Source of the DNA: Bacteroidota bacterium
GTDB taxonomy: Bacteria > Bacteroidota > Ignavibacteria > UBA10030
Assembly: GCA_021813905.1 (NCBI GenBank)
Contig: JAKAJH010000018.1
Span: forward strand, 1-51,832
Length of the DNA: 51,832 nt
Reading direction: 5' to 3'
Positions 1 through 51,832 of the stretch are shown piece after piece (positions within the stretch are counted from its first letter, which is position 1; each line of letters begins with the position of its first letter). The notes beneath the pieces are model-generated. The model was not told the DNA's origin. It saw nothing but the letters and a program-made list of their open reading frames with translations, and ran no database searches. Both the position numbers and the translations under genes were made by a program.

Positions 1-429
1 TCTTATCACGCACTGCTCCGAGACCGGTTCACGGCTGATGTGCAACGAACCGTCCTGCGCATTTCCGCCGACCGGCTGCGGCGGTGGCACGTCCCGGGCC
101 TGATTCTTCTTGGAGACGCCGCGCATACGATGTCGCCGTTCGGCGGTCAGGGGATCGCCGCAGCGCTTCAGGATGCCGCCGCGGCGGCCAATCACATCAC
201 CCACGCGTTCCGCGAAGGCATCCCGTTCACAGATCAGCTTGCCGCGCGCATTGAGCGCGACCGCCGGCCGGATGTCGCCAAAGCGCAGGCATCACAGCTC
301 CTCGAGGCGGAGCCGCTGAACATGACCAGGCCGGCACGCTGGATCTCCCTGGGCATCGTCACGCCGCTGTCGAAGTGGTTCTCGGGCCTGAAAAGCACTC
401 GCGGAAGAGCCGCAGTCGCACGCGGTTGA
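1..429 (+). CDS. FAD-dependent oxidoreductase/monooxygenase, C-terminal part (5' end outside window)
   Basis: The reading frame is open from the first base, so this is the 3' part (142 codons plus stop) of a gene that begins upstream. Around residues 35-56 it has the GDAAH motif followed by PFGGQGIAAALQDA. In PHBH-type FAD-binding-3 monooxygenases and geranylgeranyl-reductase-like flavoproteins this Asp contacts the FAD ribityl/pyrophosphate. The remainder is the helical tail usual for the family. The substrate cannot be told without the N-terminal FAD-binding and substrate domains. A 199-bp gap separates it from the next gene. Confidence 0.85.
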   Translation, partial: SYHALLRDRFTADVQRTVLRISADRLRRWHVPGLILLGDAAHTMSPFGGQGIAAALQDAAAAANHITHAFREGIPFTDQLAARIERDRRPDVAKAQASQLLEAEPLNMTRPARWISLGIVTPLSKWFSGLKSTRGRAAVARG

Positions 430-503
430 CGAGGCAATCACCGACGATGCGGTCGATCTTCGCCGGACGGCCCGAACGGTCTTCCCTGCGGAGTCCGGCT
501 GAA

Positions 504-522
504 ATCGGGACACGGTCCCGGT
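504..522. other. Short GC-rich hairpin after the flavoprotein gene
   Basis: CGGGAC (506-511), loop ACG and GTCCCG (515-520) form a perfect 6-bp stem, extendable by A-T and a T-G wobble. It lies 75 bases after the stop of the upstream gene and just before the promoter at 540. There is no T-run, so it is at best an imperfect terminator. Confidence 0.25.
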
Positions 523-539
523 CTGCCCGCCGAAGGAGC

Positions 540-568
540 TTGAATTCCGGAATGTGCCTCTCTATATT
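540..568 (+). promoter_or_regulatory. Sigma70-like promoter for the hydrolase/M28 pair
   Basis: TTGAAT (540-545), a 17-bp spacer and TATATT (563-568). The predicted transcript start near 575 gives a leader of about 54 nt to the ATG at 629. The layout matches other promoters read in this window (41112, 24602). Confidence 0.5.
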
Positions 569-628
569 GGTGCAGAGCACGGGCCGCCGCAGCGCGACCC
601 GCGCATCACCACCAGACGACGTGAGGCA

Positions 629-1552
629 ATGACCGGACTCCTCCCCGACCTGCTGATCATCTCCGTCCTGTTCCTCATCCAGGCGACATTCGTACTTCTC
701 GTCGCCGGGCCGCTCATTCTCCTCAAGCCGATGCGACGCACCCGGAAGTGGTACGCCCGCATCACCACATTGCTCGAGCCGGCCGATGCGGGGCTTCCGC
801 AGGAACAGGTAGCGATCGAGACCTTCGACGGTCTGCGCCTGGATGGCTGGCTCGTCGCTCGACCTGATCGGGCCCGCGGAACCATCATCTATCTGCACGG
901 TGTGGGTGACTGCAAGATCGGCGGAGTCGCATTCGCCCGCTTCCTGTACAACAAGGGATTCAACGTCCTTCTGTACGATTCGCGCGAGCACGGCGTCAGC
1001 GAAGGAACCTACTGCACGTACGGATTCTATGAGAAGCACGATCTCTCGTCAGCGATCGATCTGCTGCTGGCGCGATCCGACATCTCGGTCGGAAAGATCG
1101 GCGTATACGGCACGTCGATGGGGGCCGCCATCGCCATACAGGGTGCCGTGGTCGATCGACGCATTGCTGCGGTCGTCGCGGAAGGAAGCTTTACCGACCT
1201 GAAGACAATCTTCGTCGACTACCAGAAGCGCATCATCAAGCTGCCGTGGCACTTCCTCCGCAACGTCGCGCTGGTGCAGTCCCAGATGCTCGCCAACTTC
1301 AAGGCACGGCTGGTCTCACCCATCAATGATATCGGCCGGATCAAAGTGCCGATCCTGATCGTCCATGGCGCCGAAGACTCTTTCATCAAATCCGCGTATG
1401 CGCGCCGGCTCTACGACGCCGCCAACGAACCGAAGAAGCTTCTCCTCATCGAGAACGCCGACCATAACGATGTGTGGGAGATCGGCGGACTCGTCTACGA
1501 GGAGACCGTCAGCTCCTTTTTTGAAGAACATCTGACCTCCCGACCGTCATGA
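629..1552 (+). CDS. Membrane-anchored alpha/beta hydrolase
   Basis: A 307-residue protein of the alpha/beta-hydrolase fold (BEM46/ABHD-like serine hydrolases). An N-terminal hydrophobic helix (about residues 5-32) should anchor it in the inner membrane. The oxyanion region is YLHGVGD, the nucleophile elbow is GTSMGA (GxSxG), the acid is the Asp of HGAEDSF, and the catalytic His lies in ENADHNDV, so the triad is complete. An upstream in-frame start at 554 would add 25 Arg-rich residues. I prefer ATG 629, which follows a GTGAGG purine stretch and begins directly with the membrane helix. The stop overlaps the ATG of the next gene (ATGA), implying translational coupling with the M28 peptidase. 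The substrate is unknown; esterase, thioesterase or peptidase activity is possible. Confidence 0.85.
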   Translation: MTGLLPDLLIISVLFLIQATFVLLVAGPLILLKPMRRTRKWYARITTLLEPADAGLPQEQVAIETFDGLRLDGWLVARPDRARGTIIYLHGVGDCKIGGVAFARFLYNKGFNVLLYDSREHGVSEGTYCTYGFYEKHDLSSAIDLLLARSDISVGKIGVYGTSMGAAIAIQGAVVDRRIAAVVAEGSFTDLKTIFVDYQKRIIKLPWHFLRNVALVQSQMLANFKARLVSPINDIGRIKVPILIVHGAEDSFIKSAYARRLYDAANEPKKLLLIENADHNDVWEIGGLVYEETVSSFFEEHLTSRPS

Positions 1553-3840
1553 ATCATTCCCGCATTCTCTCCGTCGGCCTGATGCTGGCCACGTTCTTCC
1601 ACATCGGCAACGCACAGACACCGTTCTCGGGCGACAGCGCCGCCGCGGTTCTTCGTGTCATCGCGGGCGACATCGGTCCCCGGCCCATGGGATCCCCCGC
1701 CGAGCAACGGGCGATGGAGTACGGATTGAGCCGGTTCCGGAGCTTCGGCCTGGAGACGCGACTCATGCGGATGGATGCGACCGGCTCCGAAGATGGCGGA
1801 CGGATGGTCAACACACGAAGCGGCGCCGCCGTGGGCATTCTGCACGGCAAGTCCGGCCGCATCATTGTGATCGGCGGACATATCGATTCCGCGTCACCGG
1901 AGATTCCGGGTGCGAACGACGACGGTTCCGGCGCAGCGACCGTTATCGAGCTGGCTCGCGTCCTCGCGAAGCGCGACCATCAGTCCACGTTCGTCTTCTG
2001 TCTATTCGGCGGCGAAGAACAGGGACTGCGCGGCTCCGAGTTCTTCGTCGACAATTTTCCGGAGATCGACAGCGTCGCGCTGATGCTCCAGGTCGATATG
2101 GCCAATGGATCGGACTGGCTGATCCCTCTCGTCGATGTGTACCGCAAGAGCGCTCCCCCGTGGCTGGTGCGAGCCGCGTACGAAGACTATGCCGCGCTCG
2201 GTTATTCCGGCATGTCATATCCGACCGCGTTCTTGACCCTGAACAATCTCACGCCGTCGGGCGGCATCGGCTCCGACCACATGCCGTTTCTGCGCCGCGA
2301 CATCCCCGCGATCGACTTTACGTCGGACATGAACGATCCGATCCACACGCCGCAGGACAACCTGGCGCTCTTCCGGTTCCCGGGACTCAAGCGGAGTGGC
2401 GACCTGGTTTATCGGCTGGCGGAGCGATTTGACGGAGGCGTACCGGAAGAGAAGACGGCTCAGTACTTCCTGTTCGATCTGTTCGGGCGGCCGTTCTTTA
2501 TTCCGCTGTGGGTCCTGAACGGGATCATCGTGCTTTCGCTGATCGTGGGCGGATTTTCCGTCGCGCGCGTCCGTCTGCGCCGGATGGAGACCGATCGCGC
2601 CGCCCGCCCGAAGGTGCCCGCGCTCAAGCTGTTCCTGCTCATGCTCGTCATCCAGGCGTTCGCGTGGCTCTCGGAGAATGTCATCAGCCTAGTCAAAGGT
2701 GACCGCTTTCCGTGGCTGAGCGATCTGAACAGTCACTACCTGCTCGGCTTCCTCGCTGCCATCCTTGGGATCCACCTCTCGCTCCGCATGGCGCCCGCAC
2801 TGCGACTGTCGGCAGATCCGTACCGCTGGCATCTGCGGGCGGTGATCTGGCTGGCCGTCCTTACGCTGCTCTTCGCGCTGGCCGGAAGCGCTCTCGCGTT
2901 CTATCCGGCGTTCGCACTGCTGTGCGTGTCGCTGGCGATGCTTTCCCGCATCCGCTGGCTGCAATTCGCGTTCTGGCTGCTTGCCCCCTATCCGATGTTC
3001 CGCCTGGCATTTTCCGACGGTTGGCCGCTGTTTGCGCGTACGCTGGTCCTTCAGGGGGTTACGTTCTCACCCGCGCAGGATGCTGTGCTCACGATCGTGC
3101 TGATCCTGCTCTTCGCACTCTGGGCGTTTCCCTTCCTGCTCAGTTTCGCGGCCGTGCATCGTGACACCCGAACGCCGGCGATCGCCTGGCTGAAATCCAG
3201 GCAGGCCGGATGGATCGCGGCGGGCGTCACCGGGCTGTGGGCGATCGTTCTCGTGATTCGTCCGACGTTCTCCGATTCATGGAGGCAGGAGATCCGGATC
3301 GAACAAACCGTGGACCTCACGGCCGGTACGACTCGCGGTTGGGTCCGGAGCGCGGAATATTTGAAGGGCGCCACAGTAACCGTGAATGGCGTCGACACGA
3401 TGATCACCACCCGTGCGCGGGAAGTTCCGCTGTTCGACCGCGCCAGCGTTGACAGCAGCTGGATCATCGCGCAACGGACGGTCACGCTCACGGGAGCGGA
3501 TTCGATGCAGCGGTATGGGATCGTGCTGAATCTTGCGATGAAGGCCCGTCCATACACGCTGGCCGTCACGTATTCCGCCGGACGTCGTTCACTCGACAGT
3601 GTTTCTTCGCTGCTGGCCACAACACAAACGAGCCGATCCGTGACCGTGCGATGGTATTCCTTCCCCGACTCGGTCCTTACCCTTCCGATCGCATTCACCG
3701 TCCACGGCCCTGACACGCTGATGGAATCGATCGAGGCGACATTCGTGCAGCAGGCGGTTCCGGTTCGCGCAACGCGGGAGAGCGCAAACGTGTCCTCGCG
3801 GACGATCGTGCGGAAGTCAACCGCGGTTGCGAGACCGTGA
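1549..3840 (+). CDS. M28-family zinc metallopeptidase with polytopic membrane domain
   Basis: A 763-residue protein. A signal peptide ending near NAQ (residues 21-23) leads into an M28 aminopeptidase domain (about 25-300). All expected zinc and catalytic residues are visible: H111-x-D113, D124 in GANDDGSG, E156-E157 in GGEEQG, D183 in QVDMAN and H266 in IHTPQD. Residues from about 315 to 560 hold roughly seven or eight hydrophobic helices, and a soluble beta-rich tail (about 585-763) ends the protein. This matches the general plan of M28 peptidases fused to a membrane domain, with the catalytic domain outside the cytoplasm. The start ATG overlaps the hydrolase stop (ATGA), so the two genes form an operon. 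The aminopeptidase role follows from the family; the substrate is unknown. Confidence 0.88.
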   Translation: MNHSRILSVGLMLATFFHIGNAQTPFSGDSAAAVLRVIAGDIGPRPMGSPAEQRAMEYGLSRFRSFGLETRLMRMDATGSEDGGRMVNTRSGAAVGILHGKSGRIIVIGGHIDSASPEIPGANDDGSGAATVIELARVLAKRDHQSTFVFCLFGGEEQGLRGSEFFVDNFPEIDSVALMLQVDMANGSDWLIPLVDVYRKSAPPWLVRAAYEDYAALGYSGMSYPTAFLTLNNLTPSGGIGSDHMPFLRRDIPAIDFTSDMNDPIHTPQDNLALFRFPGLKRSGDLVYRLAERFDGGVPEEKTAQYFLFDLFGRPFFIPLWVLNGIIVLSLIVGGFSVARVRLRRMETDRAARPKVPALKLFLLMLVIQAFAWLSENVISLVKGDRFPWLSDLNSHYLLGFLAAILGIHLSLRMAPALRLSADPYRWHLRAVIWLAVLTLLFALAGSALAFYPAFALLCVSLAMLSRIRWLQFAFWLLAPYPMFRLAFSDGWPLFARTLVLQGVTFSPAQDAVLTIVLILLFALWAFPFLLSFAAVHRDTRTPAIAWLKSRQAGWIAAGVTGLWAIVLVIRPTFSDSWRQEIRIEQTVDLTAGTTRGWVRSAEYLKGATVTVNGVDTMITTRAREVPLFDRASVDSSWIIAQRTVTLTGADSMQRYGIVLNLAMKARPYTLAVTYSAGRRSLDSVSSLLATTQTSRSVTVRWYSFPDSVLTLPIAFTVHGPDTLMESIEATFVQQAVPVRATRESANVSSRTIVRKSTAVARP

Positions 3841-4005
3841 AGGCGGCGACGGAACCGAAAATCGGACAGTCGGGGAAACAGCGGGGAGACAGAACAGGCG
3901 CGGGTGGCACCCTGCAGCGAATCACCGGATGACTGTTAACAACCGACTTGTTTCACGCAGCTCACAATACCCCCCTTCCCCCTTTTCATTTTTCATTTTG
4001 AATTT
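3841..4005. other. Convergent intergenic spacer with T-rich tail
   Basis: This is the tail-to-tail gap between the M28 peptidase and the methyltransferase. The first half has ordinary base composition. From about 3966 to 4012 it becomes a C-run followed by a strongly T-rich tract (TTTCA-type repeats), quite unlike the GC-rich surroundings. I see no gene or clear stem-loop. The tract may help end transcription on the plus strand. Confidence 0.4.
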
Positions 4006-5448
4006 CTAATTGCTCTTCCTCTCCAGCACCGCCACATTCTCCACATGGTAGGTGTGCGGGAACATGTCCACCGGCCGGACCTTGACGAGGCGATAGCGTT
4101 CGGCGCAAAGCTGCTTCAGATCACGCGCCTGCGTCGCCGGATTGCAGCTGACGTACACGATACGGCGTGCATCCAGTCCCACCACCTCATCAACGACCTT
4201 CGGGTGCATGCCGCTGCGCGGCGGATCCACCACGACGACAGTCGGCCGCGGAAGGTCGTTCATCCACTCCGTATTCTTCGTCAGCCGGTCCTTCAGATCC
4301 CCCTCGACGAATGCGCAGTTCGTGATCCCGTTCTCACCGGCGTTCTTCTCCGCATCCCGGATCGCGCTCGCGACGGATTCCACGCCGACCACCCGACGCA
4401 CCGCATCGGCGAGATACAAAGCGATCGTGCCGGTGCCAGAGTAAAGATCATAGACAACATCGTCGGGGACAAGCTCCGCGAACTCTCTCGCTGTCTGATA
4501 GAGCCGCTCCGCTTGCGGAACATTCGTCTGGAAGAATGAACTTGCCGAAACCTTGAAGCGCAGGCCGCCGATCTCTTCGCGGATGAATCCTTCACCCAGA
4601 TAGATCTCTTCGCGCTGACCGAACGCGATCTGAGCCCGGCTGCTGTTGATGGTATTCACTACGGTCGTCAGGTCCGGCACTTCCGCCAGCAGCATCCGCG
4701 TGTACGCGCGCATGATCTCCGGCTCGTTCGAGTAGGTCACCAGGTTGACCATCCGCTCGCCGGTTCGTTTGCTTTCCCGGATCACGAGGAACCGCAGGTA
4801 TCCCTCCTCCTCCTCCGGTTGATGAACGGTGAGATTGTGCTGGCGCGCGAATTCCCGTGTGGCGTTCAGAATGCGGTTGGAGGTGGGCGACTGCAACTGA
4901 CAGTCGTCGATCTCAAGCACCTTGTCGTACCGCTGGGGCACGTGCAGTCCGAGATAGACCGCCGAGACCGCCGGTGATTCCCCCTCATCGTGCGAGACGG
5001 GCTTCTCAATGAGCCATTGTTTCCGCGAGAACGAGTATTCCATCTTCCCGCGATAGAAATATGCGTGTTCCGATCCGACGATCGGCTCGACGGGCACGCC
5101 AGTGAATCCGCCGATTCGCTCCAGCGCGTCGACGACATGCTGCTGCTTGAACCGGAGCTGAGCGGCATATTCGACCTGTTGCCAGCGGCAGCCGCCACAC
5201 ACGCCGAAATGGCGACACCGCGGTTCCACGCGAAGCGGCGAGGGGGTGAGCACGCGGGTCAGCGTCGCCTCGGCAAATGAGCGCTTGACCGCAGTGACCC
5301 GAACAAGCGCCGTATCCCCCGGGACAGCCCGTTCGACGAAGAGCACCATACCTTCGTGCCGCGCCACCGCCTTGCCTTCGAATGCGGCGTCCGTCAGGTG
5401 GACGGTGATTTCATCGCCCCGATGCAGATGTGGTCGTTCCACGGTCAA
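4006..5448 (-). CDS. rlmD: 23S rRNA (uracil-5-)-methyltransferase, RlmD/RumA family
   Basis: A 480-residue SAM-dependent RNA m5U methyltransferase. An N-terminal TRAM (OB-fold RNA-binding) domain spans about residues 8-65. Next is the iron-sulfur cluster signature C-x5-C-x2-C in RCRHFGVCGGCRW, with the fourth Cys probably in EIDDCQ. The Rossmann methyltransferase core has YDLYSGTGTIALY (SAM motif I), the DPPRSG motif and the nucleophile Cys of YVSCNPAT. An intact cluster favours RlmD/RlmCD-type enzymes (U1939 and/or U747 of 23S rRNA) over TrmA, which lacks it; the exact target uridine is inferred. The start is a TTG that overlaps the upstream stop (TTGA, 5445-5448), so translation is probably coupled to the DUF5916 gene. 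A GTG two codons in is an alternative. Confidence 0.9.
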   Translation of the reverse strand: MTVERPHLHRGDEITVHLTDAAFEGKAVARHEGMVLFVERAVPGDTALVRVTAVKRSFAEATLTRVLTPSPLRVEPRCRHFGVCGGCRWQQVEYAAQLRFKQQHVVDALERIGGFTGVPVEPIVGSEHAYFYRGKMEYSFSRKQWLIEKPVSHDEGESPAVSAVYLGLHVPQRYDKVLEIDDCQLQSPTSNRILNATREFARQHNLTVHQPEEEEGYLRFLVIRESKRTGERMVNLVTYSNEPEIMRAYTRMLLAEVPDLTTVVNTINSSRAQIAFGQREEIYLGEGFIREEIGGLRFKVSASSFFQTNVPQAERLYQTAREFAELVPDDVVYDLYSGTGTIALYLADAVRRVVGVESVASAIRDAEKNAGENGITNCAFVEGDLKDRLTKNTEWMNDLPRPTVVVVDPPRSGMHPKVVDEVVGLDARRIVYVSCNPATQARDLKQLCAERYRLVKVRPVDMFPHTYHVENVAVLERKSN

Positions 5449-7841
5449 TAGCTCAGCCAGTAACTCATCTTCAGCATCACCACATTATCCGCTCCGATGT
5501 CGAAGACATCGGCCACGCTTTTCCCCAGAGGCCGCCCGTAGGCCTGCGTGCGGCCGGCACGCGACTGCGACCAGACCAGATAGAGTGTGCTGCCGGGCAG
5601 ATACTCCCATCGGAGGACCAGATTCGAATTCAGAAAGACATCATGCGCGTCCGGTGCCGCGATGGCGTACGGCACGAATGCCGCCGGGGAGACGATGCGC
5701 GCCGTGTGTTCATACCGCTGTTCGGCGATGAAGAGCTGCACGTACCACTGCAGCGTGAGATCGCGCGTGAACACCCACGATCCCCGGGAGGTCAGGTCCC
5801 AATAGCCGGCAGAGCGGTCGCCGAACACGCTCACTTCTCCGGCTGTGACCGTCGTATCAAGGGCGTTGGTCATCCACGCGAACTCCCGTCTGCGCTGCGC
5901 ACGCTCCGCCTGCACACTGAAGGTCAGATTGGTCAGCACTTTCACCTCGACCGCCGCCCGCAGGTCCAGTTCCGTCGCTCCCCGCGTGTCGTCGCTGAAG
6001 GACGTTTCCGCCTCACCGACTACGCTGTTTCGCGAATCGGAGTGTACTTCAAGCGTCAGACCCCGGGTGGCCGGTTTGCGATACCAGCCGAATCCGCGCG
6101 ACTCCCGATCGTCGTACAGTCCGCCGTCGTACTTCATCCGCGCCTCCAGCACCCAGTAGTTGGCGAACTCCATCTCCCCCTCGACGCCGATCCCGTTGCC
6201 CAGATCAGCGCCGTCGAAATTGCGGCGGGAATTGTGGGAAGCCTGCACATGCCAGCTCCGGTACCACTCCGCCGGCCGATCCTCGCGATACTGCACTTCG
6301 AGTGAAGAACCGAAATCGTTCGGACGACGGAAGTAGCCGACGTCGTTGATGTAGAATCCGGGCGACGTGTAGTCCACCGACACGCCTCCGCGCCAGTGCT
6401 CGCCGCCGTCCTTCCACAATCCGATCTTCCCGGCCGAGCCGTCGCGCGGCACGCCGTTCGGCATCGCATGGGATGCCGCCCAGAAACCGTCGAGCCGGTA
6501 GGACGCATCCGCGGTCTTCAGGTTCCAGTCCAGTCCTCCGGTGTACGCAGGCAACCGTCCGTCACGATGGACGCCGGTCAGGATCATTCCGACATTCGAA
6601 CCGTCGAGCACGTCCTGCCGCACGCGCACGAGCGCGTAGTTCGACAGGGGTTCCACGTCCTGGTTGTACGCACGCCCCTGCGCGTCCATCAGCCGCGCAT
6701 CCTCCCGCCCCGTCACCGACTCCAGAACGCCGAACGATAATCCTCCCGTCGTCTTGCCCGACACTTTCGCCGCTCCGAGAATCGTCGCAAAATGCGGCTG
6801 GCTCAGGATCGCGCCGCTGTCGGGCGCATCCGCTTCGAGCGGCCGTCCGATCCGCCGTGAATAGAAGAGCCCTGATCCTCCACCGAACGTATTGAACTGG
6901 AAAATCTGAGAGCCTTCGACAAAGAACGGTCGCTTCTCCGGATAGAACGTTTCGAATGTGGAGAGATTGAGGACTTCCGGGTCTGCCTCCACCTGACCGA
7001 AATCCGGATTGAATGCCGCATTGATCGTCAGGTCCGTGGAAGGATGGTACGTCAGGTCAACCCCGGCATTGCCGGTCAGTTGCTTCCCCGTGGGGTACTC
7101 CGGCGAAACCGGTACCATGCGTTCCGTGCCGAGCACGTACGGAAGGACCTCCACACCAGACGGGGCCGGGATGTTCCGAAGGCCGACCAGGTGACCGAAC
7201 CGCGAGGTCCATCCGCTCTCGCTCTTGGGGATGAGGACCCAATAATCCGACTCCTTCTTTCGCGAGATCTGCCGAAGGATCTGGAGGCCCCAATCTTGCT
7301 CCGCGGCGGGCGAGAAGCGCAGGGCACGGAAGGGGATCCGAAACTCGGCCGTCCAGCCTTCCGGCGTGATCCGTGTCCGCACATCCCACACCACATCCCA
7401 CGACGCGTCTTCACTCCGTCCGTCATCATACTGCTGGATGTCGGTCTTGACGCCCGCGGCACTCACCGAAAATTCGACGTTCGTCTGGTGATCATGAAAC
7501 GTGTCGATCCGGAGAGAGACTCCGTCGGCTTCCACTTCGTCGTCGCGCCGGGCGAGTCGCGCAACGATGCCGAGGGGTTCGGCATCCCGCATGATGCACG
7601 CGACGTAGAGCGCATCGTCATCGTAGAGGAACCGCACTTCCGTGGGCTCCGATGCCGGCGCACCTTCGACCGGCACGAGCTGAAGAAAGCCGCCGGCCAC
7701 GGGAGCCCGCTGCCAGTCAGGCTCATCGATCCGGCCGTCGATCACCGGCGGGACGGCGGTCCGCACCGCCATGATGGATTTGGTCGATGAACCGGCCGCC
7801 AGCATGACCGGGATAAGCAGCAGGAGAAGTGCAATTCGCAT
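5445..7841 (-). CDS. DUF5916 outer-membrane protein with N-terminal CBM9-like domain
   Basis: A 798-residue exported protein. The start at 7841 (MRIALLLLL) gives a clean signal peptide; an upstream in-frame start at 7874 would add 11 residues with no benefit. After the signal peptide, residues about 25-210 resemble a CBM9/DOMON-like beta-sandwich (VIDGRIDEPDW, then DDALYVACIM). The remaining roughly 580 residues are alternating aromatic beta-strands typical of DUF5916, probably an outer-membrane barrel ending in an aromatic residue (WLSY). The function of DUF5916 is not established; sugar or polymer binding at the surface has been suggested from the CBM9-like part. It lies just downstream of a hairpin (7861-7893) and is coupled to rlmD. 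No Shine-Dalgarno is visible. Confidence 0.82.
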   Translation of the reverse strand: MRIALLLLLIPVMLAAGSSTKSIMAVRTAVPPVIDGRIDEPDWQRAPVAGGFLQLVPVEGAPASEPTEVRFLYDDDALYVACIMRDAEPLGIVARLARRDDEVEADGVSLRIDTFHDHQTNVEFSVSAAGVKTDIQQYDDGRSEDASWDVVWDVRTRITPEGWTAEFRIPFRALRFSPAAEQDWGLQILRQISRKKESDYWVLIPKSESGWTSRFGHLVGLRNIPAPSGVEVLPYVLGTERMVPVSPEYPTGKQLTGNAGVDLTYHPSTDLTINAAFNPDFGQVEADPEVLNLSTFETFYPEKRPFFVEGSQIFQFNTFGGGSGLFYSRRIGRPLEADAPDSGAILSQPHFATILGAAKVSGKTTGGLSFGVLESVTGREDARLMDAQGRAYNQDVEPLSNYALVRVRQDVLDGSNVGMILTGVHRDGRLPAYTGGLDWNLKTADASYRLDGFWAASHAMPNGVPRDGSAGKIGLWKDGGEHWRGGVSVDYTSPGFYINDVGYFRRPNDFGSSLEVQYREDRPAEWYRSWHVQASHNSRRNFDGADLGNGIGVEGEMEFANYWVLEARMKYDGGLYDDRESRGFGWYRKPATRGLTLEVHSDSRNSVVGEAETSFSDDTRGATELDLRAAVEVKVLTNLTFSVQAERAQRRREFAWMTNALDTTVTAGEVSVFGDRSAGYWDLTSRGSWVFTRDLTLQWYVQLFIAEQRYEHTARIVSPAAFVPYAIAAPDAHDVFLNSNLVLRWEYLPGSTLYLVWSQSRAGRTQAYGRPLGKSVADVFDIGADNVVMLKMSYWLSY

Positions 7842-7860
7842 GAGATGGAGATGGAATGAA

Positions 7861-7893
7861 AAGCCTCCGGACACACCGCCGGCCGGAGGCTTT
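7861..7893 (-). terminator. Intrinsic terminator-like hairpin after the phosphohexomutase gene
   Basis: AAGCCTCCGG (7861-7870) pairs perfectly with CCGGAGGCTT (7883-7892) across a 12-nt loop. Read on the minus strand the stem is followed by a short T-run (CTTTTC). It sits between the phosphohexomutase stop (7917) and the DUF5916 start (7841), so it should end the enolase/mutase transcript. Because only 19 nt remain before the DUF5916 ATG, that gene either has a promoter upstream of the hairpin or depends on read-through. Confidence 0.75.
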
Positions 7894-7916
7894 ACGATGA
7901 ATCCGCGTGCGATCTG

Positions 7917-9314
7917 TCAGACGGACCGTGCCGCCGTCAGCAGCGCCTCGACGCGCTCGGGCGTGTCGGCTTCGGCGTAGAACCGGATCAGCGGCTCCGT
8001 GCCCGATGCGCGGACAAGCACCCAGCCCTGGTCCACGAAGAGCTTGAACCCGTCCTTCGTCTCCACACGCACGACAGGGAGACCGGCGATCTGCTTCACG
8101 CCCTTCCTGTAGACCTTCAGGATCCGCTGCTTCTCCTTCTCCGTCAGGTGCGCGTCGTACCGGTTGAAGTAGTGCCAGCCGAACTCGTCCATCAGCTCCG
8201 CGACGAGCTCGCTCAGTTTCTTGTGCCGCACCGCCATCACTTCGCAGAGAAGCAAGCCGACGTACGTTCCGTCCCGCTCCGGCAGATGGCCTTTGATCCC
8301 GAGGCCGCCGCTTTCTTCCGCCGCGATCAGGATGTCGCGCTCGGTCATGAGCCGGCAAAGGTACTTGAATCCGACCGGCGTCTCGTGCAGCGTGAGCCCG
8401 TACGCGGCGCACATCTTGTCGATCAGCTGGCTGACCGAGAACGACTTCGCGACTTCGCCTGTCCACCGTTTCTGCTGCGAGAGATACTTCAGCAGAATGG
8501 CGAAGATGCGGTGCGAGTCCACGAAATTGCCCTTCTCATCGAAAGCCCCCACACGGTCCGCGTCCCCGTCCGTCGCAATACCGATGTCGCACCGCTGCCG
8601 GACGACCTCTGCCCGCAACTGTTCCAGATGCTGCGGCAGCGGCTCCGGATGGGAGCCGCCGAACGACGGATTGTAGGTACCACGCAATGAGACGGTCAGC
8701 GGGACGATCCGGTCCATCACGCCCATTCCGGCGCCGTGCATGGCATCGTACGCAATGCGGAATCCCGCCCGCTTGATCAGTTCAACGTCCATCTTCTTCC
8801 GGACATCCTCAACGTACGCGGCGGTAAAATCCATCGTTCGGATCTTCCCCGCCTTCAACGATTCCGCGTACGACTTTCCCGCCGGCAGTTTGTTCTTGAA
8901 GACCCGTGCCAGTTCTTTCTCGACCTTCGCGACCATTTCCGGATGCGCCGGTCCGCCGAAGTCTCCTTTGATCTTGAAGCCGTTGTACTCCGCCGGATTG
9001 TGGCTCGCGGTAATCACCACGCCGCCGGCGGCGCCGAGATTTCTGGTCAGCAGCGACACCATCGGAGTCGACGAGATCGCGTCCGAAATGATCACGCGGA
9101 TCCCGCGATTCGCCAGCACCTCTGCGGTCTTCTCCGCGAATTCCCGGGACAGGAAGCGGGCGTCGTAGCCGATCACGATGCCTTTCCTGATCTTCTTGTG
9201 CTTCCGGAAGTAATTCGCCGTCGCCAACGCCACTTTCGCCACGTTGTCGAACGTAAAATCGGCGGCGATCACTCCGCGCCACCCGTCCGTTCCGAATTTG
9301 ATTGGAAGAGCCAT
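7917..9314 (-). CDS. Phosphoglucomutase/phosphomannomutase family phosphohexomutase
   Basis: A 465-residue alpha-D-phosphohexomutase interconverting hexose 6- and 1-phosphates. Four family landmarks appear in order: the phosphoserine loop TASHNPAEYNG, the Mg-binding DGDADR, the sugar-binding EESGG loop and the phosphate-binding RASGTEP near the C-terminus. The N-terminal FGTDGWRG is also typical. The start is set at ATG 9314 (MALPIKFG), which has GGGA about 9 nt upstream; a TTG two codons earlier is less likely. It follows enolase by 42 nt on the same strand and ends at a hairpin terminator. Whether glucose, mannose or glucosamine phosphate is preferred cannot be told from these motifs. Confidence 0.92.
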   Translation of the reverse strand: MALPIKFGTDGWRGVIAADFTFDNVAKVALATANYFRKHKKIRKGIVIGYDARFLSREFAEKTAEVLANRGIRVIISDAISSTPMVSLLTRNLGAAGGVVITASHNPAEYNGFKIKGDFGGPAHPEMVAKVEKELARVFKNKLPAGKSYAESLKAGKIRTMDFTAAYVEDVRKKMDVELIKRAGFRIAYDAMHGAGMGVMDRIVPLTVSLRGTYNPSFGGSHPEPLPQHLEQLRAEVVRQRCDIGIATDGDADRVGAFDEKGNFVDSHRIFAILLKYLSQQKRWTGEVAKSFSVSQLIDKMCAAYGLTLHETPVGFKYLCRLMTERDILIAAEESGGLGIKGHLPERDGTYVGLLLCEVMAVRHKKLSELVAELMDEFGWHYFNRYDAHLTEKEKQRILKVYRKGVKQIAGLPVVRVETKDGFKLFVDQGWVLVRASGTEPLIRFYAEADTPERVEALLTAARSV

Positions 9315-9356
9315 CGTCAATCCCGTTGAATGAACAATGTGCCGGTCATCCGGCCG

Positions 9357-11026
<1,670 letters not shown>

Positions 11027-11056
11027 TTGGAATTCATCTCACATTTGAGATATAAT
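11027..11056 (+). promoter_or_regulatory. Promoter of the YceI/porin locus
   Basis: TTGGAA (11027-11032), an 18-bp spacer and a perfect TATAAT (11051-11056). A 16-bp palindrome fills the spacer and touches the -10 box, the usual position for a repressor site. The predicted start near 11063 gives a leader of about 180 nt. Confidence 0.6.
11036..11051. promoter_or_regulatory. Palindromic operator candidate, copy 1
   Basis: ATCTCA-CATT-TGAGAT is a perfect 6-4-6 inverted repeat lying inside the promoter spacer and overlapping the -10 box by one base. Its right half is repeated at 11107-11112. The regulator is unknown. Confidence 0.6.
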
Positions 11057-11096
11057 AGCCCCAAAACAGCAAAAATTTGCCGCCAATTTTGGACCT

Positions 11097-11112
11097 ATAT
11101 CAAATTTGAGAT
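11097..11112. promoter_or_regulatory. Palindromic operator candidate, copy 2
   Basis: ATATCA-AATT-TGAGAT is the same 6-4-6 palindrome as copy 1 with one mismatch in the left arm. The two are 61 bp apart, close to six helical turns, so two dimers would bind the same DNA face. This copy lies just downstream of the predicted transcript start. Confidence 0.55.
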
Positions 11113-11189
11113 TGTATGTACAGTAGGCGTTGAAAAATTCGTCACAACCGACCGGTCAACGATGGCATGACCGTCGAAATAAGACAAAC

Positions 11190-11215
11190 GATTCTGAGGT
11201 AACTTCAGACGAATC
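11190..11215 (+). other. Leader hairpin upstream of the broken YceI gene
   Basis: CTGAGG (11194-11199) pairs with CTTCAG (11203-11208, one G-T) over a TAA loop. GATT (11190-11193) pairs with AATC (11212-11215) across a 3-nt bulge. It ends 15 nt before the AAGGAG ribosome-binding site at 11231-11236. Its role is unknown. Confidence 0.3.
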
Positions 11216-11249
11216 ATAATCAGTCAACAGAAGGAGATTCTCGTACTCA

Positions 11250-12149
11250 GGGAAAACTGCAAAACTCGCGGCGGCGATTGCGTTGTTCGGCGGATCGCTC
11301 GTAGCGCAACCGGCGCCGATGGCGCTCGCAGTAGCGACACCAAGTACGCTGACACTTCACGGAACGTCGACGCTTCACAATTTCGAGTGCACCACGACGA
11401 CCATACAGGGATCCGTGGCCATGGATGCTACCATGACGCGATTCGCTTCGGCGAGCATCATGATCGCCGTGCGCACCATCCACTCCGGCAGATCGGGTCT
11501 GGATGACAACATGGACGAATCGTTGAAGGCCGATGCGTATCCGTCCATCACGTATACCCTCACTGCCGACAGCCTGATTGCAGCGAATCAGGGCAGTGCC
11601 GCGGTGCAAACGACAGGAGCATTGACGATCGCCGGAACACAGCGACCGATAACCATGCGCGTGACGGTGATTCGGTCCGCCCTGGATGTATCCACAACTC
11701 TCAGCGCGGAGGCCGAAGCCAACTACGGCACGAATGCGGACAAGTACGGCAACCTCACGACCGCCGGCGGCCGGGTGCAGATCGGCGTGTTTCGGAAGCC
11801 GTACGACGTCGCCCTCCGGTACGCGGTCATCAGCCCCGACGGCAAATTCGTGACCGTTGACAGCAAAGGGACGCATCAGATCGTGAGCGGGTCGCCGATC
11901 CATGAGATCACGATCGGAGCGACCCATTATCTCCGCGGCGAGCACCTGAAGATCGGCGTGGACCTTCCGGTCCTGATCGGCGCTCCGGTCATGCAGGATG
12001 CGTATCGCGGTGCGTACGTGCTGACGGAGCAACCCGACCAGGCGACCTACGTCGGTCAGGCTGGCAATTCGCCGGCCCAGCGACAAACCGTCGTCGAAGC
12101 CCGCAGGAATCCGACGGATCGTTCCGCGTGGCCGCCCGCGGCATCCTGA
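11250..12149 (+). pseudogene. Chimeric remnant: YceI N-terminal part fused to porin C-terminal part
   Basis: One open frame reads as two unrelated proteins. From 11250 it encodes a signal-peptide-like stretch (AAAIALFGGSLVAQ) and then a YceI-type lipocalin-like domain (GTSTLHNFEC, DDNMDESLKADAYPSITY, GALTIAGTQRPITM), to about 11675. From about 11676 it becomes a phosphate-selective porin O/P-like C-terminal region (NYGTNADKYGNL, GGRVQIGVFRKPYDVALRY, EQPDQATYVG, RQTVVEAR), lost at about 12105 just before the expected final strand. The first usable start codon is a TTG at 11283, inside the signal peptide. A good AAGGAG (11231-11236) is followed by no in-frame ATG, GTG or TTG at normal spacing. 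Downstream the frame runs into out-of-frame YceI sequence and stops at 12149. Loss of function is likely, unless the contig is mis-assembled. Confidence 0.7.
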
Positions 12150-12391
12150 AGATCGCGGGCGTTTCGAAGGAAACCGACGTGGAATTCGAGGTTCGAGAGC
12201 TGGATGGTGGACGGTTCGACATCGAGGGTCACAAATCGCTGACGATGGGGGACTTTGGGATCGAGTCGCCCACGGCGTTCTTTGGGCTGATCCGGGCAGA
12301 CGAACGGCTGGAGGTGCACTTCTCTCTCGTTGCAGCACCGCAGACAATGTTCGGCTCCCGGCCGGAAGAGACGTTCGGGTCGGGGCCCTGA
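12101..12391 (+). pseudogene. YceI-family C-terminal fragment
   Basis: In a different frame from the porin remnant, codons from 12101 read ESDGSFRVAARGILKIAGVS and continue to DFGIESPTAFFGLIRADERL and VHFSL, the second half of a YceI (polyisoprenoid-binding-like) domain. It aligns in part with the YceI piece at 11283-11675: GILKIAGVSKETD here corresponds to GALTIAGTQRPIT there. The two pieces therefore come from different YceI paralogues rather than one interrupted gene. No start codon or ribosome-binding site precedes it; the first ATG-like codon is a GTG at 12128 within the domain. Confidence 0.7.
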
Positions 12392-12475
12392 GCATCATTC
12401 GCGCGGACGCGGGAGTTCTTCCTTCCTGGGCCGTTGATGCGGATCAGCGGGGCATGGACGTTTCCGAACGACCTC

Positions 12476-13420
12476 CTATCGTCCGTTCATCATGTCATAG
12501 ATCCGACGGGAGAGTTCCTGCATCTTTGGACGGGCCTGATCCTCGGGAATAGGAAGGAAACACGAGATCACGTACCGAACGGTCCCGTCGTCAACGATGC
12601 CGACGTCGTTTGTCCAGTACGCGAACCATCCGGTCTTGTGGTAGAACATTGCGCCCGGCGGCAACCCGGTCGAAAGCTTTGTCGTGTCCAGCTGTCGGCC
12701 GAGATACGACTCAAGCTGCATGCTCACCCAGGGATTCACCAGCGTCCGTTGCCGGATTCGCGTCATGAACTCGGCGGCATGAAGCGCACAGGTTTCCGTT
12801 CCGCGCACGGCTGCGTATGCGGAATCTTCATACTTCCGTTTCAGGAATTTCCTGGTGACCTCGCTCCCCTCCCAGTGATAACGGCGCATGAGCGTGTTGA
12901 TCCGCTCGCGCCGCGCCAGATCGATCAGGCAGTTCGCCGCCGAATTGTCACTCCGCGTGATCATCAGATCCAACAGGTATCCCACCGTCACCGTATCACC
13001 GTCCTTCAGAAGCGGACGCGGATCCCACTCAAGCTCGCGTGACCGATCCACATCATTCGGCGAATGAACGACGAACGGCGTCATCAGCGAGTACTCGCCC
13101 TCGGAAATCTGGTGGAGCACTTCGGCACCGACGTACATCTTGTACACGGACGCAGGATAGATGAAGTTTTCCCAGTGATATCCTCCCAGCCGCGGCGGAC
13201 TGGCACGCAGATCCACCACTGCCAGCGAGATCTGCTCGATCCCGTCTTCTCCCACATCGTAATCCCGGTCCAACCCGAGATCGTGCACCATCGCGGTGAT
13301 CCGTGACGTCAACGTCGAATCGACCACCAGCCCATCCGGCACGACGACGTTCTGGGCATTCGACGCGCTGAACGCGACGAGAAGGACAATGAAACAGAAG
13401 AGCAATCCGGTGCGAGTCAT
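12476..13420 (-). CDS. Exported class A beta-lactamase-like serine hydrolase
   Basis: A 314-residue protein with a signal peptide ending at about SNAQ (residues 20-23). It carries the three penicilloyl-serine-transferase motifs: S91-V-Y-K94 (SxxK), S157-D-N159 (SDN) and K262-T-G264 (KTG). The overall pattern is the beta-lactamase-2 (class A-like) family. I do not see the ExxLN omega-loop motif of true class A beta-lactamases, so a peptidoglycan D,D-peptidase or another serine hydrolase of this fold is as likely as a resistance enzyme. It is third on the minus strand after murA and the HExxH membrane protein, with a 98-nt gap, which fits a cell-envelope role. Confidence 0.8.
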   Translation of the reverse strand: MTRTGLLFCFIVLLVAFSASNAQNVVVPDGLVVDSTLTSRITAMVHDLGLDRDYDVGEDGIEQISLAVVDLRASPPRLGGYHWENFIYPASVYKMYVGAEVLHQISEGEYSLMTPFVVHSPNDVDRSRELEWDPRPLLKDGDTVTVGYLLDLMITRSDNSAANCLIDLARRERINTLMRRYHWEGSEVTRKFLKRKYEDSAYAAVRGTETCALHAAEFMTRIRQRTLVNPWVSMQLESYLGRQLDTTKLSTGLPPGAMFYHKTGWFAYWTNDVGIVDDGTVRYVISCFLPIPEDQARPKMQELSRRIYDMMNGR

Positions 13421-13518
13421 GGCAGACCTTTCTGTGATCCCGAGTCAATCAGACAGCTTGGGTGCGTCGCGAACGACTGAACCGAAATCGCCGTCCGCGA
13501 GTTCTGCAGCGTGTCCGC

Positions 13519-15759
13519 TCAATGAAGATGCTCAACGGACCAACGGCAACGGTCGATCCATTCGTCGATCTCCGCCCGCTGAACACCGGTTGCCAACGGA
13601 CGGGCATTTTCATACAGCGAACGGGCGCGGTCATAGTCTCCCAGTTCGAACCGGCTTCGGGCCATACGCCTGAGCCGGAGATACTCGAGCACCGGATCCT
13701 GCATCGGGCCTGCCGCCTGCAGCCACTGCAGACACTCGGAGAACTGCTCCTGTCCAAGAGCAATCTGACCCAGAAGGATGTACGCCAGCGGCGCTCGGAT
13801 CGGCAGAAGCGTCGTCATCCGAAAACTGTCGGGAATCGCGCGCGTGAGCGCTGTCCAGTATGCCGCTTGCGCATGCCCGGACGCGATGGCGGCACGGCGA
13901 AGCGCGCACGCTTCATCGTAGAACACGCTGAGATGCGTTTCCTCGACACGCCGGTACTGCTCCCGCGCGGAGTCGAGCTTCCCTTCCGCCCAGTACGCAT
14001 CCCCGAGGCGGAGCCGCAACGGCAGCAACGCGCCTCCGAGCAGCGAATCCGCGAGCATCGCCGTGTCAAAGGTGATCAGTTCCCGGTAGCGCTTCAACTC
14101 GTAGAGCGCGCGAGATTTCTGATAGACCGCATCAGGCTGACGGCTGAGGCGAAGGGAGCGGTCGGCATTCCGGAGCGCGGCCTCGTCGTCGTGCGCCGCG
14201 AGAAGCCGGCCCGTCTCAGCGGTCAGCCCCGCGATCACCCGGGCGCACTCTTTCGCAAAGATCGACGGCCGACGGAACAGGTACACCGCTTTCACGCTGT
14301 CGCCGGCCGACAGACGAACGGTATCGATCGAAGCCCGCCACGCATGCAGAAGCGAGTCGAGCGGCACTCCATACACGCGTGAGAAGTCGCCCGTCTGATA
14401 GAGTAAACGGTACCGTTCCATGCCGTATCGATCCATGAGATCGCGGCAGAACGCCCCTGCCAGTGTGTAGCTGACGCCAGGGGAGGACGTCACAAATCCC
14501 GTGACCGTGAACAGCGGAGACAGATCCGGTGCAGCCCCGGCGGCGAACACGAGAGCCGCGGCGCGATCCAACGGCTCCTGGGCGGACGCGTTCTCCACGG
14601 CCACGGCGGTCCCTTCGATCAGGCCGGGCGTGCTCGCGATACCGACCCACGGAATTCCCATCGGACGTGCCAGAACGTGCGTCATCTCGTGTTTCAGGAC
14701 CGAGGGGCTGTCACCCGCGTTGAGATGGATCTGTCCGAGCCACGGCTTTGCGATGTCCGTCCGGCTCGCGCCGATGTAGCGCGCTTTCTGCTCCGGCGAC
14801 TCGTACAGATACGTCGTAATGTGCTGTGTCGCGGGAACGCCGAGCGTACGCGTGATCAGGCCATCGTAGTATTCTTGCAGATCCGCCAGTTCCTGCGCAC
14901 GTTCCCGCGAGAGGGTCGCCGAGGGATAGACCATCTCCGCGTGCGCCGTCCGGATGTGCCCGCCCAGCCGATCACGGATGAACTCGTCCGACGAGGAGAA
15001 TCCGATCCGGTCACTCATGACGATCACCACGATGAGCATCGGCGTGAAAGCCGCAAGCAAAAGCAGGTCAATGCGCCACACCGGTCGCGCCGCGAGCGCG
15101 GAGGGCTCCGGTTCCGAGTGCCGCATCTTCCACCGGCGGATCGTGTCCCCGAGCGCCAGAAGCACGATGGTCGCCGCGAGGATCACCAGCCGATACGAGA
15201 AGAGACGGCCGGCAATGGGAATGGAGTCGTCGTAGGTGAACCCCGGGAAATAGCCGACGACCGGATTGAACGCGAAGATCTGCGGACGGAGCATCGTGAC
15301 TACGACGATCTGCGCCAGTACGGCGACGAAGGCGATCAGAAAGAGTGTCCGCCGCCAGCGATCGCTCACTGCCGCCACGACAGCGGCGATCCCGAGCGCA
15401 AACAGTCCCCCGCCCGGTGTGATCACTGCATACAGCCGCAAGCCGTCCGTGAGCGAACAGTTGCGCACGAGCAAGGCGTTCGCGAGCATCATCAGGAAGG
15501 GTACCAGCGCCAGCACCATCGTGGCGAGCGCACTCCGACCGGCAAGCGACCAGTACGCCCGGCCGTCCGCGGGGGGAGTACGCTTCCACCACGCCAGCAG
15601 GAGCAGACCGGACGAAAGCCCGAGCGGGATCGTGACCAGGGTGGAGAACTCGAATCCGAGGTAGTTCAGCAGCGGAATGCGCGTGCAGACAAGCGAGAAG
15701 AGTGCGAGCGCCAGGACACCGGTGCGGAACGGACGGTCAGGAAGGATCGACAGAGGCAT
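13519..15759 (-). CDS. Polytopic membrane protein with MA-type metallopeptidase domain and TPR-like tail
   Basis: A 746-residue protein. About seven hydrophobic helices fill residues 12-250. Then comes a domain with H357-E-M-T-H361, the HExxH zinc motif, in the context LKHEMTHVLARP that resembles peptidase_MA-like/M1-like gluzincins. A further Glu ligand is likely in the helix with LIEGTAVAVE. Residues about 500-740 are alpha-helical repeats with TPR-like spacing (LRLGDAYWAEGKLDSAREQY, FELGDYDRARSLYENA). The peptidase domain should face the periplasm. It lies 60 nt downstream of murA on the same strand and is followed by the serine hydrolase. Function and substrate are unknown; a cell-envelope protease is the best guess. 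Confidence 0.75.
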   Translation of the reverse strand: MPLSILPDRPFRTGVLALALFSLVCTRIPLLNYLGFEFSTLVTIPLGLSSGLLLLAWWKRTPPADGRAYWSLAGRSALATMVLALVPFLMMLANALLVRNCSLTDGLRLYAVITPGGGLFALGIAAVVAAVSDRWRRTLFLIAFVAVLAQIVVVTMLRPQIFAFNPVVGYFPGFTYDDSIPIAGRLFSYRLVILAATIVLLALGDTIRRWKMRHSEPEPSALAARPVWRIDLLLLAAFTPMLIVVIVMSDRIGFSSSDEFIRDRLGGHIRTAHAEMVYPSATLSRERAQELADLQEYYDGLITRTLGVPATQHITTYLYESPEQKARYIGASRTDIAKPWLGQIHLNAGDSPSVLKHEMTHVLARPMGIPWVGIASTPGLIEGTAVAVENASAQEPLDRAAALVFAAGAAPDLSPLFTVTGFVTSSPGVSYTLAGAFCRDLMDRYGMERYRLLYQTGDFSRVYGVPLDSLLHAWRASIDTVRLSAGDSVKAVYLFRRPSIFAKECARVIAGLTAETGRLLAAHDDEAALRNADRSLRLSRQPDAVYQKSRALYELKRYRELITFDTAMLADSLLGGALLPLRLRLGDAYWAEGKLDSAREQYRRVEETHLSVFYDEACALRRAAIASGHAQAAYWTALTRAIPDSFRMTTLLPIRAPLAYILLGQIALGQEQFSECLQWLQAAGPMQDPVLEYLRLRRMARSRFELGDYDRARSLYENARPLATGVQRAEIDEWIDRCRWSVEHLH

Positions 15760-15819
15760 GATTCATACGGCGCAGATCCGGGCGGGCGGTGCCGGGCAGT
15801 CGGCGATCGGCCGGAGGGA

Positions 15820-17091
15820 TCAGAATTCCTCTCCGGGTTCGCGGCGGATATCGGCGCCGAGGGCCTGCAGTTTTGTCTCGACATGCTCATAGCCGCGGTC
15901 GAGATGGTATACGCGCAGCACTTCGGTCGTGCCTTCGGCGACCAGGCCGGCAAGGATCAGCGACGCGCTCGCCCGAAGGTCGGTGGACATGACTTTGGCG
16001 CCGACAAGGCGATCGACACCCATGACGGTGGCGATATTCTCTTTGACCGTGATATTGGCGCCGAGCCGAACGAGCTCGGGCACATGCATGAACCGGTCGA
16101 AGTAGATCGTATCGGTGATGACGCTGGTACCGTGCGCACGCGCCATCAGGGCGATCCATTGCGCCTGCATATCCGTGGGAAATCCCGGATAGATTGCCGT
16201 GGTGGCGTTCACCGGCCGGATCTGCTCCGGCGCTTCGATCTCGATCCAGTCAGGGCCGGTGCGAATCGTCGCTCCCGCGTCTTCCAGCTTGACGATGATC
16301 GAGCCGACATGATTCGGCGTGCACCGTTCAAGACGGACGCCCTTCCCTTTCGTGCCGGTCAATGCCGCAGCAACCAGAAAAGTACCGGTCTCGATGCGAT
16401 CGGGGATGGTGGCAATGTCGGCCGGATGCAGCTCGTCCACCCCTTCGATCTCGATCCGGCCGGTACCGACGCCCTGAATGCGGGCGCCCATGCGAACGAG
16501 GAATTCGGAAAGCTGAACGATCTCCGGCTCCTGAGCGGCATTCTCGATGAGAGTCGTGCCGTTGGCCAGCACCGCCGCCATCATCACGTTGCCCGTGGCG
16601 CCGACGCTGGAGACATCGAACAAAATGCGCGCGCCGTGCAGACGTTTCGCACGGGCCACGATGTAGCCGGCTTCCAGCTGAATGTCGGCGCCCAGTTTCC
16701 GGATGCCTTCGATGTGCAGATTCACGGGGCGGGGGCCCCACGCACATCCGCCCGGGAGCGACACGCGCGCCTCGCCGAACCGGGACACGAGCGGACCCAG
16801 CACATACACCGACGCGCGCATCTTCTTCACGTGCTCGTACGGCGCCTCGTGGGAAGAGACCGTCGTGGAGTCCACACTCAGCGTGTGATCATCATGCGTG
16901 ATGCGAAGTCCCATCGATTCCAGCAGCCGGCTCATGGTCACCACGTCGCGCAGCAGCGGCGTGTTGCCGAACCGGTACCGGCCCGGTGCAAGCAGCGCGG
17001 CCGGCATCAGGGCGAGCGAGGCATTCTTCGCGCCGCTGATCGCGACTGTTCCGCCGAGCGGTTTCCCGCCGCGAATGAGGAACTTATCCAC
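15820..17091 (-). CDS. murA: UDP-N-acetylglucosamine 1-carboxyvinyltransferase
   Basis: A 423-residue enzyme for the first committed step of peptidoglycan synthesis, transferring enolpyruvyl from PEP to UDP-GlcNAc in the cytoplasm. It has K22-N23 in SGAKNAS and the loop Cys C116 in [11 protein letters not shown], the residue attacked by fosfomycin, so the enzyme should be of the drug-sensitive type. The length is normal. The start is GTG at 17091 with GGGAG seven nt upstream. A promoter (TTGCCA-16-TATCAT) lies immediately upstream and overlaps a divergent one. The next two minus-strand genes encode envelope proteins. Confidence 0.96.
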
Positions 17092-17108
17092 GTGATGCTC
17101 CCGGAATC

Positions 17109-17136
17109 ATGATATTGCGTTGGCGTGCGCTGGCAA
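17109..17136 (-). promoter_or_regulatory. murA promoter
   Basis: On the minus strand TTGCCA (17131-17136), 16 bp and TATCAT (17109-17114), each five of six matches to consensus. The predicted start near 17102 leaves a leader of only about 11 nt, which still contains the GGGAG ribosome-binding site. Confidence 0.5.
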
Positions 17137-17142
17137 TATACT
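17115..17142 (+). promoter_or_regulatory. Divergent promoter candidate toward the SDR gene
   Basis: TTGCGT (17115-17120), 16 bp and TATACT (17137-17142). The -10 box is good and the -35 box weak. It overlaps the murA promoter almost completely, so the two could not be occupied together. The leader to 17357 would be about 208 nt. Confidence 0.4.
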
Positions 17143-17356
17143 CGTTCGAAGAGTGAAAGGCAAAACCCCGTCCGGGGGACACCGCTTGAGCCTCGGATCC
17201 TTTTTTCGTACACTGGGAACGCCGTCGAGCCGTTATGGGAGGAAGGTCGATGGCGGCGTTGACGGGGGCGTGACGATCACATCGGGTGATCGTTCACGTT
17301 CGGATTCGTTGCTTCGTCTGTACCGTTGCGCGTGCATCATCCTCCCCGGCGTCCCC

Positions 17357-18184
17357 ATGGAAGCGAACAATCAAACGATCCTGATCACCGGTTCCACCGA
17401 CGGCATCGGCAAGCAGACCGCACTCGACATTGCCCGGGCGGGCGCCTCAGTCATCATTCACGGACGGAATCATGAACGTGTGAAGGCGACGGCGACCGAA
17501 ATCCGGCAGGCGGCACCGCGCGCCGTCGTCGACAGCGTCACCGCCGATCTCTCGACGCTCGCGAGTGTACGGAACATGGCGCATCTGATCCGGGAGCGCT
17601 TTCCGCGACTGACCGTGCTGGTCCACAACGCGGGCGTATACATGACCGAGCGCATGCTGACGCCGGACGGGTTCGAAACCATGTTCGCGGTGAATCATCT
17701 CGCGCCATTCTATCTCACGCATCTGCTGCAAGACCTCCTGATCGCCAGCGCCCCCGCCCGCGTGGTTGTCGTGAGTTCCGTCGCCCACACGCGGGCCCGG
17801 CTCGACTTCGGGAATCTCCAGGGAGAGAAGCGCTTCGACCCGTACGATACCTACGCCCTCTCCAAACTGGCGAACGTGCTGTTCAGCAATGAACTGGCGC
17901 TTCGGCTCCGATCCAACAACGTCACATCGAATTGCCTCCACCCCGGTGTGGTCGCCACGAAGCTCCTGCGTGCGGGATTCAGCATGTCCGGCGCCGGCGT
18001 AGAAGAGGGGGCGCAAACCTCCGTGTACCTGGCGCTTTCCCCGGAAGTGGAAGGGATGACCGGGAAGTACTTCGTGCGCAAACAACCCGTCGCCCCCGCC
18101 CCCATCACGCTTGACAGCCACGTGCGCAAGGAGTTTTGGGAAGCGACCGAGCACCTGCTCGGTATTCCCTCTTCGCTGTTCTGA
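17357..18184 (+). CDS. Short-chain dehydrogenase/reductase (retinol dehydrogenase-like)
   Basis: A 275-residue NAD(P)-dependent oxidoreductase of the classical SDR family. It has the cofactor motif TGSTDGIG near the N-terminus, HNAG in the central strand, the catalytic Ser in VVSSVAH and the Y-x-x-x-K motif in YALSK. The motif order and C-terminal length resemble the retinol dehydrogenase/WW-oxidoreductase-like group; the substrate is unknown. ATG 17357 is chosen because the signature strand follows directly (NNQTILITGS); the open frame extends upstream to 17120 but encodes nothing recognisable. A short hairpin follows the stop codon. Confidence 0.88.
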   Translation: MEANNQTILITGSTDGIGKQTALDIARAGASVIIHGRNHERVKATATEIRQAAPRAVVDSVTADLSTLASVRNMAHLIRERFPRLTVLVHNAGVYMTERMLTPDGFETMFAVNHLAPFYLTHLLQDLLIASAPARVVVVSSVAHTRARLDFGNLQGEKRFDPYDTYALSKLANVLFSNELALRLRSNNVTSNCLHPGVVATKLLRAGFSMSGAGVEEGAQTSVYLALSPEVEGMTGKYFVRKQPVAPAPITLDSHVRKEFWEATEHLLGIPSSLF

Positions 18185-18186
18185 GC

Positions 18187-18201
18187 GCCCGTGTGACGGG
18201 C
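18187..18201 (+). other. Hairpin after the SDR gene
   Basis: GCCCGT (18187-18192), loop GTG and ACGGGC (18196-18201) form a perfect 6-bp stem two bases after the stop codon. There is no T-run, so terminator function is uncertain. Confidence 0.3.
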
Positions 18202-18331
18202 ATCGCATCCCTTCCAGGCAATAGTTGCGTACATTGGTCCAGTTGTTCCCGCCTGTGCCGTTGGTGGAGAGGAGGCTCGCGGGAGGCATACCCCACAATC
18301 GTACCCATTTTCACGAACGGAGGCAGTGATC

Positions 18332-19819
18332 ATGAGACGACTATTCCTACCACTGTACGTTGCGCTGTTCATTCCCGTCATCCTTCCTGCCCAGAACACG
18401 CAGGTCACCGATGTTCGGGGTCAACTGTCCCTGGATCCGCCCGTGCTGAATATCCGCAACGGTGTCGCCCGGATCACCCATGGGACCAACTTCTACTTCT
18501 ATACATTTCCCTCGAGTGGCCCGGCCGCCCCGATCACAAATCCCGTCAAGCCCGACTCCAATGCGTGGGGTCCGATCACCGTTTCAATGATCGGCGACGA
18601 TGCAGGGACGGGCATTGCGTACATCGACTACGTCCCGTCGCGCACGGGTTACGACGTCCGGTGGACGACAAGCACGGACGGTGGAGCCCATTGGACCATA
18701 CCCTCGCTGATCGGCGGTGCAGCCGACGGTTCCACCATCACGCTCTACCCCGACAACCTGATTCTGGCGTCCAGCGCAAAGGGCAACCGCTACTGCATCT
18801 GGCGCAACCAGGCCGACACGAACCGCATGTCGATGGCCTTTCCGAACGGCCCGTTCGGACCGTTTCTGAGCAAGCGGCTGCCGATCGGAGATACGACGAA
18901 CAGCGCGTCCGTCGTCTCCCTCGCGACACGCACCGTGAGCGGGACCGACAACCTGTTCCTCGTCTTCAGCACGGACTCGTCGCTGTATTTCATCCGTTCA
19001 ACCGATGAAGGACAGACATTCAGCTCGCCGGTGCCGATCGCGACGTACGGCGGCATCATGGGCTATTTCTCGGTCAGCTCGCTCCTGTCATCTGCCACGG
19101 GGCAACTGTACGCCGCCTACAGTTACTGGTCCATGGCTTCACACCAGCCCGGCGTGGAGCCGAACAGCGCCATGGGTACCGTCCTTATCACCTCCACGAA
19201 CGACGGATCCTCGTGGAATCTCGTCGACACGCTGTTCCACGACATGGGGGGGATGTATTCGCTTCAGCTCACGCCAGGAGGCACGCTGGTGATGACCCAG
19301 GCGGAATCATCCAATGTGTATTTGCGCTCGAGCCTCAACGGCAAGGACTGGTCAGCACGGATCCGCGTGAACCCCATGGAGGGAACGGCAACGGGGAAGT
19401 ACAATTTCGGCTTCTCGCTGGCCATCGTTGATGACGGGCATGCCGGGGTGGCGTGGATAGACACATCGACCGGGTACGACGAGATCCATTACCGGCTGAT
19501 GGGAATTCCTGCGGCGCCGGTGACCGGCGTATCCGAAACGCCTGCCGCGCTTCCGGCGGGCATCGTACTCCACCCCGCCTATCCGAACCCGTTCAATCCC
19601 GCGACGACCATCCGGTACACGATCGCGTCGACGGCATCAATCTCGCTCACGGTGTATGATCTGCTTGGTCGCGAGATCGCCACGCTGGCGGAGGGCGTGC
19701 ACGCCGCCGGGACGTACGCCGTCACGTGGAATCCTGCGTCTGCCGCAAGCGGAGTGTACTATTGCCGCCTGCAGTCCGGCGCACGGGCCGCGCAGCAAAA
19801 GCTCATCCTCATGCGATGA
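18332..19819 (+). CDS. Secreted sialidase-like beta-propeller protein with T9SS sorting domain
   Basis: A 495-residue exported protein. The signal peptide ends at about PAQ (residue 21). Four Asp-box-like (SxDxGxxW) turns are visible at about residues 114-121 (STDGGAHW), 223-230 (STDEGQTF), 288-295 (STNDGSSW) and 333-340 (SSLNGKDW), as in BNR/sialidase-type beta-propellers. Residues about 410-495 form a type A T9SS sorting domain (YPNPFNPATTI, VYDLLGREIATL, GVYYCRL, KLILMR), which is cleaved on export through the type IX system. Glycosidase activity is not implied by Asp boxes alone. ATG 18332 has GGAGG (18319-18323) eight nt upstream; a GTG at 18326 is too close to it. No promoter is obvious in the 147-bp gap upstream. 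Confidence 0.87.
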   Translation: MRRLFLPLYVALFIPVILPAQNTQVTDVRGQLSLDPPVLNIRNGVARITHGTNFYFYTFPSSGPAAPITNPVKPDSNAWGPITVSMIGDDAGTGIAYIDYVPSRTGYDVRWTTSTDGGAHWTIPSLIGGAADGSTITLYPDNLILASSAKGNRYCIWRNQADTNRMSMAFPNGPFGPFLSKRLPIGDTTNSASVVSLATRTVSGTDNLFLVFSTDSSLYFIRSTDEGQTFSSPVPIATYGGIMGYFSVSSLLSSATGQLYAAYSYWSMASHQPGVEPNSAMGTVLITSTNDGSSWNLVDTLFHDMGGMYSLQLTPGGTLVMTQAESSNVYLRSSLNGKDWSARIRVNPMEGTATGKYNFGFSLAIVDDGHAGVAWIDTSTGYDEIHYRLMGIPAAPVTGVSETPAALPAGIVLHPAYPNPFNPATTIRYTIASTASISLTVYDLLGREIATLAEGVHAAGTYAVTWNPASAASGVYYCRLQSGARAAQQKLILMR

Positions 19820-19838
19820 CTGCGGCGCAAAGAAACGA

Positions 19839-19869
19839 GCGAACGCCGGCCTTCTGTGCCGGCGTTCGC
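19839..19869 (+). terminator. Strong hairpin after the T9SS cargo gene
   Basis: GCGAACGCCGGC (19839-19850) pairs perfectly with GCCGGCGTTCGC (19858-19869) over a 7-nt loop, a 12-bp stem 19 nt after the stop codon. No proper T-run follows, so it may stop transcription inefficiently or protect the 3' end. It separates this gene from purA. Confidence 0.6.
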
Positions 19870-19958
19870 GTATCCAGTTGTCTTTCCTTGGAAAATTATC
19901 TACCATGCGAACGAAATCGTACCCGCCCCGATCTCCGGGAGGGAATGATCTGCACTGA

Positions 19959-21269
<1,311 letters not shown>

Positions 21270-21277
21270 CCTATCGC

Positions 21278-22495
21278 ATGATCACGTCGGCGGCCACCGG
21301 CTCGCTGCCCGCTTCCGGCAAGCTCAAGATCTTCCTCCTGGTGCTGGCATTCGTCATCATCGGGGGGACGCTGTGGTACACGCACGACATCGTGCAGCAT
21401 CTCGAGCAGCGGGAAAAGGAAATCGCCGGCCTCTACGCCAAATCCCTCCAGTACATTGCCAACGCCAGAGCCGGAGAAGGCGACTACAACTTCGTTTTTT
21501 CCGAGATCATCAATACGATCGACTTCCCGATCGTGATGACCGATCCGCGCAACGAGCCGATCGAGCCGTTTCACTCCTACATCAAGAATGTGGATCTCGA
21601 CTCCACGCTGAGCATCGAGACGCAACGGACCCGGCTTCGGACAATGGTGCAGGAGATGGATCTTGCCCACCCCCCCATCAAGGTCGCGTACCAGGACTCG
21701 ATCATTCTCAGCTATGTCCATTACGGCGAATCGACCCTCGTGACGAACCTGCGATGGCTGCCGTACATCGAGCTGGCGGTGGCGGGATTGTTCGTACTCA
21801 TCGCGTACATCAGCTTCAGCTACATCAAGCGGAGCGAGCAGAGCAACATTTGGGTCGGGATGGCCCGTGAAACGGCGCACCAGCTGGGCACACCGATCTC
21901 CAGCATGCTGGGCTGGGTGGAGCTGCTGAAAGACCAGAACGAGGACGATCCGGCGGCTCTGGAAACGCTCGCCGACATGGAGAACGATCTGCACCGTCTG
22001 CAGAAGATTGCCGACCGATTCTCCAAGATCGGCTCCAAGCCCGATCTGCACGAGGAATCCCTGCAGGACGTCATCGCCAGAGTGGTCGAGTACTTCGGTC
22101 GCCGCATCCCGCACACCGGCAAGAAGGTGCACTTGCTGGTCGAGCCGGGTCCGTCCGTGACCGCGCGCATCAACCGGGAGTTGTTCGAGTGGGTGCTCGA
22201 AAATCTGACGAAGAACGCACTGGACGCGATCGAATCGGGAGAAGGAAAGATTCTGTACGCGCTGAGCGAACACGGCGGGTTCGTCTTCGTGGATGTGTCG
22301 GACACCGGCAAGGGGATCGACCTGAAGTTCCGGAATGATGTGTTCCGTCCCGGCTTTTCCACGAAGAAGCGCGGATGGGGGCTCGGCTTGAGTCTGTCCA
22401 AGCGCATCATCGAATCGTACCATCGCGGCAAGCTCTTTCTGAAAGAGAGCAAGCCCGGCTTCAAAACGACATTCCGCATCAAGCTGAGAAAGTGA
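21278..22495 (+). CDS. Membrane sensor histidine kinase
   Basis: A 405-residue inner-membrane kinase. Helix 1 spans about residues 17-35, an extracytoplasmic segment 36-160, and helix 2 about 163-185. The cytoplasmic part has the H-box ARETAHQLGTP with the phospho-acceptor H201, the N-box ENLTKNALDAI, the G1 box DTGKGID and the G2 box GWGLGLSLSKRII. The HQLGTP form of the H-box is one I associate with Bacteroidota-type kinases. There is no adjacent response regulator, so it is an orphan. The open frame extends far upstream through purA in another frame; ATG 21278, eight nt after the purA stop, is the sensible start. The GTG of the next gene overlaps its stop (GTGA). Confidence 0.9.
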   Translation: MITSAATGSLPASGKLKIFLLVLAFVIIGGTLWYTHDIVQHLEQREKEIAGLYAKSLQYIANARAGEGDYNFVFSEIINTIDFPIVMTDPRNEPIEPFHSYIKNVDLDSTLSIETQRTRLRTMVQEMDLAHPPIKVAYQDSIILSYVHYGESTLVTNLRWLPYIELAVAGLFVLIAYISFSYIKRSEQSNIWVGMARETAHQLGTPISSMLGWVELLKDQNEDDPAALETLADMENDLHRLQKIADRFSKIGSKPDLHEESLQDVIARVVEYFGRRIPHTGKKVHLLVEPGPSVTARINRELFEWVLENLTKNALDAIESGEGKILYALSEHGGFVFVDVSDTGKGIDLKFRNDVFRPGFSTKKRGWGLGLSLSKRIIESYHRGKLFLKESKPGFKTTFRIKLRK

Positions 22496-23412
22496 CCATC
22501 TCTTCCCTTCGATTGCCGCACCCTGCGCCGTTGTGCCGGCTTGCCTGCTTCGCCTTCCTCCTCGCCGCACCCGTCCGGCTGTTCTCGCAGAATCCCGTCG
22601 AGGACGATCTCTTCGGTCATGTCGTGGCACTCGAAGGGAAATCCGCCGCAGAGCGCGGCGCCTACGTCGAGCAGACGCTCAAGTCGTACGGCACAGGATA
22701 CATGACCGCGCCGTTTCACACGGTCTTCATCGGCCGCGGAGACACGCTCCCCGTGAGCGGGACGAATATCGTCGCGCACTTCGGGCATGGCTTCCGCCGC
22801 ATCGTCGTCGGCGCACACTACGACATCTTCCCCGGTTCGCCGGGCGCGAACGATAACGCCAGCGGCGTCGCCGTGGCGCTGGAGCTGGTCCACCGTCTGG
22901 CGGCGCTTGACTGGCACTGCGGCATCGACGTGTGCTTCTTCGACCAGGAAGAGGTCGATCAGGTCGGATCGGCCCAGTACGTCAAACGATTTGCGGGACC
23001 GGCCGGATTTGTGACCATGATCGATGTGGACGTGGTGGGACGCGGCGAAGAGCTGTACGTCGGCCCGAGGGACGAGAACGGCGGACCACCGGTGCTCAAA
23101 GCGTTCCGGGAGGCCGCGGCGACGATCGGCGTTCCGCTCGTGGAAGGATGGGAATATCCGCCGTCCGATTTCCTCTCGTTCATAAACGCAGATCTGCCGG
23201 CGGTGGGAATGGCCATCGTCCCGAAGGGGGACGGCGAACGGCTCAGCGCCTTCACCCGGAACCAGGGGATCGCGGATCCGAACGACGCGCCGACGATCCT
23301 GTCCATCATCCACACGCCCGCCGATCGGTCGATGCTCATCGAACCGGAAGCGCTCAAGCGGGCATTCGACATTCTCAGCACCGTGCTGCGGACACTCGAC
23401 CGGCAGGAGTAG
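22492..23412 (+). CDS. Exported M28-family zinc peptidase
   Basis: A 306-residue exported protein. The start is set at GTG 22492, overlapping the kinase stop (GTGA) and giving a signal peptide that ends near RLFSQ. The M28 landmarks are VGAHYD (His, Asp), GANDNASG (bridging Asp), FDQEEV (catalytic and ligand Glu), MIDVDVVG (Asp) and IHTPAD (last His). This is a single-domain member, unlike the membrane-fused paralogue at 1549-3840. It should act as an aminopeptidase outside the cytoplasm; the substrate is unknown. It ends at a hairpin shared with the convergent gene. Confidence 0.88.
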   Translation: MTISSLRLPHPAPLCRLACFAFLLAAPVRLFSQNPVEDDLFGHVVALEGKSAAERGAYVEQTLKSYGTGYMTAPFHTVFIGRGDTLPVSGTNIVAHFGHGFRRIVVGAHYDIFPGSPGANDNASGVAVALELVHRLAALDWHCGIDVCFFDQEEVDQVGSAQYVKRFAGPAGFVTMIDVDVVGRGEELYVGPRDENGGPPVLKAFREAAATIGVPLVEGWEYPPSDFLSFINADLPAVGMAIVPKGDGERLSAFTRNQGIADPNDAPTILSIIHTPADRSMLIEPEALKRAFDILSTVLRTLDRQE

Positions 23413-23450
23413 GTTCCCGGCTTCTCATCCCCTTTCGTCACGGTACAAAA

Positions 23451-23479
23451 CAAAGGACGACCCGTCGGGCCGTCCTTTG
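23451..23479. terminator. Bidirectional terminator between convergent genes
   Basis: CAAAGGACG (23451-23459) pairs with CGTCCTTTG (23471-23479), 9 bp, with CCC/GGG able to extend pairing inside the loop. An A-rich flank precedes it and a partly T-rich flank follows. It lies midway between the M28 peptidase stop (23412) and the stop of the minus-strand gene (23501). Confidence 0.7.
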
Positions 23480-23500
23480 CATTTCCGGTGCCGCCCAGGA

Positions 23501-24046
23501 TCACATCGACTGCGGCGGCTCGGCGACCGGCGGCTTCCTGCGCCCCCAGATGCCGTAACCGATCAGTCCTCCCAGCATCGCGAAGATCGGATAGAGAATC
23601 AGCGCGAACACGAGACCGCGCAGCACGCCGCCGATCGTGCGTGATTCGGCGAACGACATGCGAAGCTGATTGCGAAGCTCGTCGAACGATTCAGGCGGAA
23701 CGCCTCCGGACTGCTCCATGCGGTGCAGAAATTTCTCCATGAAGTTCATGACCAGCTGTTCTTCGACGGAGCCGAACAGCACGGTCAGCATCGCACTCAG
23801 CATGGTGGACGCAAGCGCCCCCACGATCCCCGCCATGATCCCGATGATCAGCGCATCCGACGATTCCAACGGAGGCATTTCGGGAGTGAATTCCTGCCGG
23901 TACAAATGCAGCGTCAGCATGCCGCCCAGTACGATACCGGCACAGCAGCAGCAATTAAGAAGATTGAGACCCGGAAGGCCGGAAACGGCCCCGATGACAA
24001 GTCCGCCGATCAGGGCGGACCGGAACTTGCTCGGTTTCTCAAACAT
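23501..24046 (-). CDS. Hypothetical membrane protein
   Basis: A 181-residue protein I do not recognise. The first hydrophobic segment (about residues 12-42) contains a run of four cysteines (LLNCCCCAGIVLGG). A second lies at about 60-85 (ALIIGIMAGIVGALASTML) and a third near the C-terminus (VLRGLVFALILYPIFAMLGG). Between them is an amphipathic stretch with Glu and Arg. ATG 24046 is chosen for its upstream GGAGA; the frame continues upstream, but over the neighbouring gene. Its start overlaps the end of the DUF2085 gene by 8 bp, so the two are co-transcribed. Confidence 0.65.
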   Translation of the reverse strand: MFEKPSKFRSALIGGLVIGAVSGLPGLNLLNCCCCAGIVLGGMLTLHLYRQEFTPEMPPLESSDALIIGIMAGIVGALASTMLSAMLTVLFGSVEEQLVMNFMEKFLHRMEQSGGVPPESFDELRNQLRMSFAESRTIGGVLRGLVFALILYPIFAMLGGLIGYGIWGRRKPPVAEPPQSM

Positions 24047-24548
24047 ACGGAGTGTCTCCTGCAGGGGGATGCGCGGTTCGAAGCCGTCCGCGACGAAGTT
24101 GATCGATGGCTTCCAGAAGTACAGGCAGAACGATCCACGGCAGGACAACGCCCAACGCCGAACCCGTGATCGCCCGCGTCAGCGATGAGCTGGCATGAAC
24201 GCCCAGCGTGTTCAGCACGACATCCAGGAGCATCAGACCTGCCGCGATGAACAGCAGGCCCCGACGCGGCCGCGCCGGCACACGCCGCGGGATCAGCATC
24301 CAGACCAGCGTGCCGACCGTGAAGCTCACGTAGATGCTCGTGCATCGGGCGCACACGCCGAACTTCGCGCCCGCGATGTGCCACGAGTGATTGTCGATCT
24401 GGTGACAAACGCGCCCGTAGAATTCGTAGACCACCGCGGATGTCCCCGGATCGCCGGCCCGCTCCAGCAACGGCGCAGCGAAGATCCCGGCGCACCAGGC
24501 AACGCACAGAAGGATGATGATGATCTCGACAGTCGCGCGGTTGGTCAT
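24039..24548 (-). CDS. DUF2085 family membrane protein
   Basis: A 169-residue polytopic membrane protein matching DUF2085: the conserved CHQ (FYGRVCHQIDNHSWHI), followed about 20 residues later by C-A-R-C (FGVCARCTSIY). Hydrophobic helices lie on both sides, four in total. The biochemical function is unknown; the conserved Cys and His suggest metal binding or redox chemistry. ATG 24548 (MTNRATVEI) starts just before the first helix; ATG 24563 is an alternative and neither has a clear Shine-Dalgarno. It is transcribed away from the speB promoter. Confidence 0.75.
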   Translation of the reverse strand: MTNRATVEIIIILLCVAWCAGIFAAPLLERAGDPGTSAVVYEFYGRVCHQIDNHSWHIAGAKFGVCARCTSIYVSFTVGTLVWMLIPRRVPARPRRGLLFIAAGLMLLDVVLNTLGVHASSSLTRAITGSALGVVLPWIVLPVLLEAIDQLRRGRLRTAHPPAGDTPYV

Positions 24549-24601
24549 CGTTCGTGCGCCCATATTCGGAACAAATGGCCTCTTAGTCAAGATGCGCTGC
24601 C

Positions 24602-24630
24602 TTGCTTTTCCCTGTGGTTAGCGATATATT
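24602..24630 (+). promoter_or_regulatory. Promoter of the speB-thyA-folA unit
   Basis: TTGCTT (24602-24607), a 17-bp spacer and TATATT (24625-24630). The same -10 region reads TATATTTG, which also fits the Bacteroidota TAnnTTTG box with a TTG about 20 bp upstream. The leader to ATG 24660 would be about 23 nt. Confidence 0.55.
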
Positions 24631-24659
24631 TGAGCGCACCGACCGATACTCCAACACGC

Positions 24660-25559
24660 ATGACCAAAACGCTCGACATCAAACAGAACTTTCTCGGCAT
24701 CGAGAAAGAGCACTCCTCGTTCAACCACTCCCGCATCGCCATCGTGTCCGCTCCGTACGAGCATACGGTGAGTTACGGCGGGGGCACGGCGAAGGGACCG
24801 CAGGCCATTCTCAAGGCGTCGCAGTACGTGGAGCTGTTCGATGAAGAAACCAAGCGCGAGATTTACAAAGAGCACGGGATCGCCACCATGGCACCGCTCG
24901 CGCTGGCAGGGAAGAAGGACGAAGCGGCGCTGCAACTGATCTTTGACAGTGTCTCCGAGCTGATCGGCGAGCAGAAGTTCGTGGTCACGTTGGGCGGCGA
25001 GCATACGATCTCCTCGGCGACCATCGCCGCGCATGCGCGCAAGTATGCCGATCTCTCCGTCCTCCAGTTCGACGCGCACTCCGACCTCCGGACCGAGTAT
25101 CAGGACAACAAATACAGTCACGCCTCCGTCATGGCACGGGTGTGCGAGTTCCTCGACCCCCAGCGGCTGGTACAGGTGGGCATCCGCGCACAGTGTCGCG
25201 AGGAAGCGGAATTTATCCGCGACCGCGGCGTCCACACATTCTACGCCCACGACATCCGCAACGGCACGCATACGCGCGTGCTGAAGTTCTGGGACGACTA
25301 CGTCGCCGATGCGCTGACCGACAACGTCTACATTTCCTTTGACGTGGACGCGTTCGACCCGTCCATGATGCCGGCAACCGGCACGCCGGAGCCCAACGGC
25401 CTGCTCTGGCAGGAAACGCTCAACTGCATCCGAAAGGTCGCGCGGAAGCACCGCATCGTGGGATTTGACGTTGTGGAACTCGCGCCGATGAAGGACCTCC
25501 ACCATCCGGATCTCACCACCGCGAAACTGGTCTCCAAGATCCTCAATTACGCCCTGTAG
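24660..25559 (+). CDS. speB: Agmatinase/arginase family ureohydrolase
   Basis: A 299-residue binuclear manganese enzyme. The metal-binding motifs are GGEHTIS, DAHSDLR and SFDVDAFDPS, all complete. The N-terminal region (SYGGGTAKGPQAIL) is typical of the agmatinase branch, so conversion of agmatine to putrescine and urea is the likeliest reaction. Formimidoylglutamase (HutG) belongs to the same superfamily and cannot be excluded from motifs alone. However, this gene sits with thyA and folA rather than with the hut genes, and the window already carries ftcD for the last histidine step. The open frame extends upstream to 24195 through the neighbouring gene; ATG 24660 is next to the promoter. Confidence 0.85.
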   Translation: MTKTLDIKQNFLGIEKEHSSFNHSRIAIVSAPYEHTVSYGGGTAKGPQAILKASQYVELFDEETKREIYKEHGIATMAPLALAGKKDEAALQLIFDSVSELIGEQKFVVTLGGEHTISSATIAAHARKYADLSVLQFDAHSDLRTEYQDNKYSHASVMARVCEFLDPQRLVQVGIRAQCREEAEFIRDRGVHTFYAHDIRNGTHTRVLKFWDDYVADALTDNVYISFDVDAFDPSMMPATGTPEPNGLLWQETLNCIRKVARKHRIVGFDVVELAPMKDLHHPDLTTAKLVSKILNYAL

Positions 25560-25565
25560 GAACCT

Positions 25566-26378
25566 ATGCAGGAATACCTCGACCTCGTCCGGCGCGTGCT
25601 GGAGCATGGAAATCTGAAGAAGAACCGAACCGGCGTCGACACGCTCTCCTGCTTCGCCGAGCACTATACCGTCGATCTGCGCGACGGCTTCCCGCTGCTG
25701 ACCACCAAGAAAGTGAACTTCAACGCCGTCCTCCACGAAGTCCTGTGGTATCTGTCCGGCGAGGATCATATCCGCAACCTCCGGAAACACACCAGAATCT
25801 GGGACGCCTGGGCGGACGAGAATGGAAATCTGGAGACGGCATACGGCCGGTACTGGCGGCGCTTTCCCAGCGCGCAGATCAATCCAGCGACGGGAAAGTA
25901 TGAAGTGAAAGAGGTCGACCAGATCGCCGCGGTGATCCGCACGCTGAAGACGAATCCGAACTCGCGCCGCATGATCATCTCCGCGTGGGAGCCGGGCAAC
26001 GCCCTGTCCAGCAAGCTGCCCCCCTGCCACTATACGTTCGCGTTCAACGTGCAGGGCAACCGCCTGAACTGTCATCTCACGCAGCGCTCAGGCGATATCG
26101 CCATCGGGATTCCGTTCAACATCGCGGCGTATTCGCTGCTGACCATGGCGATCGCGCAGGAAACGGGATTTCAACCGGGACACTTCAGCCACACCATCAT
26201 TGACGCGCACATCTACGTGAACCACCTCGACGGCCTGAAGCAGCAGTTGCAGCGCACGCCGAAGCGGCGTCCGGAATTGCGCATCACCGCAAAGCCGCTG
26301 GATGAGCTGCAATTCGAGGACTTCGAGCTGGTCGGATACGAGTGCGACGAACCGATCCGGTTCGAGGTAGCGGTGTGA
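25566..26378 (+). CDS. thyA: Thymidylate synthase
   Basis: A 270-residue enzyme methylating dUMP to dTMP with 5,10-methylene-THF. It has NRTGVDT near the N-terminus, the catalytic Cys in LPPCHYTF, the dUMP-binding QRSGDIAIGIPFNIA region, and the conserved C-terminal end FEVAV. The length is normal for bacterial ThyA. It starts 6 nt after speB and overlaps folA (GTGA). Pairing with dihydrofolate reductase is functionally expected, since ThyA produces the dihydrofolate that FolA recycles. Confidence 0.97.
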   Translation: MQEYLDLVRRVLEHGNLKKNRTGVDTLSCFAEHYTVDLRDGFPLLTTKKVNFNAVLHEVLWYLSGEDHIRNLRKHTRIWDAWADENGNLETAYGRYWRRFPSAQINPATGKYEVKEVDQIAAVIRTLKTNPNSRRMIISAWEPGNALSSKLPPCHYTFAFNVQGNRLNCHLTQRSGDIAIGIPFNIAAYSLLTMAIAQETGFQPGHFSHTIIDAHIYVNHLDGLKQQLQRTPKRRPELRITAKPLDELQFEDFELVGYECDEPIRFEVAV

Positions 26379-26851
26379 AGCTCATCCTCATCGCCGCCCT
26401 CTCCCCGCACCGCGTCATCGGCCGCGGCGGCACCATCCCCTGGCATCTCTCCGATGATCTCAAGCGCTTCAAGCGACTCACCATGGGACATACCGTCCTG
26501 ATGGGCCGCGCCACATACGATTCGATCGGCAAGCCGCTCCCCCGGCGCCGGAATGTCGTGCTGACCTCACACCCGCTCGACGGCGTGGAGACGTACGGAT
26601 CGCTGGACGAGGCGCTGGCGAATCTCACGGATCAGGAAAAAGTCTTTGTGATCGGCGGGGGGATGCTCTATGCGCAGACGCTCGGTCTGGCGGATGAGCT
26701 GCTGCTGACGCGGGTGGAGCAGGACGTGGAGGGCGACGTGTACTTTCCCCCCTTCGAACATCTGATCGGACCGACCTTCATTCTCGTGCAGCGGGAATCC
26801 CATCCCGGCTACACGTTCGAGGACTACCGGCGCATGCCGCCGGGTCAGTGA
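26375..26851 (+). CDS. folA: Dihydrofolate reductase
   Basis: A 158-residue NADPH-dependent reductase regenerating tetrahydrofolate. The N-terminal strand KLILIAALSPHRVIGRGG, the substrate site IPWHLSDDLKRFK (with the conserved Asp), MGRATYDSIGKPLPRR and VIGGGMLYAQ are all present. The start is GTG 26375, overlapping the thyA stop as GTGA; an earlier in-frame start at 26342 would lie inside thyA. Its 3' end overlaps the convergent SDR gene by 7 bp, leaving no room for a terminator between them. Confidence 0.95.
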   Translation: MKLILIAALSPHRVIGRGGTIPWHLSDDLKRFKRLTMGHTVLMGRATYDSIGKPLPRRRNVVLTSHPLDGVETYGSLDEALANLTDQEKVFVIGGGMLYAQTLGLADELLLTRVEQDVEGDVYFPPFEHLIGPTFILVQRESHPGYTFEDYRRMPPGQ

Positions 26852-27636
26852 ATTCCCTTCGCCAGGCCTCCGTCCACCAGGAGGCTCTCGCCATTGATGT
26901 AGCTCGCCTGCTCGGACGCCAGGAACGCCGCCACGTCGCCGATCTCTTCGGGCCGACCGAGGCGGCCGGCGGGGATCGCCCGGGCACTGTCTGTCAGATA
27001 TTCTTCGAAGCTCATGTGCCGGTCCGCCGCGCGGGCGCGGCTGAGCTCCTCCTGCCGCTTCGTCAGCACATTGCCCGGACAAATGGCGTTGACCGTGATG
27101 TTGTCCTTGGCGTACTGGGTCGCGAGGATCCGCGTGAGACCGAGAATGCCCGGACGGATGGCAGAGGACAGCAGAAGCTCCGGAATCGGTTGCTTGGCAG
27201 AGATCGAAACGATGGTGATGATGCGGCCCCAGTGCTGCGCGACCATCCGGGGCAGCACTTCGCGTGTGAGACGCACGGTGCTCATCAGAGTGAGCTGGTG
27301 CGCCTTCTCCCAGTCCGCATCGGAAAGATCCATCAATCCGCCGGCCGGAGGGCCGCCGGCATTGTTGACGAGCACGTGAACAGTCCCCAGCCGCTTGACC
27401 GTCTCAGCGACCATGCGACGGATATCCCCGGCGTTCGTAACGTCGGCCACCATCGGAAGAACTTCCGCGCCGGTGTCCGTCGCGATCTCCCGTGCCGCGG
27501 CCGCAATCTCCTGCTCCCGGCGTGAGCACACCACCACCCGAGCACCTTCACGGGCAAGCGAGAGCGCAGCGGCTTTGCCGAGGCCCTGGCTCGCCGCCGC
27601 GACGAGCGCGATCTTCCCGTTGAGTCCGAAGTTCAT
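26845..27636 (-). CDS. SDR-family oxidoreductase lacking the catalytic tyrosine
   Basis: A 263-residue protein resembling 3-oxoacyl-ACP reductase. It has a cofactor motif (AAASQGLG rather than TGxxxGIG), NNAGGP, SISAKQP at the Ser position, and a good C-terminal NGESLLVDGG. Where YxxxK should follow, the sequence reads LLLSSAIRPGILG, so the general-base Tyr and the Lys are replaced. This matches a known atypical subgroup (BKR-like SDR with an imperfect catalytic tetrad). Its reaction is unclear. A strong AGGAGG sits upstream of ATG 27636, overlapping the end of marC. Confidence 0.85.
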   Translation of the reverse strand: MNFGLNGKIALVAAASQGLGKAAALSLAREGARVVVCSRREQEIAAAAREIATDTGAEVLPMVADVTNAGDIRRMVAETVKRLGTVHVLVNNAGGPPAGGLMDLSDADWEKAHQLTLMSTVRLTREVLPRMVAQHWGRIITIVSISAKQPIPELLLSSAIRPGILGLTRILATQYAKDNITVNAICPGNVLTKRQEELSRARAADRHMSFEEYLTDSARAIPAGRLGRPEEIGDVAAFLASEQASYINGESLLVDGGLAKGIH

Positions 27637-27639
27637 CGA

Positions 27640-28236
27640 TCAACCTCCTGCATGGATCATTGCGGTCAGCCCGACGCGGATCATCATGACCGCGATCGCC
27701 GCCATGAACAGTCCCGCCACCTTCGCCGTCGCTTTGGCGCCTGCATCGCCCATCAGCCGGATGACGACATCCGACTTGCGGAACACCAGCCAGACGATGA
27801 ACAGATTCGCGAGCAGTGCGACGAGCGTGGGAAGATATCCGTAGGCATCAACCAGGATCAGGATTGTCGTCAAGGCGGCCGGTCCGATGATCAGTGGGAT
27901 GCCGATGGGCACAACGCCGACCTTGGTCTCCGGATTCCGGCGGCTTTCGGACGAGAAGATGAGGTCATCGACCGCAAGTACCAGCAGGACGATTCCGCCG
28001 CCGACCCGGAAGTCATTCTCGGTGATCCCCATGAAGTCGAACACAAGGCGACCGCCCACCAGAAACAGCAGGGAGACGGCCAGTGCGGTGAGCGTGGCTT
28101 CGCTGATCAGTTTGTTCTTCTCGCGCGGACCCATTCCTTCGGTCATGGACAGGAACAGCGGCACCACGCCCAGGACGTCGATGGCGACGAACAACGGAAT
28201 GAACGTCAGCAGGAAGGCATTGCCGGTGAATGACAT
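27640..28236 (-). CDS. MarC family integral membrane protein
   Basis: A 198-residue inner-membrane protein of the MarC (UPF0056/NAAT) family, with six hydrophobic helices. Typical features are the N-terminal FIPLFVAIDVLGVVPLFL, the central GGGIVLLVLAVDDL and the proline- and glycine-rich PIGIPLIIGPAALTTIL. The function of MarC proteins is unsettled; some have been described as amino acid transporters, and an antibiotic-resistance role for E. coli MarC was not upheld. It lies 3 nt before the SDR gene and 45 nt after the small unknown gene, all on the minus strand. Confidence 0.88.
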   Translation of the reverse strand: MSFTGNAFLLTFIPLFVAIDVLGVVPLFLSMTEGMGPREKNKLISEATLTALAVSLLFLVGGRLVFDFMGITENDFRVGGGIVLLVLAVDDLIFSSESRRNPETKVGVVPIGIPLIIGPAALTTILILVDAYGYLPTLVALLANLFIVWLVFRKSDVVIRLMGDAGAKATAKVAGLFMAAIAVMMIRVGLTAMIHAGG

Positions 28237-28281
28237 GCGGAAAAACTCTCCCGGTCAGCGCTGAAGAACGGGCCGGCGGCG

Positions 28282-28554
28282 CTAGGAGCCCAGGAGCGAC
28301 GGGTCGCGCTCTTCCAGGCGCTTCCGGATGGCGCGGATGATGTCCTCGACGTCCATGTCACTGCGGACGCCGCACGCCCGTACGGTTTCGTCCAGGGTCC
28401 CCTTGCGGTCCTGAAGCCAGGCCCAGAGGCAGAATCCCAACCGGTTGCGGTCGTTCGGCTCGCGGGTGGGAATATCAGCGACGATGCTGTATGCGAGATT
28501 CTCCAGCGTTTCGGCCGGAGCATGCTTTACGGAGACAGGGGCTTTCGTGCTCAT
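28282..28554 (-). CDS. Small hypothetical protein
   Basis: A 90-residue soluble protein that I do not recognise. It is acidic/basic mixed and mostly helical, with NRLGFCLWAWLQDRKG in the middle and a C-terminal IIRAIRKRLEERD helix. It lies in the minus-strand run between the PDZ/PP2C phosphatase (49 nt upstream) and marC. ATG 28554 has no clear Shine-Dalgarno. Coding is supported by position and by amino-acid composition rather than by homology. Confidence 0.6.
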   Translation of the reverse strand: MSTKAPVSVKHAPAETLENLAYSIVADIPTREPNDRNRLGFCLWAWLQDRKGTLDETVRACGVRSDMDVEDIIRAIRKRLEERDPSLLGS

Positions 28555-28603
28555 AGGGTCAATTCTTCACTGATGAGGATGCCTGGATTTCTTTGCCAAT
28601 ATA

Positions 28604-31171
28604 TCAGGATTTTCGGCGAGAGCCAACCCCCTGCGGCCGCGATCCGATCGGCAGCCCTTTCACCACCACGAGAGTGATATCGTCGGTCGGCTCTGACGCG
28701 CCGCGAAACGCATCGACCCGGGCAAGCACGGCGTTCTGGATCCGCCTGGCGCTCTGATCCCGGCGCGATCGCACAAGCTGGAGAACGGCCGATTCCCCCA
28801 GTTCCGCATTCTGTTCGTTCATCACTTCCGTCACACCATCGGTATAAAACACGAAGAGGGTGTCCGGCCGCATCGGCACGCGCACTTCTTCGATCTGCTT
28901 TTCAAAGACCGGTCCGCGTTCGAGCCCCAGCGCAATGCCGCTGGCATCGAGCGGCTTCAATGCGGCACCGCGGCCGACGAGCGCCTTCGTGTGGCCCGCA
29001 CGGCACAGGATTACCTGCCGCTTCTTCATGTCGAACAGCGCGAGGATCATCGTAATGAATGACCGGCGGTCGATGCCTTCGAAGATCCGGCGGTTGATGT
29101 GTACCAGCATATCCTTGGGGGACCGGTACATGTGCGCCGCCAGTTGCACCATGCCCTGGATCTTCGACATGTATAGCGCCGCGGACATTCCTTTGCCCGA
29201 GACGTCGCCGATTACCACCAGCAGCCGGTCCTGCGGGAGAGGGATGAAATCATAATAGTCCCCTCCGACTGACAGCGCCGGGATCGAGATCCCCGCAACA
29301 TCGAGTCCCCGGATCTGCGGATCGCCTTTCGGCAGCAGCCCCTTCTGGATCTCGCGGGCGAGGCTGAGTTCCTCGCGGATCCGGTCCTTTTCCCGTTCGG
29401 ATTTCATGAGCCGCGCGTTCTCGATGGCGCTGGCGGCTTGCGCCGCGACTGTCGAAAGGAGATTCAGACCCTCCTGGGAGTAGAGACTGCCGGACAGTTT
29501 TGGTCCGACGTTGATGAATCCCACGAGCCGATCCTTCAGAAACATGGGCACCGTCAGCACGACACCGGCTCTGGCGAGCCGCTGACGTTCCTCCGCGCTC
29601 AGCTCGAGCGATTCCCATCCTTCCTGCACGGAGTGCAGGTCCAGCGGCCGACGGGCACGCTGCAGCAAAGCCCGCAGCGAATTCTCTCCGTCCGCAAAGG
29701 CGCAGTCAGCCGGATCGATGCCGCGCGCGACGCACTCGCCGGTTTCCCCGTCCGCGCAGGTGATCACCGCGAGCCGGTCGATGTGCATCGTCTCGGCGAT
29801 CCGCGCGACCAGAGCATCGAGGATCTGTCGCGGATCGATGAGGCGGGGCAGTTGCTCGGACAGTTCAAGGAGCGCCTTCTGGTAATCATATTGCTCCCGG
29901 TAGAATGTCCGGTCGATGCTGCCTTTCAGCCGCTCTTTGATCGGTTCAAATGCGATCGCGATGATCATGAGCGCGACCAGGTCGAAGACGTGGTCCTCCC
30001 GGACGCCGGTGAGCGAGCCGAGCAGATTGCCGACGCCGGAAACCACCAGAAGGTAGATCGCCGCCAGAGACGCCGTCAGTGCTCCGTACGTCAGCGTCCG
30101 GCGGACGAGCAGATCCACATCCATCAGTCCGTACCGGAAGATCGCGTAGCCGAAGGTCATCGGTACGACGACGAGGACCATCACCGGCAGGATCAGCGTC
30201 GGATTGAGAAAGACCGCGAACGGATTGACCGCGGAGACCACAAGGGCATAGACGGACGTCACGATGCCCAGCGCCACGCCGATGAGCACAGGCCGCAGGG
30301 CGCGACGCCGCTCCCGGTCAACGCGGGTCACGTAGCTCGCAATGAAGATGAGCAGGCCGGTCAGGTAGAATCCGTACCGAACATAAAACAGGATGTTGGC
30401 TGCCTGGCGGGCCAGTTCCACCCACACGGAAAGCATGAAGACCAGCGCGATCAGAATGCTGGCCGTGTAGAGGGTGGCCGTAAACCATTGGCGGTCGAAC
30501 AGCGGCCGGCGGACGGGGAACAGCAGATAGAACCGGATGAATGCCGGCAGTGCACCCGCGGTCGCGACGAGAAAGGCGATAGCGATGAGCCATGTACGCC
30601 AGGTGGGATCCGCGCCGGGGTCGAGGCTCAGCTGCGCGAGCCCGAACAGCAGCATGGTCCACACGCTGTACCGGGCGAACATGCGCTGGAGCTGCCCCTG
30701 CGGCTTCACCATAATCACCACGAGACCGACGATGAGAAATCCCAGACCGTAAAGAAGCTGGGCGATGTAGAACAACGGCAGCGAGCGGAGGATAAGGATG
30801 GGTTTGGTCATCCGCACGCCGCTGCGTTCGATCTCGTAGGCCGTCACCGTGCCCGCGCGGTGATTGATCATCAGCTGGGCTTCCCGGGAGGTGTGGAACG
30901 GCTCGCCGTCGATCCGGACAAGCACATCGCCGTCCTTCAGACCGGCTTTGTCCGCAACACCGCCGGGGACGATCTCGGTCACCAGGACGCGCGAATATCC
31001 TGTGTCGGTCCATCGGCATTGATCGTTGCCGACCACGCGCTCCACGATGTTCACGTAGGCGTTCATCCCGCAGATCACGACGATCGCGGCAGTCGCCAGC
31101 AGATAGCGGCTCCGGATCCATCGGGGAGACGTCCATCGGTGAAGGAGCGACGAGAACCGGTTTTCAGTCAT
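28604..31171 (-). CDS. PDZ-membrane-GAF-PP2C (SpoIIE-type) phosphatase
   Basis: An 855-residue multi-domain protein. A first helix (about residues 22-42) leads into a PDZ-like domain (about 60-125: PGGVADKAGLKDGDVLVRIDG). Seven or so hydrophobic helices follow (about 130-400). Then come a GAF domain (about 440-590), a short coiled-coil linker (SEREKDRIREELSLAREIQKG) and a SpoIIE/PP2C Ser/Thr phosphatase (about 630-840: GGDYYDFIPL, IGDVSGKGMSAALYM, FYTDGVTEVMN). The metal-binding Asp residues are present. The catalytic domain is cytoplasmic and probably acts on an anti-anti-sigma-type STAS protein, as is usual for this family; no such partner lies in the window. The PDZ part should be outside the membrane, suggesting sensing of envelope peptides. 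Confidence 0.85.
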   Translation of the reverse strand: MTENRFSSLLHRWTSPRWIRSRYLLATAAIVVICGMNAYVNIVERVVGNDQCRWTDTGYSRVLVTEIVPGGVADKAGLKDGDVLVRIDGEPFHTSREAQLMINHRAGTVTAYEIERSGVRMTKPILILRSLPLFYIAQLLYGLGFLIVGLVVIMVKPQGQLQRMFARYSVWTMLLFGLAQLSLDPGADPTWRTWLIAIAFLVATAGALPAFIRFYLLFPVRRPLFDRQWFTATLYTASILIALVFMLSVWVELARQAANILFYVRYGFYLTGLLIFIASYVTRVDRERRRALRPVLIGVALGIVTSVYALVVSAVNPFAVFLNPTLILPVMVLVVVPMTFGYAIFRYGLMDVDLLVRRTLTYGALTASLAAIYLLVVSGVGNLLGSLTGVREDHVFDLVALMIIAIAFEPIKERLKGSIDRTFYREQYDYQKALLELSEQLPRLIDPRQILDALVARIAETMHIDRLAVITCADGETGECVARGIDPADCAFADGENSLRALLQRARRPLDLHSVQEGWESLELSAEERQRLARAGVVLTVPMFLKDRLVGFINVGPKLSGSLYSQEGLNLLSTVAAQAASAIENARLMKSEREKDRIREELSLAREIQKGLLPKGDPQIRGLDVAGISIPALSVGGDYYDFIPLPQDRLLVVIGDVSGKGMSAALYMSKIQGMVQLAAHMYRSPKDMLVHINRRIFEGIDRRSFITMILALFDMKKRQVILCRAGHTKALVGRGAALKPLDASGIALGLERGPVFEKQIEEVRVPMRPDTLFVFYTDGVTEVMNEQNAELGESAVLQLVRSRRDQSARRIQNAVLARVDAFRGASEPTDDITLVVVKGLPIGSRPQGVGSRRKS

Positions 31172-31246
31172 GCCATCCCCTTCGGAAGTGTTTCCACATC
31201 TCTTCTCAACTTCGACTCAGGTCACCGGGTTGCGCGGCTGCGTCGC

Positions 31247-34036
31247 CTAAATACCCGGCAGCGGGTATCCGATGCTGAAATAGGCAACGAACGGCCCGAG
31301 GCTCGTCGGATGGTTGAGCAGATCCTTCCGGAGGAAGAAGCTGCGACCGATCGAGAACTCCGCCGGACCGATCGGGGTGTCGAACCCGAGGGTCAGGCCG
31401 AGCCCGTGCCGCAGGTCGACCAGCCGGATCTCCTCCGGCTTGAGCCAGATCGCGCCGATATCGTAGCGAAGCTTCAGATACGTGTCGAAGAGTATCCTGA
31501 CCGGAAGCTGATACTGATATTCCAGACTCCCTTTCAGTAATTGGCGGCCTCGGAAATCGTCTTCATGGAGTCCGAAGAACGAGTGCTGTCCGCCAAGCGA
31601 AAACTGCTCTGTCAGCGGCAGTGATTCGTCGGCCACCCCGAGCTCGAAGCGCGGATGGATCGTGTGCCGGCGGGCGATCGGCTGATAGGCGTCATACGAG
31701 AAATACATCTTCGTGAATCCCACCGCTTCGATGAACTTCACGAGGGCGGATTCATAGAAGAACTGCATCGCGATGCCCTGCGTAGGAAACGGGTACTTGT
31801 CCTGCGTGTCCAACGCCGTACCGATACGCATGGAGGAAATGCTGTACGACTGATTCACGATGGGTGTGTTGAAGATATTGAACTCCTCGTGGTTCTCGAG
31901 CCGTCCGGCAATGGTGACGCTGCCCAGACGTTCCAGCTGCGTCCCGAAACTGAAGACGCCCCCTTTCACGGTCTCCCGGTATTCCCCCGTCCGTTCACGG
32001 TCAAAATGATACGGATCGTTCGACGGCACGTCGCTGTACGCGTTCACATCCCGCACGAGCGAATAGCCCTTCAGATCGAAGGTGAGATAGGAATTGAAGA
32101 TCCGGGTCGCTTTCGCCTCCGTGATGTAGCTTTGATTCCGTGATCCGCCGCCGGCATACAGGCCGATCTCGGCACCGACGCCGAGGAAGTTCTCGTCCCG
32201 TACGTCGATCGACGGCTGAATATTGCGGTCGTTATCGATGCGCAGGCCGAAGCGGATCAGCTCCGTGTTGCGCTCCCGGGCATTGATGACCGTCACGGTT
32301 CGGTCGCGGTCAGCTCCTTCGTGCCGCACCGACACCAGCACCTGCTCGAACAGGTTCGTGCCGTTGAGATTCGCGATCCCTTCCGCGACGTGCGCGACGT
32401 TGAAGACATCCCCGTCCTTCCACGGCAGTTCGCGCCAGATGATCCAGTCCCGCGTGCGCACGGTTCCCTGGATCTCGGATTTCGCGATCACCCCCTCATC
32501 GACAGTCACCGTGGCGATCCCTGTCGTCGAATCAAACTTCGCGCCCCGAATCCGCGCCATCGAGTAGCCTCCGTCCCGGTACAGGCCGAGGACCTCCTCC
32601 AGATCCCGCTCGAACGACCGGATGTTCACCGGCTCACCGATGACGCCGTGAAAGCGCGACAGCACCGTATCCCGCGGGATGAGGCGCGTACCCTCCACAT
32701 GCACGCCCCGCAACACCGGAAATCGTTCCCCCGAGATCAGCACATCGGTCGTGTCACCGTCCACCCGGAGCGAGGCCGCCAGATCATGCAACTCCCCCTC
32801 GGCGTACACGCGCGCCAACAGCTCCGCGACCGTCGCGCCATCCACGGTCGCGCTGTCGACCCAGCGCCCGGTACGATGCACCAGCCCGCTGTCCGACGGA
32901 GGGGGCAACCAGCGAACCCGCGGATGGGGATAGGTGCCCGGCGAGAGCGGACGGTAGAGGGCAATCGTCTTCGCCGTGATGATCTCCTGCAGCCGGCTGA
33001 CGGAGGATTCAGCGGCTTCCCGTCCCCCGGCCATCATCGAATCGAGACCCGTGAAGTCGGACGAAAGGTGTTCGCCGATCGCCGGCGTGATGACCAGATC
33101 CGCTTCACTCCGGGAAATGCGATTGGCCTCCTGCATCATGATCGTCGTGATCTGATCCGCGACCTCCCACGGGGCGTTGAGCATCTCTTTCGGCCGGAGC
33201 GGGCTTGTCACATCCACCGCGATGACGATATCCGCTCCGTTGGCCCGCGCCACATCCACCGGCAGGTTGTCCACCAGGCCGCCGTCCAGCAATTGCATCG
33301 AGTCTTTCGGAACCGCACTGAAGAGAAGCGGGATGGCCATGCTCGCCCGAAGCGCCTCCGCAAGATCTCCGCGGTCGATCACCACGCGCTTGCCGCTCAC
33401 GAGATCCGTGGCCACCGCCCGGAAGGAAATCCGCAGATCGTCGAAACTCGGATCAGGATGGTAGATACCCTGAAGCGTGAGAATATTCAGGTAGTTGGTC
33501 AGCCGCTGGCCGGTGGAGAACGCCTGCGGGATGACCGGCTGCAAACCGTTGAACCGGAGGACCAGAATGCTCTTGTCCCGCGCCAGTTTCTGGTCGAGAA
33601 ACATGTCGCGTCGGCGGGCATCATCGTTCAGGCTCAGTATGTCGGACCAGTTCGTGGTGTCCACCAGTCGCGCAAGCTCGCCGGTCGTGTAGCCGGCCGC
33701 GTACAGTCCGCCGACGATGCTCCCCATGCTTGTGCCGACGATCAGGTCGACCGGAATATGATGCGCCTCGAGCGCCTGCAAAACACCGATGGACGCGATG
33801 CCGCGGGCACCGCCGCCGCTCAGTACAAGGGCCACGCGCGGACGGGCGATCGAGTGACGGGGAAACAACGTGGGGAACGGCAAATGGACGGGAGCGAACG
33901 GAGGTCTTATGACAGCAGTTCGCACACTCCGGACCGAATCCGACTGCGCCTTCGTCAGCAATACAAAGCACACGACCAATAGGATCAGTGTGACGGTGCG
34001 GAAGACGAAGCGAGGTATGACGGGAGTCGGATGCAT
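31247..34036 (-). CDS. Patatin-like phospholipase with POTRA and outer-membrane barrel
   Basis: A 929-residue exported protein. After a signal peptide (ending near LTKAQ) comes a patatin domain (about residues 65-350) with the oxyanion GGGARG, the nucleophile in GTSMG and the catalytic Asp in LLDGGLVDN, so the Ser-Asp dyad is complete. POTRA-like beta-alpha repeats follow (about 430-590), then a C-terminal BamA/TamA-type barrel (about 590-929). This is the plan of type Vd autotransporters (PlpD-like) widespread in Bacteroidota. The phospholipase domain is either periplasmic or surface-exposed. It lies 75 nt upstream of the PP2C phosphatase gene on the same strand. Confidence 0.88.
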   Translation of the reverse strand: MHPTPVIPRFVFRTVTLILLVVCFVLLTKAQSDSVRSVRTAVIRPPFAPVHLPFPTLFPRHSIARPRVALVLSGGGARGIASIGVLQALEAHHIPVDLIVGTSMGSIVGGLYAAGYTTGELARLVDTTNWSDILSLNDDARRRDMFLDQKLARDKSILVLRFNGLQPVIPQAFSTGQRLTNYLNILTLQGIYHPDPSFDDLRISFRAVATDLVSGKRVVIDRGDLAEALRASMAIPLLFSAVPKDSMQLLDGGLVDNLPVDVARANGADIVIAVDVTSPLRPKEMLNAPWEVADQITTIMMQEANRISRSEADLVITPAIGEHLSSDFTGLDSMMAGGREAAESSVSRLQEIITAKTIALYRPLSPGTYPHPRVRWLPPPSDSGLVHRTGRWVDSATVDGATVAELLARVYAEGELHDLAASLRVDGDTTDVLISGERFPVLRGVHVEGTRLIPRDTVLSRFHGVIGEPVNIRSFERDLEEVLGLYRDGGYSMARIRGAKFDSTTGIATVTVDEGVIAKSEIQGTVRTRDWIIWRELPWKDGDVFNVAHVAEGIANLNGTNLFEQVLVSVRHEGADRDRTVTVINARERNTELIRFGLRIDNDRNIQPSIDVRDENFLGVGAEIGLYAGGGSRNQSYITEAKATRIFNSYLTFDLKGYSLVRDVNAYSDVPSNDPYHFDRERTGEYRETVKGGVFSFGTQLERLGSVTIAGRLENHEEFNIFNTPIVNQSYSISSMRIGTALDTQDKYPFPTQGIAMQFFYESALVKFIEAVGFTKMYFSYDAYQPIARRHTIHPRFELGVADESLPLTEQFSLGGQHSFFGLHEDDFRGRQLLKGSLEYQYQLPVRILFDTYLKLRYDIGAIWLKPEEIRLVDLRHGLGLTLGFDTPIGPAEFSIGRSFFLRKDLLNHPTSLGPFVAYFSIGYPLPGI

Positions 34037-34059
34037 GAATCCGCAACGATTGGCAGTTC

Positions 34060-34088
34060 AGAGTACCGAAAAATGCTCCGAATATCAA
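34060..34088 (-). promoter_or_regulatory. Promoter candidate for the patatin gene
   Basis: On the minus strand TTGATA (34083-34088), 17 bp and TACTCT (34060-34065); the -35 box is good and the -10 weak. The predicted start near 34053 leaves about 17 nt to the ATG at 34036. Confidence 0.4.
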
Positions 34089-34122
34089 CGCCGCCTCATC
34101 GCGGCGGGCACGGACACTTCTA

Positions 34123-34151
34123 TTGATTTTGCGGCTCCTTCCGAGTACGTT
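34123..34151 (+). promoter_or_regulatory. Promoter candidate for batA-hflX
   Basis: TTGATT (34123-34128), 17 bp and TACGTT (34146-34151), both moderate matches. The leader to ATG 34195 would be about 37 nt. A GC-rich hairpin (about 34088-34107) separates it from the divergent promoter. Confidence 0.35.
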
Positions 34152-34194
34152 GACCCGTGCGCCCGACCATGGACCCCGCTGCTCCGACGAACCA

Positions 34195-36360
34195 ATGACC
34201 TTTCTCAATCCGCTCGCTCTGTTCGGACTTCTCGCGGCTGCAATCCCGGTGCTTCTTCATATCCTGAACCTCCGTCGCCTGCGGACGATCGAGTTCAGCA
34301 CGCTTTCATTCCTCAAAGAGCTTCAACGGACACGCATCCGGCGGGTCAAGATCCGCCAGATCCTCCTCCTGATCCTTCGTACGCTCCTCATCATCGCCGT
34401 GGTCCTGGCCTTCGCGCGGCCGACGCTGCGCGGCAGCCTCTCCGGCCTTGTCGGCTCGCAAGCGCGCACCAGCGCGGTCATTCTCCTGGATGACACGCCG
34501 AGCATGACGGCCCGCAATGAGACCGGCGAGCTATTCCTTCAGGCCCGGTCGGCGGCCCAGACCGTTCTCGGCCTTCTCGCGGACGGCGATGACGCCGCCG
34601 TCGTGCCGCTCTCGACTGTCGGCCGGCAGGAACCGCCGCCGCTCCAGCGGGATCTTTCCCTCGTTCGACGGACCGCCGCGTCCGCCGAGGTCACCGACAT
34701 CCATCGGACGCTGGAAGACGGACTGCGCACGGCGGCTCATATCCTGCATGGATCGCGGAACGTGAACCGGGAAGTGTATCTCCTCTCCGACCTGCAAGCG
34801 ACCGGGGTGACGACGAATCGCAGCACGCGGGCGGAAGCAATCTTCGATCCCGCCGTCCGGGCGTTTGTGCTCCCGCTGGTCGCCGCACCGGGAGCGAACG
34901 GAAGCGTTGAGAACGTGGAGATCCCCAGCGCGATCCGGCAGCGCGGCCGACCCCTCACGCTGCGGGCTGTCGTGCGTGACCACGGAGACCGGCCACTGAA
35001 GGATCACGTCGTCAGTGTAACGCTCGGCAATTCACGCGTTGCGGAGAGAGCTGTGGATGTGCCGGAAGGAACGTCGGCGCGCGTCGAGTTCATGCTGCTT
35101 CCGCAACAGAGCGGATGGCTGACGGGCGCGGTCGATCTGGAATCAGACGGCCTGGACTTTGACAACCGTGCATTCTTTGCGGTGTTCATTCCCCCGTCCA
35201 TCCATCTTCTCGCCGCCGGCGCACCGGACGCCCTCCGGTTTCTCCGGCTGGCGATCCGCTCGCAGAGCGCTGACAGCACATCCGGTCTCGTGTGGACGGA
35301 GACGACGCCGGCAGGATTCTCCGCGCGTGCGCTCCGCGGGATTGACGTGTTGTTCCTGGTCGATCCCGGCGATCTTCGTCCGGACCAGATCCGCGCGGTT
35401 GGCGACTTCTTGCAGAGCGGCGGGGGTGTGATTCTGTTCCCCGGTCCGGCAACGACTCCGGACGTCTACAGGCGGAAGTACGGGCCGCTTGGATTCCCGC
35501 GGATGGAAGCGGTCAGCCCGACCGGAGGAAGGAAGGGGGAATCGTTCCTCGAATTTCGCCGGATCGACCGCCAACACCCCGTGTTCCAGAATATGTTCGA
35601 AACGAGTGACGAGAATCAGCGGGCCGCCGGCAGCTCCGCCGGGCCGGGTGTGGAATCGCCTCGCATCGAGCAACGTGCGCGGTTCGTGCCGTCGGCATCC
35701 GCCACCGTGGTCATTGCTCTGTCAGACGGATCGCCGTTCATGATCGACCAGAAGGTCGGACGCGGACGCCTGTTGACCTTCGCCGTTCCTCCGACGACGC
35801 AGTGGTCGGATCTGCCGACACGCGGGATCTTTCCTCCGCTCATGGACCGGGCCGCCCTCTACGCCGCCCAGGAAGACGATCCCGCCCCCACGGTGCGTCC
35901 GGGGGACGACGTCGTCGTGGAGATCCGGCAACCCGCCGTCACGTCCGTCACCGCGATCGATCCGGCAGGGCACAGCGACATTCTGGCTCTCTTTCAGCGC
36001 GGACTGAGCAGAGCCGTGCGTCTGCGCGACACGCAGCAGCCGGGAGTCTATCGGATCACCGGAAACGGGAAGACGATCGAGGACATCTGTGTCAACGTCG
36101 ATCCCGCCGAATCGGACCCGACGCCGGTGTCTGCGCGTGATCTCCTGACCGTTCTCGGCCGCCTCGGCATCGATCGCAGCCACGTGCGCCGCATCGACCG
36201 GACTGACGAGATCCCGCGAGCGGTGACGGAGGCACGGTACGGCACGGAACTCTGGCGCGTGTTTCTCATCGTCGCGCTGCTGCTGGCGTTGGCGGAACTG
36301 GCGATCGCGCGCGAATCGGCACGAGATGACAACCCATTGAAAGGCGGAACAGCTTCATGA
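34195..36360 (+). CDS. BatA-type membrane protein with VWA-like domain
   Basis: A 721-residue inner-membrane protein. It opens with the BatA N-terminal domain (FLNPLALFGLLAAAIPVLLH, then LRRLRTIEFSTLSFLKEL) and a second helix at about residues 57-78. A VWA-like domain follows with DDTPS, a D-x-T-x-S variant of the MIDAS motif. The C-terminal half includes a GATase1-like stretch (LFLVDPGDLRPDQ, GGGVILFPGP) and ends in one more membrane helix. Bat proteins are linked to aerotolerance and envelope integrity in Bacteroides, but their mechanism is unknown. ATG 34195 starts the family domain exactly; upstream codons to 34123 encode nothing known. The stop overlaps the hflX ATG (ATGA). Confidence 0.8.
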   Translation: MTFLNPLALFGLLAAAIPVLLHILNLRRLRTIEFSTLSFLKELQRTRIRRVKIRQILLLILRTLLIIAVVLAFARPTLRGSLSGLVGSQARTSAVILLDDTPSMTARNETGELFLQARSAAQTVLGLLADGDDAAVVPLSTVGRQEPPPLQRDLSLVRRTAASAEVTDIHRTLEDGLRTAAHILHGSRNVNREVYLLSDLQATGVTTNRSTRAEAIFDPAVRAFVLPLVAAPGANGSVENVEIPSAIRQRGRPLTLRAVVRDHGDRPLKDHVVSVTLGNSRVAERAVDVPEGTSARVEFMLLPQQSGWLTGAVDLESDGLDFDNRAFFAVFIPPSIHLLAAGAPDALRFLRLAIRSQSADSTSGLVWTETTPAGFSARALRGIDVLFLVDPGDLRPDQIRAVGDFLQSGGGVILFPGPATTPDVYRRKYGPLGFPRMEAVSPTGGRKGESFLEFRRIDRQHPVFQNMFETSDENQRAAGSSAGPGVESPRIEQRARFVPSASATVVIALSDGSPFMIDQKVGRGRLLTFAVPPTTQWSDLPTRGIFPPLMDRAALYAAQEDDPAPTVRPGDDVVVEIRQPAVTSVTAIDPAGHSDILALFQRGLSRAVRLRDTQQPGVYRITGNGKTIEDICVNVDPAESDPTPVSARDLLTVLGRLGIDRSHVRRIDRTDEIPRAVTEARYGTELWRVFLIVALLLALAELAIARESARDDNPLKGGTAS

Positions 36361-37634
36361 TCGAGCTGGCTGAGGGACGAGAACGGTGCCTGCTGGTGGG
36401 CGTGCCCACCCGGCAGAATACCCGCGAGGCGGTGGAGGAATCGCTGGCCGAGCTGGCGCTTCTCGCCGACACCGCGGGAGCGGATGTGCTCGGTACGGTG
36501 ATCCAGGACCGCGATCGGATCGATCCGGCTCTGTTCATCGGCAAGGGGAAAGTGGAGGAGATCCGTCAGCGCGTGCAGCAGGACCGTATCCCGCTCGTCA
36601 TCTTCGACGACGATCTCTCGCCCGTCCAGCTCCGAAACCTCGAGCGCGAATGGGAATGCAAGGTGCTCGATCGGAGCGGCCTCATTCTCGATATCTTCGC
36701 CGCCCGCGCGAAATCCAGCGAAGCCAAGTGCCAGGTGGAGCTCGCGCAGCTGGAATACTTCCTGCCGCGGTTGACCCGCCAGTGGACTCATCTCTCAAAG
36801 CAGCTCGGCGGCATCGGGACCAAGGGTCCGGGTGAAACACAGATCGAGACGGACCGTCGCCTCATCCGGACGCGGATCGCGCACCTCAAGGAGCGCCTCA
36901 CGCGCATCTCTCAGCAGCGCATGACACAGCGAAAAGGCCGCAGCAGCCACACCCGGGCGTCGCTCGTCGGCTACACCAACGTCGGCAAGTCCACGCTTCT
37001 GAATCTTCTGTCCGGCTCCGACGTGTTCGTGGAGAACCGCCTGTTCGCTACGCTCGATCCCACGACCCGGTATGTTCCGCTCGGCGGCGGAACGGACATC
37101 CTGATGACGGACACCGTCGGCTTCATCCGCAAACTGCCGCACCATCTCGTCGCGTCATTCAAGAGCACGCTCGAAGAGATCACCGAGGCCGACATCCTGC
37201 TGCATGTGGTGGATGTCTCGAGCGCGACCTACGACGATCAGATCCGCGTCGTCGAAGAGACCCTCGAGGATCTCGGCGCCGGCCAGAAGCCGACCCTGAT
37301 GGTGTTCAACAAAGTGGATCGCCTGCCCGACCGCAGCGTGCTGGCCCGGATCGGCGAACAGTATCCCTCCCGCGTGTTCATCTCCGCCACGCGCGGCATC
37401 AACATTTCCGGATTCAAGGAAGAGGTCTTGCGGCTGGTGCAGCAGGAGTTTGTCGTGGAGCAGTTCACACTGCCGCAGACGGAGCAGCGGGTGATCTCGC
37501 GACTGTTCGACGCCGGCGAAGTGCTGGAAAAAGTCTATGAGGATAATTCAGTGACGCTCCGCATCCGCATTCCGCGGAAGGAGCGCGAACGGCTGCATCA
37601 GCTCGCCGCCGGCCGGCCGTCGTCCGCCCGATAG
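36357..37634 (+). CDS. hflX: Ribosome-associated GTPase HflX
   Basis: A 425-residue GTPase that splits or rescues stalled ribosomes. The N-terminal HflX domain (about residues 15-185) includes GKGKVEEIR, FDDDLSPVQLRNLE and the GPGETQIETDRR linker. The G domain has G1 GYTNVGKST, FATLDPTTR (switch I), DTVGFIRKLPH (G3), FNKVD (G4) and SATRG (G5). A C-terminal stretch of about 55 residues follows. The start overlaps the BatA-type gene (ATGA), so translation is coupled. The convergent gene ends 16 nt beyond its stop. Confidence 0.95.
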   Translation: MIELAEGRERCLLVGVPTRQNTREAVEESLAELALLADTAGADVLGTVIQDRDRIDPALFIGKGKVEEIRQRVQQDRIPLVIFDDDLSPVQLRNLEREWECKVLDRSGLILDIFAARAKSSEAKCQVELAQLEYFLPRLTRQWTHLSKQLGGIGTKGPGETQIETDRRLIRTRIAHLKERLTRISQQRMTQRKGRSSHTRASLVGYTNVGKSTLLNLLSGSDVFVENRLFATLDPTTRYVPLGGGTDILMTDTVGFIRKLPHHLVASFKSTLEEITEADILLHVVDVSSATYDDQIRVVEETLEDLGAGQKPTLMVFNKVDRLPDRSVLARIGEQYPSRVFISATRGINISGFKEEVLRLVQQEFVVEQFTLPQTEQRVISRLFDAGEVLEKVYEDNSVTLRIRIPRKERERLHQLAAGRPSSAR

Positions 37635-37650
37635 CCGCGACCGGGACCTG

Positions 37651-38274
37651 CTACCGCTCCACCGTCTTGATCACCGTTTGCCCCTTGAAGAGCCGCTGAA
37701 ACTCTTCGGGGTCCTTTTCCGATCCCACAATATCCCCCCAGTGCATCGGAATGACGAGCGCCGGCTTGAAGGCATTCGCCGCCTCCGCCGCTTCCGCCGC
37801 CGTCATCGTGTACGTCCCCCCACACGGGAGCAGCGCAATGTCGGTGACGACCGCATGCATTTCCGGCGTGAAGTCCGAATCACCGGCGTGGTAAATCTTC
37901 TGTCCCGTGGACAGTGTGATGATGTAGCCGACCCAATTGCTCTGCTTCGGATGGTATTTCTTCTGCGGATTGTACGCGGCTACCGTGCTCACTTTCAGCT
38001 CGCCGAGGGTGTACTTTTGCCCCGGCAGGACGGTCAGGATCGTGCCTTCGATCTGGTACGCGACATCTTTGGGCGCAAAGAACGCGGTCTCCGGCTTGCG
38101 AATCTTCGCAAGGTCTTCCGGGGAAAAATGATCGGAGTGCGCGTGAGTGATGAAGATGACGTCCGCCTTCGGCACATGCCGCGTCAGCTTCCAGGGATCG
38201 ATGTAGATCTGGGTCCCTCCGTCCTCGATGCGGAAACTGGAATGCCCGAGCCAATGAATGTGCTGATGATTCAT
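37651..38274 (-). CDS. Metallo-beta-lactamase-fold hydrolase (UPF0173-like)
   Basis: A 207-residue cytoplasmic metal-dependent hydrolase. The zinc motif is HAHSDH, with further ligands likely in YHAGDSDF and IPMHWG. The N-terminal WLGHSSFRIEDGG and IDPW are typical of the UPF0173/beta-lactamase-2 group related to UlaG. The substrate is unknown. A strong AGGAGG precedes ATG 38274. It is the third gene of the minus-strand hutH-add unit, 49 nt after add, which may hint at a role in the same catabolism, but the link is only positional. Confidence 0.85.
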   Translation of the reverse strand: MNHQHIHWLGHSSFRIEDGGTQIYIDPWKLTRHVPKADVIFITHAHSDHFSPEDLAKIRKPETAFFAPKDVAYQIEGTILTVLPGQKYTLGELKVSTVAAYNPQKKYHPKQSNWVGYIITLSTGQKIYHAGDSDFTPEMHAVVTDIALLPCGGTYTMTAAEAAEAANAFKPALVIPMHWGDIVGSEKDPEEFQRLFKGQTVIKTVER

Positions 38275-38323
38275 GGTTCCTCCTCTCCGTCCGGTCGTCG
38301 ACAGCAGGCGACCGCAAACGACG

Positions 38324-39418
38324 TCACTTCTTCTGCCGGCTCAGCGCGTTGCGGGCGTCCGCAAAGCCGGGCTTCAGCACCGTATAGATGGTGGCGATGC
38401 GCTCCTTGTACGGCAGGAAGGAGCTCTTCATCGCGTTGATGGTCAGCTTCTCCAGATCATCGAGATTCAGGTCGAACGCCTCGGCCGCCGTGGCGAACTC
38501 ATCGGTGAGCGTGATATTGCTCATCAGGCGGTCGTCGGTGTTCAGGGTCACGCGGAACTTGTAGCGGTAGAAGATGCCGAACGGATGCTGCTCGATGCTC
38601 GGCACAGCGCCGGTGTGCACGTTGCTCGTCAGGCAGATCTCCAACGGGATCCGCTTGTCGAGAACATACTGCGAGAGGGTGCCCATACTCAGCACGTTCC
38701 CTTCCTTCACCCGCATGTCTTCGATGAGGCGCGTGGCGTGGCCGATGCGATGGGCACCGCACCACTGGATCGCCTGCCAGATCGATTCCTTGCCAAATCC
38801 TTCTCCGGCGTGGATGGTGATGTTGAAGTTCTCGCGCTGAATGTAGTGGAAGGCATCGACATGTTTCTTGGGCGGGTAGCCGCCTTCTTCCCCCGCGAGA
38901 TCAAAGCCGACAACGCCACGGTTCCGGAAGTCCACGGCAAGTTCGGCGATCTCCTGCGAGATGGAGGGATCCATGTGCCGCATGGCGCAGATGAGAAGCC
39001 CGAAAGCGACGCCGAAGTCCTTCTTGCCGCGCTCGAGTCCTTTCAGGACGGCCATCACGGCCTTCGGCTGGTCCAATCCCTTTTGCGTATGAAAGACCGG
39101 CGCAAACCGCGTCTCCACATAGACCACGCCGTCCTTCTTCATATCTTCCATCATCTCGTACGCGACCCGCTCCAGCGCCTCTTCGGTCTGCATCACACCG
39201 CACGTATGCTCGAAGCCTTCGAGAAACAGCGGCAGGCTGCCCCGCGTGGCGCCGCGATGGAACCACTCGGCCAGATTGCCCGGATCCTTCGACGGGAGCC
39301 GGGAGTAGCGCTGCTCCTTCGCCAGTTCGATGACCGTCCTGGGCCGGACGCCGCCGTCGAGGTGGTCGTGGAGCAGGACTTTGGGAAGTGTGCGGAGGAA
39401 TTCTTTCTTGAACTTCAT
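38324..39418 (-). CDS. add: Adenosine deaminase
   Basis: A 364-residue zinc enzyme of the adenosine/AMP deaminase family, converting adenosine to inosine. It shows the N-terminal metal-binding H-x-H in LLHDHLDGG, HAGEGFGKES with the catalytic Glu region, GAHRIGHATRL, LTSNVHTG and NTDDR, where the metal-binding Asp lies. ATG 39418 is preferred because AAGGAA lies eight nt upstream and the protein then begins with the family's N-terminal strand; the frame extends upstream into hutH but encodes nothing sensible. It lies 25 nt after hutH. A related activity on another amino-purine is possible. Confidence 0.9.
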   Translation of the reverse strand: MKFKKEFLRTLPKVLLHDHLDGGVRPRTVIELAKEQRYSRLPSKDPGNLAEWFHRGATRGSLPLFLEGFEHTCGVMQTEEALERVAYEMMEDMKKDGVVYVETRFAPVFHTQKGLDQPKAVMAVLKGLERGKKDFGVAFGLLICAMRHMDPSISQEIAELAVDFRNRGVVGFDLAGEEGGYPPKKHVDAFHYIQRENFNITIHAGEGFGKESIWQAIQWCGAHRIGHATRLIEDMRVKEGNVLSMGTLSQYVLDKRIPLEICLTSNVHTGAVPSIEQHPFGIFYRYKFRVTLNTDDRLMSNITLTDEFATAAEAFDLNLDDLEKLTINAMKSSFLPYKERIATIYTVLKPGFADARNALSRQKK

Positions 39419-39443
39419 TCGTCGGTTCCTTTCGCGGACGCGA

Positions 39444-41015
39444 TCAGTCGAGCTGTCCGATTTCCTGTTCCACGGCCCGGACGATCTCGCCGGAACGGAG
39501 CACCGCCAGGGCCTTCTGAATGTCATCGTGCAGCACACGGTCCCGTTCCAGCGGCGGGATTTGCTTCCGCAACACGGCATACGCCGACTCAGCGCCGCGT
39601 CCGGCGCGAAGCGCCGTCCGTCCGTTGAGCGTGCGGGCAAAATCGAGTCCCTGGCAGGCGCACAGCAGCTCGATGGCGAGCACGGTCTCGGCGTTCTGCA
39701 GCACCTTCCAGGCTTTCTGGGCGCTGATCGAACCCATACTGTTGTGGTCTTCCTGATTCGCCGACGTCGGGATTGAATCGACGCTGGCCGGATGGCACAG
39801 CACTTTGTTCTCTGACACGATCGACGCGGCCGTATATTGCGCGATCATCAGCCCGGAATTGAGCCCGCCGGACGGGGTCAGGAAGCGGGGCAGACCGCTC
39901 AGCGATCCGTTTACGAGCCGCTCGATGCGCCGTTCGGAGATATTGGCCAGTTCGGAGAGCGCGATCGCGAGGAAGTCGGTAGCGAGGGCCATCGGCTGGC
40001 CGTGGAAATTGCCGCCTTCCAGATGCACGTTGTCTCCGGCAAAGATCAGCGGATTGTCGGTGGCGGAATTCACTTCGATCGACACGGCGCCATGCACGTA
40101 TTCGACGGCATCACGCGACGCGCCATGCACCTGCGGAATGCAACGGATGGAGTACGCATCCTGCACCCGGGAGTCGTCATGGCGGTGCGACTCGCGCAGG
40201 GCGCTGCCTTTCATGAGCCGGCGCATATTGCCCGCGGCACGCTGCTGACCCCGGTACGGACGCAGCCGATGGATGCGGGCATCGAACGCCGTGTCGCTTC
40301 CCCGCAGCGCTTCGGTGCTGATTGCGGCGATCACGTCCGCCATTTTGTAGAGCGCCCGCGCCCGGTGAACGGTCAGGGCCGCGAAGGCCGTCATCATCTG
40401 CGTTCCATTGATGAGTGCGAGGCCTTCCTTCGCGGTCAACCGGACCGGATCGAGGCGAAGCTGCTTCAGCACATCCGCGGCGCGTACCATCTGCGGACAC
40501 TCGCCCCGGTGTTTCGGCAGCAGATAGAGAACGCCGCGGCCCATCATCGGCAGGACGAGATGCGACAACTGCACCAGATCGCCGCTCGCCCCTACGGATC
40601 CCTGCGACGGCACGATGGGCACACAGCCGAGGTTGAACAGCTGGATCATGCGATTGACCGTCTGGAGCCGGATGCCGGAGAACCCTTTCGCCAGGGCGTT
40701 TACGCGCAGGACGATCATGGCGCGCACCACTTCGATCGGCAGCGGCGCACCGGCCCCCGCCGCGTGGCTGAGGATGAGGTTCTGCTGCAGGTCGCTCAGG
40801 TGATCCGGGCTGATGCGCACGTTGGCGAATTCGCCGAATCCGGTCGTCACCCCGTAGATGGATTCGCCGCTGCGCACCCATCGCTCCACAAGTGCGCGGG
40901 AAGCACGCATGCGCCGGCGCGCTGCGGGAGCCAGAGTGATCTTTCCCCGTCCGGCTGCAATGCCGGCCAGGTCGGGAATGGTGAGACGGGAACCGTCCAG
41001 GGTCAAAGAGGTCAT
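39444..41015 (-). CDS. hutH: Histidine ammonia-lyase
   Basis: A 523-residue lyase converting L-histidine to urocanate and ammonia. The A143-S144-G145 triad in GSVGASGDL forms the MIO prosthetic group, and the catalytic Tyr is Y54 in YGVTTGFG. GLALINGTQ, RVQDAYSIRC and QEDHNSMG are further family landmarks. The length is normal. It is read divergently from the receiver/kinase operon that carries hutU, hutI and ftcD. A promoter and a 12-bp palindrome lie upstream. A tyrosine ammonia-lyase or aminomutase is less likely given the other hut genes nearby. Confidence 0.95.
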   Translation of the reverse strand: MTSLTLDGSRLTIPDLAGIAAGRGKITLAPAARRRMRASRALVERWVRSGESIYGVTTGFGEFANVRISPDHLSDLQQNLILSHAAGAGAPLPIEVVRAMIVLRVNALAKGFSGIRLQTVNRMIQLFNLGCVPIVPSQGSVGASGDLVQLSHLVLPMMGRGVLYLLPKHRGECPQMVRAADVLKQLRLDPVRLTAKEGLALINGTQMMTAFAALTVHRARALYKMADVIAAISTEALRGSDTAFDARIHRLRPYRGQQRAAGNMRRLMKGSALRESHRHDDSRVQDAYSIRCIPQVHGASRDAVEYVHGAVSIEVNSATDNPLIFAGDNVHLEGGNFHGQPMALATDFLAIALSELANISERRIERLVNGSLSGLPRFLTPSGGLNSGLMIAQYTAASIVSENKVLCHPASVDSIPTSANQEDHNSMGSISAQKAWKVLQNAETVLAIELLCACQGLDFARTLNGRTALRAGRGAESAYAVLRKQIPPLERDRVLHDDIQKALAVLRSGEIVRAVEQEIGQLD

Positions 41016-41047
41016 AGGCGAGCACTCGTCGGTGTGCGATGCATGCC

Positions 41048-41076
41048 AATTTAGCAGGGGGAAGCGTGAAATTCAA
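41048..41076 (-). promoter_or_regulatory. hutH promoter
   Basis: On the minus strand TTGAAT (41071-41076), 17 bp and TAAATT (41048-41053). The predicted start near 41041 leaves about 26 nt to the hutH ATG. The -35 box lies inside the palindrome at 41071-41082. Confidence 0.5.
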
Positions 41077-41082
41077 TTGAAT
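41071..41082. promoter_or_regulatory. 12-bp palindrome over the hutH -35 box
   Basis: ATTCAATTGAAT is a perfect inverted repeat covering the -35 element of the hutH promoter, so a bound protein should block it. An AT-rich 12-mer can arise by chance; the placement makes it worth noting. Confidence 0.4.
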
Positions 41083-41097
41083 ACCTTCGCAGACGCT

Positions 41098-41108
41098 GCC
41101 GGACCGGC
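41098..41108. promoter_or_regulatory. GC-rich inverted repeat upstream of the rightward promoter
   Basis: GCCGG-A-CCGGC is an 11-bp quasi-palindrome ending three bases before the -35 box at 41112, a position suited to an activator. It is short and may be chance. Confidence 0.25.
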
Positions 41109-41111
41109 GCG

Positions 41112-41140
41112 TTGACTTTACGGGTGAATCTGGTTATACT
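41112..41140 (+). promoter_or_regulatory. Strong promoter of the phosphorelay/hut operon
   Basis: TTGACT (41112-41117), an exact 17-bp spacer and TATACT (41135-41140), five of six matches in each box; the best promoter in the window. The predicted start near 41147 gives a leader of about 93 nt to ATG 41240. Confidence 0.7.
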
Positions 41141-41239
41141 CATGCCAGTCGTCAACACCTTTTGTCGCCGCCGCGGGATCGGGACCACCGCCAGCCGCTC
41201 CCGGGATGCGAAACCACCACGTCACCATCGCGAGACCGT

Positions 41240-42346
41240 ATGAGCCAGGACAAAGCGTCCGTCCTCATTGCCGATGACGAAGATTCGCTTCGAGCCTCCA
41301 TTGCCGCGTGGCTCGCAGAAGAGAGTTTCGACGTCGATCAGGCAGCCGACGGCCTGGAGGCCATCAAGAAGGTCCAGTCCCGTGACTACGATCTCGCGCT
41401 GCTCGATATCAAGATGCCGGGCGCGAACGGCCTGGAAGTGCTCCGGTTCGTCAAGAAGAACTCCACCGGCACTGAAGTGGTCATGATGACCGGGATGAGC
41501 GACGTCAGCATGGCCGTCGAGGCCATGAAACTCGGGGCCAAGGAATATCTGACAAAGCCGGTCGACATGGATCATCTGGTCCCCCAGCTTCGCACTATTC
41601 TGAAGACGCGCGATGCCGAGGACCACATCCGGCGGCTGCAGTCCGAACACACTTCCCGCCTTCTGTACGATCTCCACAATCCCATCGCCGGCCTGCGCCA
41701 AAGCATCGGCTACCTGATGAAAGGCATGGCCGGCCCGATCGGCGACCATCAGCGGGAGTTGCTCGGCTACATGACCGCGTCGATCGACAAGGTCATCGGA
41801 CTGCTGAACGACATGATGGATTTGACCAAGCTGGAAGGGGGCCGCGTCCGTCTCAACAAAGGCATCAGCAGCCTGGCAACGAGCGTGCAGAACGTCACGC
41901 AGGAATTCCGTGTACCGATCCAGGCGGCCAAGATCACGCTCGATGTCTATGCCGAAGAGGACCTGCCGACCCTGGAGTACGACTCGGAGAAGATCGGTCA
42001 GGTCGTCAAGACGATTCTGGATAACGCCATCAAGCACACACCGGAACAGGGCGCCATCGTTGTGCAGGTGCGCAAAGTCGCGATTGTCCTCGAAGAAGGA
42101 CAGCGGCCCACCGACCACGTCATGGTCTCGATCTTCAACAGCGGATCGGGGATCCCGAAAGAAGAGCTTCCGCTCGTCTTCGACCGCTATCGCGATCTGG
42201 TGTCCGGCTCAAAGGATGAGAAGAAATCCACCGGCCTCGGGCTGATCATCGCCCAGCGCATCGTCGAGGCGCATAACGGCCGCATCTGGGTCGAGTCGGA
42301 ATCCGGCAAAGGCGCCACCTTCTACTTCGCGCTCCCGGTCCGGTAA
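41240..42346 (+). CDS. Receiver-histidine-kinase-like protein with altered H-box
   Basis: A 368-residue soluble protein. The receiver domain (about 6-122) has the phospho-acceptor D56 in LLDIKMP, the acidic pair in ADDED and K106 in LTKP. A HisKA-like helical pair (about 132-210) and a HATPase domain (about 225-368) follow. In the H-box the canonical H-E/D-L-R-x-P-L is replaced by Y143-D-L-H146-N-P-I, so the usual histidine is a tyrosine and a histidine sits at the Arg position. The N-box (LDNAIKHT) and G2 box (STGLGL) are intact; G1 reads NSGSGI. There are no membrane helices. ATG 41240 starts directly before the receiver domain. The protein could be a pseudokinase, an ATP-binding output module, or a kinase using H146. 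Confidence 0.85.
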   Translation: MSQDKASVLIADDEDSLRASIAAWLAEESFDVDQAADGLEAIKKVQSRDYDLALLDIKMPGANGLEVLRFVKKNSTGTEVVMMTGMSDVSMAVEAMKLGAKEYLTKPVDMDHLVPQLRTILKTRDAEDHIRRLQSEHTSRLLYDLHNPIAGLRQSIGYLMKGMAGPIGDHQRELLGYMTASIDKVIGLLNDMMDLTKLEGGRVRLNKGISSLATSVQNVTQEFRVPIQAAKITLDVYAEEDLPTLEYDSEKIGQVVKTILDNAIKHTPEQGAIVVQVRKVAIVLEEGQRPTDHVMVSIFNSGSGIPKEELPLVFDRYRDLVSGSKDEKKSTGLGLIIAQRIVEAHNGRIWVESESGKGATFYFALPVR

Positions 42347-42355
42347 TCCAGCTTC

Positions 42356-43735
42356 ATGATCAACGAATCCATCTCCATCCTCGCGGTGGACGACGAGGAA
42401 TCATTCCTCGAGGTCCTGAACGCCGCCCTCTCCGCCGAAGGCTATCGCGTCGAACTTGCGCACGATGGCGTCGGCGCCATCAACACTCTTCAGAACCGGG
42501 TCTTCGACCTCGTGCTGCTCGACGTCAAGATGCCCCGCGTGGACGGCATCGAAGTGCTCCGCTTCGCCCGCGAGCACTACCTGGACACGCAGGTAATCAT
42601 GCTCACGGGCGTGAACGACGTCCGGAGCGCCGTGGAGTGCATGCAGCTCGGCGCGTACCACTACATCACCAAGCCGTACTCCATCAGCGAGCTGACAGCC
42701 GTGATCGACCGCGCGCTCGAGCGCAAGCGCCTGCTGATCGAGAACAAAGTGCTGAAGTCGGAGCTCGCGCGGCACGCATTCGCGGGAAACATCGTCGGCC
42801 AGAGCAAGCCGATGCTGGAACTTCTGACCATCGCTTCCAAGGTCGCGCCCACCGATTCGCCGGTGCTGATTCAGGGCGCCAGCGGCACAGGGAAAGAACT
42901 GATCGCCACGTTCCTGCATCAGAACAGCCTGCGCAAGAACCAGCAGTTTGTCGCGTTGAACTGCGCATCCATTCCGGAAGCGCTGCTGGAAAGCGAGCTG
43001 TTCGGACATGAGAAGGGCGCGTTTACGGATGCCATCGCCGCCAAGCAGGGCCTCGCAGAGATTGCCAACGGCGGCACGCTGTTTCTCGACGAGATCGGCG
43101 AGATCAGTCCGATGATCCAGCCGAAGCTGCTGCGGTTTCTGCAGACCGGCGAATACCGGCGGGTCGGCGGCAACAAGCCGATGCGCTCCGATGTGCGCGT
43201 GATCTCCGCGACGAACAAGAATCTCGAAGAAGAGGTCGCCGCCGGCCGGTTCCGCGAGGACCTCCTCTACCGGATCAACGTGATCACGTTGCGTGTCCCT
43301 CCGCTGCGCGATCGCCCAGACGACATCCCGCTCCTCGTCGATTATTTTCTGAAGACCAAGGTGCGTCCGCACGGCCTGAAGATGATTGAGCCGAAGGCGC
43401 TCGAATTGCTTGTCAAGTACGACTGGCCGGGGAATGTACGGGAGCTCGAGAACGTCATCGAACGCGCCAGCATTCTCTGCAAAGACAATCTGATCCGTGT
43501 GGAGGACATCGCCCTGCCGATCGGCCGGCGCCCGGTACTCCCGCGTGATCCCGAGTCGGCCGCTCCGACTTCCCTGCTGGGAACCGCCGTGTCGATGCGG
43601 GAGGTTGAAAAGGCGCACATCGCGGGTGTGCTTAAATCGGTCGGCTGGAACAAGAATACCGCCGCGCAGATCCTCGGCATCAGCCTGAAAACGCTCTACA
43701 CGAAGATCCAGCAGTTCAATTTAACCAAAGACTGA
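42356..43735 (+). CDS. NtrC-type sigma54-dependent response regulator
   Basis: A 459-residue transcription activator. The receiver domain (about 6-122) has D56 in LLDVKMP and K106. The AAA+ domain (about 145-380) has Walker A GASGTGKE (174-181), Walker B TLFLDE (241-246) and an arginine-finger region. The sigma54-contacting loop reads GAFTDA (221-226) instead of GAFTGA. A Fis-type helix-turn-helix ends the protein (NTAAQILGISLKTLYTKI). It starts 9 nt after the receiver/kinase-like gene and is its natural partner. Its targets are unknown: I found no convincing -24/-12 element in the window. Confidence 0.93.
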   Translation: MINESISILAVDDEESFLEVLNAALSAEGYRVELAHDGVGAINTLQNRVFDLVLLDVKMPRVDGIEVLRFAREHYLDTQVIMLTGVNDVRSAVECMQLGAYHYITKPYSISELTAVIDRALERKRLLIENKVLKSELARHAFAGNIVGQSKPMLELLTIASKVAPTDSPVLIQGASGTGKELIATFLHQNSLRKNQQFVALNCASIPEALLESELFGHEKGAFTDAIAAKQGLAEIANGGTLFLDEIGEISPMIQPKLLRFLQTGEYRRVGGNKPMRSDVRVISATNKNLEEEVAAGRFREDLLYRINVITLRVPPLRDRPDDIPLLVDYFLKTKVRPHGLKMIEPKALELLVKYDWPGNVRELENVIERASILCKDNLIRVEDIALPIGRRPVLPRDPESAAPTSLLGTAVSMREVEKAHIAGVLKSVGWNKNTAAQILGISLKTLYTKIQQFNLTKD

Positions 43736-43759
43736 GCGTCCGTGGGGGGGACAATCGAT

Positions 43760-44248
43760 ATGCATCTCTATCTTCTGCGGCACGGGGAAGCCGGGAAGAG
43801 GAGCGATCTTCAGGACCACGAGCGACCGCTGACCGATCACGGAAGCGCGCAAGCGCGGTCGGCCGGCTCTGTGCTGCTCAAGGTCCGGGCGGGCATCGAG
43901 ACTGTGATCAGCAGTCCGCTGATCCGGGCGCGCCAGACCGCCGAGATCGTCTGCATGTCGCTCGGCATCACCGGATTCGAGGTCAGTGAGACTCTGGCAC
44001 CCGGGGCGGACCGGCGCCGGCTCTACGCCTTCCTGTCATCGTCGTCCGCCGCAACCGTGCTGCTGGTTGGTCACGAGCCGCAGATGTCGGAGACGGTGTC
44101 CGAACTGATCAGCGGCCGACCGCAGTGCGAGGTCGCCATGGGAACCTGTACGCTGGCCCGGGTGGATGTCGAGCATCCCGTCGGCCCGGGGCGTGGCACC
44201 CTGCGCTTTCTGCTGCCGCAAGACCTGATCGAGGAACTGTCGCGTTAA
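43760..44248 (+). CDS. sixA: Phosphohistidine phosphatase SixA family
   Basis: A 162-residue histidine phosphatase. The catalytic R7-H8-G9 motif (RHGEAG) is at the extreme N-terminus, as in SixA; SSPLIRARQTAEI and LVGHEPQMSE complete the active site. E. coli SixA removes phosphate from the Hpt domain of ArcB and has also been tied to the nitrogen PTS. Here it lies 24 nt after the NtrC gene, and an Hpt protein is encoded 3.1 kb downstream, so damping of a phosphorelay is a reasonable inference. ATG 43760 is preceded by a G-run at 43745-43750 that can serve as the ribosome-binding site; an in-frame start at 43742 adds only six residues. Confidence 0.9.
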   Translation: MHLYLLRHGEAGKRSDLQDHERPLTDHGSAQARSAGSVLLKVRAGIETVISSPLIRARQTAEIVCMSLGITGFEVSETLAPGADRRRLYAFLSSSSAATVLLVGHEPQMSETVSELISGRPQCEVAMGTCTLARVDVEHPVGPGRGTLRFLLPQDLIEELSR

Positions 44249-44258
44249 GGAGAAACGC

Positions 44259-44741
44259 ATGGAACTCAAGACCGTCCGCATCGAAAAGCCCGAGACCACC
44301 AACTTCATACTCGGTCAGTCGCACTTCATCAAGACCGTGGAGGATATCCACGAGGCGATCGTGCAGACGAATCCGGCCATGAAATTCGGGCTGGGATTCT
44401 GCGAGTCGAGCGGCCCCGCTCTGGTGCGGTTGACGGGCAACGATCCCTCTCTGGTCGAACTCGCCAAGCGGAACGCCCTGGCGCTCTCCTGCGGACACGC
44501 GTTCATCCTTTTCATGGAGAACGGCTTCCCCGTCAGTATCCTCAACACCATCAAGAACATCCCTGAAGTGTGCCAGATCTACTGCGCAACCGCGAATCCG
44601 GCGGAAGTGATCGTGGCGGAAACGGACCAGGGGCGGGGCATCATGGGTGTGATCGACGGAATCCGCACGAAAGGTGTCGAGACCGAGGCCGATGTCCGCT
44701 CCCGCAAGGAGATCCTGCGCACGATCGGCTACAAGCTGTAG
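44259..44741 (+). CDS. Adenosine-specific kinase family protein
   Basis: A 160-residue protein matching the adenosine-specific kinase family (PF04008), a small cytoplasmic family known mainly from archaea and thermophiles. Conserved features are the N-terminal ELKTVRIEKPE, MKFGLGFCESSGPALVR, CGHAFILFMENGFPVSILN and the C-terminal GRGIMGVIDG. The family name rests on limited biochemical work, so phosphorylation of adenosine is a provisional call. AAGGAG precedes the ATG. It sits 10 nt after sixA and 13 nt before the RidA lipoprotein, and adenosine deaminase is encoded in the divergent hutH unit, giving a possible adenosine link. Confidence 0.85.
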   Translation: MELKTVRIEKPETTNFILGQSHFIKTVEDIHEAIVQTNPAMKFGLGFCESSGPALVRLTGNDPSLVELAKRNALALSCGHAFILFMENGFPVSILNTIKNIPEVCQIYCATANPAEVIVAETDQGRGIMGVIDGIRTKGVETEADVRSRKEILRTIGYKL

Positions 44742-44754
44742 CAAGGAGATTCTC

Positions 44755-45234
44755 ATGAGACGCGCACTGCTCCTGTCGTGCACCGCGCTGCTCCTGGCCG
44801 GCTGCGGACGCTCCGATGACGACCTGCGGCGAATGATCCGCGAAGAGATCGGACGTCGGGCGGACCGGACGTACTATACGGACGCGCAGGTGTACGGTCC
44901 ATACTCCCCGGCCGTCAAGGCCGGTCGGTTCCTGTTCGTCTCCGGACAGATCGGCGCCGACCCGGTCACGATGGAACTCGTCGGCACGGATGTCGCGGCG
45001 CAGACACGGCAGGCTCTGACGAATCTCACGACCCTCCTGAACAAGGCCGGATACGACTCATCGGATGTCGTGCAGTGCACGGTCTTTCTCCGCGACATGA
45101 AGGAATTCTCCCGCATGAATCTGATCTACGGCGGATTCTTCGCGGACGGAAAGTACCCCACACGGACAACCGTCGAGGTCTCCAGCCTCCCGAAAGACGC
45201 GCTCGTGGAGATCTCCGCCATCGCCATGAAATGA
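44755..45234 (+). CDS. RidA/YjgF-family lipoprotein
   Basis: A 159-residue protein with a clear lipoprotein signal (LLLAGC, lipidated C17), then a charged linker (about 18-42) and a RidA domain (about 43-159). The domain has YSPAVKAGRFLFVSGQIG, TLLNKAGYDSSDVVQCTVFL, the conserved Arg in PTRTTVEV and LVEISAIAM. RidA proteins hydrolyse reactive enamines and imines such as 2-aminoacrylate. They are normally cytoplasmic, so membrane anchoring is unusual. ATG 44755 has AAGGAG six nt upstream; an in-frame start at 44674 would bury the signal peptide. It precedes hutU by 66 nt. Confidence 0.88.
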   Translation: MRRALLLSCTALLLAGCGRSDDDLRRMIREEIGRRADRTYYTDAQVYGPYSPAVKAGRFLFVSGQIGADPVTMELVGTDVAAQTRQALTNLTTLLNKAGYDSSDVVQCTVFLRDMKEFSRMNLIYGGFFADGKYPTRTTVEVSSLPKDALVEISAIAMK

Positions 45235-45300
45235 GCCGGTGCGGAGCGCTTCGTTCTGCCGACGCCCCGGCCGGCGTGCCGAATAACTCAGGTGTGATCC

Positions 45301-46971
45301 ATGAAACAACCTCCCAAGTCCCAGTCGCCGATCATCCGCGCCCCCCGCGGCACCACGCGCTCCTGCAAAGGATGGATCCAGGAGGCGGCGCTCCGCATGC
45401 TCATGAACAACCTGGATCCCGACGTCGCCGAACGTCCCGAAGATCTGATCGTCTACGGCGGCACCGGCAAGGCGGCCCGATCGTGGGAAGCGTTCCATGC
45501 GATCGTCCGGACGCTGCGTGCATTGGAAGACGACGAAACGATGCTCGTCCAGTCCGGGAAACCGGTGGCGGTGTTCCGCACGCACCGGGACGCTCCTCGC
45601 GTACTGATCAGCAACGCGATGCTTGTGCCGCGTTGGGCCACGTGGGATGAGTTTCGCCGTCTTGAAGGCCTGGGCCTCACCATGTACGGGCAGATGACAG
45701 CGGGCAGTTGGATCTACATCGGCACGCAGGGGATCCTTCAAGGGACGTATGAGACGTTCGCCGCCGCCGCGACAAAGCACTTCGGCGGGACTCTCGCCGG
45801 CAAATTCCTGCTGACCGCAGGTCTTGGCGGCATGGGGGGCGCACAGCCGTTGGCGGCCACCATGAACGGCGCCGCCTGCCTCGTGGTCGAGGTCGATCCG
45901 CACCGCATCCAGCGCCGCATCCAGTCGCGCTATCTCGACACGATGAGCAACGACCTGAACGATGCCCTTGCGCAGATCCGTGCCGCCAAGGAGAAGAAAC
46001 TGCCGCTCTCGGTCGGACTGCTGGCCAACGCCGCGGAGGTGATCCCGAAGATCGCGGCCGGCAAGTTCCTTCCCGACGTGGTGACGGACCAGACATCGGC
46101 CCATGACACGCTGAACGGCTATGTACCATCCGGCATGCCGTACGCGAAGGCCCTCGAGCTGCGCCGCAAGAATCCGAAGAAGTACGTCGCCCTTGCTCAG
46201 GCGTCCATCGCCGAGCACGTGAAAGGCCTGCTGAAACTCCGGTCCCGCGGCGCGGTGGTCTTCGACTACGGCAACAACATCCGCGGTGAAGCCCTCTCCG
46301 CCGGCGTCCGGAAGGCGTTCGACATCCCCGGGTTCGTTCCGGAATACATCCGTCCGCTCTTCTGCGACGGGAAGGGCCCGTTCCGTTGGGCCGCCCTTTC
46401 CGGCGATCCGGAGGACATCTATCGTACTGACCGTGCGATCCTGGAGACATTTCCGGAAAACAAGCCGTTGTGCCGCTGGATCGAGAAGGCGCAGAAAGAG
46501 GTCGCGTTCCAGGGCCTTCCCTCACGCATCTGCTGGCTCGGCTACGGGGAGCGCGCAAAGATGGGCAAGATCTTCAACGACCTCGTCGCGTCCGGAGAAA
46601 TCTCCGCGCCGATCGTGATCGGTCGTGATCACCTCGATTGCGGCAGCGTTGCGTCACCGAACCGCGAGACGGAGCGGATGAAGGACGGCAGCGATGCAAT
46701 CGCGGACTGGCCGGTGCTCAATGCCTTGCTGAACGCGGTCGGCGGTGCAAGCTGGGTCAGCGTGCACCATGGCGGCGGCGTGGGGATCGGCCTGTCGATC
46801 CACGCCGGCATGGTAATCGTGGCAGACGGTACGAAAGAAGCGGAAGCGCGCCTGCAACGGGTGCTGACCTACGATCCGGGCATGGGAATCGTTCGCCATG
46901 CCGACGCCGGTTATGACCGTGCGATCAGGAACGCGAAGCAATGGGATGTTCGGATCCCGATGATGAAATGA
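45301..46971 (+). CDS. hutU: Urocanate hydratase (urocanase)
   Basis: A 556-residue NAD-dependent enzyme converting urocanate to 4-imidazolone-5-propanoate, the second step of histidine degradation. Near-invariant stretches include [41 protein letters not shown], the NAD-binding [41 protein letters not shown], and [10 protein letters not shown] near the end. The length is normal. It is the first catabolic gene in the rightward operon and supplies the step between hutH (divergent) and hutI (downstream). Confidence 0.97.
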
Positions 46972-46996
46972 ACCCGACGAATGCTCCGGAGGAATC

Positions 46997-47353
46997 ATGA
47001 ACCCATTCGGCCACATTGAAATTCCGACGACCAACATCGAGAAGGCCAAGAAGTTCTACGGTACGGTGTTCGGTTGGACCTTCTCTCACCTTCCCGACAT
47101 CGATTACACGCTGGTGCATACTGGCAAGCATCCGAACGGCGGATTTGAGCTTGTCAAGCGGATCTCCGCGCGGGGACAGGTCATCGCTTATGTCGAAGTG
47201 GAGGACATTGAAGCAACGCTTGCCAGGGTCCGCAAGGCCCGGGGCAAGGTCCTCCTGAAGAAATCGCCGGTCGGGTCGATGGGATGGCGCGCGCAATTCG
47301 CGTCCCCCGAAGGCGTCGTGCTGGCGCTCTGGCAATCGGTGCCGCGGCCGTGA
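46997..47353 (+). CDS. VOC (glyoxalase/bleomycin-resistance-like) family protein
   Basis: A 118-residue single vicinal-oxygen-chelate domain. HIEIPTTNIEKAKKFYGTVFGW and FASPEGVVLALWQ are typical of the family; metal ligands may be H6 and a Glu late in the sequence. The substrate is unknown; members include dioxygenases, epimerases and glyoxalases, and many act as small binding proteins. It lies 25 nt after hutU with GGAGG upstream of the ATG, and its stop overlaps the GTG of the Hpt gene (GTGA). Confidence 0.85.
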   Translation: MNPFGHIEIPTTNIEKAKKFYGTVFGWTFSHLPDIDYTLVHTGKHPNGGFELVKRISARGQVIAYVEVEDIEATLARVRKARGKVLLKKSPVGSMGWRAQFASPEGVVLALWQSVPRP

Positions 47354-47742
47354 GCGTCGTGCGCGATTCCGGGCTGGCCGGCGCCGACCCGTCCATCCTG
47401 ACATTCCTGCGGTCGCTCGGGATCGAGAATGATCCCGCCTTCGGCCACCAGTTCCTCGGCGTGTATCTGACGCAATCGCGGGCGCAACTCGATGCGATCC
47501 GGCAGGCGCTGGCGGAGGGAAAGAGCGACGCCGTACTGTTCGCGGCGCACAAGCTGAAGGGCAGCGCCTCGACCGTCGGAGCTCTTCGTCTGGCACTTCT
47601 GTGCGATCGCGCGGAATCCGCGGCACGGAGCGGGAATCTCGACGATGTCCGCAGCGCCATCCCCGAGCTCGAGGCGGCGTTCTCCGCAGCCGCCGCGCAG
47701 ATCGAACGCTTCGTCCAATCTCTCCCCCCTCCTACGTCCTGA
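47350..47742 (+). CDS. Stand-alone Hpt (histidine phosphotransfer) protein
   Basis: A 130-residue helical protein whose central motif AHKLKGSASTVGA (phospho-acceptor H67) is the Hpt signature. The flanking sequence (FLGVYLTQSRAQLDAIRQAL before, ARSGNLDDVRSAIPELEAAF after) fits the four-helix bundle. It has no other domain, so it should shuttle phosphate between receivers. The start is taken as GTG 47350, overlapping the VOC stop (GTGA); a start at 47284 would lie inside the VOC gene. Candidate partners in the same operon are the two receiver proteins at 41240 and 42356 and the SixA phosphatase at 43760. Confidence 0.85.
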   Translation: MSVVRDSGLAGADPSILTFLRSLGIENDPAFGHQFLGVYLTQSRAQLDAIRQALAEGKSDAVLFAAHKLKGSASTVGALRLALLCDRAESAARSGNLDDVRSAIPELEAAFSAAAAQIERFVQSLPPPTS

Positions 47743-47750
47743 GGAACCGG

Positions 47751-48689
47751 ATGCGCTTCTTGATCCTCGGAACGGGAGGCATCGGCGGCTGCTTCGGCAT
47801 CCGGCTGGCGCTCTCCGGCGCCGATGTCCGGTTCGTCGCGCGCGGCCGGCACGCGGCAAAGATCCGTCGGGACGGCCTCACATTGCGGGGACCCGATCAG
47901 GTCCTGCGCCTCCCCAAACCGTCCGTCACCGAAGATCCGGGTGAAGCCGGTCCGGTGGACGTCGTCCTGCATTGCGTGAAGACCTACGACCTGGACGAAG
48001 CGACGCGCCGTCTGCATCCGGCACTGACCGATTCGTCCATCGTGGTCAGCCTCCAGAACGGGATCGACAACGAAGACCGCATCCGCGGCATTCTGCCGCA
48101 CGGGATCGTCTATGGCGGTGTGGCGTATGTCTATGCCACGCTGACGGCTCCGGGCGAGATCACCGAGGCCGCGGGCCCGCGCAAGATCGTTTTCGGTCCG
48201 ATGGACGGACAAACGACCGCAATGACTCAGCGGATCCTCGAGGCGTTCCAACGGGCCGGGATCAGCGCCGAAGTGCCGTCCCACATCCGGACGGAGCTGT
48301 GGAAGAAGTTCGTCTTTATCACGGCGGTCGGCGGCGTCACCGCGCTGACGCGCCTCACGCTCGGCGAGATCCTCGCGGTGGAAGAGACCCGACGTCTGCT
48401 TGCAGCCGCAATGCGTGAACCGGAGCTGATCGCCCGCACGTTGGAAATCCCATTGCCGGCGGACCTCATCGATTCGTTCTTCGACATCATGTCCCGGTTT
48501 CAGAACGACACTCGCTCCTCGCTGCATTTCGATCTGGTCCACAACCGGCCGATGGAACTCGAATCCCTGTCCGGCTCGGTCATCCGTCTGGGTGCGTCGC
48601 ACCACATCCCTACTCCGGTACATGAGATCATCTACGCCGCCCTCCTCCCTTCGCATCTCCGTGCGCTGGAACGACGGAGCCGCCCGTGA
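47751..48689 (+). CDS. panE: 2-dehydropantoate 2-reductase (ketopantoate reductase) family protein
   Basis: A 312-residue NADPH-dependent reductase. The N-terminal dinucleotide motif is ILGTGGIGGCFG, and ADVRFVARG ends the second strand. VKTYDLDEA, SLQNGIDNED and the helical domain with ELWKKFVFITAVGGVTAL contain the catalytic Lys and the substrate-binding Asn/Ser region. Many proteins of this family are not proven pantoate-pathway enzymes; the operon position among hut genes gives no clear reason for a pantothenate role, so the symbol is provisional. GAGGA lies five nt upstream of ATG 47751. Its stop overlaps the next GTG start. Confidence 0.85.
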   Translation: MRFLILGTGGIGGCFGIRLALSGADVRFVARGRHAAKIRRDGLTLRGPDQVLRLPKPSVTEDPGEAGPVDVVLHCVKTYDLDEATRRLHPALTDSSIVVSLQNGIDNEDRIRGILPHGIVYGGVAYVYATLTAPGEITEAAGPRKIVFGPMDGQTTAMTQRILEAFQRAGISAEVPSHIRTELWKKFVFITAVGGVTALTRLTLGEILAVEETRRLLAAAMREPELIARTLEIPLPADLIDSFFDIMSRFQNDTRSSLHFDLVHNRPMELESLSGSVIRLGASHHIPTPVHEIIYAALLPSHLRALERRSRP

Positions 48690-48889
48690 CTCCCGACGAA
48701 GTCTCGAATGCCGGCCTGTGCAACAGTTGTCTGCATCGGCGCGTTGTTCGTTCTGCACGGGGAAGCACATTTCTGAAATGCGGCCGTGCCGATCACGACG
48801 ACCGGTACCCAAAGTTCCCGCGAATTCCCGTTATCAGCTGCCCCGGTCACCAGCCGGTGGCATCCGACCGGCGGAATGGGGACCGCTGA
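48686..48889 (+). CDS. Four-cysteine mini-protein (putative zinc-binding)
   Basis: A 67-residue protein with cysteines at 12, 15, 32 and 52: C-x2-C, then RGSTFLKC, then YPKFPRIPVISC. The spacing suggests a small zinc-binding knuckle. Similar short proteins with the same RGS-x-F-x-x-C and YP-x-x-P-x-x-P-V pattern seem familiar from many bacteria, but I know of no assigned function. Coding is supported by the GTGA overlap with the panE-like stop and by the pattern of conserved-looking residues. It lies 61 nt before hutI. Confidence 0.7.
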   Translation: MTPDEVSNAGLCNSCLHRRVVRSARGSTFLKCGRADHDDRYPKFPRIPVISCPGHQPVASDRRNGDR

Positions 48890-48950
48890 AGCCGATTCCT
48901 TGATTCTTCTCCATTAATCTTGTTATTTCTCAGACGCGGCACAGCGCCTC

Positions 48951-50198
48951 ATGAACCTCCTCGTCCGAAATATACGCCAGCTGGTCACCTGCGCAGCCCA
49001 CGGGGCTCCCGTTCTGACCGGCGCGGCCATGCGTTCGCCCGGCCTGGTGGAGAACGCCACCGTGCTCATCGAAGGCGGCGTGTTTCGCTGGGTCGGCCCG
49101 GACGTCGACTTCCATCTTCCCGTTCCCGAGGACGCGGACATCCTGGACGCATCAGGTCTCGTCGCCCTCCCCGGCTTCGTCGACGCGCATACGCATGCCG
49201 TCTTCGCGGGCAACCGGGAGGACGAGTTCGCCATGCGGGCGGACGGAAAGACCTACCAGGACATCGCCCGCGCCGGCGGAGGGATCCTGAACACCGTTCG
49301 GGCAACCCGATCCGCGACCAAGAAGGAGCTGAAGAAGGCGGCATCCCGCACGCTGGATGCGATGCTTCGCCATGGTACGACCACCGTCGAGATCAAGTCG
49401 GGGTACGGACTGAACGAGGACGGTGAGTTGAAGATGATGGAAGCAATCCGCGAGCTCGCGCAGGAGCATCTGATCGATGTCGTCCCGACATTCCTGGGCG
49501 CGCACGCCGTCCCGCCCGAGTTCCGCGATGATCCCGACGGATACGTCACGCTGGTGTGTGAACGGATGTTGCCGTACGTCACCCGCAAGGGGCTGGCGGA
49601 GTTCTGCGATGTGTTTTGCGAGGACGGATACTTTTCCGTGGAGCAGTCCCGACGCATTCTCTCGCGGGCAAAGGAACTCGGACTGCGCCTGAAGGTCCAC
49701 GCGGACGAGCTGGCCGCCGTCGGGGCATCCCGGCTCGCCGCCGAGCTCGGCGCAACGTCCGCCGATCATCTGGAGCATGCGGACGACGAAAGCATTCGCA
49801 GGATGAAAGACGCCGGCGTCGTCGCGGTCGTGCTGCCGGGGGTTTCGTTCTTCTTGAACCACGGCTATGCTCCCGCCCGCCGGCTCATCGATGCGGGCGT
49901 GCCCGTCGCCATCGCGTCGGACATCAACCCGGGATCGTGCATGTCCTTCAGCATGCCGCTGATGATGACCATCGCCTGCACGCAGATGCGTCTGACGCCG
50001 GAAGAGGCGCTTCTCGCATCCACCATCAACGCCGCGGCGGCCGTCGGGCGATCACAGACGGTCGGCAGCGTCGAACCGGGGAAGCAGGCGGATCTGATCC
50101 TGTATGATGTTCCGTCGTACCGGACCATTCCGTACTATTTCGGCGTCAACCACGTCCGCACCGTCATCAAGCGGGGGACCATCCTGGAGTTCTCGTGA
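48951..50198 (+). CDS. hutI: Imidazolonepropionase
   Basis: A 415-residue metal-dependent amidohydrolase opening the imidazolone ring to N-formimino-L-glutamate, the third step of histidine degradation. The metal-binding motif is DAHTHAVFAG, followed by NREDEFAMRADGKTYQDIARAGGGI, which is specific for HutI; KSGYGL, HADELAAVGASRLAAE and ASDINPGSCMS are further signatures. The length is normal. ATG 48951 lacks a clear Shine-Dalgarno; 61 nt precede it. The stop overlaps the DUF429 GTG start (GTGA). Confidence 0.96.
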   Translation: MNLLVRNIRQLVTCAAHGAPVLTGAAMRSPGLVENATVLIEGGVFRWVGPDVDFHLPVPEDADILDASGLVALPGFVDAHTHAVFAGNREDEFAMRADGKTYQDIARAGGGILNTVRATRSATKKELKKAASRTLDAMLRHGTTTVEIKSGYGLNEDGELKMMEAIRELAQEHLIDVVPTFLGAHAVPPEFRDDPDGYVTLVCERMLPYVTRKGLAEFCDVFCEDGYFSVEQSRRILSRAKELGLRLKVHADELAAVGASRLAAELGATSADHLEHADDESIRRMKDAGVVAVVLPGVSFFLNHGYAPARRLIDAGVPVAIASDINPGSCMSFSMPLMMTIACTQMRLTPEEALLASTINAAAAVGRSQTVGSVEPGKQADLILYDVPSYRTIPYYFGVNHVRTVIKRGTILEFS

Positions 50199-50800
50199 AT
50201 CGGGTGCGACGGACGGTGGTCGGGATCGACCTCGCGGGCAGTCCCGCCCGCGACAGCGGCACCTGCCGGATGTCCGGGCGCCGGGTGCTGGCGTGTCTCA
50301 CATTGCACGAAGACGCGGAGATTCTCGCATTCCTCCGCGAGACCCGTCCCGATCTTGTGGTGATCGATGCGCCGCTGCATTTGCCGCCGGGGCGCCGCTC
50401 GCTGGAGGATCGCAACGGCGAGCACTTTCGTCCGTGCGATCGCGAGCTGTTACGCCGCGGTATCCGGTTCTTCCCGATCACGCTCGGACCGATGCGCATG
50501 CTGACACTGCGAGGGATCGCGCTGAAGCGGCGAATTGCCCGGTTCGGCATTCCGGCACTCGAGATGTATCCGGGCGCCGCGCAGGATGTCTGGGGCATTC
50601 CGCGCAAGCAGCACGGGCTGCGGGCGCTGCGGCGTGGACTCGAACGGCTCGGGATTCGCGGCATCCCGCCCGATGCGACGCATGACGAGCTGGACGCGGT
50701 GTCCGGTGCCTATGTCGGCGTGCTGCACCTCCGCGGAAAGGCCGAGATGATCGGTGATCCGCGGCGCGGGGCTATTCTTCTTCCCTTTCCCAACGACTGA
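50195..50800 (+). CDS. DUF429 family protein (predicted RNase H-like fold)
   Basis: A 201-residue protein matching DUF429: the N-terminal VVGIDLAGSPARDSG, the second acidic strand LVVIDAPLHLPPGRR, ALEMYPGAAQDVWG and THDELDAVSGAYVG. The conserved Asp residues fit the RNase H-like fold predicted for the family, in which nuclease activity has been suggested but not shown to my knowledge. The start is GTG 50195, overlapping the hutI stop. It lies 6 nt before ftcD. Its presence between two histidine-catabolic genes has no obvious explanation. Confidence 0.82.
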   Translation: MNRVRRTVVGIDLAGSPARDSGTCRMSGRRVLACLTLHEDAEILAFLRETRPDLVVIDAPLHLPPGRRSLEDRNGEHFRPCDRELLRRGIRFFPITLGPMRMLTLRGIALKRRIARFGIPALEMYPGAAQDVWGIPRKQHGLRALRRGLERLGIRGIPPDATHDELDAVSGAYVGVLHLRGKAEMIGDPRRGAILLPFPND

Positions 50801-50806
50801 GGTCGC

Positions 50807-51757
50807 ATGAAGACGATTGTTGAGTGTGTCCCCAATTTCAGCGAAGGCCGCAATACGGCCACGATCGAGGCGCTGAGCGCCGCCGCGCGGAGTGTGCACG
50901 GTGTGACGCTGCTCAGCATCGAGCCGGACAAGGACTACAACCGGACGGTGATGACCTTCGTGGGTGAACCGGAGCCGGTCGCCGAAGCGGCCTTCCGGAC
51001 CACGCGAGTGGCGGCGGAGCACATTGACATGACGAAGCACACGGGAGAGCATCCCCGGATCGGCGCAGCGGATGTCGTGCCGTTCATTCCGATCGCCGGC
51101 GTGACGATGGACGATTGCGTGAAGCTGGCGAATGCCTACGGCGCCCGCGTGGCGACCGAGTTGCACATTCCCATCTATCTGTACGAATTCGCGGCCCGCT
51201 CGGGACAGCGCAAGAATCTGGCGGATATTCGCAAGGGTGAATACGAGGGATTAGCGGAAAAGCTGAACGATCGCGCATGGAAGCCCGACTACGGCGACGC
51301 GGTCTTCAATCCCCGGTCCGGTGCCACAGTGACCGGCGCGCGCAAGTTCCTTATCGCCTACAATGTCAACCTCAACACGCCCGACCAGAAGATCGCGCAC
51401 GAGATCGCGTTGCGCATCCGGGAAAGCGGACGCATGAAGAAGGACGAGTTCGGCAATGCCGTCAAGGACGAACGCGGCCAGCAGATCCGGATCCCCGGCA
51501 CACTCAAAGCCGTCAAGGCCATGGGTGTCTTCCTCGAGCGGTTCAATATCGCCCAGGTGTCCATCAATCTCGTGGACTTCGAGACCACGTCGATGCACCA
51601 GGCGTTCGAGGAAGTGAAGAAGCAGGCCCGGACAATGGGCGCCGACGCAACCGGAAGCGAGCTGGTCGGCCTGACGCCCCTCAAGGCCATGCTGCTGGCC
51701 GGAGAGCACTTCGCCGACGGCAAGAGACTCACGGGACCGGCCCTGCTCTCCGCTTGA
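50807..51757 (+). CDS. ftcD: Glutamate formimidoyltransferase
   Basis: A 316-residue enzyme transferring the formimino group of N-formimino-glutamate to tetrahydrofolate, releasing glutamate. The N-terminal ECVPNFSEGRN, the active-site region MTKHTGEHPRIGAADVVPFIP and KFLIAYNVNLNT are typical. It has only the formiminotransferase domain; the cyclodeaminase domain found in the fused vertebrate enzyme is absent, so a separate cyclodeaminase must act elsewhere. GAGGT lies just before ATG 50807. It is the last gene of the rightward run within the window and completes histidine to glutamate. Confidence 0.95.
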   Translation: MKTIVECVPNFSEGRNTATIEALSAAARSVHGVTLLSIEPDKDYNRTVMTFVGEPEPVAEAAFRTTRVAAEHIDMTKHTGEHPRIGAADVVPFIPIAGVTMDDCVKLANAYGARVATELHIPIYLYEFAARSGQRKNLADIRKGEYEGLAEKLNDRAWKPDYGDAVFNPRSGATVTGARKFLIAYNVNLNTPDQKIAHEIALRIRESGRMKKDEFGNAVKDERGQQIRIPGTLKAVKAMGVFLERFNIAQVSINLVDFETTSMHQAFEEVKKQARTMGADATGSELVGLTPLKAMLLAGEHFADGKRLTGPALLSA

Positions 51758-51768
51758 AGCGCCCCAGG

Positions 51769-51829
51769 CAGCGAGCTGCGGGTGAACTCTTTCCCCTCAC
51801 GAGGGATCCTCATCTGCCCTGGCTCGCTG
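51769..51829 (+). terminator. Possible terminator after ftcD
   Basis: CAGCGAGC (51769-51776) is repeated inverted as GCTCGCTG (51822-51829), followed by TTT at the window edge. A small inner CCCTC/GAGGG pair lies in the 45-nt loop. The element may continue beyond the window. Confidence 0.3.
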
Positions 51830-51832
51830 TTT

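Follow-up and report, generated by a model that had tools for sequence, protein, structure and literature searches.

A probable remnant of a decayed yceI-porin-yceI operon in an Ignavibacteria genome

Introduction

BcnA of Burkholderia is a YceI protein. Secreted lipocalin-like proteins such as BcnA are dealt with in two published reports (PMC5350466, PMC9113575). For the linkage of yceI genes to genes of a phosphate-selective porin (O/P; family PF07396), no published description was found in the literature, and among the matches listed no title concerned such a cluster. The system with which the locus described here can be compared most directly is the intact yceI-porin-yceI trio of other Ignavibacteria (JACOSY010000020.1, here genome G048, and genomes G447, G465, and G466), which has the same three families in the same order and on one strand, and to which the pieces found here align in register. 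The genes of the intact trio are near full length and have start codons, whereas the present locus lacks about 1.5 kb and a start codon. With respect to the YceI family (PF04264), the first piece at this locus (piece A) scores above the family cut-off, but both copies are truncated and the second piece (piece B) falls below it. With respect to the PF07396 porins, the middle piece is 42 to 45% identical to all five porins of the same order, but the half of the protein that bears the family signature is absent.

The window, that is, the whole stretch of DNA analysed, is contig C84 (51.8 kb), one of the 90 contigs of a 3.08-Mb genome whose stated completeness and contamination are 100% and 0.15%. 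Here, we describe the remnant on its plus strand, its counterparts in relatives, and its surroundings, and we weigh the explanations for its odd layout.

Results

Layout of the remnant. A frame is open from 11232 to 12149, with no stop codon between piece A (11250..11672) and the porin piece (11673..12101) that follows it. Frame residues 48 to 172 of piece A match PF04264 with 48.8 bits (cut-off, 23.7), covering positions 19 to 128 of the 150-position model, and piece A shares 35% identity with residues 6 to 158 of the first, 208-residue YceI of G048. It keeps a signal-peptide-like start and approximately the first 70% of the domain, and the C-terminal 50 or so residues are gone. From frame residue 148 onward (about position 11673), the frame is 43.5% identical (E = 1e-36) to residues 294 to 440 of the 448-amino-acid porin of G465, in agreement with a preliminary description of one frame running from a YceI domain into the C-terminal part of a porin. 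The same description had a second, different YceI follow in another frame, and this was also found: piece B (12104..12391; stop codon at 12389-12391), the C-terminal 40% or so of a YceI, is 43.6% identical to residues 140 to 217 of the second YceI of G048 (E = 8e-18), lies in a frame other than that of the YceI-porin fusion, and has no start codon at its head. Its score against PF04264 (19.3 bits, model positions 89 to 148 only) is under the cut-off. Pieces A and B overlap in one homologous stretch (NQGSAAVQTTGALTIAGTQR versus SDGSFRVAARGILKIAGVSK, 40% identity) and, as the preliminary description had it, are therefore not halves of one gene. Neither of them is a complete PF04264 domain with a start codon and a signal peptide.

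The ends of the alignments with relatives place the first join, which is in frame, at 11667..11676 and the second, at which the frame changes, at 12098..12107. Both joins put forward earlier thus exist, and the single positions proposed for them (11676 and 12105) are better replaced by these ranges. Identity to the intact trios is approximately 31 to 45%, which fixes each join to a range of about ten bases and leaves any microhomology there unreadable.

The porin piece comprises the last third of the protein. Its two best named relatives are from Ignavibacteria/Ignavibacteriae MAGs, in keeping with a place of this genome in that group. The last conserved position of the piece lies at about 12104, some seven residues short of the porin C terminus, and the lost end includes the aromatic terminal residue of the relatives (Phe in G048 and G011, Tyr in G465). 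An aromatic C-terminal residue matters for outer membrane assembly. Without these residues and the first two-thirds, the piece does not amount to a full-length beta barrel. One of the five porins, that of G048, was tested with PF07396, which matches it in its N-terminal part, and the same signature is present in the N-terminal part of the porin of a relative from Poribacteria. The remnant itself, from which the signature-bearing half is missing, gave no PF07396 match; nor did the profile match anywhere in the whole assembly, in which the deleted porin half was not found. A TGA codon suspected to interrupt the G465 porin sits before the start of the 448-amino-acid frame, so that porin is intact.

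The AAGGAG at 11231..11236, which resembles a ribosome-binding site and belongs to the first dead yceI, is not followed by a start codon at normal spacing. No ATG, GTG, or TTG occurs within 40 bases after it; the nearest such triplet, all frames considered, starts 41 bases past it, and the nearest in-frame candidate, TTG at 11283, starts 46 bases past it, inside the signal-peptide-like stretch. In G447, by comparison, GAAGGAG is followed by 8 bases and then ATG. The earlier observation of a good AAGGAG with no properly spaced start was therefore correct. From TTG 11283, the fusion frame runs to 12149 and comprises 288 codons without a stop. On the minus strand, a 383-codon open frame (11247-12398) lies antisense to the whole remnant; most likely it mirrors the GC-rich coding frames opposite and is not a gene.

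Intact trios in relatives. A search by porin alignment in 98 genomes of the order gave matches in 6: the genome of the window, with the C-terminal part only, and G011, G048, G447, G465, and G466, each with a near-complete porin. In four of these (G048, G447, G465, and G466), the genes stand in the order yceI-porin-yceI on one strand, so the intact cluster that the preliminary description suggested looking for does occur in relatives. G011, which is of the same family as the window's genome, has all three genes, with both yceI genes beside a divergent porin gene. No porin copy was found in the same-genus genome G001 (55% complete).

In all four trios, piece A matched the first yceI with a higher score than the second (90.5 versus 52.8 bits in G048, 80.5 versus 57.4 in G447, 68.6 versus 43.5 in G465, and 62.8 versus 47.8 in G466), and in all four the reverse was true of piece B (second versus first, 68.9 versus 48.5 bits in G048, 60.1 versus 53.5 in G447, 68.6 versus 58.5 in G465, and 66.6 versus 60.5 in G466). 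These piece-specific best scores indicate that the pieces are remnants of the three positional counterparts. The remnant measures 1142 bases, versus 2637 to 2994 bases for the intact trios when genes are taken from their first start codon. By hand arithmetic from the alignment ends, about 1.04 to 1.11 kb is missing at the first join and about 0.45 to 0.49 kb at the second in comparison with G048 and G465. The locus thus combines intact homologues in the same order in relatives with disabling lesions of its own (truncation, frame change, and loss of a start codon).

Linkage of yceI and porin genes across phyla. Sixteen distinct porin loci were compared, the genome of the window being excluded: five in the order, eight from a draw of 395 in the phylum, and three in records from Poribacteria, Elusimicrobia, and Myxococcaceae. 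At least one yceI adjoins the porin gene, or is one small frame away from it, in 15 of these 16 loci, which come from several phyla; the Myxococcaceae locus, with a partial porin match, has no yceI. The linked arrangements were yceI-porin-yceI, yceI-yceI-porin, yceI-porin, and porin-yceI (loci L018, L019, L027, L028, L045 to L051, and L053, and the short loci L032 to L037). Neighbours of the intact clusters include c-type cytochromes (G048 and G447) and a Crp/Fnr-type regulator (G048). In the Poribacteria record, the neighbours are a molybdopterin oxidoreductase and an Fe-S subunit, the nearest models to which are those of the type II DMSO reductase family, with scores far below the cut-offs. 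From these neighbours one might guess at a role of the trio in envelope handling linked to respiration. The linkage, mildly interesting in itself, predicts a shared envelope function for the yceI genes and this porin subfamily.

Genomic place and upstream region. The enolase gene (eno; 9357..10661, minus strand) and the gene for a TPR-repeat protein (13519..15759, minus strand), its usual neighbour in the family, served for the comparison of gene order. We compared 28 other genomes of the family with an eno locus, leaving out the window's own locus, a second eno copy of G005 (L086), and a duplicate (L057). The TPR gene is upstream of eno, on the same strand and within 1.5 kb, in 23 of the 28 and not so in 5; among the 23 is G001, with an enolase identity of 91%. 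In the window, the remnant and an open class A beta-lactamase-like gene (12476..13420, minus strand; PF13354, 123.9 bits) stand between the two. Because the TPR gene and eno adjoin in G001 and in most family genomes, the 2.8-kb stretch was most likely acquired at, or relocated to, this site once the lineage had diverged from that of G001; the alternative is a loss in G001. G001 carries, on another contig, a relative of the beta-lactamase-like gene (63% identity) that adjoins not eno but what, from its translation, we take to be an anmK-like gene; an old association of the beta-lactamase-like gene with eno was therefore rejected. Among the open frames between 10690 and 13500, inspection by eye revealed no mobile-element gene.

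Upstream of the dead yceI are two 16-base palindromes (ATCTCA-N4-TGAGAT) at 11036-11051 and, with one mismatch, at 11097-11112, 61 bases apart. They were rejected as a conserved operator: two matches were reached in 60 of 100 shuffles of the window, which puts their number within chance, and an exact match was present in 7 of 86 loci, all 7 of which were the window's own locus. At gathering scores, no Rfam match to an RNA element was found in the window.

Discussion

We consider it probable (roughly 85%), on the strength of sequence comparison, that the remnant is a dead yceI-porin-yceI operon that arose by two deletions and the loss of a start codon. The collapse of a former cluster by two deletions, as suggested beforehand, gains support from the intact trios and from the piece-specific scores in relatives. 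The ancestor would have carried an intact trio here, encoding two secreted YceI lipocalin-like proteins and a phosphate-selective (O/P) outer membrane porin. A deletion of about 1.05 kb would have left only the last third of the porin gene and joined it to the first yceI, in frame by a one-in-three chance, and a second deletion, of about 0.47 kb, would have removed the end of the porin gene and the first 60% or so of the second yceI, with a shift of frame. As a third lesion, the first gene would have lost its start codon. All three lesions (start loss, first deletion, and second deletion with frame change) lie within one 1.1-kb stretch.

In codon third-position GC, the three pieces (0.69, 0.81, and 0.76) equal or come close to 16 genes of the window (0.74 to 0.83), and in each piece the coding frame scores best of the six, which indicates long adaptation of these genes to this genome. 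The pieces contain no stop codon, although one would arise from any of 94 single substitutions, and the decay should therefore be younger than about 0.1 substitutions per site, if neutral change is assumed to be uniform. In so young a pseudogene an open frame is to be expected, and it is no evidence for a working chimera.

The alternative that survives best is an assembly artefact, likewise raised beforehand, in which the assembler collapsed an intact trio by mistake or put together sequence from different strains. The source does look like a metagenome assembly (90 contigs, with MAGs as related records), and the incomplete same-genus genome shows no porin of this kind. However, the sequences that meet at each join are nonhomologous, the 14-base words around the joins occur nowhere else in the window, the 1301-base region in question has no match in the genome other than itself, and a collapse would not remove a start codon. 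Within the binned assembly, neither a repeat at a join nor the missing parts elsewhere were found: the missing porin half is absent, and the only other YceI is an intact, full-length protein of 193 residues on contig C45 (L055:5830-6411), among other neighbours. (By the same token, the genome has not lost the YceI family.) Mis-assembly is thus the less likely explanation, and on its own an improbable one, and we infer that the lesions are in the organism rather than in the assembly.

Far less probable still is a working chimera, in which the in-frame YceI-porin fusion, translated from TTG 11283 or from an unusual start, would be exported as a new small envelope protein. That the fusion is a newborn expressed protein, a secreted lipocalin-like piece with a partial barrel caught soon after the two deletions, seems equally hard to credit. 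Its 288 codons without a stop and the coding-like codon use on both sides of the first join are what such a protein would have, but recent coding ancestry accounts for the open frame. The AAGGAG has no normally spaced start after it, the distant TTG would cut into the signal-peptide-like stretch, the YceI fold is cut, the porin part is deprived of its terminal residues with the aromatic end residue, and piece B is in another frame without a start of its own. We reject a single yceI interrupted by insertion of a porin gene, both for the homologous stretch in which pieces A and B overlap and because, in the intact trio, the two pieces are each closer to a different yceI.

On the reading as a decayed operon, presumably no functional protein is made from the remnant, and annotation of the odd frame as a fusion protein would be a mistake. 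As a pseudogene the remnant is ordinary and matters little otherwise. A yceI has shrunk elsewhere as well: the second yceI of a yceI-yceI-porin cluster in genome G108 (L053:4245-4694) has likewise lost internal stretches, its frame still being open, but the neighbouring yceI and porin genes, unlike those of the present locus, are near full length. The shrunken gene of G108 has a frame of 149 residues, versus about 200 residues in four genus mates (G063, G067, G115, and G209).
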